A program made the translations under genes and the position numbers. Below are positions 1 to 64,000 of a stretch of DNA of 64,000 bases, piece by piece. The stretch's first letter is position 1, and each line of letters opens with the position of its first letter. This DNA is from Caminibacter mediatlanticus TB-2 (lineage in GTDB: Bacteria; Campylobacterota; Campylobacteria; Campylobacterales; Nautiliaceae): contig NZ_CP040463.1 in assembly GCF_005843985.1 (NCBI RefSeq), forward strand, positions 32,501 to 96,500. The letters are read 5' to 3'. The notes under the pieces are model-generated. The model ran no database searches. It was not told the origin of the DNA and worked only from the letters and a program-made list of their open reading frames with translations.

Positions 1-2878
1 CTTTTGTTGGAAGAATATTTTTTGCTGCAAATTGGGCTTTTGCAAAACTTTCTCCAAAACTTTCACTTATTCCCATAACTTCGCCTGTTGATTTCATTTC
101 AGGCCCTAAAATCAAATCAGCCCCTGGAAGTTTATTAAAAGGAAAAACTGCTTCTTTTACTGCAATATGACCTTTTTGTTTTGGTTTATAAACATTTCCA
201 TCAAATTCTACAACATTAAATTTATCATAAAATTTTAATGCTTCTTCTAAAACTTTACCATTATTAATTTCAGGGTTATAAGCTAAATTCCACATTACAC
301 GCGTTGCAACTTTTGCCATTGGAAGACCTGTTGCTTTACTTACAAATGGAACTGTCCTACTTGCACGAGGATTTACTTCGATTAAATAGAGTTTATCTTT
401 ATGAAGTGCATATTGAATATTTAAAAGTCCTTTTACTCCAAGTTTTAAGGCTATTTGTTTTGTTACATTTTCTATTTCTTTTATTTTTTCTTCGCTTATA
501 CTTACATTAGGAAGACTACACGCACTATCACCACTATGAATTCCAGCTTCTTCAATATGTTGCATAATTCCACCAATATATACATTTTTTGTATCAGAAA
601 TTGCATCTACATCCAGCTCAATTGCTCTATCAAGAAACTTATCAATCAAAACAGGACTTTCATTACTTACACTAACTGCTTCATCCATATACTCTTTTAA
701 TTCATTTTCATTATAAACAATCCTCATAGCCCTACCACCAAGGACATAACTTGGTCTAACTAAAACTGGATATCCAATTTTATCTGCTATTTTGTAAGCT
801 TCTTCTTTTGTAAATGCAGTCCCATTTTCTGGTTGATTAAGACCAAGGTCTTTTATAAACTCAGCAAATTTTTCTCTATCTTCTGCTGTATCAATAACCT
901 TTGCACTTGTACCAATTATCTTAGCTCCAATGCTTGTTAGAGGTTTTGCAAGTTTTAGAGGAGTTTGTCCTCCAAATTGAACAATTACACCATCTGGGCT
1001 TTCTAAATCAATTACATTTCTAACTCTCTCAAAATTAATTGGCTCAAAATATAAAACATCACTTGTATCATAATCAGTTGATACAGTCTCAGGATTGCAG
1101 TTATACATAATTGTTTTTACGCCTAAATCATTTAAGGCAAATGCAGCGTGGACGCAACAATAATCAAATTCAATTCCTTGTCCTATTCTATTAGGACCAC
1201 CTCCTAAAATTAGTGCTTTTTTATCATTTTTTAAGCTACTCTCTCTTAATGGTACATTTTTAGTAACATTTACTGATGAATATAGATAGTTTGTTTTAGT
1301 CTCAAACTCAGCAGCACAAGTATCAACTTCATTATAATCAATTTCAACTTTTAATCTTTTTCTTGCATTATAAACATCATTTTCACTTACTCCAATTAAT
1401 TTAGCAATCATTCTATCACTAAATCCATAAGTTTTTGCTTTTCTTAATTTAACCTCATCATTTAAAATTTCAATATCAATTTCTTTTTCAAAATCTACAA
1501 TCTCTTTTATTTGATTTAAAAACCATTTATCAATCATTGTGAGTTCGTATAAATCTTCAACGCTATATCCTCTTCTAAATGCCTCAGCTATATATAAAAT
1601 TCTCTCATCATTTGGAATTCTAAGTTTTCTTTTTAAAGTCTCTTCATCACAATCTCTTCTCTCAAATCCATCAAGACCTGTTTCTAAACTACATAATGCT
1701 TTTTGGATAGATTCTTTAAAAATCCTTCCAATTGCCATTACCTCACCAACACTTTTCATTGAAGTAGTAAGAGTTGAATCAGCACTTGGAAATTTTTCAA
1801 AAGTAAAGCGAGGAATTTTTGTAACTATATAATCAATTACAGGCTCAAAACTTGCAGCAGTGTTAGTCATATCATTTTTAATTTCATCTAATGTAAATCC
1901 AACAGCAAGAAGTGTTGCTACTTTTGCAATAGGATATCCAGTTGCTTTACTTGCAAGGGCTGAGCTTCTTGAAACTCTTGGGTTCATTTCAATTACAATC
2001 ATCCTTCCATTTTTAGGATTTACTGCAAATTGAACATTACTTCCACCTGTATCAACTCCAATTTCTCTAAGAATTTTAAATGATGCATCTCTCATTCTTT
2101 GATATTCTTTATCTGTGAGAGTTAGTGCTGGAGCTACTGTTATAGAATCTCCCGTATGAACACCCATTGGGTCAAAGTTTTCAATAGAACATACTATAAT
2201 ACAATTATCTTCTTTATCTCTAATAACTTCCATTTCATATTCTTTCCAGCCAAGCATACTCTCCATTATTTCAATCTCATTAATAGGAGAGCTTTCTATT
2301 CCTGTTTTTGCTAATTCTTTAAATTCATCCATATTATAAGCAACTCCACTCCCAAGCCCTCCTAATGTAAAAGCAGCCCTTACAATTACAGGAAATCCAA
2401 TTTCTTCTACTATTTTAATAGCATCTTCAAGGTTATTTGCAGTAGCACTTTTTGGCAGGTCCATTCCTATTTTTTCCATTGCCTTTTTAAATGCTTCTCT
2501 ATCTTCTCCCTTTTTTATAGCCTCAGGATTTGCCCCAAGAAACTCAACCCCTTTTAACATTCCTTTGTCATACATCTCCATTGCAACATTTAGTGCAGTT
2601 TGACCTCCCATTGTAGGGAGAATTGCATCAACTTTTTCTTTTTTAATGATTTTTGAGATAACCTCAGGAGTGATTGGTTCAATATATGTAGCATCAGCAA
2701 ACTCTGGGTCAGTCATAATTGTAGCTGGGTTAGAATTAACTAAAACTACTCTATATCCAAGAGATTTAAGAGTTTTTGCAGCTTGAACTCCTGAGTAGTC
2801 AAACTCACACGCTTGGCCTATTACTATTGGTCCTGAGCCTATAAGTAAAATCGTTTTGATATCTTCTCTTTTTGGCAT
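1..2878 (-). CDS. carB: Carbamoyl-phosphate synthase large subunit, 3' end outside window
   Basis: CarB makes carbamoyl phosphate from bicarbonate, ATP and ammonia supplied by CarA, feeding pyrimidine and arginine synthesis. The reading begins [21 protein letters not shown], the typical CarB N-terminus. It runs about 959 codons without an apparent stop before leaving the window; the family is usually about 1070-1090 residues, so the last 110-130 residues (allosteric MGS-like domain) are missing here. The edge still encodes the conserved [13 protein letters not shown] segment. A ribosome site (AAAAGG) and its own -10 box lie just upstream. The partner carA is about 24 kb away, as in other Campylobacterota where carA and carB are unlinked. 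Confidence 0.96.
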
Positions 2879-2899
2879 AGAAAACCTTTTTTATATGAA

Positions 2900-2905
2900 A
2901 TTATA
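2900..2905 (-). promoter_or_regulatory. -10 box of carB promoter
   Basis: TATAAT on the minus strand, 21 bases before the carB ATG and followed by an AAAAGG ribosome site. It lies in the 36-bp gap after gspJ, so carB probably has its own promoter instead of relying on read-through from the pseudopilin genes. No -35 box is evident, which is usual for sigma-70 promoters in this phylum. Confidence 0.6.
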
Positions 2906-2914
2906 TCTAATAAT

Positions 2915-3403
2915 TTAATCTCCTTTTATCATCTCAAAAAAAATTGGCTTTTTATTTTCTTTTATAAATATTAGCAGTTTATTTTTTCTTTTATAAATAT
3001 TAAAAACTTTTATGTTTTCTGCAAATTTATCAATAAAATTAAAATTTTCATTTGGCAAAGTAATAGGCGAAGTATCTTCTATTCTAATTAAAGAATTTTT
3101 ATTCCTACTTACATACCACACAACATATGGATTAGGTATATTATATAAAGAGTTTGATGTTTGTAAATAAAGTCTAATAAAATTAGGATTTTTAGATTTG
3201 ACTATTTTAAGCTTTGAAGCATTTAATAAATCATAATATAATACTTTTATCATTAAATTATTGTTATAAAAATTTTTGTATTCTCTATTTAAATTTTTAA
3301 TACTACTTTTAAATTCCAAAATAACTTTACTCATTGCAAAAAATAATAAACTCAAAAGCATTACTGAAATAATTAATTCTATTAGAGTAAATGACTTTTT
3401 CAT
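2915..3403 (-). CDS. gspJ: Type II secretion minor pseudopilin, GspJ-like
   Basis: Predicted minor pseudopilin of the type II secretion pseudopilus, 162 residues. The N-terminus MKKSFTLIELIISVMLLSLL is a class III prepilin signal: basic leader, cleavage before Phe, Glu at +5, then one hydrophobic helix. The residue before the cleavage is Ser, not the usual Gly. The J assignment rests on order (G-H-I-J) and on size; a middle segment YVVWYVSRNKNSLIRIE resembles GspJ but identity is weak. It is the last gene of the leftward pseudopilin run and overlaps gspI by 4 bp. It could also be another minor pseudopilin. Confidence 0.75.
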   Translation of the reverse strand: MKKSFTLIELIISVMLLSLLFFAMSKVILEFKSSIKNLNREYKNFYNNNLMIKVLYYDLLNASKLKIVKSKNPNFIRLYLQTSNSLYNIPNPYVVWYVSRNKNSLIRIEDTSPITLPNENFNFIDKFAENIKVFNIYKRKNKLLIFIKENKKPIFFEMIKGD

Positions 3404-3750
3404 TTTATCTCTATTGCAAAATTTGAATGATTTTTATTATAAGCTTTAATTTTCTCAATAGTTAAATTAAATTCATTTTTAACTTTTTCTTTTTTTATTT
3501 TTATTTTAAATTTTTTTAATGTATGAATAACATTATCATTAGTAATATTAAATTCAATAACCTGTTCGTATAGGTTTGGTCTTTGTTTTTGTTCTATTAA
3601 AGCAATAGAAGAAGCTAAATTAAACTCTTTTTTGTTAAAAAACATATTTACTAAATGCCTTACATTTGCTGAAATAGTTAAAGCAACAGATATAATAATA
3701 AAAAAAATCATTATACTAATAAGCATTTCAATTAATGTAAAAGATTTCAA
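3400..3750 (-). CDS. gspI: Type II secretion minor pseudopilin, GspI-like
   Basis: A 116-residue pseudopilin with the signal MKSFTLIEMLISIMIFFIII: Phe after the presumed cleavage, Glu at +5 and a hydrophobic helix to about residue 26. Ser occupies the -1 position. The start is TTG, supported by a GGAG ribosome site six bases upstream. It overlaps gspH by 4 bp and gspJ by 4 bp, so the set is probably translationally coupled. Length fits GspI, which is usually 115-130 residues. I is inferred from size and order; the soluble domain is too divergent to assign alone. Confidence 0.75.
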   Translation of the reverse strand: MKSFTLIEMLISIMIFFIIISVALTISANVRHLVNMFFNKKEFNLASSIALIEQKQRPNLYEQVIEFNITNDNVIHTLKKFKIKIKKEKVKNEFNLTIEKIKAYNKNHSNFAIEIK

Positions 3751-4205
3751 TAATAACTCCCATATTTTGGTTGGTATTTAATATTTAAAAATTTGTTTTT
3801 TGCTTCATTTAAAGATAAAACCTTTTTTATATAAAAAGGTTTAAAAATATATATTCCTTCATCACATTTTAAAATAAAACTATCCCCTATCCCATTTTTT
3901 ACCTGATATCTAAATAAAATCTTAGAATTATTTACTTCTCCTAAATTTTTTTGGATTAACATATTATCTTTAAAAATAAAAATCTTTGGATTAGTAATTT
4001 TAATATCTATCTTTTTTGAAGAAATAATTTTTTTATCAGTAATTATTACTTGCCCATTTGGATATAAAATATCTCTTAAATTTTCTATTTTTTTAATTTT
4101 TTCATTAGAAAAAACAGGTAGTTTTAAAACTAAGAAACTAACTATTCCTATTATAATAACTACTATAATTAATTCAAAAAGAGTGAAAGCCTTTATTTTT
4201 GGCAT
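3747..4205 (-). CDS. gspH: Type II secretion minor pseudopilin, GspH-like
   Basis: A 152-residue pseudopilin with the leader MPKIKA and mature start FTLFELIIVVIIIGIVSFLV (Glu at +5). The -1 residue is Ala. The soluble domain is predicted to be beta-rich and Lys/Ile-rich, as in GspH. The gene overlaps the end of gspG by 13 bp and continues into gspI. Order and length support H; sequence alone only proves a type IV pilin-like protein. Confidence 0.75.
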   Translation of the reverse strand: MPKIKAFTLFELIIVVIIIGIVSFLVLKLPVFSNEKIKKIENLRDILYPNGQVIITDKKIISSKKIDIKITNPKIFIFKDNMLIQKNLGEVNNSKILFRYQVKNGIGDSFILKCDEGIYIFKPFYIKKVLSLNEAKNKFLNIKYQPKYGSYY

Positions 4206-4612
4206 TCTGAGAGTCTTATATCTTTATTCTCTCCTTCTCCTCCTTCTTTTCTATCAGCCCCAAGAGAAATAATATCAATTTTTCCATTATTATTTACATA
4301 AATATAATCTCCTCCCCAAGGGTCTTTTGGTAACTTATCGCTTCCTAAAAACCCTCCTTTTGGATAATTTTTATATTTTTGTGGATTTGGATTTTTAATA
4401 AGGGCTTTTAATCCTTCTTCTGTTGTTGGATAATTTCCTTCTTCAATTTTAAAACTATCAAGAGCATCTTTTAGAGATTTCATTTGAACACAAACAAGTT
4501 TCTCTTTTGCTCTTTCACCTTGGCCTATCAAATTTGGAACTACTAATGCAGCAAGAAGTCCTAAAATAACAATCACTATCATAAGTTCAAGCAAAGTAAA
4601 TGCTTTTTTCAT
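4193..4612 (-). CDS. gspG: Type II secretion major pseudopilin GspG
   Basis: GspG is the main subunit of the periplasmic pseudopilus that pushes folded substrates through the secretin. The 139-residue protein has leader MKKA, mature start FTLLELMIVIVILGLLAALV with Glu at +5, then the family's G-N-Y-P-T-T-E-E-G-L-K-A-L block at about residues 59-71 and the C-terminal DPWGGDYIY and calcium-loop-like region. Ala precedes the cleavage instead of Gly. First gene of the leftward run, with a strong AAAAGG ribosome site; only 49 bp separate it from the divergent gspK. Confidence 0.93.
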   Translation of the reverse strand: MKKAFTLLELMIVIVILGLLAALVVPNLIGQGERAKEKLVCVQMKSLKDALDSFKIEEGNYPTTEEGLKALIKNPNPQKYKNYPKGGFLGSDKLPKDPWGGDYIYVNNNGKIDIISLGADRKEGGEGENKDIRLSECQK

Positions 4613-4661
4613 TTATTTCCTTTTGATTTTTTATTAAAATACTAACAAAAAAAAGATTAAA
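4613..4661. promoter_or_regulatory. Divergent control region between gspG and gspK
   Basis: This 49-bp AT-only-like gap must hold the promoters of both arms of the secretion cluster. TAAAAT/TATTTTA-like hexamers occur on both strands, but I cannot choose a -10 box. The gspG side has a clear AAAAGG ribosome site; the gspK side is weak (AAAAGATT). Confidence 0.4.
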
Positions 4662-5477
4662 ATGAAAAATGGTGTCGCACTTTTAGTAACTCTTAGTTTT
4701 TTAATTATTATTGTTGTTTTAATTGGAAAATTTTTTTTAGTATATGAACATATTTCATCAAATACATTTGAAAGAGCAATTTCCCAAAACTCTCTTTTTA
4801 TAAAAGATGTAAAAAAAGTAATTTCAAGTTTAACAAAAGAGATTAATTCATCAAAAGAATTAAAAAAAATTTTTATTTCTTTTCCTTTTGAGGTAGAAAA
4901 CATAAAAGGCATAATAACTATCACTTCCCTATCAAATAAATTAAATTTAAATTTATATAAAAATAAACAAAAAAGAAAAATAATAGACCAATTTTTAGAA
5001 AATTTATTTAATTATTATAATGTAAATGATTTTTTTTATTTTAAAAACTTATTACTTGATACTTATGATTTGGATTTAAATGAAAGAGATAGCTATACTG
5101 AAATTGCTCTGTATGACAATACTTTTCAAGATGGAGAGATTTATAATTTCAAGCAATTTAAAAAAATATTAGATATCTATGCAAAACAAAGAAACGATAA
5201 AAATATTTATAAAATTCCTTGGAAAAAACTTATTTATTTTTCAGATGAAAAAAGTATAATTGATTGTGAAAATGCAAATAAATTACTTTTAAAATTTTTT
5301 GAGATAAATAGTTGCAAAAATATTACTGACGCGATGAAGAGTTTAGATATAATTCCTTATAGTAAAGGAAAAAATTATTTAATTAAAATTAGAATAAATT
5401 ACAACCTTGACAATCTAAATATAATTTATAATCTAAAAACAAAAAAGGTAATAGTTGAAAACCATCCTATATACTAA
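4662..5477 (+). CDS. gspK: Type II secretion minor pseudopilin GspK-like
   Basis: GspK caps the pseudopilus tip with GspI and GspJ. The 271-residue product starts MKNGVALLVTLSFLIIIVVLIG: leader MKNG, then Val-Ala-Leu-Leu, a helix, and no Glu at +5. Absence of Glu5 is characteristic of GspK, and this is the only pseudopilin in the cluster with Gly at -1. The larger size also fits K, though it is shorter than the roughly 300-330 of gammaproteobacterial forms. It heads the rightward run and overlaps gspL by 23 bp. Confidence 0.8.
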   Translation: MKNGVALLVTLSFLIIIVVLIGKFFLVYEHISSNTFERAISQNSLFIKDVKKVISSLTKEINSSKELKKIFISFPFEVENIKGIITITSLSNKLNLNLYKNKQKRKIIDQFLENLFNYYNVNDFFYFKNLLLDTYDLDLNERDSYTEIALYDNTFQDGEIYNFKQFKKILDIYAKQRNDKNIYKIPWKKLIYFSDEKSIIDCENANKLLLKFFEINSCKNITDAMKSLDIIPYSKGKNYLIKIRINYNLDNLNIIYNLKTKKVIVENHPIY

Positions 5478-6294
5478 AGATTTTGATGAACAAATCAATG
5501 AAGATGTAAATATTATTTTGTCACCACACTTTTATTGGGTTAAAAAAATTGAAATACCTATAAAATCTATTTATACTGCAAAAAAAATTGCTAAAAACTT
5601 ATTCGATTTAGATGAAAAAGAATATATATTTGATGCATACAAAATAAATAAAAATTACTTTGCATTTGCAATAAAAAAAAATTTAGAGATTCAAATTCCA
5701 AAAAAATATATAAAAGGAATCTATTTAGCTCAAATAGAACTTTTTGATTTTGATTGTATTAATACAAAAAAATACTCTATACAAAAAGTTGATGGCATAC
5801 TTTTTTGCTTTCCAAAAAAAGAGCAAAATTGTAATAATATTGATGATGTTATTAAAAATGTAAAATTAAAAAAAAGAATAAGTCTAAATTCTTTATCATT
5901 TGATAAAACAGTTTTAATAACCTTATTATTGTTATTTTTCTCAATTAACATTTTCTATTTAATAGAAAATATTCAACTTAAAAAATCTATAAAAAACTTA
6001 GAAAAACAAAAAGAAAATCTAATTAAAACATATAACCTACCGCCTACGACTTTTCAGTTAGACTCAATATATAATGAGTTAATAGATAAATATGCAAAAC
6101 AAAAAACCATTAAAAAAGATTTAGAATTCATCTCAAATACTCCTGTTAAAAAGTTTAAAAAATTATTATTTGATGGCAAAAATTATCTTATATTAGTAGA
6201 AACTAACAAAAACTTAAATAACTATTTTTCTAAAAGATTTAAAATCTTAAATTATTCATTAAATCCATATAAGGCAAAATTAACCCATGAATAA
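5455..6294 (+). CDS. gspL: Type II secretion assembly platform protein GspL-like
   Basis: GspL links the cytoplasmic ATPase GspE to the inner-membrane platform. The 279-residue protein has an N-terminal cytoplasmic region of about 150 residues, one membrane helix near 152-170, then a coiled segment and a small periplasmic domain, which is the GspL architecture. Sequence similarity is not obvious, so the call depends on topology and on its place between gspK and gspM. The start is TTG, six bases after an AAGG ribosome site inside gspK; it overlaps gspM by 8 bp. Confidence 0.68.
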   Translation: MKTILYTKDFDEQINEDVNIILSPHFYWVKKIEIPIKSIYTAKKIAKNLFDLDEKEYIFDAYKINKNYFAFAIKKNLEIQIPKKYIKGIYLAQIELFDFDCINTKKYSIQKVDGILFCFPKKEQNCNNIDDVIKNVKLKKRISLNSLSFDKTVLITLLLLFFSINIFYLIENIQLKKSIKNLEKQKENLIKTYNLPPTTFQLDSIYNELIDKYAKQKTIKKDLEFISNTPVKKFKKLLFDGKNYLILVETNKNLNNYFSKRFKILNYSLNPYKAKLTHE

Positions 6295-6631
6295 AAATGT
6301 ATTAATTTTAGGTTTTATAGCATTAATATTATTAACTTTTATTAATATTAAAACATATCTAAACAATAAAAATATTTTAAAAGAAAATTTGCAAAATAAA
6401 ATAGAATTTGAAAAAAAAGCCAAAACAATTATAGTTTTAAAAGAAAAATTGAAAAATAAAACTTACCTTTTAAAAGATATATGCAACATAAGTTATAATC
6501 ACATTACTTGTAAAAACTTAGATAAAAATAAATTTTCAAAATTAAATTATGCAATCAAATATCTAAATATAAAAAAATTAAATATAGAAAAAAATAAAAA
6601 TAGTGTAAATATAAAGATGGAGATTGAATGA
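6287..6631 (+). CDS. gspM: Type II secretion platform protein GspM-like
   Basis: A 114-residue bitopic membrane protein: hydrophobic helix near residues 5-22, then a charged coiled region and a short alpha/beta periplasmic domain. This matches GspM, which partners GspL, though the protein is shorter than the usual 150-180 residues. No family motif is visible; the assignment comes from topology and position between gspL and the gspN-like gene. Its stop overlaps the next ATG as ATGA. Confidence 0.6.
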   Translation: MNKNVLILGFIALILLTFINIKTYLNNKNILKENLQNKIEFEKKAKTIIVLKEKLKNKTYLLKDICNISYNHITCKNLDKNKFSKLNYAIKYLNIKKLNIEKNKNSVNIKMEIE

Positions 6632-7110
6632 AAAAATTTCTAATTTTTTTAATAGGATTATATATTGGATTTATTATTTTTATGCCAAAAGAAAACCTTT
6701 TCTTTACTTTTCAAAACTACTTAAAAAATCGAAATATCTATATAAACACTAAAACATCTTCAAACTTAATATCTCTATCACTAAAAAATTTTACATTATT
6801 TATTAATAAAATAGATATTGCAAAAGGAGAAGAAATTTCAATATTTCCTTTTCTTTTTTATAATAAAATAGAAGCTAAAAACATACAATTAAATATACAA
6901 AATATTAAAATCAATAATATATTTGCAACATACAGCATATTAAATCCTATTAAGATAGTAATTAATGGAAATAGTAATTTTGGAAAAATAAATGGATATA
7001 TTGATTTAATTAAAAAAAATATAAAAATATATTTAAAAAATCCTTCACCACAAATAAAAGAATTCTTACAAAAAGATAAAAAAGGATATTTTATTTATGA
7101 AAAGTTTTAA
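6628..7110 (+). CDS. GspN-like protein of type II secretion cluster
   Basis: A 160-residue protein with one N-terminal membrane helix (about 3-20) and an extracytoplasmic region of short beta-type repeats. Position between gspM and gspC, and the pattern of alternating hydrophobic strands, suggest a GspN-type accessory protein, which is optional in type II systems. It is clearly shorter than typical GspN (about 250). I recognise no motif, so it could also be a lineage-specific subunit. It overlaps both neighbours. Confidence 0.5.
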   Translation: MKKFLIFLIGLYIGFIIFMPKENLFFTFQNYLKNRNIYINTKTSSNLISLSLKNFTLFINKIDIAKGEEISIFPFLFYNKIEAKNIQLNIQNIKINNIFATYSILNPIKIVINGNSNFGKINGYIDLIKKNIKIYLKNPSPQIKEFLQKDKKGYFIYEKF

Positions 7111-7831
7111 GTTTATAACTCCATTTATAATTGGTATAAGTATAAGTGCTCTATTTTGGTCAATAATCAATATTTTTTTAAAACATACGCCAGTTTTTTA
7201 TATTCCTCAAATTAAATTATATGAGTTTTATAAAATAGATTTAATATCATTATTTTTTAATAATGAAAGAAAAAAATTCACAGCTATTAAAAATGAATCT
7301 ATGCTAACTTTAAAAAATGTAAAGTTAAAAGCAATATATCAAAATGGAAATAAAAGTTTTATAATAGTTTCTATAAATCATAAGACAAAGTTTTTATATC
7401 TAAATGATAAATTAAATGGATACAAATTAATTAAAGTAAATAAAGATAGCGCTATTTTTGAAAAAAATAACAAAAAATATATATTAAGTTTTGAAAAAAT
7501 TGTAATTCCAAAATTAAACAATAATGAAAAAACATATTATGTTCCAAAAGTTATTATCAATCTTTACAAAAATAATTTAAGAAAAATTTGGCAAAATATT
7601 GGAATTAATAAAATAAAAGAAGGATATAAAATTACTTATATTAAAAAAGGCTCTATATTTGAAAAAATTGGATTAAAAAAAGGCGATATTTTACTTGAAG
7701 TAAATGGTAGAAAATTAAACTCAGATGCTGATGCTTGGGATTTATATAGAAACTTAGATAAATTTAATTTTTTTGAAATCAAAATAAAAAGAAATAATCA
7801 AATAAAGGTATTAAACTATGAAGTTAATTAA
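7097..7831 (+). CDS. gspC: Type II secretion protein GspC with PDZ domain
   Basis: GspC connects the inner-membrane platform to the secretin and takes part in substrate selection. The 244-residue protein has one membrane helix near 8-28, a periplasmic homology region around 70-135 with V-shaped beta strands, and a C-terminal PDZ domain (about 165-244) with the binding-loop motif KKGSIFEKIGLKKGDILLEVNG. Presence of PDZ, and not a coiled coil, fits most GspC proteins. It overlaps the gspN-like gene by 14 bp and gspD by 14 bp. Confidence 0.85.
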   Translation: MKSFKFITPFIIGISISALFWSIINIFLKHTPVFYIPQIKLYEFYKIDLISLFFNNERKKFTAIKNESMLTLKNVKLKAIYQNGNKSFIIVSINHKTKFLYLNDKLNGYKLIKVNKDSAIFEKNNKKYILSFEKIVIPKLNNNEKTYYVPKVIINLYKNNLRKIWQNIGINKIKEGYKITYIKKGSIFEKIGLKKGDILLEVNGRKLNSDADAWDLYRNLDKFNFFEIKIKRNNQIKVLNYEVN

Positions 7832-9557
7832 AATACTATTTCTTACAATAATTATTTTAAATGCAAAAGTAAATCTAAATTTTCAAAATTTAGATATTAA
7901 TGATTTTATTAAAATGGTTGCAAAAATTACAAATAAAAACATATTAATAACTCAGCCAATTTCAGGAAAAGTAAATTTTGTATCGGTAAAACCAATTGAT
8001 GAAAAAGAGGTTTATTCAATTTTGCTTAACATTTTAAGAAGTAGAGGTTATACAATAATAAAAGATAATGGATTTTTAAAAGTTATAAGAGAATCTCAAG
8101 CAATTAAAGAAGGCCCACAATTAAATCCTCATTTTGACCAAATTCAAACTAATATCATAAAACTTAACAATATTCCTGTAAGAAATGCTTTTAATGCTGT
8201 TGCTTACTTAAAAAGTAATTATGGAAGAATTGTAATTAATAGTGATAAAAATATGCTAATTGTGACTGATTATCCAAGCAACTTAAAAGTTATTAAAGAG
8301 GTATTAAAAAGAATTGATTCAAAAGAGACAAAAAGTTTAAGAAATATAACTTTAAATAACACTTCAATCGATAAAGTATATCCAAAATTAAATCAAATTG
8401 CTACTACTTTATTTAATACAAAAATTTATTCATATAAAATAATTCCAAATGATGTTAGTAATTCTATTATTTTAGTTGGACAAAAAAATGTTGTTTATAA
8501 ATTAGCAAGAGTTGTTAAATCTCTTGATGTAAAACCTAAACAGTTAAATCAAATAACAAAAGTTATCACTCTTAAAAATTCAGATGCTACAAACATTGCA
8601 AAAATACTACAAAACATTGTAAAAACTAAATATAAAAAAAATCCACCCTCAATAACTCTTGATAAAGAGACAAATTCAATAATTATTTTAGCTACTCCTG
8701 AGCAAATTGAAACTATAAAAACTATTATTAATGCTCTTGACACCCCAAAAGAACAAGTATATGTTAAAGCAAGAATTCTTGAAATAAGTAATACAAAAGC
8801 TGCTCAAATTGGAAATAGATTAGGTCTTTATGCAGGAAGTGGAACAACAAGTGGGCTTTATACTTTAAGCGCAAATTTAGGAGGACCTGCAATTGCTTTT
8901 GATGTAGCATCATTAGGACTTACTATTCCAACAATTAAACAAGGAATTGCTCTTGGTGCTACTCTTGATTTACTTGAAACATATGGAGCTGCTAAAAAGT
9001 TAAGTGAACCTTCAATTTTATGTATAAATAACACTCCTTCAACAATATATGTAGGAAAAACCGTATCAGTCCTTACAGGTAAGACTACATCAACTACTAC
9101 AAGTGAATCATATACAAGACAAGACATTGGACTTACTTTAAAAGTTAAACCAAGAATTGATAGTGATAATAAAGTAGCTTTAAATGTAGATGCTGTTATT
9201 GAAGATTTACTCCCAGGAAGTCCTGTAAATATGCCTATAACATCAAAAAGAACAATTAATACTACAACAATTGTAAGAAATGGTCAAAGCATTATAATTG
9301 GAGGTCTTGTTAGAGACAATAAAGACATTACTCTAAACAAAGTACCTTTACTTGGAGACATTCCAATTCTTGGTGCTCTTTTTAGACACAAACAGATAAA
9401 TAAAGACAAGACAACCCTTGTTATTGTTTTAACACCTTATATTGTTAAAAAAAGCGATGATTTAGAAAAACTACGTTCAACTCTTGTAAAATTAAACGAG
9501 CTTGAAAAGAAATTTGTTAAAAATCTAAAAAAGAAATTAAATGAAAAAAATAAATAA
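7818..9557 (+). CDS. gspD: Type II secretion secretin GspD
   Basis: GspD forms the outer-membrane channel. The 579-residue protein starts with a short signal peptide (to about residue 16), followed by an N0 domain and N1-N3 repeats (about 18-310), visible as repeated blocks such as DKNMLIVTDYPSNLKVIKEVLKRID and DKETNSIIILATPEQIETI. The secretin C-domain (about 320-550) carries VYVKARILEIS, a TTTSE-type gate region and the closing GGLVRDNKDITLNKVPLLGDIPILGALFRH. There is no obvious S-domain, and no pilotin gene nearby. It overlaps gspE by 17 bp. Confidence 0.95.
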   Translation: MKLIKILFLTIIILNAKVNLNFQNLDINDFIKMVAKITNKNILITQPISGKVNFVSVKPIDEKEVYSILLNILRSRGYTIIKDNGFLKVIRESQAIKEGPQLNPHFDQIQTNIIKLNNIPVRNAFNAVAYLKSNYGRIVINSDKNMLIVTDYPSNLKVIKEVLKRIDSKETKSLRNITLNNTSIDKVYPKLNQIATTLFNTKIYSYKIIPNDVSNSIILVGQKNVVYKLARVVKSLDVKPKQLNQITKVITLKNSDATNIAKILQNIVKTKYKKNPPSITLDKETNSIIILATPEQIETIKTIINALDTPKEQVYVKARILEISNTKAAQIGNRLGLYAGSGTTSGLYTLSANLGGPAIAFDVASLGLTIPTIKQGIALGATLDLLETYGAAKKLSEPSILCINNTPSTIYVGKTVSVLTGKTTSTTTSESYTRQDIGLTLKVKPRIDSDNKVALNVDAVIEDLLPGSPVNMPITSKRTINTTTIVRNGQSIIIGGLVRDNKDITLNKVPLLGDIPILGALFRHKQINKDKTTLVIVLTPYIVKKSDDLEKLRSTLVKLNELEKKFVKNLKKKLNEKNK

Positions 9558-11025
9558 CATAAATCCAAAATCAATTAAACTTGAAAATTTTAATGTTGAT
9601 GAAGGAATAAAATTCTCTCTTTTACCAGGAGAGTTTGAAGGTAAAAACTATTTCTTTACAATACAAAAAAATCTAATTGATGCATTGAATTATTATAATA
9701 AACTTGATTTTTGTGATTTTGATATCATAACTACTGATGATGAGTCATTTAATAGACTTCTTAATCAATACTTAGAGGTTAAAACCCAAAAAACTCTTCA
9801 AGACACAGAAATAGTAGAAGAAGAAGATTTTGAAGATGTTATTAAGAATTCTCTTGATATTATGGATTCTGAAAACTCAGCTCCAATTATAAAACTTGTA
9901 AATTCTATCTTTTTTCAAGCAATTAAAAAAAATGCAAGTGATATTCATATTGAAACCCACGAAAATAAAGGAGCTATAAGATTTAGAATTGATGGAGTTT
10001 TAATCACCCAAGCTACTTTACAAAAAAAAGTTATTGAACTCATAATTAATAGAATAAAAGTAATCTCAAATCTTGATATTAGTGAAAAAAGAAAACCACA
10101 AGATGGTAGAACCCAAATAAAAATATCAAATAAAACAACTGATATAAGAGTATCAATCCTTCCTACATATTTTGGAGAAAAAGCAGTCCTTAGACTTTTA
10201 ATGGAAAGTGAACACATTCCAACTCTTAAAGAACTTGGATTTAATACTCAAATAACAAATGGATTTAAAGAGTTACTTGAACACTCTTATGGAATGATTT
10301 TAGTTACAGGTCCAACAGGTAGTGGTAAATCAACAACTCTTCATTCATTTTTACAAACAATTGCAACACCTGAAAAAAATATAATTACCGTTGAAGACCC
10401 AGTTGAATATAAAGCAGATAACATCAACCAAGTTCAAGTAAATCCAAAAGTAGGATTGACATTTGCAACTGCGCTAAGAAGTATATTAAGACAAGACCCT
10501 GATATTATAATGATAGGAGAAATAAGAGATAAAGAAACTGCTACAATGGCTATTCAAGCATCTCTTACAGGTCATTTAGTTTTATCAACTCTTCATACAA
10601 ATAATGCAGCTGTAACTATTACAAGGCTTAATGATATAGGAATTGATAGATATTTAATAGCAAGTAGTATTATTGGAATTTTATCGCAAAGATTAGTAAG
10701 AATCCTTTGTAATTGCAAAGAAATAGATGAAAATAAAGAAGAGTTAGAAAAAATTTTAAATACAAAAATTACCTCCCCTATTTATAAAGCAAAAGGTTGT
10801 CCTAAATGTAACTTTACGGGGTATAAAAAAAGAAAAGCAGTAGGAGAGCTTTTTTTAATGAATGATGAAGTTAAAACTTTAATTACTAATGGTGCAAATG
10901 ATACAGAATTAAAACAAGCGATGATAAAAAATGGGATGAAAACTCTAAAAGAAAATATAATTGAGCTTATTTTAAATGGAGAAACATCTATTAAAGAAGC
11001 AATTAGAGTTGGTTTAAAGGATTAG
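9541..11025 (+). CDS. gspE: Type II secretion ATPase GspE
   Basis: GspE is the cytoplasmic ATPase that drives pseudopilus assembly. In the 494-residue protein, Walker A GPTGSGKST is at 257-265, the Asp-box and Walker B region DPDIIMIGEIRD at 319-330, and a His box (HTNNAA) follows. A zinc-binding module is present near 390-423, but its first pair is Cys-Asn-Cys (C390, C392) where CxxC is usual; the second pair is normal (C420, C423). The N-terminal GspL-binding domain is short. It sits between gspD and gspF, one base before gspF. Confidence 0.95.
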   Translation: MKKINNINPKSIKLENFNVDEGIKFSLLPGEFEGKNYFFTIQKNLIDALNYYNKLDFCDFDIITTDDESFNRLLNQYLEVKTQKTLQDTEIVEEEDFEDVIKNSLDIMDSENSAPIIKLVNSIFFQAIKKNASDIHIETHENKGAIRFRIDGVLITQATLQKKVIELIINRIKVISNLDISEKRKPQDGRTQIKISNKTTDIRVSILPTYFGEKAVLRLLMESEHIPTLKELGFNTQITNGFKELLEHSYGMILVTGPTGSGKSTTLHSFLQTIATPEKNIITVEDPVEYKADNINQVQVNPKVGLTFATALRSILRQDPDIIMIGEIRDKETATMAIQASLTGHLVLSTLHTNNAAVTITRLNDIGIDRYLIASSIIGILSQRLVRILCNCKEIDENKEELEKILNTKITSPIYKAKGCPKCNFTGYKKRKAVGELFLMNDEVKTLITNGANDTELKQAMIKNGMKTLKENIIELILNGETSIKEAIRVGLKD

Positions 11026-11026
11026 A

Positions 11027-12220
11027 TTGAAATATAAATATATTGCTTTTAATAAAGATGGTAAAAAAGTAAAAGGAATTATAGAAGCTAATGACTTAAA
11101 AGAAGCAAAAAATATACTTAGAGATAAGACAATTTTATCAATTAAAGAGACAAAAAGTTTTGAGATTAATTTATCCTCAAAAATATCTAAAAATGAACTT
11201 TATAAACTTTTTAATACATTAGGAATTTATCTCAAATCCTCTATTCCAATTATTACAGCTATAAAACTCACTAAAAATCAGGCTACCTCAAAAAAAGTTA
11301 TTAAATTTTTAGACTATTTAGAAAAAGAGATAAAAGAAGGAAAAAGTTTTTTTAATGCCTTATCTTCTCAAAAAATATTAAAAATACCAAATTATGTAAT
11401 AAGCGCAATTAAAGTAGCTGAAAATAGCGGCAAGCTTGATATAGTATTAATTGAAATGGCTAAATTTTTAAAAAATGAAGAAAAATTAGCAAAAAAAACA
11501 ACCCAAGCACTAATTTATCCAACTTTTATTCTAATTGTAGCAATTGTAATGATTTCTTTTATGCTAACAAGCGTAGTTCCAAAAATTGTAAAAGTTTTTG
11601 AAAACTTAAATCAAAAACTCCCAAACATTACAATATTTGTAATAAATACAGGAAATTTTTTAAAAAATAACTATATTCAAATTACTATTATTCTCTTTAT
11701 AATAACTTTTGTTTTTTTATTTCTTTATAAAAAAAGTAAAAAATTTAAATTATTAGTTGATTCTTTATTATTAAAAATACCAGTAATAAATAAAATAATA
11801 CTCTCATCATCTCTTGGAAAATTTAGTTATTTAACATATACACTTACAAGCTCAGGAGTTACTTTTGTAAATGCATTAAATTTATCAATAAATACATTTA
11901 ATAATGAAAAATTAAAAGAGATTTTTAATAAAGCCTTTGAAGAAGTTGTTGAAGGTAAAAAATTATCTATCTCTTTAAAAAAAGCAGGTTTTATTTACGA
12001 TAAATCTTTTTTGCAAGCATTAGCATTAGCAGAAGAAACAAGCGAAGTTGATAATATTTTAAAAAATTTAAGTGAATTGTATTTTGAAGAAAATAAAATG
12101 AGAATAAATACTCTTTTAAGTTTGCTTGAACCAGCTTTAATGATTATTGTAGGAGGAGTTATTGGATTTATTGTAACGGCTCTGCTTCTTCCAATTTTTA
12201 GCATTAACCTAATGAAATGA
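11027..12220 (+). CDS. gspF: Type II secretion inner-membrane protein GspF
   Basis: GspF is the polytopic platform protein that organises pseudopilin insertion. The 397-residue product has two GspF cytoplasmic domains, each followed by membrane helices: helices near 165-190, 218-237 and 366-392. Conserved features include the N-terminal YKYIAFNKDGKKVKGIIEA and the second-domain LSISLKKAG. Translation starts at TTG directly after the gspE stop. It is the last gene of the secretion cluster; no prepilin peptidase (gspO) or pilotin is found in the window. Confidence 0.93.
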   Translation: MKYKYIAFNKDGKKVKGIIEANDLKEAKNILRDKTILSIKETKSFEINLSSKISKNELYKLFNTLGIYLKSSIPIITAIKLTKNQATSKKVIKFLDYLEKEIKEGKSFFNALSSQKILKIPNYVISAIKVAENSGKLDIVLIEMAKFLKNEEKLAKKTTQALIYPTFILIVAIVMISFMLTSVVPKIVKVFENLNQKLPNITIFVINTGNFLKNNYIQITIILFIITFVFLFLYKKSKKFKLLVDSLLLKIPVINKIILSSSLGKFSYLTYTLTSSGVTFVNALNLSINTFNNEKLKEIFNKAFEEVVEGKKLSISLKKAGFIYDKSFLQALALAEETSEVDNILKNLSELYFEENKMRINTLLSLLEPALMIIVGGVIGFIVTALLLPIFSINLMK

Positions 12221-12226
12221 TATAAT
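12221..12226 (+). promoter_or_regulatory. -10 box for exonuclease gene
   Basis: An extended -10 element, TGA followed by TATAAT, directly after the gspF stop codon. It precedes an AAAAAGGA ribosome site and a TTG start, so the downstream gene can be transcribed apart from the secretion operon. Confidence 0.6.
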
Positions 12227-12245
12227 TTCATAAAAAAGGAAAACC

Positions 12246-13070
12246 TTGCATCTTCCCCAAAAAATAGAAGCCCTAAGAAAAGCTACAATATTTAACAAAA
12301 AAACAAGAGAATATGCTCTTAATGAACTAAAAAAAGATAAAAGATATCTTCAAAAATGTTTAAACGAAGATATTCACGAACATATAATTTTTAGAAACTA
12401 TCAAGACTATTTAATCTCAACAGTGCTTGAAAGAGATGGAGTAATGAAAAGATTAAAACCTATACCATCTCAAAAAGTTTTTAATTCAAAAGAATTTTTA
12501 AAGTTTTATATTGAGGATTTAGAAAAAACTCCAAATGAATTTAAAGTAAAAAAAATAGGTGTGTTTGATACAGAAACAACCGACATTTACGGATATATAA
12601 TCTCTTATGCATTTGTTATTCAAGATATGTATAGTTTAGAAACAAAAGAAATTTATGAGCTTCTAAATCCAAAAGCAAAAATCTCTGAGGAAGCTTATGA
12701 AGTGCATAAAATAAAACAAGAAGATTTAGAAGATAAACCTACATTTGAAGAAAAAAAAGAGTACATTTTAGATTTATTTAATAGTGTTGATATAATTGTA
12801 GGTCATAATGTATTTTTTGACTTTGGAGTTTTAAAAAGAGAACTTGAAAGAGCAAAACATTTCCCAAATATTATAGAAGTACCAATTTTTGATACTATGT
12901 TTTATAGCTGGGATATTGTTGTTTTAGATAAGAAAAAACAACCTCGTCTTGAAGAAGCAGTAGCCTTTTTCTTAGGCCCTCAAAAAGCTCAGTATCACAA
13001 TGCATTAGAAGATGTTAAAATGACTCTAAAAGTATTTAACAAATTACTTGAAGAAGGTAAAAAATTATAA
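12246..13070 (+). CDS. DEDDh 3'-5' exonuclease, DnaQ-like
   Basis: A 274-residue protein with an RNase T/DnaQ-type exonuclease domain at about 103-270. The metal and catalytic residues are visible: D108 and E110 in VFDTET, D192 in the HNVFFDF motif, H251 and D256 in HNALED. The first 100 residues form a helical, Lys-rich extension with no recognised domain. It may be the proofreading subunit of DNA polymerase III or a paralogous repair exonuclease; the N-terminal extension argues for the latter. TTG start behind AAAAGGA. The stop region overlaps the convergent GDPD gene by 6 bp. Confidence 0.85.
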   Translation: MHLPQKIEALRKATIFNKKTREYALNELKKDKRYLQKCLNEDIHEHIIFRNYQDYLISTVLERDGVMKRLKPIPSQKVFNSKEFLKFYIEDLEKTPNEFKVKKIGVFDTETTDIYGYIISYAFVIQDMYSLETKEIYELLNPKAKISEEAYEVHKIKQEDLEDKPTFEEKKEYILDLFNSVDIIVGHNVFFDFGVLKRELERAKHFPNIIEVPIFDTMFYSWDIVVLDKKKQPRLEEAVAFFLGPQKAQYHNALEDVKMTLKVFNKLLEEGKKL

Positions 13071-13802
13071 TATATCACTAAAAATTCCTTTAACACCATT
13101 TTTAAATAAATTTTCAATCTCTTTTTTATCATTTACAGTATAAACATTTGTAACTATATCTTTTTCTAAGAGTTTTAATGTTAAATTTTTTGAGAAGTTT
13201 TCTTTATTTATATGAAACGCATCTAAATTGTATTTTAAGATTTCTTTTAAAGTTACTTTTTTATCAAAAAGGGCTGCTTTATAAAAGCCTTTTAATTCTT
13301 TAATATATTCTAAACTAAATGAAGAGATAATTACTTGGTCTTTTAATTTAAATTTTACAACTCTTTTTTTTATATCTTCTAAAATATTTTTTGAATAAGG
13401 CATTTTAATTTCTAAATTAGCAAAAATATTATTATCTGTTATAAAACTAAGTACCTCATCTAAACTTGGAATTGCTTCTTTTTTTAAACTATTTAAAAAT
13501 CTATAATCTAAATCTTCATTAAACGGATTTGACTTAATAAACCAAGAAACATTATCTAATTTTTTAACTTCTTCAAAACTTAAATCTGAAATTTTAATTT
13601 TTTTGTTTATATTTGTTTTTTTATTTATGTAAGTATCATGAAAAATAACAGGCTCAAAATCTTTTGTATATTGAACATCAAACTCTATCATATCAAAATG
13701 TTTTATTGCTTTTTCAAATGCAATTAGAGTATTTTCTGGATATAAACTTCTAAGACCTCGATGAGCTATTAAAACATGCTCTTTTTTAAAAACCTCAAAC
13801 AT
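13065..13802 (-). CDS. Glycerophosphodiester phosphodiesterase
   Basis: This enzyme hydrolyses glycerophosphodiesters from lipid turnover to glycerol 3-phosphate and an alcohol. The 245-residue protein is a single GDPD TIM-barrel: H14-R15 in LIAHRG, the PENTLIAFEKA segment, E40 and D42 in IEFDVQ, and H55 in VIFHD are the catalytic and metal-binding residues. There is no signal peptide, so it is a cytoplasmic UgpQ-type enzyme. It is divergent from uppP and converges with, and overlaps, the exonuclease gene. Confidence 0.92.
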   Translation of the reverse strand: MFEVFKKEHVLIAHRGLRSLYPENTLIAFEKAIKHFDMIEFDVQYTKDFEPVIFHDTYINKKTNINKKIKISDLSFEEVKKLDNVSWFIKSNPFNEDLDYRFLNSLKKEAIPSLDEVLSFITDNNIFANLEIKMPYSKNILEDIKKRVVKFKLKDQVIISSFSLEYIKELKGFYKAALFDKKVTLKEILKYNLDAFHINKENFSKNLTLKLLEKDIVTNVYTVNDKKEIENLFKNGVKGIFSDIL

Positions 13803-13856
13803 TTTTTTAACCTTTTATAATATAATTCTTTTTATATTTTACAATAAAGGACATCA
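13803..13856. promoter_or_regulatory. Divergent promoter region between GDPD and uppP
   Basis: A 54-bp gap that must serve both genes. On the plus strand two TATAAT hexamers overlap by one base at 13816-13821 and 13821-13826, and TATATT follows at 13833. An AAAGG ribosome site precedes uppP and AAAAGG precedes the GDPD gene. Which hexamer is used cannot be decided by eye. Confidence 0.45.
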
Positions 13857-14642
13857 ATGACAATAATAGATAGCATTATTTTAGGAATAGTTGAGGGAAT
13901 TACTGAGTTTTTACCAATTAGCTCAACTGCTCATATGATAATTGTAAGTACTCTTCTTGGACTAAAACAAACTATGCAAAATGTTGCTTTTGAAGTAATT
14001 ATTCAACTTGGAGCGACTCTTGCTATTGTATTTATTTATCTTGATAAAATTAATTTTAAAGAAATAGACCTTTGGAAAAAGGTAATTTTAGCGTTTTTAC
14101 CACTTGCAATTGTTGGATTTTTATTTAGACATCAAATAAAAGAATTTTTTACAATTACAACAGTTGCTTGGATGTTTATAATTGGTGGGATTGTATTTTT
14201 TATTGTTGAAAAATTTTATAGTGAAGAAAAAGCCAAAATAAATGAAGTTGAAAAAGTTAGCTTAAAACAAGCATTTATTATAGGTATTTTTCAAGTTTTT
14301 GCTTTAATTCCAGGCACAAGCAGAAGTGGGGCTACAATAGTTGGAGGAATGTTAAGTGGACTTAGTAGAAAAACAGCTGCTGATTTTAGCTTTTTACTTG
14401 CAATTCCTACTATGTTTGCAGCAAGTGGATATGAGATGGTTAAAAATTTAGATACTTTTAAAGATTCTAATTTAATTGTTTTAGCAGTGGGATTTATTGT
14501 AAGTTTTATTAGCTGTTATATTGCAGTTAAATGGTTTTTAAACTTTGTAAAAAAATATACATTAATACCTTTTGGTATTTATAGAATTATTTTTGGAATT
14601 ATTCTTTTGTATTTAGTAAATCAAGGTATTATAAATGCGTAA
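13857..14642 (+). CDS. uppP: Undecaprenyl-diphosphatase UppP (BacA)
   Basis: UppP recycles undecaprenyl pyrophosphate to the monophosphate lipid carrier used for peptidoglycan and other envelope polymers. The 261-residue integral membrane protein has both signatures: E13/E17 in the [11 protein letters not shown] motif and PGTSRSG at 152-158. It has about eight membrane helices and normal length. It is the first gene of the rightward envelope cluster and overlaps the aquaporin gene by 8 bp. Confidence 0.96.
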
Positions 14643-15312
14643 AGAGTATATTGCTGAATTTTTAGGGTCATATATTTTAGTTTTTTCAGGATGTTTAGCT
14701 ATTGTAGTTGATACTTTATTTAATAATTTAGGAAGTATAGGAGTTTCACTTGTTTTTGGATTAGTTATAGTAGCTTTAATATATGCATTTGGCCACATAA
14801 GTGGGGCTCATTTTAATCCTGCTGTTACTATATCTTTTGCATTAATGAAAGAGTTTGATAAAAAAGAAGCAGTTAAATATATTTTTGCTCAAATAAGTGG
14901 AGCAATATTTGCGAGTTTCACAATATACCTATTAGTTATAGAGTATAACAAAAGTATGAGTGAATTAAAATATTTAGGTTCCACTTTGCCATCTGGAAGT
15001 TTGATACAATCATTTATACTTGAATTTATTCTAACATTTATTTTAATGATTGTTATTTATACAAGTGCTATCCATGGAAAAGCAATAAAAAGTTTTGCTG
15101 GAATTGCAATTGGATTTACTGTTGGAATAGAAGCTATGATCGGTGGTGCTATTAGTGGTGCAAGTATGAACCCTGCAAGAAGTATAGGTCCTGCTGTTGT
15201 TTCAGGAAACCTTGATAGTTTATGGCTTTATATTGTTGCATCTATTTTAGGGGCTATTGTAGCTGGAGTTGTATTTATAAATTTTATGAAATGTAAAGGA
15301 AGCTGTGAATAA
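14635..15312 (+). CDS. Aquaporin (MIP family channel)
   Basis: A 225-residue, six-helix MIP channel. The two half-helices carry NPA motifs at 61-63 (AHFNPAVT) and 179-181 (SMNPARS), the second followed by the selectivity-filter Arg182. The absence of the extended glycerol-facilitator loops and the short length favour a water-type channel (AqpZ/AqpM-like) over GlpF, but selectivity cannot be settled by reading. It is probably co-transcribed with uppP. Confidence 0.9.
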
Positions 15313-15338
15313 CAGTTTAATAACATTACTTCTTTTTT

Positions 15339-15364
15339 CTTTTTTGTAAACTTACATAAAAAAG
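15339..15364. other. Imperfect inverted repeat upstream of LpxH-like gene
   Basis: CTTTTTT at 15339-15345 pairs with AAAAAAG at 15358-15364, and the inner GTA pairs with TAC, with a 2-nt bulge. It is not a standard terminator because no U-run follows on the plus strand. It ends eight bases before the ATG of the next gene and could affect its translation; it may also be chance in AT-rich DNA. Confidence 0.3.
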
Positions 15365-15371
15365 TAGACAT

Positions 15372-16109
15372 ATGAAGTATAGGTCAATCTTTATTTCGGA
15401 TATACATTTAGGAATAAGATACTCACAAACAGACAAACTTCTTCAATTTTTTAGAGAAAACGAATCAGAATATTTATATTTAGTTGGTGATATAATTGAT
15501 GGATGGGCAATAAAAAGAAAATTCTATTGGCCGCAAACTCACTCAGATGTTATTCAAAAAATACTTAGAAAAGCCAGAAAAAATACAAAAGTAATCTATG
15601 TAACAGGCAATCATGATGAATTTATTAGACCTTTTGTGCCTATCTTACTTGGAAACAATATAGAAATTGTAAATGAAGCAACTCATATTGGAATTGATGG
15701 AAATAGGTATCTTGTGACTCATGGAGATTTTTTTGACTCAATCACAATGACAAAAAAATGGATAGCTCATCTTGGAGATTTAGGATATGATTTTTTACTT
15801 TTTCTAAATCGCTACATCAATATGGCAAGACAAACGCTTGGAATTGGCAAGTATTGGTCAATTTCTAAATATGTAAAAGATAATGTAAAAAAATCTGTAA
15901 GTTTTATAACTGATTTTGAGACAATTTTGGCTAAATATGCAAGAGAAAATAATTATGATGGAGTTATATGCGGTCATATCCATAAAGCCGAATATAGAAT
16001 GATAGAAAATATAATTTATTTAAATTGTGGTGATTGGGTAGAAAACTGTACAGCAATTGTTGAAACAATGGAGGGTGAGTGGAAAATAATAGAAAACCTG
16101 AACAATTAA
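15372..16109 (+). CDS. LpxH-like calcineurin-type metallophosphoesterase
   Basis: A 245-residue COG2908-type metallophosphoesterase. The metal-site motifs are in order: SDIHLG (8-13), GDIIDG (about 39-44), GNHDE (about 78-82), THGDFFD (about 115-121) and GHIHKA (about 198-203). LpxH cleaves UDP-2,3-diacylglucosamine in lipid A synthesis, but Helicobacter and relatives are known to use the unrelated LpxJ for that step, so the role here is open. It overlaps the start of a glycosyltransferase gene by 31 bp, which suggests a shared envelope-lipid task. Confidence 0.85.
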   Translation: MKYRSIFISDIHLGIRYSQTDKLLQFFRENESEYLYLVGDIIDGWAIKRKFYWPQTHSDVIQKILRKARKNTKVIYVTGNHDEFIRPFVPILLGNNIEIVNEATHIGIDGNRYLVTHGDFFDSITMTKKWIAHLGDLGYDFLLFLNRYINMARQTLGIGKYWSISKYVKDNVKKSVSFITDFETILAKYARENNYDGVICGHIHKAEYRMIENIIYLNCGDWVENCTAIVETMEGEWKIIENLNN

Positions 16110-17869
16110 ATATACTTTTTACAATTGCATCTCTTGGACTTGGTCATGCTACAAGAACACTGCCTATAATAGAACATTTTAAAAACCAAGGTCATAAAAT
16201 CACAATACTATCATATGTAAAGGCATTAGAATTTTTAAAAGATGAATTATATGATAAAACAATAGAGTTTATCTCTTTGGAGGATTATCCAAAACTTGAA
16301 AGAGGAAAAGGATGGAAGTTTTATTATTATTTAATTGTTGATTTACTTAAAACTACAAAAATAATAAAAAAAGAAAAAAAGTTTTTAAAAGATAAAGAGT
16401 TTGATTTGATAATAAGTGATGGAAGATATGGTTTTAATTCAAAACATATACCATCTTTTCTAATTTCGCATCAAATTTCATTTATTCCACCAAAAGTTTT
16501 AATGCCTTTTAAGTTTATTAGTGATATTGGAAATTTAATTCATTTTAGAAAATTTCATAAGGTTTTTATTCCAGATTTTAAAGAAAAAGAATTTAATTTA
16601 GCAGGAAAACTTTCACATAATATTTTACTTAAATTTTTTAATTATGAATTTGTTGGTATTTTATCATCATATAAACAATTTAATACAGATAAAAAAATAG
16701 ATTATCTTTTTGTAATAAGTGGATATTTAGACGAACATAAAGATAGTTTCGTATCAAGACTTATAAATCAAGCAAAAAACATTGAAGGCAAAAAAGTTTT
16801 TATTTTAGGTGATACTTCAAAAAAAGAGGTTGTTAATTTAGAAAACAATATTACTATATATCCAATTGCCACATCAAATTTAAGAAAAGAGCTTTTTAAT
16901 GCTGCTAATGTTATTATTTCACGCACTGGTTATACTACAATTATGGATTTAATAGAAATGAATAAAAAAGGAATTTTATTCCCTACACCAAATCAAACCG
17001 AACAAGAATACTTAGCAAAATATCACTCTAAAAAAAATTGGTTTATAACAAACAAAAATGATAAAGATTTTGATTTAAAAGAGTTAATAAATAAACTTGA
17101 TAAGACAACACCTCATCCTAAAAATGAAAAAACAACTTATTCTATTAAAAAAATAGAAAAAATAGTAAATTATTATTTAGATGAAATCTTTTTTTCAATC
17201 ATAATTCCAGCATTCAATGAAGCAAAATATCTAAAAAATACACTTAATCATATAAAAAATCTAAACTATTCAAATTATGAGGTTATAATTGTAGAAAATG
17301 GCTCAAATGATAATACTTATGAAATTGCAAAAGAGTATGAAAATGAAAAAATCAAAGTTATTAAAAGCAAAAAAGGTGTATCAATTGCTAAAAATGAAGG
17401 AATTAAACATATAAATAGTAGTGATTACACAATCTTTTTAGATGCTGATACTATTTTAGAAAGAAATTTTTTAAAAGAGTTAAATTTGTTTTTGAAAGAA
17501 GAAAATTTTGCAATTGGTACAACCTCAATAAAACCGTATAATTCAAATTCAAAAATAGATAAGTTTTGGTATAAATTTTATGATATTTCACATAAAATAA
17601 CTCAAACATCTTACTCAATCCAAATTATTAACACAAGTCTATTAAATAAAGTTAAATTTGATGAAGAGTTAAACTTTTCAGAAGATATAAAATTTATTAA
17701 AGATGCAAAAAAATATGGAAAATTTTTCTTTTTTGAAACAAATAGTGTAGCTACTTCCACAAGAAGATTTAAAAAAGAGGGGTATATTAAAACACTTATT
17801 AAATGGACTTTTCAAGCAATACTTCCTGAATTTCTTAAAAAAAATAGTAATTATAATCCGGTTAGATGA
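16079..17869 (+). CDS. Two-domain glycosyltransferase: GT28/MurG-like plus GT2
   Basis: A 596-residue fusion. Residues about 9-365 are a GT-B enzyme of the MurG/MJ1255 type: glycine-rich LGLGHATR loop near 18-25, and the C-terminal donor-site segment SRTGYTT at 281-287 followed by PTPNQTEQEYLA. Residues about 372-596 are a GT-A family 2 domain with FSIIIPAFNEAKYL, VENGSNDNT and the metal-binding DAD at 455-457. It probably makes a membrane glycolipid with two sugars added, but substrates are unknown. The GTG start follows a GGAGGG site at 16070-16075. It overlaps both neighbours. Confidence 0.85.
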   Translation: MENNRKPEQLNILFTIASLGLGHATRTLPIIEHFKNQGHKITILSYVKALEFLKDELYDKTIEFISLEDYPKLERGKGWKFYYYLIVDLLKTTKIIKKEKKFLKDKEFDLIISDGRYGFNSKHIPSFLISHQISFIPPKVLMPFKFISDIGNLIHFRKFHKVFIPDFKEKEFNLAGKLSHNILLKFFNYEFVGILSSYKQFNTDKKIDYLFVISGYLDEHKDSFVSRLINQAKNIEGKKVFILGDTSKKEVVNLENNITIYPIATSNLRKELFNAANVIISRTGYTTIMDLIEMNKKGILFPTPNQTEQEYLAKYHSKKNWFITNKNDKDFDLKELINKLDKTTPHPKNEKTTYSIKKIEKIVNYYLDEIFFSIIIPAFNEAKYLKNTLNHIKNLNYSNYEVIIVENGSNDNTYEIAKEYENEKIKVIKSKKGVSIAKNEGIKHINSSDYTIFLDADTILERNFLKELNLFLKEENFAIGTTSIKPYNSNSKIDKFWYKFYDISHKITQTSYSIQIINTSLLNKVKFDEELNFSEDIKFIKDAKKYGKFFFFETNSVATSTRRFKKEGYIKTLIKWTFQAILPEFLKKNSNYNPVR

Positions 17870-18486
17870 ATATATTAAATGAATTTATAAATTTTCTCTC
17901 TCATCATCAAGATATTGTATATTTTATTCTATTTTTAGGAAGTATGTTTGAGACTATTATTGGCTTTTCTTTTATAGTATATGGTGAGATTTTTTTCTTA
18001 GCCGGAAGTATTATGGCTGGAAGTGGTATTTTAGATATCACAAAAGTGATAATTGCTTTATATCTTGGTGCAATAATTGGAGACAATATAAGTTATTTTA
18101 TTGGTAGAAAATTTGGTAAAAACATTTACTACTCTCTTAGGAAGATAAAACTTCTACAAAAATATATAAACAAAAAAAATTATGTAAAAAGTGCAAGATA
18201 TTTACGAAAAAAAGGTGCTTTAAGTCTATTTTTTGCAAGATTGCTTGGACCACTTTCATGGATAATGCCTTTTATTGCAGGTGTATATAAAATTGATTAT
18301 AAAAAATTTTTAATATTCAACACACTTGGTATAATAGCAGGAATTGGACAGTTTATAATTGTAGGATATCTATTTGGAATGCATTATAAAGAGATTTTAA
18401 AAACAATTGAGACATATTTTTGGGTAATTATTATTTTTATACTTATTTTTTTTATGTTTAAAAAATTTATTAGGATTAAAAAATGA
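17866..18486 (+). CDS. DedA family membrane protein
   Basis: A 206-residue DedA/VTT-domain protein. Two re-entrant regions are visible, the first around FETIIGFSFIVYGEIFFLAGSIM and the second around FARLLGPLSWIMPFIAGV, with GDNISYFIGRKFGK between them. DedA proteins are implicated in flipping phospholipids and undecaprenyl phosphate and in proton-dependent membrane homeostasis. Overlap of 4 bp with both the glycosyltransferase and the patatin genes suggests it acts with them, for example by translocating a lipid intermediate (inference). Confidence 0.9.
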   Translation: MNILNEFINFLSHHQDIVYFILFLGSMFETIIGFSFIVYGEIFFLAGSIMAGSGILDITKVIIALYLGAIIGDNISYFIGRKFGKNIYYSLRKIKLLQKYINKKNYVKSARYLRKKGALSLFFARLLGPLSWIMPFIAGVYKIDYKKFLIFNTLGIIAGIGQFIIVGYLFGMHYKEILKTIETYFWVIIIFILIFFMFKKFIRIKK

Positions 18487-19205
18487 AACTATCAATTGCT
18501 CTATCTGGTGGAGCTGCAAGAGGAGTTTTTCATCTTGGATTTTTGGATGTTTTATTAAAAGAAGGTGTTGAAATAAAAGAAATTAGCGGAAGTAGTGCTG
18601 GTGCAATAGTTGCTGGGGCAATTGCATGTAAAATTCCTCTAAAAGATATTTTTGAAATAGTAAAATCAAAAGAATTTAAAAGTATATTCAAATTTAGCTT
18701 AAAAACTGGTCTTTTTAAAATAGATTTAAACTCAACAATACTTGATAAATTTTTTTTATATGATGATTTAAGTAAAAGCGATATTCCTCTTTTTATATGT
18801 GTAACAGATTTTCAAGAAGAAAAAGCTCTCTATCTCAATGCAGGAGACCCTAAAAAAATAATACCTGCTTCTTGTGCAATTTATCCATTTTTTGAGCCAA
18901 TTGTTTATAAAGACAAAATTTTAGTTGATGGGGGATATAAAGACAATCTTCCATCATCTCCGCTAAATGGTAATATTTTAGGAATTAATGTAGTGCCAAA
19001 TTGTAAAATAGAAAAGCTCACGCATAAAAATATAATAATCAAAGTTTCACAAATGTTAATTAGAAACACTATTAATTATGAAAAAATAAAATATTTAATT
19101 GAACCCCAAGAAATCTGCAAGATAAGAGCTTTTTCTTTTAATGATTTAGACGAATGCTACGGACTTGGCAAAAAATATGCTTTTAATTGGCTTAGACAAT
19201 TATAA
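18483..19205 (+). CDS. Patatin-like phospholipase
   Basis: A 240-residue patatin-family acyl hydrolase of the RssA type. The oxyanion-hole loop SGGAARG is at 8-14, the nucleophile elbow GSSAG at 36-40 (Ser38), and the catalytic Asp149 lies in VDGGYKDN. No signal peptide is seen, so it acts on the cytoplasmic face. It is the last gene of the envelope cluster, with its ATG overlapping the DedA stop. Substrate is unknown; phospholipid or glycolipid deacylation are both possible. Confidence 0.9.
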   Translation: MKLSIALSGGAARGVFHLGFLDVLLKEGVEIKEISGSSAGAIVAGAIACKIPLKDIFEIVKSKEFKSIFKFSLKTGLFKIDLNSTILDKFFLYDDLSKSDIPLFICVTDFQEEKALYLNAGDPKKIIPASCAIYPFFEPIVYKDKILVDGGYKDNLPSSPLNGNILGINVVPNCKIEKLTHKNIIIKVSQMLIRNTINYEKIKYLIEPQEICKIRAFSFNDLDECYGLGKKYAFNWLRQL

Positions 19206-19274
19206 ATAAAAGTTAATAAAATCATAAAAATTAATTTTAATTAATAATTTTTTTCTTTTAATAATCTTTTATGT

Positions 19275-19280
19275 TATACT
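19275..19280 (+). promoter_or_regulatory. -10 box of katG promoter
   Basis: TATACT preceded by TGT in the 117-bp gap between the patatin gene and katG. It gives a leader of about 35 nt that ends in AAAAGGA. The sequence upstream is almost pure A/T, with a short ATTAAT-TTTA-ATTAAT dyad that is too AT-rich to call an operator. Confidence 0.55.
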
Positions 19281-19322
19281 TTTACAGAGCCTTTGCTCAT
19301 CTAAAATAAAAAAGGAAAAAAA

Positions 19323-21473
19323 ATGAAATGTCCATTTACAAATGAAGCATTATCTCATACAACACTTGGTGGAGATATAAATGCAAAATGGTGGCCAGAA
19401 CAATTAAATTTAAGAATTCTTTATCAAAACCCACCAACACTAAAACCAACAGATGATTTTAGTTATAAAAAAGAGTTTGAAAAATTAGATGTAGAAGAAT
19501 TAAAAAAAGATTTAAAAAAACTTATGCGCTCATCTCAGGATTGGTGGCCTGCTGATTATGGCCATTATGGTCCACTTTTTATAAGACTCTCTTGGCATAG
19601 TGCTGGGACATATAGAGTATTTGATGGAAGAGGTGGAGGAAGCAATGGAAATCAAAGATTTGCACCATTAAATAGTTGGCCTGATAATATCAATCTTGAT
19701 AAAGCAAGAAGATTACTTTGGCCTATTAAACAAAAATATGGAAATAAAATATCTTGGGGTGATTTATTAGTTTTAGCTGGGACTGTGGCGCTTGAAGATA
19801 TGGGATTTAAACCATATGGATTTGCATTTGGGAGAGTTGATATTTGGGAGGCAGAGATAGATACATACTGGGGAGATGAAATGGAGTGGCTCTCAAATGA
19901 AAAAAGAGTTAAAGATGGAGAACTTCAAAAACCTCTTGCAGCAGACCATATGGGGCTTATTTATGTAAATCCAGAAGGACCGAATGGAGAACCTAATATT
20001 CTTGAAGCTGCAAAACAAATTAGAGAAAGTTTTAAAAGAATGGCCATGAATGATGAAGAGACTGTGGCATTAATTGCAGGAGGTCATACATTTGGTAAAA
20101 ACCATGGAGCTGCACCAACATCTCATTTAGGAAAAGAAGTTGAAGCAGCACCAATTGAAGAGCAAAACTTAGGATGGAAAAATAGTTATAAAAGTGGAAA
20201 AGGTCCTGATACTATTACAAGTGGGATTGAGGGAGCTTGGACACCAACTCCTACAAAATGGGATGATAGCTTTTTAAGAATTATGTTTAAGTATGATTGG
20301 AATTTAGTAAAAAGTCCAGCTGGTGCTTGGCAATGGGAAGCAGTAGATGTAGATGAAGAAGATATGGTCCCAGATGCTCATATACCAGGTAAAAAACATA
20401 AACCAATAATGCTAACAACTGATTTAGCTCTAAGAATGGATAGCGAATATAAAAAAATAGCAAAAAAATTTTTAGAAAATCCAAAATTATTAGAAGAAGC
20501 ATTTGCAAAAGCTTGGTTTAAATTAACTCATAGAGACCTTGGACCTAAATCAAGATATTTAGGCAACGATATAGGTGAAGATGATTTTATTTGGCAAGAC
20601 CCTATCCCAAAAAGTTATACAAGTATTAACGAAAAAGAAATAGAAACACTTAAAAAAGAGATTTTAGAAAAGTTATCTATTCAAGAAATTTTATATACAG
20701 TTTTTTCAGCAGTTTCTACATATAGAGACACAGATAAAAGAGGTGGATTAAATGGTGCAAGAATTAGATTAAAACCTCAAATTGATTGGGAGATAAATCA
20801 AGATAAAAGAGTTGCTAAAACAATAAAAACTCTTGAAAAAATCAAACCAGATAATATTACTTTTGCTGATTTACTTGCATTAAGTGGTATTGCAGCAATC
20901 GAAAAAGCAGCTAAAAATGCGGGAGTTGAAATAAATCTTGATTTTTATCCAGGAAGAGGTGATGCTACGCAAGAAGAAACTGATATAGAGTCATTTAATT
21001 ATTTAAAACCCATAGCAAATGGATTTTTAAACTATTTGCAAAATGGATGTGAAGAGCTAATTAGTGAAAGGGCTTTAATAGATTTAGCAAATAAATTAAC
21101 ATTAACAGTCCCTGAAATGACAGTCTTAATAGGAGGACTTAGAACGCTTGGAATTAACTATAACGACACACCTTATGGAAGATTTAGTGAAGATGAAAAT
21201 AGACTTGATAATGAGTTTTTTACAAAACTTCTTGATATGAATATTGAATGGAAACCAAAAAACAACCAAGTATTCGAAGGATTTGATAGAAAAACTAATA
21301 AAAAGGTATATGAAGCTACAAGAGTTGATTTAATATTTGGTGCTAACTCACAACTGAGAGCTCAAAGTGAATTTTATGCACAAAATGATAATAAAGAAAA
21401 ATTCATTAAAGACTTCGCAAAAGCTTTCAATAAGCTCCTAAATATCGATAGATTCGATATTTTTTGGAGATAA
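19323..21473 (+). CDS. katG: Catalase-peroxidase KatG
   Basis: KatG is a cytoplasmic haem enzyme that removes hydrogen peroxide by catalase and peroxidase reactions. The 716-residue protein is full length. Distal residues R88, W91 and H92 lie in IRLSWHSAGTYR; the family's Trp-Tyr-Met crosslink can be assigned to W91, Y214 (LIYVNPEGPNG) and M240; the proximal haem ligand is H255 in GGHTFGK. The C-terminal pseudo-peroxidase repeat is intact. It stands alone, with its own promoter and two hairpins at its end. Campylobacter and Helicobacter typically use KatA, so KatG marks a different lineage. Confidence 0.97.
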   Translation: MKCPFTNEALSHTTLGGDINAKWWPEQLNLRILYQNPPTLKPTDDFSYKKEFEKLDVEELKKDLKKLMRSSQDWWPADYGHYGPLFIRLSWHSAGTYRVFDGRGGGSNGNQRFAPLNSWPDNINLDKARRLLWPIKQKYGNKISWGDLLVLAGTVALEDMGFKPYGFAFGRVDIWEAEIDTYWGDEMEWLSNEKRVKDGELQKPLAADHMGLIYVNPEGPNGEPNILEAAKQIRESFKRMAMNDEETVALIAGGHTFGKNHGAAPTSHLGKEVEAAPIEEQNLGWKNSYKSGKGPDTITSGIEGAWTPTPTKWDDSFLRIMFKYDWNLVKSPAGAWQWEAVDVDEEDMVPDAHIPGKKHKPIMLTTDLALRMDSEYKKIAKKFLENPKLLEEAFAKAWFKLTHRDLGPKSRYLGNDIGEDDFIWQDPIPKSYTSINEKEIETLKKEILEKLSIQEILYTVFSAVSTYRDTDKRGGLNGARIRLKPQIDWEINQDKRVAKTIKTLEKIKPDNITFADLLALSGIAAIEKAAKNAGVEINLDFYPGRGDATQEETDIESFNYLKPIANGFLNYLQNGCEELISERALIDLANKLTLTVPEMTVLIGGLRTLGINYNDTPYGRFSEDENRLDNEFFTKLLDMNIEWKPKNNQVFEGFDRKTNKKVYEATRVDLIFGANSQLRAQSEFYAQNDNKEKFIKDFAKAFNKLLNIDRFDIFWR

Positions 21474-21488
21474 CTTCTCCTTTTTTTT
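21440..21488 (+). terminator. Tandem hairpins ending katG
   Basis: First hairpin: 9-bp perfect arms 21440-21448 and 21454-21462 with a 5-nt loop, followed by a T-run; it lies wholly within the last katG codons. Second hairpin: arms GGAGA (21466-21470) and TCTCC (21476-21480) around the stop codon, followed by eight T residues. Both have intrinsic-terminator form for the plus strand. On the minus strand no T-run follows, so they would not serve the convergent gene. Confidence 0.7.
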
Positions 21489-22479
21489 AAAAACTATGAT
21501 AATAAGAAAAATTAAAGCCTAATGAGGAAGCCTTATTTAAAATAATGTTATTTGTATAACAACTAAATAAAAAATTTCTTTTTTTGTATTTTAATCCAAA
21601 ACTTTTGAATCTAAAATCATATTTAAATGTAAACATTTTTTCTTTATATCCAATATAAGGAATTATTAAATCATTAATTTTTTTACTTCCTATAATAATT
21701 TTTTTGTAATTAGCTTCTATTTGATATTTAGTAATGGAATTCAAAACAATGTTTTCATATGTTTCTTTCCCAGAAATTATAGGATTATAAGTTATATAAC
21801 CATTTTTTTCCGTTTTATTTGATGAATTTATATATACAATTGAATGAGGAGAGTTATAAATATACATTTTTCCTATATCATTTATATTGAATTTAATATA
21901 ACCATTTTGAAAAGCATATTTATAATTAAAATCTATTCCATATCCATATCCATACGACTTTTTATAATCCCATAAATGATAAAGATAATTTTTTGAAAAA
22001 TAATAATCAGTAAATCCATTAAAAGTATATTTATTATTTTCAGTAGCAATTACACTACCTTGCAAAAAACCATTTTGATGATTTAATACTTTAAAAAAAT
22101 TAATTCTAAATTTAAAATTTGAAAACTTATATTTAAAAAAAACACCTTCTCTTTCATATCCTTTTAGTTCTATATCAATATTATAATTTCCTTTTTGAAG
22201 TTCACTCTTAGAGTTTAACACATAAAGTAAATAAACGCTATCTTTATTTGATTTACCAAATAAAAAAAGAGACTTAAAAATACCAAATTTATTATAACTT
22301 AGTGAAATTTCATTATTTAAATATAAATAATTATTACCTGATTTTGAATAAAAAGTTTTCCATTTATTAAAAAGTTCACTTATAGGCATAAAATCAGAAT
22401 AGTTTTCAGATTTAACTTGAAAACTAAAAGTAGAAGCAAAAAGAAAAAGAGGGAAAAAAAGACTATTTAAAACTCTCAA
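21487..22479 (-). CDS. Predicted outer-membrane beta-barrel protein, family unknown
   Basis: I do not recognise this 330-residue protein. It begins with a likely signal peptide (MRVLNSLFFPLFLFASTFS), then consists of many short amphipathic strands rich in Tyr and Phe (for example SYGYGYGIDFNYKYAF) and ends FNFSYYHSF with a C-terminal Phe, the usual signature for BAM-dependent barrels. The start is TTG, overlapping the end of the upstream lipoprotein gene by 17 bp, with GGA four bases before it. Coupled translation suggests a lipoprotein/barrel pair at the cell surface (inference). Confidence 0.65.
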   Translation of the reverse strand: MRVLNSLFFPLFLFASTFSFQVKSENYSDFMPISELFNKWKTFYSKSGNNYLYLNNEISLSYNKFGIFKSLFLFGKSNKDSVYLLYVLNSKSELQKGNYNIDIELKGYEREGVFFKYKFSNFKFRINFFKVLNHQNGFLQGSVIATENNKYTFNGFTDYYFSKNYLYHLWDYKKSYGYGYGIDFNYKYAFQNGYIKFNINDIGKMYIYNSPHSIVYINSSNKTEKNGYITYNPIISGKETYENIVLNSITKYQIEANYKKIIIGSKKINDLIIPYIGYKEKMFTFKYDFRFKSFGLKYKKRNFLFSCYTNNIILNKASSLGFNFSYYHSF

Positions 22480-24715
22480 ACGTTCCGTCTTCGTATTTTA
22501 TAAATCCAGCATCATTATCTTCAACTATGATTCCTACTTTTTCTCCGTTATAATATACTGGTACTTCTCCTACAATATTTCCTTCTTCATTAATAGGTAA
22601 AGTAGCACTTAATCCATCAGATGACGTGATTTTAACTTCTCCATTTTTTAAATGTTTAGTGTTTTCTTCATAATTAAAAATTGCATTTAAACTAATCCAA
22701 ACATTATTATCATTTAAATAATTAATTTCTACTTTATCATTATCAATGTTTGAAGAATAGTTTGCATTTATAGTAATAGTTTTAAAACCTGGTCTTTTTA
22801 ACTCAACTGATGCTGAAATTGAACCTGTTACTACTTCATTATCTTGTACAGTAGCTAAATTTGTACCTTCTGCAGTAATTTTACCATTTAATTCAACTGA
22901 AGTATTAATATCTTTTATACTCCCTATAAATTCAAGCTTTGATGGTAAATATCCAGAGTTTGTAAAGTTCTCATTTGAATCAAAAGACAACCATTCTACA
23001 ACTGGAATATAACCTGTTGGACAAGCGTTTGGATCTAAAATAAAAGCATTTTTTAAATAATTATAAGTACTACCATTTTCATCTTCCAATTCATTTTTTG
23101 AATCAAATTCAAGATAATCAGTTAGTTTAATATTATTATCCCACCACGCATTATATAAAGGAATAGTTAAAGTTGTTCCAGTTGCATTAAATTGAATACT
23201 TGAAGCATTATACTCTGTATAATTCCAATCACTATCACCTTTACATGCAATAGCAGCATAATTAATCTCATAAGTATAATAAACTGCATTATCTCCTGTT
23301 TTATTAGCTAACTCTGTATTTACTACATAATCACTTAAACTAAGACTTCCATTAATTTCAAAATCACCTGCTTTTCCATAAATTTCTGCATTACCAAATT
23401 CAAAATGATTTAATAATAGGTTACCTTCTTTATCAAATCCATTTAAAATAGCTTTTGCATTTATGTTTTTAACTATTAAATCTTTTTTATTATCATTTAC
23501 TTCAATTTTATCAATAGTTAATGATAATGAAGTATTTTTAACATAATCAAGTTTAACATTTGAATCAATTGTTTGATTTTCATTATTTTCAGTTGGTAAA
23601 TTACCATTTATCACTAAAGAAGCATTAAAACTATCAGTTGAAACATTTACATCCTCTGGTATATTTTGATAACTAAGAGTTCCATTCCAACTATTGTGAG
23701 TATCAGAAATAGTATAACTATCATTATCAATTGTTACACTATAATTTACATCATTATAAACAAAACTACTTTCATTATTCCCATTTATAATAGCATCAAC
23801 AATAGCTCCTACACTTTTTGCAGCGATATCTAAATTATCAAATGTTATATCTTTTAATTGCTCATCTGCTTTTTTAATTTCAGAATCTATTGTGCCATTT
23901 TCATCTTCATTTGTAATACTATTGATTTGATCTCTTAAACTTTGGAAAATTGCTTTTGTAGCAGTAATTGAATCATAAGGTACTGAAGTATTTATTTCAG
24001 TTAAATTCAGTTCTCCACCATTTTTAGTCCAATTAGTTTCAATAGTTTGATTTAGTTCTTGAGCTAATTCTTTTGTAATATTTGTATCATCACCAACTAT
24101 ATTATCATTCATATCACTAATTAATTCTTTCGTAATTTCAACTACACTTTGATTGTTTTCATTTGCAATTTTATGAAAGGCTTCAATTATTTGATTGTAT
24201 ATACCTTCTGTAGGTTGAACTTCAACTGGATCAATTCCAAACATATAAGCTGTTTTAATTTTTGATTCTTTAATCGTATTTTCATTTATTCCACCATTTT
24301 GCTCAGCTAAAGCGACCATTACTGTTGAAACTGGTGAGACATTAACTGCAACTTTTGTTTGGTCTTTAACGATATTAGCAGATTGCAATGGAAAAGAAGA
24401 GTTAATATCACAAGTTTCATTTGATTCAACAAATTTTGAATTTTCATCACAATATACTTTCGTAATCACTACACCTTGATAATTTGTAAGATTTGCTGTG
24501 TAAGTACCATTTTCATCAGTCCTAACAGTTTTTAATAAATTACCACTTTGGTCATAAATATCTACAATACCATTTGCTATTAAATCATCAACAACTGTTC
24601 CTTCGACTGTAACAGTTTCAGTTGTTGTAGAAGTAGAACTACTACTTCCTCCACCACACCCGATAAAAAAACTTCCTAATAAAAAAGCACTTGCTATTAA
24701 CGAGAACTTTTTCAT
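22463..24715 (-). CDS. Large lipoprotein with carboxypeptidase-regulatory-like N-domain
   Basis: A 750-residue predicted lipoprotein. The signal ends FFIGC with the lipid-modified Cys at 20, followed by a GGGSSSSTSTTT tether. Residues about 35-85 look like a carboxypeptidase-regulatory/transthyretin-like fold (VEGTVVDDLIANGIVDIYDQ... TDENGTYTANL). A helical region follows (about 120-300), then a long beta-rich C-terminal part with repeated strands (SFNASLVING, GSLSLSDYVV, GSISASVEL). The whole is Asn/Asp/Glu-rich and acidic. Function unknown; the arrangement suggests a surface-exposed or adhesin-like protein. Strong AAGGAG ribosome site; operon with the downstream barrel gene. Confidence 0.75.
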   Translation of the reverse strand: MKKFSLIASAFLLGSFFIGCGGGSSSSTSTTTETVTVEGTVVDDLIANGIVDIYDQSGNLLKTVRTDENGTYTANLTNYQGVVITKVYCDENSKFVESNETCDINSSFPLQSANIVKDQTKVAVNVSPVSTVMVALAEQNGGINENTIKESKIKTAYMFGIDPVEVQPTEGIYNQIIEAFHKIANENNQSVVEITKELISDMNDNIVGDDTNITKELAQELNQTIETNWTKNGGELNLTEINTSVPYDSITATKAIFQSLRDQINSITNEDENGTIDSEIKKADEQLKDITFDNLDIAAKSVGAIVDAIINGNNESSFVYNDVNYSVTIDNDSYTISDTHNSWNGTLSYQNIPEDVNVSTDSFNASLVINGNLPTENNENQTIDSNVKLDYVKNTSLSLTIDKIEVNDNKKDLIVKNINAKAILNGFDKEGNLLLNHFEFGNAEIYGKAGDFEINGSLSLSDYVVNTELANKTGDNAVYYTYEINYAAIACKGDSDWNYTEYNASSIQFNATGTTLTIPLYNAWWDNNIKLTDYLEFDSKNELEDENGSTYNYLKNAFILDPNACPTGYIPVVEWLSFDSNENFTNSGYLPSKLEFIGSIKDINTSVELNGKITAEGTNLATVQDNEVVTGSISASVELKRPGFKTITINANYSSNIDNDKVEINYLNDNNVWISLNAIFNYEENTKHLKNGEVKITSSDGLSATLPINEEGNIVGEVPVYYNGEKVGIIVEDNDAGFIKYEDGTFESFK

Positions 24716-24748
24716 ACTTTCTCCTTTTAATTGACAAAATTTTAAAAC

Positions 24749-24783
24749 AAACTTAATTATATCAAAAATTAAGTTTAACTTAA
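24749..24783. promoter_or_regulatory. Promoter with overlapping palindromes upstream of lipoprotein gene
   Basis: The minus-strand -10 box TATAAT, preceded by TTTTTGA, is at 24756-24761. It lies between perfect 9-bp arms AAACTTAAT (24749-24757) and ATTAAGTTT (24768-24776). The right arm is also part of a second palindrome, TTAAGTT-T-AACTTAA, at 24769-24783. The motif TTAAGTTTAA recurs at 24817-24826, 48 bp away, close to the divergent gph promoter. This looks like a regulator-binding region. Confidence 0.5.
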
Positions 24784-24848
24784 TAAATAAAATGTTATTT
24801 TTTAGTAAATAATTTTTTAAGTTTAATTAATCAAAATTTTCTTTTTGC

Positions 24849-24854
24849 TATAAT
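24849..24854 (+). promoter_or_regulatory. -10 box of gph promoter
   Basis: CTTTTTGC followed by TATAAT fits the extended -10 promoter form known in Campylobacter and Helicobacter. An in-frame ATG is formed by the last two bases of this box plus the next base (24853-24855), but that codon would lie upstream of the transcription start. Confidence 0.65.
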
Positions 24855-24873
24855 GCCGCAAAAAAGGAAAGAT

Positions 24874-25518
24874 TTGCTTTTACTTTTTGATTTAGATGGG
24901 ACTTTAATAGATTCTGCAAAAGATTTAGCTACTTCTATAAATTATATGCTAAAAACTCTAAACAAAAAAACATATGATGAAAAAATTATCACTAAATGGA
25001 TAGGAAATGGTGGAGAAGTTTTAATAAAAAGGGCTTTAAGTGGGGGTATGGAGATAAAAGAGATTGATGAAAAAGAATTTCTCAAAGCAAAAGAGATTTT
25101 TTTTAATCATTATAAAAACAACTTAGCTAATAATACGACTATTTATGATGGTGTTATTGAAACATTAAAGAATTTACCTTATAAAAAAGTGATTATTACA
25201 AATAAACCTCATGAGTTTGTAAAACCTATTTTAGAAAAACTAAATTTAATAGAATATTTTGATGGATATTTTGGAGGAGATTATTTTGAAGAAAAAAAAC
25301 CATCTCCCCTGCCACTACTTAAAGCATGTGAAATTTATAAAACGCCTATACAAAAAGCTATAATGATAGGTGATTCTAAAAATGATATTTTAGCTGGAAA
25401 AAAAGCAAATATTAAAACAATTGCAGTCGATTATGGATATAACCAAGGAGAAGATATTAAAACATATAATCCTGATATTATTATAAACGATTTTAGAAAA
25501 CTTTTGGAGGTTATATAA
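24874..25518 (+). CDS. gph: HAD-family phosphoglycolate phosphatase
   Basis: Removes phosphate from 2-phosphoglycolate, a by-product of DNA repair and oxygenase activity. The HAD motifs are present: FDLDGTLID with the nucleophile Asp near the N-terminus, ITNKPH (motif II), K in EEKKPSPLPL, and MIGDSKNDILAGK (motif IV). I chose the TTG at 24874 because an AAGGAAAG ribosome site precedes it by about five bases and the protein then begins directly at the nucleophile strand; the in-frame ATG at 24853 falls inside the -10 box. The stop overlaps the ATG of the next gene by one base. The family includes other sugar phosphatases. Confidence 0.85.
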   Translation: MLLLFDLDGTLIDSAKDLATSINYMLKTLNKKTYDEKIITKWIGNGGEVLIKRALSGGMEIKEIDEKEFLKAKEIFFNHYKNNLANNTTIYDGVIETLKNLPYKKVIITNKPHEFVKPILEKLNLIEYFDGYFGGDYFEEKKPSPLPLLKACEIYKTPIQKAIMIGDSKNDILAGKKANIKTIAVDYGYNQGEDIKTYNPDIIINDFRKLLEVI

Positions 25519-26909
25519 TGAGAGTTGCTGTAATTGGAGGAGGAGTTGCTGGAAGTAGTGTTGCTTTTTATTTAGCATCTCTTGGAGTTGATATAACTTT
25601 ATTTGAAAAAAGAGGAATAGTAAGTGGTCCTCCTATGTGTCATTTACACGCTGGTGGAAATTTATATAGAGAAATTAGTGACGCTCAATGTATAAGATTA
25701 CTTAAAGAATCAATTGAATTTGCAAGGCTTTATAAAAATGCAATTGATATTCGTCCCACTATTATAGCTACGCCAATTGATGATGAAGACGCCCCAAAAA
25801 ATTATTTAAATAGACTTGAAAAATTAAAAAATGAATATAAAAAGTTAGTAGAAGCTGACCCTAACAATAAAGTATTAGGAGAAGTTGAAGATTATTATAA
25901 AGTATATTACAAAGAAGATTTAGAAAAACTAAAAAATAAACCTATTCCAAATACTCCTAAAACTCTTGATGATTGGCTAATTCCTTTTGCAAAAATGACT
26001 GATTTAGACAAGTTAAAATATCCTATTTTTTTAGTCCAAGAGTATGGAATTAATGTATTTAGAGTCTCGGCAATTGCTGAGATTTTACTTAAAAGATTTA
26101 ATGTAAAGGTTAAAAAAGCTGAGGTTATTGAAATAAAAGATAAATTTGAAGTAATTTACACAGAAAATAAAAAAATTAAAAAAGAAAAATTTGATTATGT
26201 AATAAATTCTGCTGGATTTGAAAGTGGTAAAATTGATAAATCACTTGGGTTTAAAAGAAAAAGATTTGTAGAATTTAAAGCTGCATATGTAACAAAATGG
26301 AATTACGATTTTCCTTATTTACCTGAGATAATTTTTCACGGAAAAAGAGGCACTCCAAAAGGAATGGCTCAATTTACTCCATATAATGGAGGATATATTC
26401 AACTTCATGGAATGACAAAAGATATAACTCTTTTTGAAAATGGACTTAGCAAAGATGAAGTATCCCCTAAATTAGATGAGAGTTTTTTAGAAAAAATCAA
26501 TAAAGGATGGGACAAAAAAGAAGCAATTGAAAGGACAAAAAGAGCAATTAATCATATGTCAAAATTTGTTCCATCATTTAAAAACGCAACCCCAACCTCA
26601 ACTCCACTTTTTGGAGCTCAACAAATCCCTGGAAATGACCCAGACCTTAGGGCTGCCGAGGTTAGTTTAGAAGAAGATTATGCAAGATGTGAAATTGTAA
26701 AAGCAAACTCTATTTTTGCAATGGCAGATGAAATTGTAATAGATATGATAAATAAAGGATATTTAAATAAAGAAGTTTATCAAAATAGAGATTACTTAAA
26801 ATTTGAAACAAAAAAAGAAGAAGTAGATAAATTAGCTCAAAAAATTGCTAAAAAAAGAGGATACCCACAAGAGATGGGACTTCTTATGTATCCTCAAAAA
26901 AATATTTAA
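25518..26909 (+). CDS. FAD-dependent oxidoreductase, substrate unknown
   Basis: A 463-residue flavoprotein of the DAO/glutathione-reductase-2 fold. The dinucleotide-binding motif GGGVAGSS is at residues 7-14 with the acidic end of the second strand at ITLFEKRG; a second FAD segment, FDYVINSAGFESG, lies near 225. A conserved-looking block PPMCHLHAGGNLYRE near 38-52 may be at the flavin. It resembles malate:quinone oxidoreductase or amino-acid dehydrogenases in outline only, and differs from the Mqo of H. pylori as I recall it. It is coupled to gph. Its last 26 bases overlap the convergent small membrane-protein gene. Confidence 0.7.
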   Translation: MRVAVIGGGVAGSSVAFYLASLGVDITLFEKRGIVSGPPMCHLHAGGNLYREISDAQCIRLLKESIEFARLYKNAIDIRPTIIATPIDDEDAPKNYLNRLEKLKNEYKKLVEADPNNKVLGEVEDYYKVYYKEDLEKLKNKPIPNTPKTLDDWLIPFAKMTDLDKLKYPIFLVQEYGINVFRVSAIAEILLKRFNVKVKKAEVIEIKDKFEVIYTENKKIKKEKFDYVINSAGFESGKIDKSLGFKRKRFVEFKAAYVTKWNYDFPYLPEIIFHGKRGTPKGMAQFTPYNGGYIQLHGMTKDITLFENGLSKDEVSPKLDESFLEKINKGWDKKEAIERTKRAINHMSKFVPSFKNATPTSTPLFGAQQIPGNDPDLRAAEVSLEEDYARCEIVKANSIFAMADEIVIDMINKGYLNKEVYQNRDYLKFETKKEEVDKLAQKIAKKRGYPQEMGLLMYPQKNI

Positions 26910-27069
26910 GGGCCAAATAATAAACAAAATAAATTAAAAATACAAAAATTAAAATAGATAAAAGAGGAGATGAAAGATAAGTTGTAACTAATGCAAAAAC
27001 TGATACAAAAATTATAAAAAGCTCAAAAACTAAAAACATAAGTTTTTTTATGAGCTCTAAATTCATCAT
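26884..27069 (-). CDS. Small two-helix membrane protein coupled to carA
   Basis: A 61-residue hydrophobic protein with two predicted membrane helices (about 10-31 and 34-57) joined by a short TYLSSP turn. Its ATG overlaps the carA stop as ATGA, the same coupling seen elsewhere in this window, and the frame is open for the full length. Its 3' end overlaps the FAD oxidoreductase gene on the other strand. No family is recognised. Overlap and composition support a real gene, but length alone does not prove it. Confidence 0.55.
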   Translation of the reverse strand: MMNLELIKKLMFLVFELFIIFVSVFALVTTYLSSPLLSILIFVFLIYFVYYLALKYFFEDT

Positions 27070-28190
27070 TTTACAATATTATAAAACTCTTTAAAAATAT
27101 ATTTGCTATCATGTGGCCCAGGAGATGCTTCTGGGTGGTGTTGGACTGAAAAGACAGGTTTATTTTTATATTTTACTCCCTCAATTGTATTATCAAATAG
27201 ATTTATATGAGTTACTTCTGCTATTTCTTTAATACCCTCAGGTACATTATAATTATGATTTTGAGCTGTGATTTCTACAACAGGCTTTTTATTTAAGTTA
27301 TTTTTAACAGGATGATTTCCTCCGTGATGACCAAATTTTAGTTTAAAAGTAGGATAACCATGAGAAATGCTCAAAAGCTGATGTCCAAGACAAATTCCAA
27401 ACATCGGAATTTTAGCTTTTAGAAGTTTTTTTATTTTTTCATGAATATCTTTTAAAATTAATGGGTCTCCTGGACCATTACTTAAAAAAACACCTCCAAT
27501 TTCACCATTTTCATACATTTTAGTAATCTTCTCAGCCTCAGTATTAGCAGGTAAAACTAAACACTCCATTCCAGCTTCGGTTAATTCATTAAGAATATTT
27601 CTTTTAACTCCAAAATCAAGTACTGCAATTTTTTTATCTGTTTTTTTAGGGTTATATTTAAACTCTTTACTATTCCAAGCCCCATGTGGATGGATATATT
27701 CTTTTTTAGTAGTTACTTCTTTTATATAATCAATCTCTTCAATTCTTGGTGAATTTTTAAGTATTTTTTCTAACTCATCTTTATCGTGAATTTCAGTAGA
27801 TGCGACCATCATCATCGCACCCTCTTTTCTAATTGTTTTAGTCAAAAACCTTGTATCAATTTCACTAATTCCAATTATTCCCTCATCTTTTAAAAAATCT
27901 CCTAAACTTCTCTCTCCTCTAAAATTAGAAAAATCATCTATATATTCTCTAACAATTACGCCTTTTAAATGAGCCTTTTTGCTTTCCATATCATCTTTAT
28001 TTACTCCAACATTACCAATCTCTGGCATTGTAAAAACTACAAATTGTCCTGCATAGCTTGGGTCTGTAATTATCTCTTGATATCCAGTCATTGAAGTATT
28101 AAATACAATCTCACCAACTGCTGTACCTTCGCTTCCAAAAGAAGACGCTTCAAAAAACATTCCATTTTCAAGCAATATACTCACTTTCAT
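27066..28190 (-). CDS. carA: Carbamoyl-phosphate synthase small subunit
   Basis: CarA hydrolyses glutamine and channels ammonia to CarB. The 374-residue protein has the CarA-specific N-terminal domain (to about 150) and a class I glutamine amidotransferase domain with the catalytic Cys267 in GICLGHQ and H352/E354 in QHHPEAS. Length is normal. It follows the DUF507 gene by 9 bp and is coupled to a small membrane protein. DUF507 next to carA matches the order I recall in C. jejuni (Cj1494c-Cj1495c). Confidence 0.97.
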   Translation of the reverse strand: MKVSILLENGMFFEASSFGSEGTAVGEIVFNTSMTGYQEIITDPSYAGQFVVFTMPEIGNVGVNKDDMESKKAHLKGVIVREYIDDFSNFRGERSLGDFLKDEGIIGISEIDTRFLTKTIRKEGAMMMVASTEIHDKDELEKILKNSPRIEEIDYIKEVTTKKEYIHPHGAWNSKEFKYNPKKTDKKIAVLDFGVKRNILNELTEAGMECLVLPANTEAEKITKMYENGEIGGVFLSNGPGDPLILKDIHEKIKKLLKAKIPMFGICLGHQLLSISHGYPTFKLKFGHHGGNHPVKNNLNKKPVVEITAQNHNYNVPEGIKEIAEVTHINLFDNTIEGVKYKNKPVFSVQHHPEASPGPHDSKYIFKEFYNIVK

Positions 28191-28199
28191 TATAATCCT

Positions 28200-28757
28200 T
28201 TAAATTAAACCTCTTTTTCTAAGTTCTTGTTCGTATAATCTTTGAAAAACAAGTTCCCACTCATCACTACCTGGCACAAGCGGTCTTTTATAATTTTCAA
28301 TTTTTTTATAAACAGCCTCTTTTGCTTCTTTTTCTCTATTTAAAAACTCCATAATTGAATTAAATATAATATTTTTTATTTTTCCATCTCTTACATCATA
28401 ATCTATTAACTCTTTATCCCACAACTCTTTTACTATAAACATAGATAAATCATCAAATCTATCTTCTTTTTTTATATTAAATCCCTCTTCCTGTGCTACT
28501 TGTTTTTTTATAAGTTTAAATAACTCCCTTCTATCTACATCATAAAATAAAAACTCATCTTCTTCTTCTTTTTTAGCAATTATTTCTCTTGCTTTATCTT
28601 CTATTTCTCTCTCCCATAATACATCATCAAGTATTATCTCTTCTATCTCTTTTATGGCATTGTCAATGCCTTTTGGAAACTCAACTAACTTTGAATTTAA
28701 TAAATCATATGCTATTTTTCTTGCTATGAAAGGTACTTGGGCTTCTTTAATAAGCAT
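28200..28757 (-). CDS. DUF507 family protein
   Basis: A 185-residue, charged, mostly helical cytoplasmic protein of the DUF507 family, known from Campylobacterota and Aquificae but without a defined function. The family's internal duplication can be seen: two similar halves, each with an acidic helix pair and a DxxR/ELF or DxxDG element (about 1-95 and 96-185). It leads the carA operon. Promoter and ribosome site (AAAGG) are clear. Confidence 0.8.
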   Translation of the reverse strand: MLIKEAQVPFIARKIAYDLLNSKLVEFPKGIDNAIKEIEEIILDDVLWEREIEDKAREIIAKKEEEDEFLFYDVDRRELFKLIKKQVAQEEGFNIKKEDRFDDLSMFIVKELWDKELIDYDVRDGKIKNIIFNSIMEFLNREKEAKEAVYKKIENYKRPLVPGSDEWELVFQRLYEQELRKRGLI

Positions 28758-28776
28758 TACTTTGCCTTTTTTTAAA

Positions 28777-28799
28777 ATTATAACAAAATTAGTTATAAT
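28777..28799. promoter_or_regulatory. Perfect dyad with back-to-back -10 boxes
   Basis: ATTATAAC (28777-28784) and GTTATAAT (28792-28799) form a perfect 8-bp inverted repeat with a 7-nt spacer. Read leftward, the left arm gives the -10 box TATAAT of the DUF507-carA operon, preceded by TTTTGT. Read rightward, the right arm contains another TATAAT that could serve the diguanylate cyclase gene 76 bp downstream. The dyad may be both promoters and an operator. Confidence 0.55.
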
Positions 28800-28874
28800 T
28801 ACGTGAAAAAGGTGTAATATAGCTACTAAATATCTTTTAATCTATTTAAAATTATTTTATAAAAAGCATAATAA

Positions 28875-30272
28875 ATGATAAAAAATATATTCAATATAAT
28901 TTTATTAATTTTCACTACATTTGTTATTTTCTCTTTTTTCCAAACAGTTTTTTTATTTTCAAAACAAAAAGACATAACAAATAAAATTATTAATCAATAT
29001 CAATACCAATACTTTATAAATGAAAAATATAACTACTTAGATACTATAATAAAAGCTGTTGAAGCACAATATCAAAAACTATTAAAAGAGTATAAGTTTT
29101 CTACTTTAAGATGCTTACAAAATAAAACAAATGAAATCAAAAATATTTTAGATACATTAAATAAATTAAAATACAAAAAAGTTAGTTTGTTTTTATTAGA
29201 CTATTTGCAAAAAATAAAAAAAGTGCAAATAGATATATTAAATTTAAATTATAAAGTTATAGCTTCAAATAACCTTAATAATATAAATAAAAAATTAAAC
29301 AAACCCCCTTGTAATTTTTTACAAAATAAAGAATGTTTAATCAATAAAAATAATACCACTATTTTGATAACATATTATCCTCAATATAACCTAATAATTA
29401 AAACACAAATAAATAAAATTGTTAAAATAAACGAAATAAAAACATCAATTATTCAAACTTTAAAAAACCTCCCAAATATTATAATTTATGACCATAATAA
29501 GTTAATTAAAGGTCATTTTAATAAAGATTATTTTTATATTTTTGAAGAATTTAAGCCCCTAAAAATTTTTATAGGAATTGGAATAAATTATTCTGAACTT
29601 GAAAAGCTAAATCGAAAAATAAATATTGAAATAAATAATATAATTTATAAAACCATATTAAAATTTATTTTCATTTATATTTTAATTATTATAATTTTTT
29701 ATATATTAATATTCTCATATTTAAAATCAAAACTTAAAATATTAGATAAAAATTTACAAAAATTGAAAGAAAAAACAGTATATGATAAATTAACATCTCT
29801 TTTAAATAGAGAAGGCTTTGAAGAGTTATTTAAAGAAAAAAATTATAAATATTTTATGTTAATAGACTTAGATAATTTTAAATATATAAATGATACTTTT
29901 GGACATGATATAGGAGATGAAGTTTTAAAAGAATTTGCATGGCAACTTAAAAAACATTTTAAAGAAGATTTAATAGGTAGATGGGGAGGAGATGAATTTA
30001 TTATTGCTACTAATAAACAAAAAGAAGAAATAACTCAACATTTTAAAGATATAAATAAAAAATTAAAAGAGATTCAATTAAAATTTGATAAAAATCCACA
30101 AAAAATTTTATCCACAAGTGTAGGTGTAGCTACAAATATTAACTTTCCATTAGAAGAGTTATTTAAAAACGCAGATTTAGCATTATATAAAGTTAAAAAA
30201 ACTAAAAAAGGGAAAGTACTATTTTTTAAAGATATTGATTATATTAAAATAGAAAAAGATGATTTAAAATAA
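28875..30272 (+). CDS. Membrane-bound diguanylate cyclase (GGDEF)
   Basis: A 465-residue signalling protein making cyclic di-GMP. A membrane helix at about 6-28 and another at about 262-283 flank a periplasmic region of some 230 residues that probably senses a ligand; it shows no clear Cache signature. The GGDEF domain (about 300-460) has the active-site loop GGDEF at 371-375. The usual RxxD inhibitory site is replaced by FKED, so product inhibition is probably absent. No EAL domain. Ribosome site is weak. Its 3' end overlaps the convergent gene by 9 bp. Confidence 0.92.
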   Translation: MIKNIFNIILLIFTTFVIFSFFQTVFLFSKQKDITNKIINQYQYQYFINEKYNYLDTIIKAVEAQYQKLLKEYKFSTLRCLQNKTNEIKNILDTLNKLKYKKVSLFLLDYLQKIKKVQIDILNLNYKVIASNNLNNINKKLNKPPCNFLQNKECLINKNNTTILITYYPQYNLIIKTQINKIVKINEIKTSIIQTLKNLPNIIIYDHNKLIKGHFNKDYFYIFEEFKPLKIFIGIGINYSELEKLNRKINIEINNIIYKTILKFIFIYILIIIIFYILIFSYLKSKLKILDKNLQKLKEKTVYDKLTSLLNREGFEELFKEKNYKYFMLIDLDNFKYINDTFGHDIGDEVLKEFAWQLKKHFKEDLIGRWGGDEFIIATNKQKEEITQHFKDINKKLKEIQLKFDKNPQKILSTSVGVATNINFPLEELFKNADLALYKVKKTKKGKVLFFKDIDYIKIEKDDLK

Positions 30273-30977
30273 AAACTCTCCTTTTTCTTGAATATTATAT
30301 GAATATCTTTTAATAAATTCAATAGCTTTGTTAATATTTTCTTCTTCTCCTTCAATCTCAAATATCACACTTCCTTCATTTCCAAAAATTCCCCCAGCTG
30401 CTATAATTTTAGCTTTTACATTAAAAAGTAAATCAAAAGCCTCAATTTCACTAAATACTTCTCCATAAAAAAATCTAAGCATTGCTATTTTCTCTCCCAT
30501 TGCAAAATCAACATTTTGAGTTGTATTTATAAAATAAGGAATAAGTTTTTCGTGACTTACAGGAATTATAACCTTACTACCCATGCAAGCAGCTTTTACA
30601 TAAAAATTGCCATATGTTCCGCCATTTTTATCAGCTGCTGCAACTGCTGCGTTTTTTTTATCATTCTCATACCAAAGAGCATTTGCTCCTTTTATAAAAA
30701 AATCATCACTACTTATCTCAAAGTCTTTAATATCAATAGGCTTTTTATTTTCTAATACAATAATTGTAGGTCTTTTATTTGTTACATTTAAAGCATTATT
30801 TACAAAACATCCAGCCATATAAGGCTTATCAAATTTAATGCCTAAATGATAAAGTAAATATTCATTAGTAGAACCATAGGCAATATAAACTCTTTTTGAA
30901 AAATCAATTTTTTTTATTAATGCTTTTGCAATTAAATGTTTTTGAGATGCAACATTAAGGATTACTTGTGCTAACAT
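30264..30977 (-). CDS. Conserved-looking protein of unknown function
   Basis: I do not recognise this 237-residue soluble protein. It has no signal peptide or membrane helix. Visible features are a Gly/Ala-rich centre (NAAVAAADKNGGTYGNFYVKAACMGSKVIIPVSHEKL, about 108-147, split here only for description) and a C-terminal alpha/beta unit with AGGIFGNEGSVIFEIEGEEENINKAIEFI that resembles a ferredoxin-like fold. It is the last gene of the long leuA-led run, overlaps the motE-like gene by 23 bp and has its own AAAGG site. Confidence 0.6.
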   Translation of the reverse strand: MLAQVILNVASQKHLIAKALIKKIDFSKRVYIAYGSTNEYLLYHLGIKFDKPYMAGCFVNNALNVTNKRPTIIVLENKKPIDIKDFEISSDDFFIKGANALWYENDKKNAAVAAADKNGGTYGNFYVKAACMGSKVIIPVSHEKLIPYFINTTQNVDFAMGEKIAMLRFFYGEVFSEIEAFDLLFNVKAKIIAAGGIFGNEGSVIFEIEGEEENINKAIEFIKRYSYNIQEKGEFLF

Positions 30978-31491
30978 TTTTAGCCTTTAATTTTATTAGT
31001 TTTTCACTAAGTTTTGCAGCAATTGTAGGGTCCATTTTTGAAAAAATTTTTGCAATTATTTTTGGTTGAAGTTTTTGCAATATTTTTAATGCATCTTCTT
31101 CTGGCATATTCGAAAGAATTTCAGCAGCATTTTTTGGCCTCATTTTTGCAAAAGATTGGGTAACTTTATCAAGTTTTGCTTTTTTTATCTCTTCAAGTAA
31201 TTTTTGATACTCTTCAACTAATTTTTGAATCTCTTTTTTTTCATTTTCAATTTTTTGCAAAGTAGCATTTATCTCTTTCTCTTTTATTTTAAGTTTCTCT
31301 TCTTTTTTCTTAATTAAAGCCATATATGTATTTTTTAGTGCTTCTAATGCTTCTTTTTGTTCAAGAATTTTCTCAGCTTCTGCTTCAAGTTCTGCTTTTT
31401 TTTGTTGAAAAATTTCATAACAATCAAGAAGTTTTTGATTATCTACTGCAAAAAGAAAAACAGGAATCAAAAAAGCTAATTTAATTTTCAA
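30955..31491 (-). CDS. MotE-like periplasmic protein with MgtE N-terminal domain
   Basis: A 178-residue exported protein: signal peptide (about 1-15), a long coiled coil (about 20-110, Glu/Lys-rich) and an MgtE_N-type helical domain (about 115-170: AEILSNMPEEDALKILQKLQPKIIAKIFSKMDP). This layout is that of MotE, a chaperone for the flagellar motor protein MotC, and of C. jejuni Cj1496c, a glycoprotein reported to affect invasion. No flagellar genes are nearby, so the specific role is inferred only. Confidence 0.75.
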   Translation of the reverse strand: MKIKLAFLIPVFLFAVDNQKLLDCYEIFQQKKAELEAEAEKILEQKEALEALKNTYMALIKKKEEKLKIKEKEINATLQKIENEKKEIQKLVEEYQKLLEEIKKAKLDKVTQSFAKMRPKNAAEILSNMPEEDALKILQKLQPKIIAKIFSKMDPTIAAKLSEKLIKLKAKNVSTSNP

Positions 31492-31502
31492 TTTTTCACT
31501 CT

Positions 31503-32291
31503 TTAATATATTTCTCCAAGAATATCTCCAACTTCTACAAACTCTTTTTGATTTAAATATTTAAAATGCTCAGGCCCAAAGAAAAGCAAAATACTACTTC
31601 CAAATTCAAATCTTCCAAGCTCATCACCTTTTTTTAATTTAATTGGCTCTTTATACTCAAAAGTAGTTATTTCATTATAATCTTTTTGAAGCCTTTCATC
31701 AAAATTAAGATAAATTTTTCCAACAATCATAGCCCCAACTGCTACAAAATAAAAATATCTATCTTTTTTATCTTTACATCTTAATACTATTCTTTTATTT
31801 TTAGGAAACACTATCTCTTTTTCTAAAAATGAAGGTTTTACAGGCATAAGTTCACCTGGAATATAAGTTGCTTTTACAATTTCTAAATCAATTGGTACAT
31901 GAAATCTATGATAATCTTTTGGTGATAGATAAAGATTTATAAAATATCCTCCATTTAATTTTGTTTCATAAGGGATAAGTTCTTCTATTTTATATTTTTT
32001 ACCTTTAATTTGATATACATATCCTTCCTCTATTTCACCATCTGCAATAATCTCTGAGTCACTTGGACTTACAACTATATCTTCATCTTCATAAAACTCA
32101 ATATATTTTTTTTGTCTTATAAATAATTCATTTAATGTTTTATATTCACAAGGGTCTTCTGGAATATATTCGCTCATATCAATCTCATAAATTTTTACAT
32201 ACAGCTTATTTATTAAACATTGAATTGGCTTTGGAAAAGGTGTGTGTGCAATTTTTATTACTATTTTTGAAAGCAAACGGGAGGGGTTCAT
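31503..32291 (-). CDS. psd: Phosphatidylserine decarboxylase proenzyme
   Basis: Converts phosphatidylserine to phosphatidylethanolamine at the inner membrane. The 262-residue protein is close in plan to the H. pylori enzyme: LNELFIRQKK near 49-58, SPKDYHRFHVPID with the paired His near 123-135, and the self-cleavage site FGSS near 228-231 (LGST or FGST in most relatives), where Ser becomes the pyruvoyl group. It overlaps purM by 4 bp (ATGA). A second, smaller psd-like gene lies at 38966-39616. Confidence 0.93.
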   Translation of the reverse strand: MNPSRLLSKIVIKIAHTPFPKPIQCLINKLYVKIYEIDMSEYIPEDPCEYKTLNELFIRQKKYIEFYEDEDIVVSPSDSEIIADGEIEEGYVYQIKGKKYKIEELIPYETKLNGGYFINLYLSPKDYHRFHVPIDLEIVKATYIPGELMPVKPSFLEKEIVFPKNKRIVLRCKDKKDRYFYFVAVGAMIVGKIYLNFDERLQKDYNEITTFEYKEPIKLKKGDELGRFEFGSSILLFFGPEHFKYLNQKEFVEVGDILGEIY

Positions 32292-33274
32292 CGTAATGTT
32301 ACTCCTTTTTTACCTTTTATTATCTCTCCAATAATATAACCATCACTATTTTGTAAAACTTTATCAACATTATCCTCACTTACAGCTAAAATCATACCAA
32401 CACCCATATTAAATGTCCTAAACATTTCTTCTTCATCTACATATTTGCTCATAAATTCAAAAATTGGAAGTACTTTTATTTTTTCTTTATAAACTATCGC
32501 TTCTAAATTATTAGGCAATACTCTTGGAAAATTTTCTACAATTCCTCCACCTGTAATATGAGCTAATGCATTTATAAAAGGCTTTAATCTTTTAAAATCT
32601 TTTACATAAATTCTTGTAGGAGTTAGTAAAATATCTATTAATTTCTCTCCATTAATTTCATCGTCAAATTTCATATTTAATTTTTCAAAAAAGAGTTTTC
32701 TAACAAGAGAGTATCCGTTTGAGTGAATTCCACTACTTGGAAGGGCTATTAAAACATCTCCTTCTTTTACTTTTGGATTTAATTCATCTTCTTCTCCAAT
32801 TCCAACAGCAAAACCTGCTAAATCTAAATCACCTTCTTTATACATTCCAGGCATTTCAGCAGTTTCACCACCAATTAAAGCACATTCAGCTTCCTTACAA
32901 CCTTTTGCAATACCTTTTATAACTTCACTTGCTACTTCTACATCAAGTTTTCCTGTCGCATAGTAATCTAAGAAAAAAAGTGGCTCACCAAAATTACAAA
33001 TCAAATCATTTACACACATTGCAACTAAATCAATTCCTACTGTATCAAATTTTTTAGAATCAATTGCAAGTTTTAATTTAGTCCCAACTCCATCAGTTGC
33101 TGAGAGTAAAACTGGATTTTTATACCCTTTTGGCATCCTAAATGCCCCTGCGAAACTTCCAATTCCTCCAACTACATTTTCATTAAAAGTTTCTCTTACA
33201 ACAGGCTTAATCTTTTCTACTAAACTATTCCCAGCATCAATATCTACACCAGCATCTTTATAACTTACTTTCAT
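32288..33274 (-). CDS. purM: Phosphoribosylformylglycinamidine cyclo-ligase
   Basis: PurM (AIR synthetase) closes the imidazole ring in purine synthesis. The 328-residue protein has the family start YKDAGVDIDAGN, the ATP/metal segment LLSATDGVGTKLKLA, the MCVNDLICNFGEPLFFLDYYATGKLD block and the C-terminal HITGGGIVENFPRVLP. Complete and of normal length. It is coupled by ATGA overlaps both to the DUF2892 gene before it and to psd after it, within the leuA-led run. Confidence 0.97.
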   Translation of the reverse strand: MKVSYKDAGVDIDAGNSLVEKIKPVVRETFNENVVGGIGSFAGAFRMPKGYKNPVLLSATDGVGTKLKLAIDSKKFDTVGIDLVAMCVNDLICNFGEPLFFLDYYATGKLDVEVASEVIKGIAKGCKEAECALIGGETAEMPGMYKEGDLDLAGFAVGIGEEDELNPKVKEGDVLIALPSSGIHSNGYSLVRKLFFEKLNMKFDDEINGEKLIDILLTPTRIYVKDFKRLKPFINALAHITGGGIVENFPRVLPNNLEAIVYKEKIKVLPIFEFMSKYVDEEEMFRTFNMGVGMILAVSEDNVDKVLQNSDGYIIGEIIKGKKGVTLR

Positions 33275-33504
33275 TCTTCATCCTTACATTCACAAAAACA
33301 ACTTCCAAAAATTTTATTTAAAATCACAGTTGATGGACAAAAGTCAAATATAAAATGGATAAAAAGCATAATTGACATAAATGCTAAAAGTCCAAGCCCA
33401 AGTGTTGAATAACCCTTTGCAAGTAATACTAATATTAAAAGTAAAAACAAACTCATCATTAATCTTTGAACTCTCTCAGCACACCATAATTTTTTTGCCT
33501 TCAA
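33271..33504 (-). CDS. Small DUF2892-like membrane protein
   Basis: A 77-residue protein with two membrane helices (about 15-33 and 36-54) and a cysteine-rich tail (CPSTVILNKIFGSCFCECKDEE). The VQRLM...LFL start and FCP after the second helix fit DUF2892, found alone or fused to rhodanese domains. The function is unknown; the CFCEC cluster could bind metal or thiol (inference). TTG start with GGAG six bases upstream. It lies 10 bp after trpS and overlaps purM as ATGA. Confidence 0.75.
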   Translation of the reverse strand: MKAKKLWCAERVQRLMMSLFLLLILVLLAKGYSTLGLGLLAFMSIMLFIHFIFDFCPSTVILNKIFGSCFCECKDEE

Positions 33505-33514
33505 TATTTCTCCT

Positions 33515-34483
33515 TTAAAAGATTACTTTATTAACCTCTTTCATTTTTTTCTCAGCTAAACTTTTAGCCTTTTTATTTCCTTCTTTTATTATATCTAAAA
33601 TTTCATCATTTTGTAATGAAGCTTTTTTATCTCTAATTGGGGCTATTATTTTTTCAATATTTTTAGCGCACCTTTTTTTACATTCAACACATCCTATTGT
33701 TCCATTTTTACAAGCTTCTTCAATTTCTTTAACTTCTTCTTCACTTGAAAAAGCTTTATGATAATCAAAAACTATACATACTTCTGGATGACCTGGGTCT
33801 GTTTTTTTTATTCTTGCTGGGTCTGTTTTTGCCATTCTTACTTTTTGCCAAATCTCATCAGAAGTTTCATCAAGATAAATAGCATTATTATAACTCTTAG
33901 ACATTTTCCTTCCATCAAGACCTGGGAGTCTTGCAACTTCTGTTAAAATTTCTTTTGGTTCTTTAAAAATTTCCATTTTATAAATATAATGAAAATGTCT
34001 TACAATCTCCCTTGCAAGTTCAAGATGTGGCTTTTGGTCTTCTCCAATTGGCACTAAATCTGCATCATAAATAACTATATCAGCCGTTTGTAAAACAGGA
34101 TAAGTTAAAAATCCTGCATTATTTTTCTTTTTATATTCAGGCTGATTCATTGCATCTTTATAAGTTGGATTTCGCTCAAGCCAACTTATAGGTGTTATCA
34201 TATTAAATATTAAATAAAGTTCAGCATGTTCTTTTATGGCACTTTGAATAAAAAGAGTAGCCTTTTGTGGGTCAATCCCACAGGCAATCCATTCTTTTAT
34301 AAGTTCTATGCTTAATTCCTTTAAATTCAAACCTTCATCATATTTAGTAGATAATGCATGCCAATCAGCTACAAAAAACATACACTGATAATTATCTTGC
34401 AAGTTTTTCCAATTTTTAATAACTCCAATATAATGGCCAAGATGAAGTTTTCCTGTTGGCCTCATTCCACTTACTACTCTCAA
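33515..34483 (-). CDS. trpS: Tryptophanyl-tRNA synthetase
   Basis: Charges tRNA-Trp. The 322-residue class Ic synthetase has GMRPTGKLHLGHY (HIGH-type motif HLGH near 17-20), the tryptophan-site segment FVADWHALST, and KMSKS at GRKMSKSYNNAIY near 193-205. Length is normal. The start is TTG with AGGAG seven bases before it, overlapping the stop of the upstream outer-membrane gene. Part of the leuA-led run. Confidence 0.97.
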   Translation of the reverse strand: MRVVSGMRPTGKLHLGHYIGVIKNWKNLQDNYQCMFFVADWHALSTKYDEGLNLKELSIELIKEWIACGIDPQKATLFIQSAIKEHAELYLIFNMITPISWLERNPTYKDAMNQPEYKKKNNAGFLTYPVLQTADIVIYDADLVPIGEDQKPHLELAREIVRHFHYIYKMEIFKEPKEILTEVARLPGLDGRKMSKSYNNAIYLDETSDEIWQKVRMAKTDPARIKKTDPGHPEVCIVFDYHKAFSSEEEVKEIEEACKNGTIGCVECKKRCAKNIEKIIAPIRDKKASLQNDEILDIIKEGNKKAKSLAEKKMKEVNKVIF

Positions 34484-35274
34484 AACTTAACTCCTAATTC
34501 TGCAAATGCCCCTTTAAAACTTAGTTTAGTTTCATCTGTACCATCTTTGTAAAATAACTCTTTATATTTATAACCTACTTTAATAAAAGGATTAATTGGC
34601 CCTGGGATATCAATAGTATATTTTAGAGCTCCTAAATAGTCATAATGATGATTATCTCCAAGTTTAGCAATTTTAGCATTGCCTATTAAAGAAAAATTAA
34701 AAAATTTCATTGTCTCAATATTTCCATATACATAAGGTAATGGAATAGAACCTGAATAATTTACTGCATATCTTTTATTTACATTATCATATACACTAAA
34801 TTTCAACTTCCAATAATCAACACCAGCCCCTATTTCAATATCAGCTATTGCTGGTTTAAATTCATAAAAAAGTGATGCATCATATGAATTAATTGACATA
34901 TAAGTATCAGCATCTGTAATTACATAAGTAATTCTTGTTTTACCAAAAAGTGATACATTTCCTGAAATATAGTTACTATGACCTGATGTTTCATATTTTG
35001 TATATTGGAATTTCATATTTGGGATTACAGGAATTGGATGAATTAATTTTACCCAAAAATATGGATGTTTTTTATTCTTTAATCCTAAATAACCTGTATA
35101 TGGGTCAGTAGGATTAACACTTTTTTCACCAAAATAGTTTTTATTATCCCCATTTTGAATATAACCACCAATTTTTTGTTCTTGAATACCATATCCTGCA
35201 CTAACACTAAATATATCAGCACTTGCAAATGTAAAAAGACCTGCTAAACACAATGCTAAACTAATTTTTTTCAT
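34480..35274 (-). CDS. TIGR04219-type outer membrane beta-barrel protein
   Basis: A 264-residue exported protein. Signal peptide MKKISLALCLAGLFTFASA, then ADIFSVSAGYGIQEQKIGGYI and successive amphipathic strands, ending FAELGVKF with a terminal Phe, all typical of small outer membrane barrels of the TIGR04219 group common in Campylobacterota and gammaproteobacteria. Function unknown. It overlaps der by 14 bp and trpS by 4 bp, an odd company for a membrane protein, probably reflecting the compact operon. Confidence 0.8.
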   Translation of the reverse strand: MKKISLALCLAGLFTFASADIFSVSAGYGIQEQKIGGYIQNGDNKNYFGEKSVNPTDPYTGYLGLKNKKHPYFWVKLIHPIPVIPNMKFQYTKYETSGHSNYISGNVSLFGKTRITYVITDADTYMSINSYDASLFYEFKPAIADIEIGAGVDYWKLKFSVYDNVNKRYAVNYSGSIPLPYVYGNIETMKFFNFSLIGNAKIAKLGDNHHYDYLGALKYTIDIPGPINPFIKVGYKYKELFYKDGTDETKLSFKGAFAELGVKF

Positions 35275-36643
35275 CTTTTTTACCTTTCTCTCTTGGAATT
35301 AATATAATAGGTGTCCCAGTAAAATCGTCTTTTTGTCGTAAAAAGTTAATTAAATATCTTTCATATGAAAAGTGAAGCTTTGGTTTATTCATAATTAATG
35401 CAATCGTAGGAGGTTTTATTGCAAATTGAGTAGCATAATAAATTTTAATTTCTCTTCCTCTTATATCAGTTGGAAGATGATGTCTCTCAGTTGCTTCTTT
35501 TATCCATTCATTAAGTTTTGAAGTTGGAATTCTTTTTGTATAATTTCCATATACGTAAACTATTTTTTCTTTTAATTTATCAATATTTCTTTTAGTTTTA
35601 GCACTAACTACCATAAAAGGAGAATAATAAAGATATTTAAATCTATCTCTAACTTCACTCTCAAACTTCTTATAATCCATTTTTGCTTCATCCCACTTAT
35701 TAGCAACAATTATACAAGCATTTTTATGTTTTTGTATAAGACCTCCAATTTTTTCATCAAGCTCAACTATTCCGTTTTGTGCATCAAGGACTAAAATAGC
35801 AACATCTGCTTCTTCCAAAACTTTCTCAGTTCTCATTAAAGCATATTTTTCGATATCTTTAATTTTACTTCTTCTTCTAATTCCTGCTGTATCTACAAAA
35901 GTTATGTGATATCCATTAAAATAAATAGTTTCATCAATAGGGTCAATTGTAGTGCCATCTATATCACTTACAATTGCTCTTTCACTTCCTACTAATGCAT
36001 TAAGAAGGGAGCTTTTTCCAACATTTACTCTTCCTACAATTGCTACTTTTATCTCTTTAAGCTCTTCTAAATTTTCATCTTCTTCATCACTAAATAACTC
36101 TTCAAGAGGAATATCCTCTTCAATTGAGGTAGCCTCAATAATCTTTTGTTTCTTAGGTACAAATTCTTTAATTCTCTCAATTAACTTTCCAACTCCTCTA
36201 TTATGAGCAATTGAAATAGGAAAGACTTCATCTGCACCAAGTGAGTAAAAGTCGTATACACCTTCCATTAATTTATCGTTATCAACTTTATTAACAACTA
36301 AAATTAAAGGCTTATTCAACTTTTGAAGTTTTCTAAAATATTTTATCTCTTCCTCATCTGGGATTGTTCTTCCATCTACCATATATAAAATCAAATCAGC
36401 TTCTTTTGCTACTTCAAAAGCTTTTTCTTTTACTTTATTAAATAATTCATCTCTCTCTTCAAGTCCACCTGTATCAATTAAAATAATTTCTTCTAAATCA
36501 TCATCTAATGAGACTACTCTTTTTTTTATATCACGAGTAGTCCCTGCTTTTTCACTTACAATTGCATCACGCTCTCTTATAATTCTATTAAAAAAACTAC
36601 TTTTTCCTACATTTGGCTTACCAAGTATTGCCACTTTTATCAA
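35261..36643 (-). CDS. der: Ribosome biogenesis GTPase Der (EngA)
   Basis: Der assists 50S ribosomal subunit maturation. The 460-residue protein has two tandem GTPase domains, each with G1 (GKPNVGKSS near 8-16; GRVNVGKSS near 206-214), G3 (DTGG; DTAG) and G4 (NKVD; NKWD), then a C-terminal KH-like domain (about 370-450) and a Lys-rich tail. An acidic stretch links the two G domains (EEDIPLEELFSDEEDENLEE). Complete; nine bp after leuA. Confidence 0.97.
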   Translation of the reverse strand: MIKVAILGKPNVGKSSFFNRIIRERDAIVSEKAGTTRDIKKRVVSLDDDLEEIILIDTGGLEERDELFNKVKEKAFEVAKEADLILYMVDGRTIPDEEEIKYFRKLQKLNKPLILVVNKVDNDKLMEGVYDFYSLGADEVFPISIAHNRGVGKLIERIKEFVPKKQKIIEATSIEEDIPLEELFSDEEDENLEELKEIKVAIVGRVNVGKSSLLNALVGSERAIVSDIDGTTIDPIDETIYFNGYHITFVDTAGIRRRSKIKDIEKYALMRTEKVLEEADVAILVLDAQNGIVELDEKIGGLIQKHKNACIIVANKWDEAKMDYKKFESEVRDRFKYLYYSPFMVVSAKTKRNIDKLKEKIVYVYGNYTKRIPTSKLNEWIKEATERHHLPTDIRGREIKIYYATQFAIKPPTIALIMNKPKLHFSYERYLINFLRQKDDFTGTPIILIPREKGKKDEKN

Positions 36644-36652
36644 TTTATTTCC

Positions 36653-38200
36653 TTATATACTATCTTTATAGCTAATTTTTTTACCTAATAAATCTTTCAT
36701 ATGAACATAATTATTAAGTGCATTTATATATGCCCTCGCACTTGCAAGCATAGTATCAATACTAAGTCCATGTCCCATAACAGCTGGTTTATTCTCATCA
36801 AATATAACTTTAACCATTACTTTTGCTAATGCATCTTTACCTTCACTCACTGCTTCTACTTTATAATCCATAAGCTTTCCACTAATTCCACTAATTCTAT
36901 CAATTACTTTAAATACTGCATCAATTGTCCCCTCTCCTACTGCCGCATCTATAAACTCTTTATCTTCATATCTGATTTTTGCAGCAGCACTTGGAAGTCC
37001 ATCACTACAATCACTAAGTTGAAGAGAAACTAATTCATAAACTTTTGGTGTTTTATCAGTTGAATCATACATTATTGCTAAAATATCTTCATCATAAATC
37101 TCTTTTTTCTTATCAGCTAACTTTTTGAACTTAGTAAAAATTTCATTTAACTCATCTTCGCTAACTTCAAATCCAAGAGATTCAAGTTTTTTTCTTAAAG
37201 CATGTCTTCCGCTATGTTTTCCAAGAACAATTGTATCTTTTACATCAAGTCCAATATCCTCAGCACTCATTATTTCATAAGTTTCTTTGTGTTTTAATAC
37301 TCCATCTTGATGAATCCCACTCTCATGTGCAAATGCATTTCTTCCAACAATTGCTTTATTTGGTTGTGGCTCTATTCCTGTAATTGATGCAACAAGTCTA
37401 CTTGTTGGATAAATTTCTTTTGTATTAATTCTGGTATCAATTTGCTTAAATAAATCTCTTCTAACTTTTATAGCCATTACAATCTCTTCTAATGCTGCAT
37501 TACCAGCTCTCTCCCCAAGCCCATTTATAGTACATTCAACTTGTCTTGCACCATTTAAAACTGCATATAATGAGTTAGCAGTTGCAAGCCCTAAATCATT
37601 ATGGCAATGAACCGAGAATGTTACATTAGGAAAAGTTTGTGTTAATTCTTTTATCATTTCACCAATTTCCGTTGGGAATCTATATCCAACTGTATCTGGT
37701 ATATTTATAGTTTTTGCTCCTGCTTTAATTACCGCATCAATTATCTCTTTTAAAAAGCTCATTTCACTTCTTCCAGCATCCTCACAACTAAATTCAACAT
37801 CATCAACAAAACTTCTTGCATATTCAACTGCTTTTACTGCTCTATTTATAACTTCATCTGGTGTCATTTTAAGTTTATACTGCATATGAATAGGACTCGT
37901 TGCAATGAAAGTGTGAATTCTTTTAAGAGGTGCTGGGTCTATTGCTTTTGCAGCAGCTTCAATATCCTTCTCAACTGCTCTTGCTAATGAACAAATTGTA
38001 GAACTACTAACTTCTTTTGCAATATTATTAATTGCTTCAAAGTCTCCTGGAGATGCTGCTGCAAAACCTGCTTCGATAATATCTACTCTTAATTTTTCAA
38101 GTTGTTTTGCAACTTTTATTTTTTCTTCTATTGTCATAGAAGCACCTGGACTTTGTTCTCCATCTCTTAAAGTAGTATCAAATATTTTTACCATCTCCAT
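36653..38200 (-). CDS. leuA: 2-isopropylmalate synthase
   Basis: First committed step of leucine synthesis: acetyl-CoA plus 2-oxoisovalerate. The 515-residue protein has [16 protein letters not shown] at the start of the TIM-barrel, [15 protein letters not shown] with metal-binding His residues, [14 protein letters not shown], and a C-terminal LeuA allosteric domain (about 390-510). I place the start at the ATG 38200, eight bases after AAGGA; an upstream TTG at 38206 is too close to that site. It leads a run of nine genes from a consensus promoter. Confidence 0.96.
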
Positions 38201-38226
38201 TATCAAAATCCTTTATTTTTTTATAT

Positions 38227-38255
38227 ATTATATCTTTTAGATTAAAATTTGTCAA
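38227..38255 (-). promoter_or_regulatory. Consensus sigma-70 promoter of leuA-led run
   Basis: On the minus strand TTGACA occupies 38255-38250 and TATAAT 38232-38227, separated by exactly 17 bp. Both hexamers match consensus perfectly. The start would be about 20-25 bases before the leuA AUG. It lies in the 65-bp gap after pssA. Confidence 0.85.
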
Positions 38256-38265
38256 TGGAAAAAAA

Positions 38266-38979
38266 TTATCTTTTAGTAACTTTTAGTACTTTTAGATAAT
38301 TTATCAAACCTCTTATAAACCCATACAAGACATATAATGTTAAAATTATAGCAATTGATTCAATAGGATACAAATAAATAAGTGAAGCAATAAAAATAAT
38401 AAAAACTAATACCTTCATTGCAACATTTTTATTAAAGTTTATTTTTTTAAAACTTGGATATCTAAAATTACTTACCATTAAAAATGCCAAAAAAAACCCC
38501 CCAAGTAAAATTAAAATATCAAAATTTCCTCTATATTTTACATCAAGCATTATCCAACTGCTTAAAACAACCGCTGCGGTTGGTATTGGAAGTCCAATAA
38601 AGTATTTTGGGTCAATATCACCAGTAGTAACATTAAATCTTGCAAGTCTTATTGCGCCAAACACTACATAAATACCACTAATTAACGCACCAAACTTGCC
38701 AAACTTTTCACCGATTGCAAAAAATAACATCATAGCTGGAGCTACTCCAAAAGCAACCATATCAGCTAAACTATCAAATTCTACTCCAAATTTTGAAGTT
38801 GTATTTGTAATTCTTGCTATTCTTCCATCAAGACCATCTGCAATTAAAGATAAAATTATATAAATAAATGCTTTTTCAAATTTTCCTTGTGAAGAAGCAA
38901 TAATACTCATCACTCCAAAAAATGCACTTAAAGCTGTAAAAAAATTAGGAAGTAAATATGCTAAATTAATTTGCTTCAT
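38266..38979 (-). CDS. pssA: CDP-diacylglycerol-serine O-phosphatidyltransferase
   Basis: Makes phosphatidylserine. The 237-residue membrane protein has the CDP-alcohol phosphotransferase signature, here DGLDGRIARITNTTSKFGVEFDSLAD (about 48-73), matching D-G-x2-A-R-x8-G-x3-D-x3-D in type, with helices before and after. It is cytoplasmic-face membrane bound. It overlaps the psd-like gene by 14 bp; together they would convert CDP-diacylglycerol to phosphatidylethanolamine. The same order is found in Campylobacter and Helicobacter. Confidence 0.94.
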   Translation of the reverse strand: MKQINLAYLLPNFFTALSAFFGVMSIIASSQGKFEKAFIYIILSLIADGLDGRIARITNTTSKFGVEFDSLADMVAFGVAPAMMLFFAIGEKFGKFGALISGIYVVFGAIRLARFNVTTGDIDPKYFIGLPIPTAAVVLSSWIMLDVKYRGNFDILILLGGFFLAFLMVSNFRYPSFKKINFNKNVAMKVLVFIIFIASLIYLYPIESIAIILTLYVLYGFIRGLINYLKVLKVTKR

Positions 38980-39616
38980 TAATATATCCTATTAAACTCT
39001 CACCTGCTTTTACTTTTTGAAACTCACTAACTTTTAAAGTAATATTTTTAGGTAAATAAACATCAACCTGACTTCCAAAAGTAATCATTCCATATCTTTC
39101 ACCAAGTTTTATAGGCCCTAAATCTCTAAACATTATTATTCTTCTTGTAATAAATCCAGCTATTTGATTTACAACAATTTGATTTTTTTCATTTTCAAAT
39201 AAAACTCTATTTTGTTCATTTAATTCACTTGCTTTATTAGAATTTAAAGATAAAAACATTCCATGAATATACTCTCTTGCACTCATCTCTCCTTTTATAG
39301 GCGAGCGTTGGATATGCACATCGAATAATGAAAGTCTAATTGAAATTTTTATGCTATTTTTATTCGTAATAGGAGATATTGATTCTTTTATTTCAATAAT
39401 AGTTCCATCACTTGGAGAAATTATTGCATTTTCACTATCATCTTCTGGAATTCTTGCAGGATTTCTAAAAAAGTAAACAAAAAATACAAAAATAACAAAA
39501 AAAAGAAGTTGCAAAATCGTTGGAAATTTAAATAAAAGAGATACTAAAAATAAAACTCCACTAATAGCAATATAAGGATAACCTTCTTTAAGAATTATTT
39601 CCGTTTTTTTCATCAT
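38966..39616 (-). CDS. Psd-related protein (short phosphatidylserine decarboxylase type)
   Basis: A 216-residue protein of the short, archaetidylserine-decarboxylase-like Psd class. Two adjacent membrane helices near 16-52 are followed by [36 protein letters not shown] with the active-site His, and the processing site FGSQVDV, where the Ser would become pyruvoyl. The start at ATG 39616 follows GAGGAA by four to six bases; a longer reading from 39649 lies deep inside ftsH and lacks such a site. It sits between ftsH and pssA, as Cj1115c does in C. jejuni. Confidence 0.85.
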
Positions 39617-41531
39617 TATTTTCCTCTTTTGCTTCATTATTTTTTTCATTAGAAGAATTATTTATAACTTCTTCTAACCTTCCTTCCTCATAGGCTTTGA
39701 TAAGTTCTCTTACTCTGCTTCCATCAATAACTTCTTTTTCAAATAAGTCTTTTACCATTGCTTCAATCACAGGTGAATATTTTTTAAGAGTTTCTTTAAC
39801 ATGTTTGTATCTATTTTCTAAAAATTCTTTTATAAATTTATCTACTTCTTCTTGTGTTTTTTCTGAATATTCTCTTTGCTGTGCAAATCCACCTAAAAAT
39901 CTATTTGTTTGTTTTTCTAATACCATAAGTCCAGCTACATCAGTCATTCCATACATACTAACCATAGCTCTTACAATATCAGTAGCTCTTTCAAGGTCAT
40001 TACCTGCACCTGTTGAGATTTCTCCTAAAAACACTTCCTCAGCTGCTCTCCCTCCAAGAAGAGTATCAACTTCTGCAATTAATTCACTTTTTTGCATTAA
40101 ATACTTATCTTCTTCTGGCATATTAAGAGTATATCCAAGTGCTGCAAGTCCTCTTGGGACAATTGAAACTTTTTTTACTTTTCTTGCTTTTTCAGTAACT
40201 TCTGCTATAACAGCATGTCCACTTTCATGATAAGCCACTATTTTTTTATCTTTATCATTAAGTCTTCTACTTTTTTTCTCTAAACCAGCTATTTGTCTCT
40301 CAACAGCTTCAACAAAATCTTCTTGATTTACCTCTTTTTTATTTTTTCTACCAGCAAGAAGTGCGGCTTCATTTACAATATTTGCTAAATCAGCCCCAGC
40401 AAGCCCTGCTGTCATTCTTGCAATCTCTTCTAAATCAACATCTTTTCCTGCTTTAATTTTTTTAATATGCACTTTTAAAATTTCAACTCTTCCTTTAAAA
40501 TCTGGCTTATCAACTAATACTTGCCTATCAAATCTACCAGGTCTAAGAAGTGCTGGGTCAAGTACTTCTGGTCTATTTGTTGCTGCAAGTACTATTACAG
40601 GCTCATTTGAATCAAATCCATCCATTTCAGCTAAAAGCTGGTTTAGAGTTTGTTCTCTTTCATCATTACCGCCCATAGGACCACCTGCGGCTCTACTTTT
40701 ACCAATCGCATCAATCTCATCAATAAAAATTATACTTGGTGCTTCTTTTTTTGCCTGATTAAATAAATCTCTAACTCTTGCTGCTCCAACACCTACAAAC
40801 ATCTCAATAAAGCTACTTCCACTCACTGCAAAAAAAGGTACATCTGCTTCACCTGCTACTGCTTTTGCAAGTAATGTTTTACCAGTCCCCGGAGGTCCTA
40901 CAAGCAAAACACCTTTTGGAATCTTTGCTCCAAGGTCTATATATCTATCTGGATTTTTTAGAAAATCTACTATTTCTTTTACTTCTTCTTTTGCTTCATC
41001 ATTACCAGCTACATCATCAAACTTAACATCTGGCTTTTCAGATTTTATAAGCCCTTTTGCACTTCCTATACCTAAAACACCACCCATTCCTTTTTGCATT
41101 CTACTTGCCAGAAACATCCAAATAGCAAAAAATATAAATATTGGAATAATCCACCCAAAAATTAACTCACTAAGCCAATTATTATCATTAATAGCTCCAT
41201 ATGGGACTTTATACTTGTCCAATATCTCTACTAATGTAGAGTCATTTGGTACTTTTTGGACTGTAATTACTTCTCCATCTTTAAGTTTAGCTCTTACAAT
41301 TTTTTGACCAATAGCAACATATGCTAATTTTCCTTCTTTTGCTAAATTTTTAATATCCGAATAAGTATAAACTTGAACTTGTTTATTGGAAGTTAAATTA
41401 TTAAGTTCATTTATTCCATTTGGCGCTATGCTTCTAAATACTATCACAATTAAAACAGCAAAAACTATAAATAATAATAAAGGATTTTTATCAAAAAAGT
41501 TATTGTTGTTTTTATTATTCTTCTTATCCAT
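39588..41531 (-). CDS. ftsH: ATP-dependent membrane metalloprotease FtsH
   Basis: FtsH degrades misassembled membrane proteins and some regulators. The 647-residue protein has two membrane helices (about 16-35 and 121-143) around a periplasmic domain, an AAA module with Walker A GPPGTGKT at 212-219, pore loop FVGVGA near 245, the second-region-of-homology Arg residues, and the zinc site HESGH at 435-439. The tail is Glu/Asn-rich low-complexity. It begins directly after the prmA stop. Confidence 0.98.
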
Positions 41532-42353
41532 CTATTTCCTTTCTAAGATAAGAGTAACCCACTCATTATCTTTTATTTCATCGATTAGTTTAAATTCTTT
41601 GTATTTTTCTAATACTTTGTTTTTATATTTGTCTATTATACCTGAAAGAATTAAATATTTATTAACTTTATTTTTTAAATCATCTGCAATAAATACTAAA
41701 ACATCCGCAATAATATTTGCTACAACCACATCATATTTTTTATCACTTTTATTAATGCTTCCTTCCCAAATATTGTTAAGTTTTGCATTATTAAGTTCAA
41801 AGTTTTCTTTTGTAGATTTTATAGCGACAGGGTCTGTATCGCATGCGTCTACAACTGCACCAAGTTTATTGGCAACAATTCCTAAAATGCCACTACCACA
41901 TCCAACATCTATTAAACTATCACCTTTTTTTACAACTTTTTTTAATGCTTTTATACAACTTTTTGTGGTCTCGTGATGTCCACTTCCAAAAGCTAATGCC
42001 GGGTCTATTAAAATATTAATTTTTCCTTCTTTTTTTGGGTACCAACTTGGATGGATATAAAATTCATCTATCTCAACAGGAGTAATGGACTCTTGATATT
42101 TTTTTATCCAATCTTCATTTGATTTTTTAGAAAGTTTTATATCTAAATTTATTTTTGTATCAAAAAGTTCTTCTAAGGAAGATATATAAGTTTTAAGTTC
42201 ATGTATCAACTCATCAAAACTATCTTCACTTCTTAAAATAAGACTATTTTCTTTCTCTTCTATTCCATTAAAAAATCTCTCCATTAAAAAATTTTCTATC
42301 TCTTCTTTAAATTTAGATGGAGTTATAGTTAATTCATAATAATATTTATCCAT
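41532..42353 (-). CDS. prmA: Ribosomal protein L11 methyltransferase
   Basis: PrmA trimethylates ribosomal protein L11 with S-adenosylmethionine. The 273-residue protein has an N-terminal substrate-recognition domain and a Rossmann-like methyltransferase domain with SLIDVGCGSGILGIVANKLG near 140-160 (motif I) and the N-I-I-A-D motif (VVANIIADVLV) near 208-218. Directly followed by ftsH with no gap. Same neighbours (cheY, ftsH) as in C. jejuni and H. pylori. Confidence 0.95.
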   Translation of the reverse strand: MDKYYYELTITPSKFKEEIENFLMERFFNGIEEKENSLILRSEDSFDELIHELKTYISSLEELFDTKINLDIKLSKKSNEDWIKKYQESITPVEIDEFYIHPSWYPKKEGKINILIDPALAFGSGHHETTKSCIKALKKVVKKGDSLIDVGCGSGILGIVANKLGAVVDACDTDPVAIKSTKENFELNNAKLNNIWEGSINKSDKKYDVVVANIIADVLVFIADDLKNKVNKYLILSGIIDKYKNKVLEKYKEFKLIDEIKDNEWVTLILERK

Positions 42354-42383
42354 TAATATTCTCTCCTTAAATAATTACAAGAA

Positions 42384-42389
42384 ATTATA
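42384..42389 (-). promoter_or_regulatory. -10 box of prmA-ftsH operon
   Basis: TATAAT on the minus strand preceded by TTG (extended -10 form), 31 bases before the prmA ATG; an AAGGAGA ribosome site follows. It lies between cheY and prmA, so prmA-ftsH-psd-like-pssA can be transcribed without cheY. Confidence 0.65.
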
Positions 42390-42414
42390 CAATATAAACG
42401 AAAGAAAAAAGAAG

Positions 42415-42795
42415 TTAAACTTGGATATTTAATTTTTGAAGTTTCTCTTTTAGAGTTTGTGGAGAGAATGGTTTTGCAATATAATTATTTGCACCAGCCT
42501 TTAAAGCTTTAATAACTTTTGGTTTTGCTGTTTCAGTAGTAGTCATAATAATTTTTACATCATTAAATTCAGGATGTTTTCTAACAAGAGTTAAAAACTC
42601 ATATCCATCCATTTTTGGCATATTCCAATCTAAAAATATAATTTTTACTTCGTCTTTATATTTTTGCAATTTTTCCCATGCATCTTCTCCATCAGTTGCC
42701 TCTATTAAATCTTCTGGTTTAAACCCAAGTTGCTTTAAAACATTTCCAATAATCTTTCTCATGGTCATCGCATCATCAACGATTAAAACCTTCAT
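42415..42795 (-). CDS. cheY: Chemotaxis response regulator CheY
   Basis: CheY carries the phosphoryl signal from CheA to the flagellar switch. The 126-residue single receiver domain has D7/D8 in IVDDAM, phospho-acceptor D56 in FLDWNMPKMDG, Thr at MTTTE near 86-88 and K108 in AKPF. No output domain. Own ribosome site (GAAGGAG) and promoter. Position before prmA-ftsH matches Cj1118c and HP1067. Confidence 0.95.
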   Translation of the reverse strand: MKVLIVDDAMTMRKIIGNVLKQLGFKPEDLIEATDGEDAWEKLQKYKDEVKIIFLDWNMPKMDGYEFLTLVRKHPEFNDVKIIMTTTETAKPKVIKALKAGANNYIAKPFSPQTLKEKLQKLNIQV

Positions 42796-42822
42796 AATAT
42801 CTCCTTCTTTTTTGCTATTTGT

Positions 42823-42828
42823 AGTATC
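42823..42828 (-). promoter_or_regulatory. Candidate -10 box of cheY
   Basis: GATACT on the minus strand, preceded by a run of eight T and GCC, 28 bases before the cheY ATG. The first base departs from consensus. It is the best hexamer in the 52-bp gap between hisA and cheY. Confidence 0.4.
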
Positions 42829-42847
42829 GGCAAAAAAAATAAAAATT

Positions 42848-43555
42848 TTACTTTATCTCTTTTAGTACTTTTTCTAAATCTATTTTTCCTTCATAAAAAG
42901 CTTTTCCTATAATAACTCCGTATATTTTATTTTCTTTAACTTTTTTAATATCCTCTTCACCTGCTACACCGCCACTTGCAATAACATTTTTTTGAGATGC
43001 TTTCATTATATCTAAAATAAAATCTATATTTAAGCCTTGAAGAGTCCCATCTTTTGATATATCAGTAGCTATTATACATTCAATCTCACTATCTTTATAA
43101 ATTTCAGCAAGTTTAGTAGCTTTTATACCCTCACTCTTATCCCACCCATCAACTGCAACATATCCATCTTTTGCATCAATTCCAACTGCAATAGGATATT
43201 TTTTAGAAAGTTTAATTACTTTTTTAGGCTCTCTTGCTGCAATGCTTCCTAAAATGAGTCTATTAATTCCTAAATCAAGATATCTTTTTATAGTATCTTC
43301 ATCTCTAATTCCACCACCAAGCTGAATTTTTAAATTTGTATTTTCTCTAATTTTTTTAATAGCTTCGATATTTTTAGGCTCTCCTGCAAAAGCTCCATTT
43401 AAATCTACAATATGAAGCCACTTAGCTCCCATATTTTCAAAATTTTTTGCAAGTTGCCAAGGCTCATCACTATATATTTTTGCACTATCCATTAAACCTT
43501 TTGTAAGCCTCACTGCTTTACCATCTTTTAAATCAATTGCTGGAAATATTATCAT
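42848..43555 (-). CDS. hisA: Phosphoribosylformimino-AICAR-P isomerase HisA
   Basis: HisA isomerises ProFAR to PRFAR in histidine synthesis. The 235-residue TIM barrel begins [20 protein letters not shown] with the first catalytic Asp (D8), and has the second phosphate/catalytic element [13 protein letters not shown] near 164-176. Length normal. Nine bp after hisH. The stop lies 52 bp before the cheY start. Confidence 0.96.
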
Positions 43556-43564
43556 CTATTCTCC

Positions 43565-44167
43565 TTAGAGTTTTACAAAATTTTCTAAAATTTTAAGTCC
43601 TTCATTATGACTTTTTTCAGGATGAGGTTGAAGGCCAAATACATTATCTTTATTTACTGCACTAACAAATTCATATCCATAAATGGTTTTACCAATTACA
43701 TACTTTTCATCACATACTGTATGATAAGAGTGGACAAAATATAAATAGGGATTATCTAATCCTTCAAAAATTTTACTTTTTTTATTAAAAACCTTATTCC
43801 ATCCCATTTGAGGAATTTTATGCTCACCTATTTTAGCTTTATCAAACCTAACAACCTCTCCTTCAATAATACCAAGTCCCTTATGTTCTCCAAATTCATA
43901 AGACTTTTCAAATAAAAGTTGCATTCCAAGACAAACTCCAAATACATACTTACCGCTTTTTATATACTCTTTAATAGCTTCATCAAGGTTATATTCTCTT
44001 AAATGCTCCATTGCATCACCAAAAGCACCAACTCCTGGCAAAAATAATTTATCATAATTTTTTAACTTATCTGCATCAGTTACTACCTCAGCTTTTACAT
44101 TTAGCTTATTAAAAGCGTTTTTTACACTTGCTAAATTACCCATATTATAATAAACAATACCTATCAT
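43565..44167 (-). CDS. hisH: Imidazole glycerol phosphate synthase subunit HisH
   Basis: HisH is the glutaminase that feeds ammonia to HisF. The 200-residue class I amidotransferase starts MIGIVYYNMGNLASV, has the nucleophile Cys79 in GVCLGMQLLFE and the His/Glu pair in GLQPHPEKSH near the C-terminus. HisF is not in the window. It overlaps the preceding membrane-protein gene by 4 bp and precedes hisA. Confidence 0.96.
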   Translation of the reverse strand: MIGIVYYNMGNLASVKNAFNKLNVKAEVVTDADKLKNYDKLFLPGVGAFGDAMEHLREYNLDEAIKEYIKSGKYVFGVCLGMQLLFEKSYEFGEHKGLGIIEGEVVRFDKAKIGEHKIPQMGWNKVFNKKSKIFEGLDNPYLYFVHSYHTVCDEKYVIGKTIYGYEFVSAVNKDNVFGLQPHPEKSHNEGLKILENFVKL

Positions 44168-45063
44168 TTTAAACTATCTTTTCCTACATTTTTCATATAA
44201 TAAGCAAGCCCTACTAAAAGTAATGTAACTGATGCAACAAGCATTGATGCATATATTAATTTTTGAGGTGCAATCATTGCAAATTTAAACACAAGCATTA
44301 AGCCTTCAATTGCTAAGGCTATAACAATACTTCCTAAAAATTTAATCATCGTTTTATGAATAGCAAATGGATGGTCCTCTTTTTCACCTAAAACTTCTTC
44401 AAACATTAATGTTTTTACCAAGTCATAAAGAGCAAGTGAAAGTGTAATTAAAATTGTAGACTCAAACATTTTTTTAACATCAATACCTTTAAAAGTATAA
44501 GTAAAAAACATTTTTATACCATCAATAAAGAGCATTGCACAAATTACAAATAAAGCAAGAGCAAAAACTCCATAAATTAATCTATTAAAATTATGGGCAA
44601 AAGTATCACCTTTTTCTTGATGAACAAATTTTAATATCTCTTTTAATGGAATATCTATTACAGCAACATATAACAATTGCCCTTTATCATTAAAAATTGG
44701 CATAGCTGCACTAACAACCATATCTCCACCAACTAAACTTGGATATGGGTCTGTTAAAATACATTTTTTCTCTTTTACTGCTTTATAAAAATAGGTTCTA
44801 TTTGATTGATTTAATTCAATATATGTATCTTTTAACTCTTTTTTTAATGTTATAACTTTACTAATTTGCTTCCCCTCAGCATCTAATATATAAGCTGCAT
44901 TTGCAAATGGTAGTTCGTGTATAATTCTTTCTAATCCTTCATATACCACATCAATACTTATATTTGGCAATTTATTTGGTAAATTTCTATGAAGTAAAAA
45001 ACATAAATATGCCCTTGCTTCTTTTCTAATTTTCTGAAATTCTTGAATTTCACTAATTAACAT
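44164..45063 (-). CDS. PDC/Cache-domain membrane protein, function unknown
   Basis: A 299-residue protein. Residues about 30-150 look like a PDC (Cache) sensor fold: AAYILDAEGKQISKVI, LNQSNRTYFYKAV and SAAMPIFNDKGQLLYVAVIDIPL. Four membrane helices follow (about 163-183, 201-220, 237-257, 268-288). No helix precedes the sensor domain, so it would face the cytoplasm, unlike ordinary Cache receptors. No kinase, GGDEF or methyl-accepting output. It overlaps maf by 11 bp and hisH by 4 bp. Confidence 0.7.
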   Translation of the reverse strand: MLISEIQEFQKIRKEARAYLCFLLHRNLPNKLPNISIDVVYEGLERIIHELPFANAAYILDAEGKQISKVITLKKELKDTYIELNQSNRTYFYKAVKEKKCILTDPYPSLVGGDMVVSAAMPIFNDKGQLLYVAVIDIPLKEILKFVHQEKGDTFAHNFNRLIYGVFALALFVICAMLFIDGIKMFFTYTFKGIDVKKMFESTILITLSLALYDLVKTLMFEEVLGEKEDHPFAIHKTMIKFLGSIVIALAIEGLMLVFKFAMIAPQKLIYASMLVASVTLLLVGLAYYMKNVGKDSLK

Positions 45064-45610
45064 TTTCTTCTCCTATAATTTTTAATAATTCTTCTATACA
45101 AAGTCCCATTGCAGTAGATTCATAACCTTTTACTTTTTCAATATATTTTTTACAAAAACCTTCAACCATACAAGCACCTGCTTTTCCTTGCCATTCATCA
45201 GAATCTAAATACTCTTCTAAATCATTGTTATCAAATTTTCTAAATTCATATATAGTTTCATCTACTCTACCATATACTTTTTCTTTATATAATACCCACA
45301 TTGAAGTTATTATTTTTATCTCTTTTCCGCTTTGTTTTAGTAAAATTTCTCTTGCTTCTTCTTTATTTTTCGCTTTTCTTAATATATGTTTTCCATCACT
45401 AACAACAGTATCAGCTGCAACAATATCATAATTTTTAAAACATTCAAGGCATTTTTTAAACTTACCTAAACTAACAAGTGTTACAAACTCATATGGGTCA
45501 TTAGTTTTTACTGACTCTTCATCAAAATCACAAGATTTTTGAATAAAATTAATTCCATATTTTTTGAGTAAGTGAGCTCTTGTCTTAGAACCACTACAAA
45601 GTAAAAGCAT
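45053..45610 (-). CDS. maf: Maf family nucleotide pyrophosphatase
   Basis: Maf proteins hydrolyse modified or canonical nucleoside triphosphates and affect septation when overproduced. The 185-residue protein starts MLLLCSGSKTRAHLLKKYG (the usual S-x-S-x-R-x2-LL element), with VAADTVVSDG near 64-73 and the C-terminal GACMVEGFCKKYIEKVKGYESTAMGL. In C. jejuni maf lies next to alaS; here a two-component pair lies between them. Confidence 0.92.
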   Translation of the reverse strand: MLLLCSGSKTRAHLLKKYGINFIQKSCDFDEESVKTNDPYEFVTLVSLGKFKKCLECFKNYDIVAADTVVSDGKHILRKAKNKEEAREILLKQSGKEIKIITSMWVLYKEKVYGRVDETIYEFRKFDNNDLEEYLDSDEWQGKAGACMVEGFCKKYIEKVKGYESTAMGLCIEELLKIIGEENVN

Positions 45611-45627
45611 AACACCTCTTTTTTAAA

Positions 45628-45643
45628 ATTTTAACAAATTATA
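45628..45643 (-). promoter_or_regulatory. Candidate -10 boxes of maf operon
   Basis: Two minus-strand hexamers lie upstream of maf: TATAAT at 45638-45643, overlapping the stop of the kinase gene, and TAAAAT preceded by TTTGT at 45628-45633. Either could drive maf-PDC protein-hisH-hisA. A ribosome site AAGAGG precedes the maf ATG. Confidence 0.4.
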
Positions 45644-47483
45644 ACCTAAAAACATATTCAAAAATATTTTTTTCATCTTTATATTTAACATCATATTCTA
45701 TTTTGTATTTTTTACAAATCTCTTTTACAATATTAAGTCCAATTCCAAGTCCTCTTTTATGAGAATGTTCTCTATAATTTTTATCAAATATTTGGGTTTT
45801 ATCTCTTATTGGTTTTCCAAAAGATTCAAAACTTAAAATAGCTTTATTGTTTTTTTGTAGTAAATTTACATAAATTTCTTTTTTAGTTGAATATTTAATT
45901 GCATTTGATAGATTATTATCAATAATTCTTTCAAGTTCAATATTATTTATTTTAAAATAAATCTCTTCATCTATATTTGCAATGATAGTTTTATTATTAG
46001 CTTTGGCTAATGAATTAAAAAAATTAATTCTCTCTTTTAAAACATTACTCATATTAATATTTTCATTTGCTTCATATTTAACTACACCATTACCAGAAAG
46101 ATAAGATAAATCTTCATATGAATTAGTTAGCATAGTAACTGCTGCTTCTATCTCTTCTAACGTTTCAAAAAGTATTTTATCTTTTACTTGATGTTTTATA
46201 AAATCAATATTTAAAGTAATAACACTAAGAGGAGTTTTGATTTGATGTATAGTATCAACAATAAATCGCTTATTTTCATTTAATAATTTTTTATTTTTTT
46301 CAATTTCATTATTTAACTTTTCTCTATATATATTAAATATTTTTTTAAATTCTTCTATTTCTTTAATGTATGTTTTAAAATCAATAGAATCATTTTTATT
46401 AATATTTTCAATTATTAAATTTATTTCTCTTGTAATTCTAAGAATAATAAATTTATACATAATAAAAATTGCTACAATGATTATCAGTAATATATACAAA
46501 AATCTATTCAAAAGACTTTTATAAGTAGATAAAAGTTCATCAATATGATAAACAGTTTTTAAAATTAATTTGTCACTTGAATTAGAAAAAATACTATCAA
46601 TTATTTTATAAATAATTAATTGTCTGTTTTTTTCATCCAACTTTATAGCTTTAAAATTAACTTTTTTAAAGATATCTTCAATAATTGTTGAGACATTTTC
46701 ATTATAATTTATTTTATAATTAGGTAATATATTTTTAGAAATCATTTTAATTATCTTTTTTGAATTTTTCATGTCAATTTTTAAAGGAATTTTAACTCCA
46801 TATTTTTTATTAAAATCTATCTCATGAATAATATATTTTTCTACAAAATAAATTTTTAAATCTTTTAAATTAGGAATATCTTTAATTAAATTCTTATAAA
46901 GCTTCTTCATCATAGAAAAAATATCTATTACATAAGCAAGTTGTAAAAGATATTTTCCATCCGGTGAGAGAATTAAATAATATTTTTTTACTTTCATTGA
47001 AGAAGAATCAATATGAGGATAGGAAATATCAATCTTTTTCTTTTTTGTAAATACTTCATCTAAAATATATTTATATACCTTAAAAGTACCTAAATTAAAC
47101 CCAATTTCTGGCTTATAACTTGCATCAACTACTTTATAGTTTCTATCAATTACAAAAACTTCATAATAGCCATATTTATTAAAATTTTTATTTAAAATTT
47201 TAGCCGCTTTACTTGCAGAAAAATTTCCATCTTTATATAAAAGCTCTAAAATATCTAATTTTTTTAGATTTTCTTCTTCCATTATTTTAAAATAAAATTG
47301 TACTTTATTTAAAATAGATTTAAATCTTTCTTCAATTTTTAATGTAAAAAGGTAATTTTTATTAATAAAATTTTGAGTAACAATTTTTTTAGAAAAAGTA
47401 TATTGATTATAAAGTCCTATAAAAATAGCTATAAATATTAAAAAAAACAGAAAAAAGAAAATCTGGTCTAATTTAAACTTCAA
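45639..47483 (-). CDS. Sensor histidine kinase
   Basis: A 614-residue membrane kinase. Helices near 8-25 and 329-346 enclose a 300-residue periplasmic sensor with a PDC-like core (YEVFVIDRNYKVVDASYKPEIGFNLG near 107-132). The dimerisation box has H413 in DTIHQIKTPLSVI. The ATPase domain shows the N box NNLSNAIKYS near 531, then a G box RGLGIGLNIV. The signal is unknown. Its start overlaps the response-regulator gene by 11 bp, so they form a cognate pair. Confidence 0.93.
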   Translation of the reverse strand: MKFKLDQIFFFLFFLIFIAIFIGLYNQYTFSKKIVTQNFINKNYLFTLKIEERFKSILNKVQFYFKIMEEENLKKLDILELLYKDGNFSASKAAKILNKNFNKYGYYEVFVIDRNYKVVDASYKPEIGFNLGTFKVYKYILDEVFTKKKKIDISYPHIDSSSMKVKKYYLILSPDGKYLLQLAYVIDIFSMMKKLYKNLIKDIPNLKDLKIYFVEKYIIHEIDFNKKYGVKIPLKIDMKNSKKIIKMISKNILPNYKINYNENVSTIIEDIFKKVNFKAIKLDEKNRQLIIYKIIDSIFSNSSDKLILKTVYHIDELLSTYKSLLNRFLYILLIIIVAIFIMYKFIILRITREINLIIENINKNDSIDFKTYIKEIEEFKKIFNIYREKLNNEIEKNKKLLNENKRFIVDTIHQIKTPLSVITLNIDFIKHQVKDKILFETLEEIEAAVTMLTNSYEDLSYLSGNGVVKYEANENINMSNVLKERINFFNSLAKANNKTIIANIDEEIYFKINNIELERIIDNNLSNAIKYSTKKEIYVNLLQKNNKAILSFESFGKPIRDKTQIFDKNYREHSHKRGLGIGLNIVKEICKKYKIEYDVKYKDEKNIFEYVFRL

Positions 47484-48114
47484 ATCTATACCCTACACCA
47501 ACCACAGTTTTAATATAATCTTTTTCAAATTTCTTTCTTAATTCATTAATCAATTGTCTAACAGGAGGATTTTTTGTTTTTGAGTCATTCCAAACAAATT
47601 CTATAATTTTTTGATTATCTACTGTATGATTTATGTTTTTTAATAACAAATATAAAAGTTTTTTCTCTTTTTTTCTAAGGTTAATTGTTTGATTATTTTT
47701 ATATAAATCCTGAGTATTTAAATCAAATTTATAATCATCAAACTCAATCACTCTTTTTTTCTCAATTAATCTATTAATTCTTACTTCAAGTTCAGTTGCG
47801 TGAAAAGGCTTTTTAATATAATCATCACATCCATATTCATATGCTTTTTTAAAATTATACTCTTCAACTGATGCTGTAATCATAATTATTTTGCCTTCTT
47901 TTTTTAGCTCTTTTATATATTTTACAAGTTCAAGGCCATTTATATTTGGAATATTTATATCTATTAAATAAAAATCATACTCTCTTGATTTTATATATTC
48001 TAACGCTTCATTTCCATCTTCAATAATTGTTACAATAAAATCTTTTGATTCTAAAATTTTTTTTACAATTTTTGCAAGCTGTAAATCATCTTCTACCAAT
48101 AATACTGAATACAT
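47473..48114 (-). CDS. OmpR-family response regulator
   Basis: A 213-residue DNA-binding response regulator. Receiver domain at 1-118 with acidic pocket VEDD (8-10), phospho-acceptor D52 in LIDINIPNINGLELV and K in YIKKPF; winged-helix output domain at about 130-213 (KEKKLLYLLLKNINHTV... VRQLINELRKKFEKDYIKTVVGVGYRF). Partner of the overlapping histidine kinase. It follows alaS by 25 bp and has a strong AAAGGGG site. Confidence 0.95.
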   Translation of the reverse strand: MYSVLLVEDDLQLAKIVKKILESKDFIVTIIEDGNEALEYIKSREYDFYLIDINIPNINGLELVKYIKELKKEGKIIMITASVEEYNFKKAYEYGCDDYIKKPFHATELEVRINRLIEKKRVIEFDDYKFDLNTQDLYKNNQTINLRKKEKKLLYLLLKNINHTVDNQKIIEFVWNDSKTKNPPVRQLINELRKKFEKDYIKTVVGVGYRFEV

Positions 48115-48139
48115 AATACCCCTTTTTCATCCATGTATT

Positions 48140-50680
48140 TTATATTCCAAATTTTTCTTTAACTTTTTTAATTACTTCATCTATTCTTTCTATATCTTTT
48201 CCTCCACCTTGTGCAAAATCAGGCTTTCCTCCACCTTTTCCTCCAACAATAGGAGCAAATTCTTTAATTAAATCACCAGCTTTAATATCTTTTACTTTGC
48301 TTACTGCTACAAAATTTACTTTTCCTTTATTTTCTCCAATTAAAAATGTAACTAAATTATCAACCCTTCCTTTTAAATCAGTAGCAATTTCTCTTAAATT
48401 TGCATTATCTATTCTCTCAATTACAAAATTAATTCCATCTTTATTTATTGGTTTAATTTCTTTAACAGCAGCTTGTTTTAAAGATTTAATCTCTTCTTTT
48501 AATTTTTTAATCTCTTCTTTTTGTTTTTCAATAAATTTATCTAAATCATTTGTTTTATTTTTAGATTTTAACTCTTCTACTAAATCTTTATAATTTTTCC
48601 CATACTCATACGCACTATATCCAACAACTGCTTCTATTCTTCTAACACCTGCACTAACTCCGCTCTCTTTTACAATATAAAAACTTCCAATTTCACTTGT
48701 ATTTTTTACATGTGTCCCACCACAAAGTTCGATACTAAAATCTCCAAATTTAACTACCCTTACAATATCTCCATATTTTTCACCAAAAAGAGCCATTGCA
48801 CCTAACTTTTTAGCTTCATCAATGCTCATTTCACTAACTTCGCCCTCAAATCCTCTTGCAATCACCCTATTTACCATCTCTTCAATTTTATTTAACTCTT
48901 CTTTACTCAAAGCTTTTGGATGAGTAAAATCAAATCTTAATCTATTTGCTTCTACTAAACTTCCAGCTTGTGTTATATGCTCTCCTAATACTTTTCTTAG
49001 AGCTGAGTGAAGAAGATGAGTAGCTGAGTGGTGTTTTGCAATCTCTCTTCTACTCTCATCAACAACTGCTAAAACCTCATCACCAACTTTTAATTTAGCC
49101 TTTTCTACTTTTGATAAATTTCTTTCATCAAATTTTTTAGTATCTACTACATTAATTCTCAATTCTCCATTCTCAATTCTCAATTCTCCCCTATCTCCAA
49201 CCTGTCCTCCACTTTCAGCATAAAATGGAGTCTCTTCAAGCATTACCCATCCACTTCCATTTAACTTATCAACTTCATTAAACTCTTCATCAAAAAGTGC
49301 TTTAATTTTTGTTTTATGAAAAGTTTTTTCATATCCTACAAACTTATTAGGAGGATATTTTTCTAAATCTTTTAAGTTTATTTTTTTATCTCCGCTTCCC
49401 TTCCAATTTGCTCTTGCTCTTTCTTTTTGCTCTTTCATTAATCTATCAAAAGTTTCAATATCTACTTTTTTATTAACTTCTCTTAGCATATCTTGTGTTA
49501 AATCAAGTGGAAATCCATATGTATCATAAAGCTTAAATGCAACTTCTCCGCTAAAAATATTGCCTGTGGTTTTAGAGAGTTCTTCTTTAAATAAAGCCAT
49601 TCCTTTATCAATTGTTTCAAAAAATCTCTCTTCTTCTATCTTAATAGCTTCTTTAATCGCTTCTTTTTTCTCTTCTAAATAAGGATAATTATCTTTCATT
49701 TGATTAGCTAATGTATCCACAATTTTATACATAAAAGGTTCTTTCATTCCAAGCATATACCCATGCCTTACGCCTCTTCTTAAAATTCTTCTTAATACGT
49801 ACCCTCTACCTTCTCTATCAAATCTAACCCCTTGTGCTACAAGGAAACTAACAGCCCTAATATGGTCTGCTATTACTCTATGACTTGCTCCTCTTTTATC
49901 TTTAAAATACTCTTTACCTGTAATTTCAACTACTTTTTGAATTAATGGCTTAAAAATAGAAGTTTCATAATTACTCTCAACTCCTTCAAATACTGCTGTT
50001 ATTCTCTCTAACCCCATTCCTGTATCAATACTTGGTCTTGGAAGTGGAGTTAATTTTCCACTCTCATCACGATTATATTGCATAAAAACTAAATTCCAAA
50101 TTTCAAGGAACCTATCCCCTTCTCCTCCTAAATAATCCTCAGATGAATTAAATTTTTCTCCTTGGTCATAATGAATCTCACTACAAGGCCCACAAGGTCC
50201 AGTATCCCCCATTTGCCAAAAGTTATCTTTATCTCCCATTTTTACAATTCTATCTTTGCTTACATATTTTTGCCAAATTTTTCCAGCCTCATCATCACTT
50301 TCATGAATTGTAATCCAAAGACGGTCTTTATCAAGTTTTAAAACTTCTGTTACAAATTCCCAAGCATAAGCAATAGCTTCTTCTTTAAAATAATCTCCAA
50401 AAGAGAAATTTCCAAGCATTTCAAATAGAGTATGATGTCTATTTGTATATCCAACATTTTCTAAATCATTATGTTTTCCACCAGCCCTCATACAAAGCTG
50501 AGATGATGTAGCACGAGGAGGAGTTGGTGCTGGTTTTTCTCCTGTAAAAATTGGTTTAAAAGGCACCATACCAGCATTTGTAAAAAGTAAGCTCGGGTCA
50601 TCTGGTACCAAAGGAGCAGAAGGGTAGACTTTATGCCCCTTACTTTCAAAAAAATCTAAAAATTTCTTTCTAATATCCAT
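48140..50680 (-). CDS. alaS: Alanyl-tRNA synthetase with heptad-repeat insertion
   Basis: Charges tRNA-Ala and edits Ser/Gly. The 846-residue protein has the class II catalytic core ([28 protein letters not shown]), the editing domain ([16 protein letters not shown] near 565; [15 protein letters not shown] near 665) and a C-Ala domain with coiled coil ([18 protein letters not shown]). I set the start at ATG 50680: AAGG lies six bases upstream and MDIRKKF matches the family; upstream extension is unneeded. Near residue 497, a 7-nt tandem DNA repeat encodes [12 protein letters not shown] between GDRG and INVVD, in frame. Confidence 0.96.
49151..49192 (-). repeat. Heptamer tandem repeat inside alaS
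   Basis: Read on the minus strand, units AATTGAG, AATTGAG, AATGGAG, AATTGAG, AATTAAT follow each other with exact 7-nt spacing (49151-49185), with a degenerate GGGGAG unit before them. Seven nt times three gives a 7-residue protein period (ELRIENG). It lies in a variable region of alaS. Similar heptads occur between moeA and moaE. Confidence 0.85.
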
Positions 50681-50700
50681 AAATGGCCTTTTTTGATAAA

Positions 50701-50706
50701 ATTTTA
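50701..50706 (-). promoter_or_regulatory. -10 box of alaS promoter
   Basis: TAAAAT on the minus strand preceded by TTTTTTGT, 21 bases before the revised alaS ATG, with AAAAAAGG as ribosome site. It is divergent from the bioF -10 box 20 bp away. Confidence 0.55.
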
Positions 50707-50725
50707 ACAAAAAAGTAAGAAATAT

Positions 50726-50731
50726 TATAAT
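50726..50731 (+). promoter_or_regulatory. -10 box of bioF promoter
   Basis: TATAAT located so that transcription would begin around 50738, four to five bases before ATG 50742. An earlier in-frame ATG at 50730 is formed partly by this box. Confidence 0.5.
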
Positions 50732-50741
50732 GGGCATAAAT

Positions 50742-51794
50742 ATGTATCAAAAAGAGTTAGAAATATTAAAAAAACGAAATAGATTTAGAGAAAAAAAACT
50801 TTATGAAAATGTTATTGATTTAGCAAGTAATGACTATTTAGGATTAGCAGAAGATATAGAAATTTTAGATAAGGCATATTATGAGACTAAAAAATTAGGC
50901 CTTCATTCAGCAAAAGCATCTTTGCTTGTAAATGGATACACAAAAGCTCATAAACTTCTTGAAGATGAATTAAAAAAACTTAATAACTTTGAAGAGGCAG
51001 TTATTGTTGGAAGTGGTTTTTTAGCAAATATGGCACTATTTGAGCTTGGTAGAAAAGGAGATTTGTTTTTAGTTGATGAAGAGTATCACGCAAGTGGAAT
51101 TGTAGGAAGTAAATTAACTCAGGCTGAGGTAAAATTTTTTAGACATAATAGTATCAATGATTTAGAAAATAAAGCAAAAGATTATAAAAAATATAATAGA
51201 GTTTTTATTGTAGTTGAGGGAATTTATTCTATGATGGGAGATAAAGTAAAAGAAGAGATAACTGAATTTGGACAAAAAATTGGATATTTAATTATTGATG
51301 AAGCTCATAGTGTAGGAGTTTGTGGAAATAGTTTAATGGGTATAGCTGATGAATATAATTTAAATCCAAAAAAAACTATTAAAATGGGAACTCTTGGAAA
51401 AGCCTTAGGAAGTTATGGGGCTTACATCTTAGCAACCAAAGAGATAATAGATTTTTTACTAAATAAAGCAAAAAGTATCATCTACACAACTGCTCTAAAT
51501 CCATTAGATGTGTATTTAAGTTTCTTTGGACTTAAAAAAATTCAAGAAAATTTAAATAATTTTAAAGAAAAAATACAAAAAAGAAAATTAACTTTTAATT
51601 CAGAGTCTTTAATTAAAATTATAAATGCAAAAGATAATCAAACTTTACTTAAAAAACAAAAAGAGTTATTAAATAATAATATTTTAATTGGAGCTATAAG
51701 ACCTCCAACAGTTAAAACACCTATTTTTAGAGTAATTATGAGGACTAATATTAAACTTGATATAATATCTCAAACAATAAAATTTTTAGGATAG
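50742..51794 (+). CDS. bioF: 8-amino-7-oxononanoate synthase BioF
   Basis: BioF condenses pimeloyl thioester and alanine in biotin synthesis, using pyridoxal phosphate. Motifs: [42 protein letters not shown] with the PLP-pyridine Asp, and [12 protein letters not shown] with the PLP Lys (about residue 220 from this start). The ATG at 50742 begins MYQKELEIL, matching the start of H. pylori BioF as I recall it; the ATG at 50730 is an alternative. No strong ribosome site is seen for either. Followed by a PBP gene, as in H. pylori. Confidence 0.9.
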
Positions 51795-51796
51795 AA

Positions 51797-53740
51797 ATGT
51801 TTAAAAAATTTTTTACCCTTTTTTTAATAGTTATTTTTTTAATAACAATTGGAATTACAGGATATCTTTTTTACTTATATCAAAACACAAATTTTGTAGC
51901 TGAAAAAATTATCTATTATAATCCACCTCAATCTGCACTATTTTTTGATAGAAATGGAAAGTTAATAGATATTAGATATTCAAAAGAAAATAGAATTTAT
52001 GTTAAATATAAAGATATTCCTCCAAAAATCATTGAAACTCTTCTTGCAACAGAAGATACTTCTTTTTTTGAGCATCCTGGAATAAATATTAATGCAATAC
52101 TTAGAGCATTAATCAAAGATATTATTGCAAGAAAAAAAGTAGAAGGTGCTTCTACTATTACTCAACAACTTGTAAGGAATATCTATCTAAATAGAAAAAA
52201 AACTATTGAGAGAAAATTAAAAGAGATTATGATTTCAATAAAAGTTGAACATATCTTGACAAAAGAGCAGATTTTAGAGAGATACTTAAATCAAATATTT
52301 TTTGGTCATGGATATTATGGAATAAAAACTGCTGCACTTGGATACTTTCATAAAAACTTAAACGAACTATCTCTAAAAGAAATTGCAATGCTTATAGCAC
52401 TTCCAAAAGGCCCTTCACTTTACGACCCTACTAAAAACTACAATTTAAATATCAAAAGAGCAAATAATATATTAAAAAGAATGTATTCAATAGGCTGGAT
52501 AACTGCTAATGAATATAAACAAGCAATACTTGAAAACCCAAAAGTATATAAAAAAATCATTACTCCAAAAGCCCCTTATGCAGTAGATACTGCTATTAAA
52601 AGATTAAAAAAAGAATATCCTAATTTATTAAGCCGAGGTTATAATATTTATCTTACAATTGATATGCCAATTCAAAAGATAGCACAAGAGTCTATAAGAT
52701 GGAATTATAAAAGACTATTAAATATGAATAAAAAATTAAACCCTTCAAAATTAAATGGTGCAATGCTCACTATAAACCAAAAAACAGGAGAAGTTTTAGC
52801 ATTAGTTGGTGGAGTTGATTATAATAAAAGCAAATTCAATAGAGCTACTCAGGCTATAAGAAGTATTGGTAGTGCAATGAAGCCATTTGTTTATCAAATT
52901 GCACTAAATCATGGATATAATCCTGCAAGTTTAGTCCCAGATATAAGTAGAACTTTTAAAATAAAAAAACCAGATGCTCCCCAAGAAGATGAAGTATGGA
53001 AACCAAAAAATTACGAAAGAAATACTCTTGGCCTTATCACCTTACGAGATGCCCTAATTCATTCAAGAAACCTTGCAACTATAAATTTAGCATTACAACT
53101 TGGACTTGATAAAGTAATAAAAGGTCTAAAAGAGTTTGGATTTAAAAATATTCCTAACAATTTATCAATTGTTCTTGGAAGTATTGGACAAAGTTTATGG
53201 AATTTAAGCGAAAAATATACAATATTTAGTAATTATGGTGAAAAAACTAAACTACACATCGTCTCAAAAATTATTATCCCAAAAAATAATTCTATTATTA
53301 AATTTGAAACAAAAAAAGAAAATATAGAACCAGACTACCAAGCATATTTAATGATAGATATTTTAAAAGATGTTGTAAAAAAAGGGACAGGAAGAAAAGC
53401 AAAGGTAAATGGAATTGAAATAGCAGGTAAAACAGGTACAACAAATAAATTTAAAGATGCATGGTTTGCAGGATTTACTCCTGATACACAAACAATAATT
53501 TGGTTTGGAAATGATGACTCATCTTCTCTTGGTAAAAGAATGAGTGGAGGAAGAGTTAGTGCTCCTGTGTTTAGATATTTTTATACAAGACTGCTTCAAA
53601 TTCATCCAGAATTAAAAAGAACATTTGATATTCCAAAAGGTGTTCATACTTTTATATTTAATGGGAAGAAAGAGTTATATACAAAAATATCTCCACCTCC
53701 ACCTGTTAATTCACAAGAAAATTTAGTTCCTGTTTTTTAA
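51797..53740 (+). CDS. Class A penicillin-binding protein (PBP1A type)
   Basis: Bifunctional peptidoglycan glycosyltransferase and transpeptidase, 647 residues. One N-terminal membrane helix (about 5-28); GT51 domain with catalytic E86 in ATEDTSFFEHPGI and the GASTITQQLVRN block; transpeptidase with S359-x-x-K362 in GSAMKPF, an SRN (SxN) triad near 418, and KTGTTN near 544. Pro-rich C-terminus. It begins 3 bases after the bioF stop and its end overlaps the convergent transporter gene by 4 bp. Confidence 0.96.
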   Translation: MFKKFFTLFLIVIFLITIGITGYLFYLYQNTNFVAEKIIYYNPPQSALFFDRNGKLIDIRYSKENRIYVKYKDIPPKIIETLLATEDTSFFEHPGININAILRALIKDIIARKKVEGASTITQQLVRNIYLNRKKTIERKLKEIMISIKVEHILTKEQILERYLNQIFFGHGYYGIKTAALGYFHKNLNELSLKEIAMLIALPKGPSLYDPTKNYNLNIKRANNILKRMYSIGWITANEYKQAILENPKVYKKIITPKAPYAVDTAIKRLKKEYPNLLSRGYNIYLTIDMPIQKIAQESIRWNYKRLLNMNKKLNPSKLNGAMLTINQKTGEVLALVGGVDYNKSKFNRATQAIRSIGSAMKPFVYQIALNHGYNPASLVPDISRTFKIKKPDAPQEDEVWKPKNYERNTLGLITLRDALIHSRNLATINLALQLGLDKVIKGLKEFGFKNIPNNLSIVLGSIGQSLWNLSEKYTIFSNYGEKTKLHIVSKIIIPKNNSIIKFETKKENIEPDYQAYLMIDILKDVVKKGTGRKAKVNGIEIAGKTGTTNKFKDAWFAGFTPDTQTIIWFGNDDSSSLGKRMSGGRVSAPVFRYFYTRLLQIHPELKRTFDIPKGVHTFIFNGKKELYTKISPPPPVNSQENLVPVF

Positions 53741-54567
53741 TGTTTTACAGCTATAATTCCTGCAAAAATAATTAAAATTGCTCCAATAATTTGATAAATA
53801 TCAGGTATTTGATGTAAAAAAAGATAGGCAAATCCAATAGCAAACACTATATCTAAATATTGCATAATAGAAGCATTTGATACTTTTATATAATTTAGAG
53901 CGTCATACCATAAAAAAAGAGCCAAAGCTGTATGAAATATTCCTGTAATTATAGCTATTATAATTCCTACATATGTAAAATGCCATTCATTTAAAAACAA
54001 AAAAGGGAGTGTTATTATAATTGAAATTATCATCTGCCAAGCTGTCACACTAACAGCCCTATGATACATTGTAGCTATTTTTGAGAAAAATCCTAATAAG
54101 CCATAACTAATAGCCGCAAGTAAAGCAATAAATGCTCCTTTTGAAAAATTAATGCCACCTTTTATACTAATAATAACTCCTAAAAATGCTAAAATAGAAG
54201 AGAGTATTATATAAATTGTAAGTTTTTCTTTTAAAAAAATAGATGCTAATAAAATAGAAATTATTGGACCAGCATAATAAATAACCACCACAGTTGAAAC
54301 ATCAGTCATATTTAATGCCCAGAAAAAAAACACCCAATTAACTCCAAGCATAATTCCACTTAAAAGCAATGGCCAAAAAGGTTTTAATTTAAAAAATTCT
54401 TTAATACCACCTCTTTTTATAGCAAAATACAAAATAAAAGGTGCGCCAAATAATACTCTAAAAAAAACAAATACACCACTTGGTAAATGAGAATATATAC
54501 CCATTATAGGGACGCTACCCCACAAAAAGGTAGCACCAAGCATTTCTATTAAGCCACGCTTTTTCAT
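53737..54567 (-). CDS. EamA/DMT-family transporter
   Basis: A 276-residue membrane protein with ten predicted helices in two EamA repeats (first to about 135, second from about 140), starting LIEMLGATFLWGSVPIMG and containing the typical PLFLLSG-like and GAILIIFAGIIA segments. Drug/metabolite exporters of this family carry amino acids, nucleotides or other metabolites; the substrate cannot be read. Last gene of the topA-led run, 1 bp after gltX. Confidence 0.88.
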   Translation of the reverse strand: MKKRGLIEMLGATFLWGSVPIMGIYSHLPSGVFVFFRVLFGAPFILYFAIKRGGIKEFFKLKPFWPLLLSGIMLGVNWVFFFWALNMTDVSTVVVIYYAGPIISILLASIFLKEKLTIYIILSSILAFLGVIISIKGGINFSKGAFIALLAAISYGLLGFFSKIATMYHRAVSVTAWQMIISIIITLPFLFLNEWHFTYVGIIIAIITGIFHTALALFLWYDALNYIKVSNASIMQYLDIVFAIGFAYLFLHQIPDIYQIIGAILIIFAGIIAVKH

Positions 54568-54568
54568 T

Positions 54569-55954
54569 CTAAAAAATCATTGCCTTAGCAAGAAGAGAAT
54601 TTATTCTTTTTATTACTTCATCTTTTCCTAATACACTAAGTAGTGCTGCTAAATCAATTCCTTTTGTATCTCCAACCATTGCAATTCTAAGAGGTGGCAT
54701 TAGAAACTTTGGTTTTATGTTTTTTAATTTTAAAAATTCATCCATTACATCGTGCCACTCATTTGGTAATTTTGGGTCTTTATCTTCTAAAAATTTTACA
54801 AATTCTTTTAGATTTTCTATTACTTCATCTTTTATAAATTTTTTATATGCTTTTTCATTATAAGAAGTTGGAGGAGTTAAAATTTTTTCAATTTCTTCTG
54901 CCATCTCTTTTAGAGTTTTTACTCTCTCTTTTAGTTCATCAATTAAAATCTCTTTTTTATCGTGATTTATAATATCTATTCCAAAATCATCTCTAAGTAA
55001 TACTTCAAGTCTTTCATTTGAAGAATTTTTTATATAGTGAGAATTTAGCCAATCAAGTTTTTCTTTATTGAATCTACTTGGGGCTTTATTTATATCTTTT
55101 GGGTCAAAAAGAGTTATCATATCTTCAATACTAAAAATTTCTCTATCTCCATAACTCCAACCAAGTCTAACTAAAAAATTAAGCAAAGCTTCTGGTAAAT
55201 ACCCCTCACGCTTATACTCCATTACATCAACAGCCCCATCTCTTTTAGAGAGTTTTGCTCCTTTTTCATTATGAATCATAGGTACATGATAAAATTTTGG
55301 TACTTTCCAATTAAATGCTTTATAAACTAAAATTTGTTTAAATGTATTTCTTAAATGGTCATCTCCTCTAATAATATCAGTCATTCCCATTTCTTTATCA
55401 TCAATTACTACTACAAAATTATAAGTAGGCGTCCCATCACTTCTTGCAATTACAAAATCTTCAATTTCACTAAGTTTAACACATTGTTTTCCTTTTACTC
55501 CATCCTCAAAACAAAGCTCACCTTCAAGTGGAGTTTTAAATCTGATAACATACTCTTTATCAAGCTCACCTTCAAAATCTCTATATTTTCTAATATCAAT
55601 AGGTGGTGTTTCCCCTTTTCTTTTTGCTTCTCTAATAGTTTCAAGTTCTTCTTTTGTTAAGTAACATTTATATGCAAGACCTTTTTTAAGAAGTTCATCA
55701 ATATATTTTTTATAAATATCAAATCTTTCACTTTGAAAAACAACTTCATCATCATAATTTAAACCTGTCCAATTAAATGCTTTAATAATTGCATCAACTG
55801 CTTCTTGTTTATTTCTACTAAGGTCTGTATCTTCAATTCTTAATCTAAATTTTCCATTGTTTTTTCTTGCCCAAAGCCAATTAAATAAAGCAGTCCTAAG
55901 CCCTCCTATATGTAAATATCCAGTAGGAGATGGTGCAAATCGAGTAACTATCAT
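54569..55954 (-). CDS. gltX: Glutamyl-tRNA synthetase
   Basis: Charges tRNA-Glu, and in genomes without GlnRS also mischarges tRNA-Gln for GatCAB. The 461-residue class I synthetase has PSPTGYLHIGGLRTALFN (HIGH type) near 9-26, RIEDTDLSRN near 40-49 and KLSKRDGAVDV (KMSKS type) near 239. Helicobacter and Campylobacter carry two GltX copies; only one is in this window. It overlaps the antiporter gene by 4 bp. Confidence 0.96.
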   Translation of the reverse strand: MIVTRFAPSPTGYLHIGGLRTALFNWLWARKNNGKFRLRIEDTDLSRNKQEAVDAIIKAFNWTGLNYDDEVVFQSERFDIYKKYIDELLKKGLAYKCYLTKEELETIREAKRKGETPPIDIRKYRDFEGELDKEYVIRFKTPLEGELCFEDGVKGKQCVKLSEIEDFVIARSDGTPTYNFVVVIDDKEMGMTDIIRGDDHLRNTFKQILVYKAFNWKVPKFYHVPMIHNEKGAKLSKRDGAVDVMEYKREGYLPEALLNFLVRLGWSYGDREIFSIEDMITLFDPKDINKAPSRFNKEKLDWLNSHYIKNSSNERLEVLLRDDFGIDIINHDKKEILIDELKERVKTLKEMAEEIEKILTPPTSYNEKAYKKFIKDEVIENLKEFVKFLEDKDPKLPNEWHDVMDEFLKLKNIKPKFLMPPLRIAMVGDTKGIDLAALLSVLGKDEVIKRINSLLAKAMIF

Positions 55955-57108
55955 TTACTATCCTTTTTTTGAAATTTTAACTTATTTATAACTTTTACAC
56001 TAATCATAACTATCGCAACTTCTACCACTGATGTTAAAACTAAAACAGTATACCAATAACTATCAATCGTTTTATTTTGATAAGCAAGAGTAGCAGTTGC
56101 GATTAATAATGTAAGAGGCATTGAGAGTGAAAAGCCAAAAAGAATTGTATTTTTTAATTTTAATTCCTTAAAAAATACAAAACTACTAATAACTCTTAAT
56201 ATTATCATTAAAAATGAAATAAATAAAGCATCTCTTAATAAAGAAAAATTAATAGCTTTTAAATCAATACTACTTCCTACATGTACAAAGAAAATAGTAA
56301 TTAAAAATCCAAATCCAAATGGAGCTAACTTATGCTCTAAATTATGATTATGGTCAAAAAATGTAGTTAAAAACATTCCAACTACAAATGCTCCAAGAAC
56401 TACGTCTAAGTGTAATATCATCATAACTGCAATCATAATAAAAAACAAACTCATAGCAATTCTTACATCTTGATGATATTTATCATATACTGGCATTAAA
56501 GAGTGTTTTAAATTTGGATACCACCAAAGAAGAGTCCTAAATAATACAAAACCTATTCCAAGAATAAATAAAAATCCAAACAATATACCTATATTTAACA
56601 ACAACTCTTTACTAAGTCCATATCCAAAATACCCACTAAGAATTGTTAAAACTAAAATTGATAAAAGCTCTCCAATAACTCCTATTGTAATAGCTAAATC
56701 AAGCCAGGGTTGTTTTCCTATCTCTTGTTGAATTGAGAGCATAAGTCCAATTGAAATCAAAGGTAAAATAGCTATAAAAATTATTGAAAATTTAAATACA
56801 ATTACACTCAAAATAGATAAAAAATATAATAAAAATAAAAACATTAATCCTTTTTTTATAATCTTTTTATCAAGTTTTATTAAAGCTTTTAGATTAACTT
56901 CCATCCCAGCAAGCAACATTAAATACAAAAACCCAACCTCAGCTAAAATTTTAAACATCTCATTTTCGTGTAAAAGATGTAAAGAAGCAGCAATACTGCC
57001 AAGTAAAATCTCAACCATTGAAATAGGAAGTTTTAGGGCATTTGAAATATAAGGAGAAATAAGTAAAATAACTGATAAAGTAATCATTAAGATAATCTCA
57101 GCACTCAT
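55951..57108 (-). CDS. CPA2-type cation:proton antiporter
   Basis: A 385-residue membrane protein of the Kef/NapA-type antiporter superfamily, with about 11-12 helices. Typical blocks are the N-terminal ALKLPISMVEILLGSIAAS, AEVGFLYLMLLAGMEVNLKAL near 55-75 and the core LDVVLGAFVVGMFLTT. There is no C-terminal TrkA-N domain, so it is not a full KefB/C. It exports or exchanges Na+ or K+ for protons (inference). Overlaps bioB by 11 bp. Confidence 0.88.
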   Translation of the reverse strand: MSAEIILMITLSVILLISPYISNALKLPISMVEILLGSIAASLHLLHENEMFKILAEVGFLYLMLLAGMEVNLKALIKLDKKIIKKGLMFLFLLYFLSILSVIVFKFSIIFIAILPLISIGLMLSIQQEIGKQPWLDLAITIGVIGELLSILVLTILSGYFGYGLSKELLLNIGILFGFLFILGIGFVLFRTLLWWYPNLKHSLMPVYDKYHQDVRIAMSLFFIMIAVMMILHLDVVLGAFVVGMFLTTFFDHNHNLEHKLAPFGFGFLITIFFVHVGSSIDLKAINFSLLRDALFISFLMIILRVISSFVFFKELKLKNTILFGFSLSMPLTLLIATATLAYQNKTIDSYWYTVLVLTSVVEVAIVMISVKVINKLKFQKKDSK

Positions 57109-57922
57109 TTGCTAACTCTAACCCCTCTTTTTGTAAAATTAAAATATCCTTATCAGGTCTCTCTCCTTTTGTAGTTAAATAATCACCTATTACAATAGAA
57201 TTTGCCCCAGCTTTTATTCCCTCAATCCATTTATCACCAAAAACTACCTCTCTTCCACCTGCTATCATAATTATAGAATTAGGAAAATTTTCTCTAAACA
57301 TTTTAATTATTCCTATTGCCATCTCTTTATTGTGAGTAGCCTTTAAGGGTAATCTTTCATTTCCAATAAAAAAATTAATAGGAATTCCATCTGGATTTAA
57401 CTTTTTTAAAGAATTAAGAAGTGAAATTCTATCTTCTTCACTCTCTCCCATTCCAAAAATACCACCACTGCAAAGTCTAAGTCCTACACTCTTTATATTC
57501 TCACAAGTCTCAAACCTCTCTTCCCATTTATGAGTCGAACAAATTTTTGGATAATACTCTTTGCTTGTTTCAAGATTATGATTATAAATACTAACACCTG
57601 CTTTTTTAAGCTCTTTAAGTTGGTCTTTACTTGCAGTACCATTACATGCGATTATATTAATATCAACCTCTTTTAAAACAGCCTTTGCACTTTTACAAAC
57701 ATACTCTAATGTTTTATCATCAAGTCCTTTTCCACTTGTCACAAGACAAAACCCAACTGCTTTATTTTTTTTAGCAAGTTTTGCTTCATTAACTATCATC
57801 TCAATACTTTTTTCTTTATATCTATTAATATCAGCACCCCATTTTACACTTTGAGTACAAAATTTACAATCTTCTCTGCAAGCCCCACTTCTTATATTAC
57901 AAATAGCACATAAATAAACCAT
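57098..57922 (-). CDS. bioB: Biotin synthase
   Basis: Radical-SAM enzyme that inserts sulfur into dethiobiotin. The 274-residue protein has the cluster motif CREDCKFC (cysteines near 14, 18 and 21), the NHNLETSKEYYPKI segment and SGGIFGMGESEEDR near 152-166. It is the short form usual in Campylobacterota. It follows the phosphoesterase gene by 1 bp. bioF lies 6 kb away and other bio genes are not in the window. Confidence 0.93.
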   Translation of the reverse strand: MVYLCAICNIRSGACREDCKFCTQSVKWGADINRYKEKSIEMIVNEAKLAKKNKAVGFCLVTSGKGLDDKTLEYVCKSAKAVLKEVDINIIACNGTASKDQLKELKKAGVSIYNHNLETSKEYYPKICSTHKWEERFETCENIKSVGLRLCSGGIFGMGESEEDRISLLNSLKKLNPDGIPINFFIGNERLPLKATHNKEMAIGIIKMFRENFPNSIIMIAGGREVVFGDKWIEGIKAGANSIVIGDYLTTKGERPDKDILILQKEGLELANEC

Positions 57923-57923
57923 T

Positions 57924-58445
57924 TTATACCTTTATAAACTCTTTAACTTTACTTTTCCACTCACTCTCACCAATCTTTCTATAAAAAAGAGTCACTATAT
58001 ATTTATTCTCTTCAATATCTAAACTAACACAAGTAGAAAAGCCATGGTCTCTTGCACAAACTTCGCCAGGATTTATAATTAAGTTTTTACCATTGAAACT
58101 AATATCAACATCGTGAGTATGACCATAAACAATTATATCCGTATCAAGAGGAAAAATATATTTAGGATAATGCATAAGTTTCCAAGTAAGAGAAGCTAAC
58201 TTAAAGTAGTATGGTTCAGTTACTAAATGATATTTATCTACAACCTCATATAAATGATAATCATTATTTCCTAAAACTGCAATATACCTATTTTTATAAA
58301 CTTCTTCTAAATAATCTAAAATCTCAACCTTTACAATATCACCAGCGTGAATTATCCATTCACACCCTTTTTCTTTTAATAAATCGATAGCTTTTTTAGC
58401 CCTACCTACTTTTTTGTGAGTATCGCTTATAATTCCTACTCTCAA
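57924..58445 (-). CDS. YfcE/MJ0936-type metallophosphoesterase
   Basis: A 173-residue single-domain phosphodiesterase: ISDTHK (metal site, 6-11), HAGDIV near 37, GNNDYH near 59, YGHTHD near 107-112. Proteins of this family hydrolyse phosphodiesters in vitro with Mn or Ni; the cellular substrate is unknown. It sits between topA and bioB with overlap or near-zero gaps, probably a housekeeping operon without functional coupling. Confidence 0.9.
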   Translation of the reverse strand: MRVGIISDTHKKVGRAKKAIDLLKEKGCEWIIHAGDIVKVEILDYLEEVYKNRYIAVLGNNDYHLYEVVDKYHLVTEPYYFKLASLTWKLMHYPKYIFPLDTDIIVYGHTHDVDISFNGKNLIINPGEVCARDHGFSTCVSLDIEENKYIVTLFYRKIGESEWKSKVKEFIKV

Positions 58446-60619
58446 ATCTCTTTCCTTGCCTTACATTTTATACATTCAAGTACTTCTTTATTTCTATAAG
58501 TTCTTTTTGCCATCATATAACCACACTCATCACATTTTTCATTTACAGGTCTATATTTAGATATAAAATTACATTTTGGGTAATTACCACATCCATAAAA
58601 TTCACCTCTTCTTGATTTTCTTTTTATTATATCTCCTCCGCACTCAGGACATTTTACATCTTCTAAAACTTTTGGGGGATTAAGAGGCTTAGTATTTTTG
58701 CACTCTGGATAATTGCTACACGCTAAAAACTCTCCTCTTTTGCCTCTTTTTATCACCATATCTGCACCACATTTATCACATTTTACATCAACTTTTTTTT
58801 CTTCTTTTTCCTCAATAGGTCTTGTATATTTACATTTTGGGAAATTACTACATGCAATAAACTCTCCAAATCTACCTTTTCTAATTACAAGAGGATTTCC
58901 ACACTCAGGACAAAGTTCTCCTGTTGGTTTTGCAATCTTTTGAGAAGGAATTTCTTCATATCCTTTTTCTATTAATTTCATAAATGGATTATAAAACTCT
59001 TTTAACATCTCTTGCCAATCTTTATTTCCTCTTGCAATCTCATCAAGCATCTCTTCCATATTTGCAGTAAATTTAGCATCAACAATATCAGGAAAATGCT
59101 TTTCAAGAGTTTCAATAACATTAAAAGCAATTTCTGTTGGATGAAGTTTTTTATCTTTAATTTCAACATAATTTCTATTTTGAAGAAGTGTAATAGTTGG
59201 GGCATATGTTGATGGACGACCAATTCCAAGAGATTCAAGTTTTTTAATTAGACTTGCCTCAGTATATCTCTCAGGTGGTTTAGTAAAGTGTTGAGTAGCT
59301 TTAATGTCTTCTGGTTTTAATTTTTCACCTTCTTTAAATTCAGGCAAAAGTGAATCAGCACTTGGTTTACCATATACTTTATAAAATCCATCAAAAATTA
59401 GCTTTTTACCACTTATTTTAAATTCACCTTTTTCATTTGTAAGATAAATATTTTGAGTTTCAAACTTTGCATCTTTCATTTGAGATGCTAAAAATCTATT
59501 ATAAATTAAGCTGTAAAGTTTTAACTCATCTTTACTTAAATAGTTTTTTAAATCATCAGGAGTTAGTCTTACATCAACAGGTCTTATTGCTTCATGAGCT
59601 TCTTGGGCTGTTTGATTTTTTGTTGTATAAGTTTTAGCCTCTGCATACTCACTTCCAATATTTTCTTTTATAAAATTTATAGCTGCTTCTTGTGCTTCTT
59701 TTGCAATATTTAAACTATCTGTCCTCATATAGGTAATTATTCCTGTCTCACCCACAGGAGTTTTTACTCCTTCATAAAGTTTTTGAGCTATTTGCATTGT
59801 TTTTCTTGGAGAAAATCCAAGTTCGCTACTTGCAACTTGTTGTAAGCTCGAAGTCATAAAAGGGGCTGGTGATTTAGTAGTAGTTGTTTTTTTCTCTATT
59901 TTAGAAACTTCATATTCAAGAGGTTTTAATTCATTAACTATTTTCTCAGCTTCGTCTTTTGTTTTAATATCAAATTTTTCTAATTTTTTACCATTATATT
60001 TAATTAAGTTACCCTCAACCTTTTTAAAAATCCCTTCAATACTCCAATACTCTTTTGGAATAAATTCTTTAATTTCTCTTTCTCTATCAACTACAAGCTT
60101 TAAAGCAGCACTTTGAACTCTTCCAGCACTAAGACCTTTTTGAATTTTTTTATTAAGAAGAGGTGAGAGTTTATACCCAACTATTCTATCAAGAAGTCTT
60201 CTTGCTTGTTGAGCATTTACTCTATCAATATCAAGTGTTCTTGGATTTTTTAGGGCATTTTTAATAGCAGTTTTTGTAATTTCATGAAAAACAATTCTTG
60301 GAAGAGAAGAAGGGTCCTTTCCAATAATATGAGCTATATGAAATCCAATAGCTTCTCCTTCTCTATCCTCATCCGTTGCAATATAAATAGTATCTGCTTT
60401 TTTTGCTTTTTCTTTTAGTTCTTTTGCTATTGATTGATGGTCTTTTGTAACTCTATATTGAGGCAAAAATTTATCATCCTCAATTTTTATACCAAAAGAA
60501 GTTTTAGGCAAATCTCTTATATGCCCTTTACTTGCAACTACTTCATAATCTTTTCCTAAAAAATTTTTTATAGTCCTTGCTTTTGCAGGAGATTCAACAA
60601 TTATTAACTTTTTTGCCAA
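58442..60619 (-). CDS. topA: DNA topoisomerase I
   Basis: Relaxes negative supercoils. The 725-residue type IA enzyme has the TOPRIM domain (KLIIVESPAKA; acidic ATDEDREGEA at 81-90), the active-site Tyr297 in GIITYMRTDS, and a C-terminal array of four zinc-ribbon-like modules from about residue 580, each with CPECG or CDxCG and CxNxPxC pairs. The start is TTG with AAAGG six bases upstream, giving MAKKLIIVE. First gene of a six-gene run to the DMT transporter. The last module ends with the unusual pair CIKC. Confidence 0.97.
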   Translation of the reverse strand: MAKKLIIVESPAKARTIKNFLGKDYEVVASKGHIRDLPKTSFGIKIEDDKFLPQYRVTKDHQSIAKELKEKAKKADTIYIATDEDREGEAIGFHIAHIIGKDPSSLPRIVFHEITKTAIKNALKNPRTLDIDRVNAQQARRLLDRIVGYKLSPLLNKKIQKGLSAGRVQSAALKLVVDREREIKEFIPKEYWSIEGIFKKVEGNLIKYNGKKLEKFDIKTKDEAEKIVNELKPLEYEVSKIEKKTTTTKSPAPFMTSSLQQVASSELGFSPRKTMQIAQKLYEGVKTPVGETGIITYMRTDSLNIAKEAQEAAINFIKENIGSEYAEAKTYTTKNQTAQEAHEAIRPVDVRLTPDDLKNYLSKDELKLYSLIYNRFLASQMKDAKFETQNIYLTNEKGEFKISGKKLIFDGFYKVYGKPSADSLLPEFKEGEKLKPEDIKATQHFTKPPERYTEASLIKKLESLGIGRPSTYAPTITLLQNRNYVEIKDKKLHPTEIAFNVIETLEKHFPDIVDAKFTANMEEMLDEIARGNKDWQEMLKEFYNPFMKLIEKGYEEIPSQKIAKPTGELCPECGNPLVIRKGRFGEFIACSNFPKCKYTRPIEEKEEKKVDVKCDKCGADMVIKRGKRGEFLACSNYPECKNTKPLNPPKVLEDVKCPECGGDIIKRKSRRGEFYGCGNYPKCNFISKYRPVNEKCDECGYMMAKRTYRNKEVLECIKCKARKEI

Positions 60620-60640
60620 AATTTACCTTTTTTTGCGATG

Positions 60641-60646
60641 ATTATA
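60641..60646 (-). promoter_or_regulatory. -10 box of topA promoter
   Basis: TATAAT preceded by TTTTGA on the minus strand, 22 bases before the topA TTG start. It lies in the 36-bp gap between nspC and topA. Confidence 0.65.
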
Positions 60647-60655
60647 TCAAAATAT

Positions 60656-61771
60656 TTAACTTAATCTGTTTTTAAAATCCTCAAAATGAAATTCTCTAAC
60701 CTTCCAAAATTCTCCATTTTTTCTTTTAACTACAATACTTGGAAGTCTAACGCCATTAAATGCTGTATTTTTTACCATTGTATAAATTGCCATATCTTCA
60801 AAAATAACCTTATCTCCAACCTTTAACTCTTCATCAAAACTATAATCTCCAATAACATCCCCAGCTAAGCAAGTAACTCCTCCAAATCTATAAGTATATT
60901 TTTTCTCACCCGGTTTTCCAGCCCCTCTTACATTAGGTCTATAAGGCATTGCAAGTACATCTGGCATATGAGCCTCAGCTGAAGTATCCAGAATTGCTAT
61001 TTTCATACCATTATCAACGATATCAAGCACCTCAGCAATTAAATATCCTGCATTAAGCCCTACTGCTTCGCCTGGTTCGAGATATACATCTTTGATGTTT
61101 GGATATCGGCTTTTAAACTCTTTTATCATTTTAATTAGATTTTCTACATTATAACCTTTTCTTGTTATATGATGTCCTCCTCCAAAATTAACCCACTCCA
61201 TATCTTTTAGATATTCGCCATATAACTTCTCAAATCCTTCAAGAGTTCTCTCAAGAGCATCATCAAGCTGTTCGCATAATGTATGAAAATGAAGACCACT
61301 TACATTTTTTAATTTATCAGCTTTAAAGTTTTCTTTTGTAATTCCAAGGCGAGAATATGGTGCACACGGGTCATAAAGTGGGACTGGTGCTGATGATACT
61401 CCTGGATTTACTCTAAGACCAATTAATGCTTTTTGTTTTACTCTATTTTCAAATCTTTCAAGTTGATTAAATGAATTAAAAATAACTGTATGAGAAATAT
61501 CTGCAATTTCATCAATCTCATCATCTTTATAAGCAGGTGAATATGTATGCACCTCCCAAGGTTTCATTTGAGCTAACTTTGCTTCCCAAAGCCCACTTGC
61601 CGTTGCACCTGCAAGATATTTTTCAAGCAAATCAAAAGTAGACCAAGTAGCATAACCTTTTAGGGCTACTAAAATCTTACACCCTGCTTTATCTTGGACA
61701 TTTTTTAAAATTTTTAAATTATTTTCTAATTTATCTTCTTCAATAACATATGCAGGAGTTTTAATATTCAT
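60656..61771 (-). CDS. nspC: Carboxynorspermidine decarboxylase
   Basis: NspC decarboxylates carboxyspermidine (or carboxynorspermidine) in the alternative polyamine pathway used by Campylobacter, Helicobacter and Vibrio. The 371-residue alanine-racemase-fold enzyme has the PLP Lys38 in VALKGYAT, HFHTLCEQ near 165-172, VNFGGGHHITRKGY near 210, and substrate/PLP residues in TSAEAHMPDVLAMPYRP. The partner dehydrogenase (CASDH) is not in the window. It follows moeA by 23 bp. Confidence 0.95.
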   Translation of the reverse strand: MNIKTPAYVIEEDKLENNLKILKNVQDKAGCKILVALKGYATWSTFDLLEKYLAGATASGLWEAKLAQMKPWEVHTYSPAYKDDEIDEIADISHTVIFNSFNQLERFENRVKQKALIGLRVNPGVSSAPVPLYDPCAPYSRLGITKENFKADKLKNVSGLHFHTLCEQLDDALERTLEGFEKLYGEYLKDMEWVNFGGGHHITRKGYNVENLIKMIKEFKSRYPNIKDVYLEPGEAVGLNAGYLIAEVLDIVDNGMKIAILDTSAEAHMPDVLAMPYRPNVRGAGKPGEKKYTYRFGGVTCLAGDVIGDYSFDEELKVGDKVIFEDMAIYTMVKNTAFNGVRLPSIVVKRKNGEFWKVREFHFEDFKNRLS

Positions 61772-61794
61772 AATAATCCTTTTTTTATGAAATT

Positions 61795-62994
61795 TTATCT
61801 AAACAAATCATCATAAACTAAAACATCAACATCTTCACCTTTTTTTAATTCATATGTACCTTCTTTTAGACACATTAAAGCTTTGTTATTTATTAAATTT
61901 GTAAGAATACCGCTACTTCCTTGTTTTTTACCTATAGTATCAACATAAAAACTTCCATCAAATGTAATATTTACAGCAACAAACTGATATTTTGGATTTG
62001 TTTTTACAAAATTATGAAGAAGTTTTGCTTTTATTTTTTTTGTTACTTTTTTATTTTCTAAACTCTCTAAAATTGGCAAAGCATACAAAAGAAATGTTAC
62101 AAAACTACTATATGGAAACCCAGGAAGTGAGACTATATATTTCTCCCCTGCTTTTGCTACCATTACCCATTGACCAGGTTTTATATTAACTCCATAAAAT
62201 AATACTTCAAACTCACTTGTTATCTCTTTTACAAAATCAAAATCTCCTACACTAACTCCACCTGTTGTAATCACTACATCACTATTTTTTAATCCATCTA
62301 AAATTTTTTCTTTTATCTCTTTTTTATTATCACCTGCAATTCCTAAATTTATACCTATAAAACCTAAACTTCTTGCAAGGGCTGTTAGAGTATAGTTATT
62401 CGAACTTCTAATTTGACCAATTTCATATTTACTATCTAAATCAACTATCTCTTCTCCTGTTGAGATAATTGATACTATTGGCTTTTTAACAACATCTACA
62501 ACAGGAATACCAAGAGAGGCTAACACTCCAATTTCAGCTGACTTTATAACTTTACCTTTTTTTATTAATACATCGCCTTTTTTAAAATCTTCTCCAATTT
62601 CTCTAACTGCAAACCCTTTTTCTACTTTTTTTAAAATCTTTAATTTATTACCTTTAACCTCAACATTTTCAATAGGCACTAATGTATCAGCCCCATCTGG
62701 CATAAAACTTCCCGTATATGTTTTTATTGCTTCACCACTTTTTAATTTATTAAACTCAAAACTTCCTGCTGGATTTTTACCTATAATTTTTAATTCTCCA
62801 TCTTGGTCTAAATATTTTATTGCATATCCATCCATTGAAGCAGTCTCTTTATAGGGATTATTAAATTTTGCAATAATATCTTTTGCTAAAACTCTATTTA
62901 ATGCATTTTCTAAAAAAACTTTCTCACTCCCTTTACTTTTTGGTAAGTTTTCACTTAAAATCTTTATTGACTCTTCAAAACTGATATGTGCCAT
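61795..62994 (-). CDS. moeA: Molybdopterin molybdenumtransferase MoeA
   Basis: MoeA inserts molybdate (or tungstate) into adenylated molybdopterin. The 399-residue protein has domains I-III: AxxxN-type FNNPYKETASMDGYAI near 40-55, SIISTGEEIVDL near 183, DVVITTGGVSVGDFDFVKE near 243-261 and LPGFPYSSFVTF near 290, then a C-terminal beta domain. Complete. It is preceded by a 65-bp gap with a heptamer repeat adjoining moaE. Confidence 0.95.
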   Translation of the reverse strand: MAHISFEESIKILSENLPKSKGSEKVFLENALNRVLAKDIIAKFNNPYKETASMDGYAIKYLDQDGELKIIGKNPAGSFEFNKLKSGEAIKTYTGSFMPDGADTLVPIENVEVKGNKLKILKKVEKGFAVREIGEDFKKGDVLIKKGKVIKSAEIGVLASLGIPVVDVVKKPIVSIISTGEEIVDLDSKYEIGQIRSSNNYTLTALARSLGFIGINLGIAGDNKKEIKEKILDGLKNSDVVITTGGVSVGDFDFVKEITSEFEVLFYGVNIKPGQWVMVAKAGEKYIVSLPGFPYSSFVTFLLYALPILESLENKKVTKKIKAKLLHNFVKTNPKYQFVAVNITFDGSFYVDTIGKKQGSSGILTNLINNKALMCLKEGTYELKKGEDVDVLVYDDLFR

Positions 62995-63011
62995 TTTTTC
63001 CCTTTCTTTTT

Positions 63012-63060
63012 TATAACTTATAATTTTTAATTGTCCATTTTCAATTTTCCATTATCCATT
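63012..63060 (-). repeat. Heptamer tandem repeat between moaE and moeA
   Basis: Read on the minus strand, seven units in register: AATGGAT, AATGGAA, AATTGAA, AATGGAC, AATTAAA, AATTATA, AGTTATA. The first unit touches the moaE stop codon and the array ends just before the moeA ribosome site. Units share an AATNGAN core with those inside alaS. The last units form TATA-like hexamers that might be promoter elements. Confidence 0.8.
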
Positions 63061-63488
63061 TATTTAAGTATTCCAGCACCTGGCAGTTTTTTAGCCCTAT
63101 CTTTTGCAAATACTCTTTGGCCATTAATTAAATCATATTTCCAAATAGGTGCGTTTGCTTTAAAATCTTCTACAAATTCTTCTAAATATTTAAACCCCTC
63201 TTTTCTATGTTTTGTAAAAACAGCACATAAAAAACTACTCTCTCCTATTTTTACATCTCCAAAACTATGGGCCATCATAATTTTTGCGTCATCTAAATTT
63301 TGCCATTTTTTAAACCAATCATTTAACATTGGAAGATATAAATCAAAACTAAGCCCTTCAATATCACCATCTGGTCTTACTATTCCAATAAATGGAATCA
63401 TAGCACCAAAACCCTCTAACTTAGCATCTTCATACCATCTATCAATTGTAGAAATAACAGGAATACCGCCTTTAAAAATTTCTATCAT
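63060..63488 (-). CDS. moaE: Molybdopterin synthase catalytic subunit
   Basis: MoaE and MoaD convert precursor Z (cPMP) to molybdopterin. The 142-residue protein carries the family's HSFGDVKIGESSFLCAVF near 75-92 and the C-terminal ANAPIWKYDLING near 110-122 with the conserved Lys. Slightly shorter than E. coli MoaE. Ribosome site AAGGA. It is followed by the heptamer array and moeA. Confidence 0.9.
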   Translation of the reverse strand: MIEIFKGGIPVISTIDRWYEDAKLEGFGAMIPFIGIVRPDGDIEGLSFDLYLPMLNDWFKKWQNLDDAKIMMAHSFGDVKIGESSFLCAVFTKHRKEGFKYLEEFVEDFKANAPIWKYDLINGQRVFAKDRAKKLPGAGILK

Positions 63489-63534
63489 TTTCTATCCTTA
63501 ATTAGAATTTTTTACTCTTAACTTTTCACTTCCT
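63489..63534 (-). repeat. Degenerate heptamer-like repeat upstream of moaE
   Basis: On the minus strand, AAGTGAA, AAGTTAA and GAGTAAA follow in 7-nt register, then lose the pattern before the moaE ribosome site. It is a weaker version of the arrays in alaS and before moeA and might be a decayed copy or chance. Confidence 0.4.
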
Positions 63535-63753
63535 TTATCCCCCACATACAGGAGGAAGAATTGATACTTTGTCTCCATTTTTTAATTCTACATTTTTAGT
63601 TACAATTTTATCATTTACAGCTACTGCTGAGATTTTAAGCCAAGGTTTTAACTTTTCATCTTTATTTAAAACTTCTTTTAACTCTTCTAAATCCTTTACT
63701 TCAACTTCGATTTTATCTTTATTTATTGGTCCTAAAAATTCTACTGTAACCAT
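63535..63753 (-). CDS. moaD: Molybdopterin synthase sulfur carrier subunit
   Basis: MoaD carries the sulfur as a C-terminal thiocarboxylate and passes it to MoaE. The 72-residue ubiquitin-fold protein starts MVTVEFLGPINKDKIEV and ends SILPPVCGG with the required Gly-Gly. It is the first gene of moaD-moaE-moeA-nspC and has AAGGAAG as ribosome site. Confidence 0.92.
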   Translation of the reverse strand: MVTVEFLGPINKDKIEVEVKDLEELKEVLNKDEKLKPWLKISAVAVNDKIVTKNVELKNGDKVSILPPVCGG

Positions 63754-63766
63754 TTAACTTCCTTTA

Positions 63767-63775
63767 TGCTAAAAT
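63767..63775 (+). promoter_or_regulatory. Extended -10 box of mqnA
   Basis: TGC followed by TAAAAT in the 39-bp gap between moaD and mqnA, with AAAAAGGC downstream as ribosome site. Confidence 0.55.
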
Positions 63776-63792
63776 TTCAAAAAAAGGCTTTT

Positions 63793-64000
63793 ATGAAAAT
63801 AGGACATATTGATTATTTAAACCTTTTGCCATTTTATCAATTTTTAAAGAAAAAAAATATAAAAGTCCAAAAATCATATCCATCCATTGTTAATAAATGG
63901 TTTGAAGAAAAAAAAATAGAAGCAGCATTTATTTCATCTATAAAAGCAAAAAACAAAAAATGCTTTAACGCTGGAATAGTTGCTAAAAAAGAAGTAAGAA
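63793..64000 (+). CDS. mqnA: Chorismate dehydratase MqnA, 3' end outside window
   Basis: MqnA removes water from chorismate as the first step of the futalosine route to menaquinone, the route used by Campylobacter and Helicobacter. Only 69 codons are in the window: MKIGHIDYLNLLPFYQFLK, then a variable strand-helix and KIEAAFISSIKAK (the family usually has AAxxSS), which fits the start of MqnA/DUF178. Full length would be about 220-280 residues. The rest lies beyond the right edge. Confidence 0.85.
   Translation, partial: MKIGHIDYLNLLPFYQFLKKKNIKVQKSYPSIVNKWFEEKKIEAAFISSIKAKNKKCFNAGIVAKKEVR

Follow-up and report, generated by a model that had tools for sequence, protein, structure and literature searches.

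A PlcP-type gene cluster in Caminibacter mediatlanticus is a candidate membrane lipid remodeling operon

Which lipid do six adjacent or overlapping genes of Caminibacter mediatlanticus TB-2 act on, and do all six belong to one pathway? These genes lie in the window analyzed here, a stretch of 64,000 nucleotides (positions 32501-96500 of a genome of one contig, 1,685,887 bases). The original prediction, made from the letters alone, proposed an undescribed envelope glycolipid pathway in which an LpxH-like phosphatase removes a phosphate from a nucleotide-lipid. All six reading frames are open and at the predicted positions (13857-19205 in the window), and matches to Pfam and NCBIfam profiles back every family assignment:

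13857-14642, + strand: undecaprenyl-diphosphatase UppP (BacA/UppP, E 1.3e-81; NF001390, 296 bits, cut-off 260)
14635-15312, + strand: aquaporin Z-like channel (MIP, E 6.4e-54; TIGR00861, 177 bits, cut-off 171)
15309-15325, - strand: PHO-box-like direct repeat TGTTATT-AAAC-TGTTATT (perfect 7-base repeat, period 11)
15372-16109, + strand: calcineurin-like phosphoesterase of the PlcP (LpxH2) family, predicted phospholipase C (Metallophos, E 2e-15)
16079-17869, + strand: two-domain glycosyltransferase, GT (GT2, E 3.1e-29, and a GT28_C/GT1_3 half)
17866-18486, + strand: DedA/VTT membrane protein, predicted lipid transporter or flippase (VTT_dom, E 1.4e-19)
18483-19205, + strand: patatin-type lipid acyl hydrolase (Patatin, E 5.2e-23)

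The phosphoesterase, GT, DedA, and patatin genes overlap by 31 (16079-16109), 4, and 4 bases, respectively, and look co-transcribed, as had been proposed. Upstream, the UppP and aquaporin genes share 8 bases, with a gap of 59 bases between aquaporin and the phosphoesterase, and no terminator-like site was found within 13700-19400. Neither UppP nor aquaporin had a match beside the PlcP gene in the neighborhoods of relatives that we compared, and these two genes, which the original prediction had included, are probably not part of the lipid system. A GDPD-family glycerophosphodiester phosphodiesterase, divergent from UppP (13065-13802, - strand), could act on phospholipid deacylated by patatin.

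By sequence, the phosphoesterase is a member of the PlcP (or "LpxH2") family. It is 48.1% identical to Sinorhizobium meliloti PlcP and 50.9% identical to Pseudomonas aeruginosa PlcP, making it as close to these two proven PlcPs as they are to each other (48.1%). On a profile of proteobacterial PlcP proteins, the window enzyme scored 340 bits, compared with 34 for Escherichia coli LpxH and 28 for a second LpxH-like protein of this genome. All five metallophosphoesterase blocks are complete (DIHLG, GDIIDGW, GNHDE, THGD, and GHIH), including GNHD and GD-x-x-DGW. The S. meliloti match (locus L082) adjoins the genes for an AHL synthase and its LuxR regulator, and by these neighbors we take it to be SMc00171/plcP. 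The P. aeruginosa match (locus L084) has its own glycosyltransferase gene next downstream, like PA3219-PA3218, which are plcP-agt1; mutants and lipidomics established that PA3219 acts as PlcP (PMC8528852). Because the window enzyme belongs to this family, its substrate is probably an ordinary phospholipid and not the nucleotide-lipid first envisaged.

Might the phosphoesterase nonetheless be the lipid A enzyme LpxH, its neighbors being incidental? The genome contains LpxC and therefore needs a UDP-diacylglucosamine hydrolase, and LpxI was not found in it. The window enzyme also shares with LpxH the calcineurin-like superfamily and its metal-binding blocks, the level at which the label "LpxH-like" holds. 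As LpxH proper it fails: similarity is weak (28.6% identity over 105 residues), the score on TIGR01854 is 39.2 bits against a cut-off of 190.35, and GNHD stands in place of GNRD, the third block of LpxH (PMC3087551). Moreover, P. aeruginosa lpxH2 failed to replace E. coli lpxH (PMC3087551). A tree of PlcP and LpxH was uninformative, its branches being very long and saturated. Distribution separates the window enzyme from the other LpxH-like protein, as the PlcP gene is patchily present, in about 31 of the 249 genomes (56 genera) that make up our sample of the phylum, versus 246 genomes and all 56 genera for the other LpxH-like protein (240 residues, C1:791032-791751). The latter is the likelier lipid A enzyme, and we regard an LpxH role for the window enzyme as very improbable.

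That the phosphoesterase is not devoted to lipid A had been part of the original prediction, and this idea survives, although the argument offered for it does not. Since LpxJ, a DUF374 acyltransferase acting late in the pathway, stands in for LpxM and not for LpxH (PMC6148475), the presence or absence of lpxJ is uninformative on LpxH. The suggested genome search for lpxJ returned no DUF374 match, despite accounts of LpxJ elsewhere in the phylum; this organism may achieve 3′ secondary acylation of lipid A by other means or lack it.

The N-terminal half of the GT is of the GT28/GT1 type (MJ1255/VC2487-like), a fold class with lipid-acceptor enzymes among its members, while the C-terminal half is of the GT2 type with DxD and ED motifs. 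Full-length relatives are rare: among all phylum genomes sampled, they were found, apart from this genome, in G223 and in G060, G263, G267, and G270 (one other genus). These proteins are 53-58% identical to the window GT, with invariant active-site residues in the three that were aligned. A scan of named genomes with the GT alignment, whose peptide patterns were poor, gave distant GT2 proteins only.

The DedA proteins linked to this GT form a subgroup in which the VTT domain is present and the second conserved arginine is replaced (LSW/ISW). As the remaining DedA proteins of these loci retain this arginine, its absence suggests that transport by the GT-linked subgroup may differ. In G223, a frameshift splits the GT-linked DedA gene between its two halves (L063:10996-11630). 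The patatin contains GGAARG, GSSAG, and DGG, and thus the GxSxG and DG[GA] motifs of the catalytic dyad, and has no apparent signal peptide. A second patatin of the genome (C1:427202-427720; L115:6202-7038), about 33% identical, lies near what appear by eye to be the genes for ribosomal proteins L21 and L27.

Comparison of neighborhoods revealed that the four-gene set consists of two modules, PlcP-patatin and GT-DedA, joined together. Patatin follows PlcP on the same strand for 24 of the 32 copies in the phylum (23 of 31 excluding the window), at a distance of no more than 36 bases in every paired copy except that of the window. In all five other GT-bearing genomes, the GT gene is followed by an overlapping or adjacent DedA gene, the product of which is mostly fused to LssY_C. 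No other sampled genome of the phylum joins the two pairs, making the four-gene order unique to this genome within the sample; the LpxH-like/GT/DedA/patatin set is thus not conserved as a whole, its halves occurring apart elsewhere.

Evidence that the modules belong together comes from their distribution. All three GT-bearing genomes in the 249-genome sample also carry PlcP, which itself occurs in only 31 of 249; the probability under random placement is approximately 0.002, with kinship ignored. In addition, PlcP homologs adjoin glycosyltransferases of unrelated types (GT4 in Pseudomonas, GT1_3 in Parabacteroides, and GT21 in Pannonibacter), and these genes, or polyphosphate genes, are the neighbors of PlcP outside the phylum.

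Some of the same neighborhoods fit a different acceptor for the GT. As the main rival reading, the GT-DedA module could serve a polyprenyl-phosphate carrier, in the decoration of LPS or lipid A, the carrier being recycled or flipped by DedA; the module would then have entered the PlcP-patatin operon by chance, the two sharing no pathway. Beyond GT-DedA lies a YdjC-type deacetylase in four of the five other GT-bearing genomes, joined in one case by an ArnT-like PMT protein, while PAP2 and a second DedA are found upstream; together with LssY_C, these neighbors would suit a polyprenyl-phosphate sugar pathway as well, and the gene set resembles carrier-linked sugar pathways such as the Francisella-type FlmF2-NaxD-FlmK. 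UppP is also nearby in the window. However, no YdjC protein was found in this genome, and by inspection the GT is unlike a membrane-anchored ArnC-type enzyme. Selection is suggested by the insertion between genes so tightly coupled, with overlaps of 31 and 4 bases; the GT and PlcP share genomes (3 of 3) also where they are not linked; and the pairing of PlcP with a glycosyltransferase recurs in other phyla. We therefore consider a carrier-linked role unlikely. The YdjC deacetylase and ArnT-like PMT genes lie at L108:1-2072, L063:7168-9091, and L110:4196-5483, where EI24 and a DedA-PAP2 pair are also encoded, on the opposite strand.

If the operon remodels phospholipids, is it controlled by phosphate? 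Among relatives, the PlcP-patatin pair lies between phnL/phnM/phnN/phnP-type genes and pstSCAB (G133), comes after phoH with an overlap (G122), and follows the ornithine lipid synthase gene olsF (G207 and G223; above the NCBIfam cut-off), which in G142 is near. Small proteins that resemble each other are encoded upstream of PlcP in G115 and G162; that of G115 is diacylglycerol kinase (dgkA), with a lysophospholipid acyltransferase gene ahead of it. A GT4 glycosyltransferase gene runs divergently from PlcP in G121 and G166.

Alignment of upstream regions yielded the pattern TGTWAY-N5-TGTWAY-N10-TANANT, in which the N10 spacing to the -10 element is constant before PlcP, olsF, phoH, and pstS in relatives. 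Within 504 kb of loci, this PHO-box promoter occurred 9 times exactly (0 expected) and 16 times with one mismatch (1.5 expected). It preceded 9 of 18 PlcP operons, a count that misses two more because their start codons were called too early, compared with 4 of 221 control genes. As the pattern derives partly from the regions counted, independent support comes from its occurrence before pstS, phoH, and olsF. The sites before olsF, phoH, pstS, and a gene for a PF04185 phosphoesterase are at L062:5270-7054, L070:848 and 11548-11580, L078:12037-12069, and L066:10633. This pattern suggests a Pho regulon motif common to the phylum. A double half-site without a fitting -10 element was also present 17-20 bases before ccoG in two related genomes (L067:2381 and L071:1599); this gene, for a cytochrome oxidase accessory protein, was identified in L067.

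The window differs from these relatives. No canonical Pho promoter precedes position 15372, the best candidate having mismatches at 5 of 16 positions. The exact repeat TGTWAYNNNNNTGTWAY occurs once in the window, at 15309-15325 on the - strand (0.23 expected), and was rejected as a Pho box, being reversed and lacking a -10 element at the N10 spacing of the relatives' promoters. The Campylobacter PHO consensus, GTTTCNAAAANGTTTC, is no more frequent in the window than chance predicts and is absent before the operon. The missing promoter would suit an operon that remodels lipids independently of phosphate, as a constitutive or heat- or stress-driven maker of glycolipid. We think this quite unlikely, as PlcP sits in an evident Pho regulon in relatives of the same family and the same phylum. 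Thus, phosphate control is likely for the family and may extend to the window operon. In Sulfurimonas lipidomes, ornithine lipids account for as much as 40%, and diacylglycerols devoid of head groups also occur (PMC9789136).

The reading that we favor, and hold to be probable, is that 15372-19205 is a membrane lipid remodeling operon of the PlcP type, converting phospholipid to glycolipid. We infer its substrates, sugar, order of steps, and the parts played by DedA and patatin as follows. A cytoplasmic phospholipase C of the PlcP family would cleave off phosphoethanolamine, phosphoglycerol, or similar head groups, leaving diacylglycerol. The GT would then add one or two sugars to produce a phosphorus-free glycoglycerolipid; two are possible because the enzyme has two catalytic domains, with the GT28-like and GT2 halves perhaps acting in turn. 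DedA may carry a lipid across the inner membrane, whether the glycolipid just made or a carrier lipid, and patatin may take acyl chains off phospholipids or lyso-lipids during turnover. That the four genes make a membrane glycolipid, as first proposed, is plausible. In a broader and more tentative version, for which the case is somewhat short of even, Campylobacterota possess a lipid replacement system of their own, under Pho control and built on PlcP-patatin, which has here been fused with GT-DedA to give diglycosyl-type lipids that are exported and acyl-trimmed.

Replacement of phospholipids through PlcP is a phosphorus-saving process known in alpha- and gammaproteobacteria and Bacteroidota. 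Like the PlcP-Agt systems of Sinorhizobium, Phaeobacter, SAR11, and P. aeruginosa, the window couples a PlcP-family gene to a glycosyltransferase gene, with a predicted route from phospholipid through diacylglycerol to glycoglycerolipid. In contrast to these systems, the window GT has GT28/GT1_3-type and GT2 domains and is not homologous to Agt (GT4), the operon includes DedA and patatin and lacks a Pho box at the expected place, and the phylum is different. In another arrangement, plcP is directly upstream of Pgt (GT21), to which the synthesis of di- and triglycosyl-diacylglycerols is attributed (PMC4796936). Here too PlcP directly precedes the glycosyltransferase gene, as in the PlcP-like/GT21 pair of Pannonibacter, but the window GT is not GT21, and only its C-terminal half is distantly GT2-like.

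The pathway is therefore not wholly undescribed, as had been supposed, but would be a variant of known PlcP-glycosyltransferase lipid remodeling. The new elements are the phylum, the union of PlcP and patatin in an operon, a two-domain GT accompanied by DedA, and the order in which the genes are fused; the literature that we searched contained no description of PlcP in Campylobacterota. Proteins of the PlcP family are commonly mis-annotated as 'UDP-2,3-diacylglucosamine diphosphatase', a label that our finding corrects. Members of Campylobacterota dominate vents and redoxclines, and for this phylum the finding supplies a defined set of genes to test, along with a promoter pattern and the two-domain glycosyltransferase.
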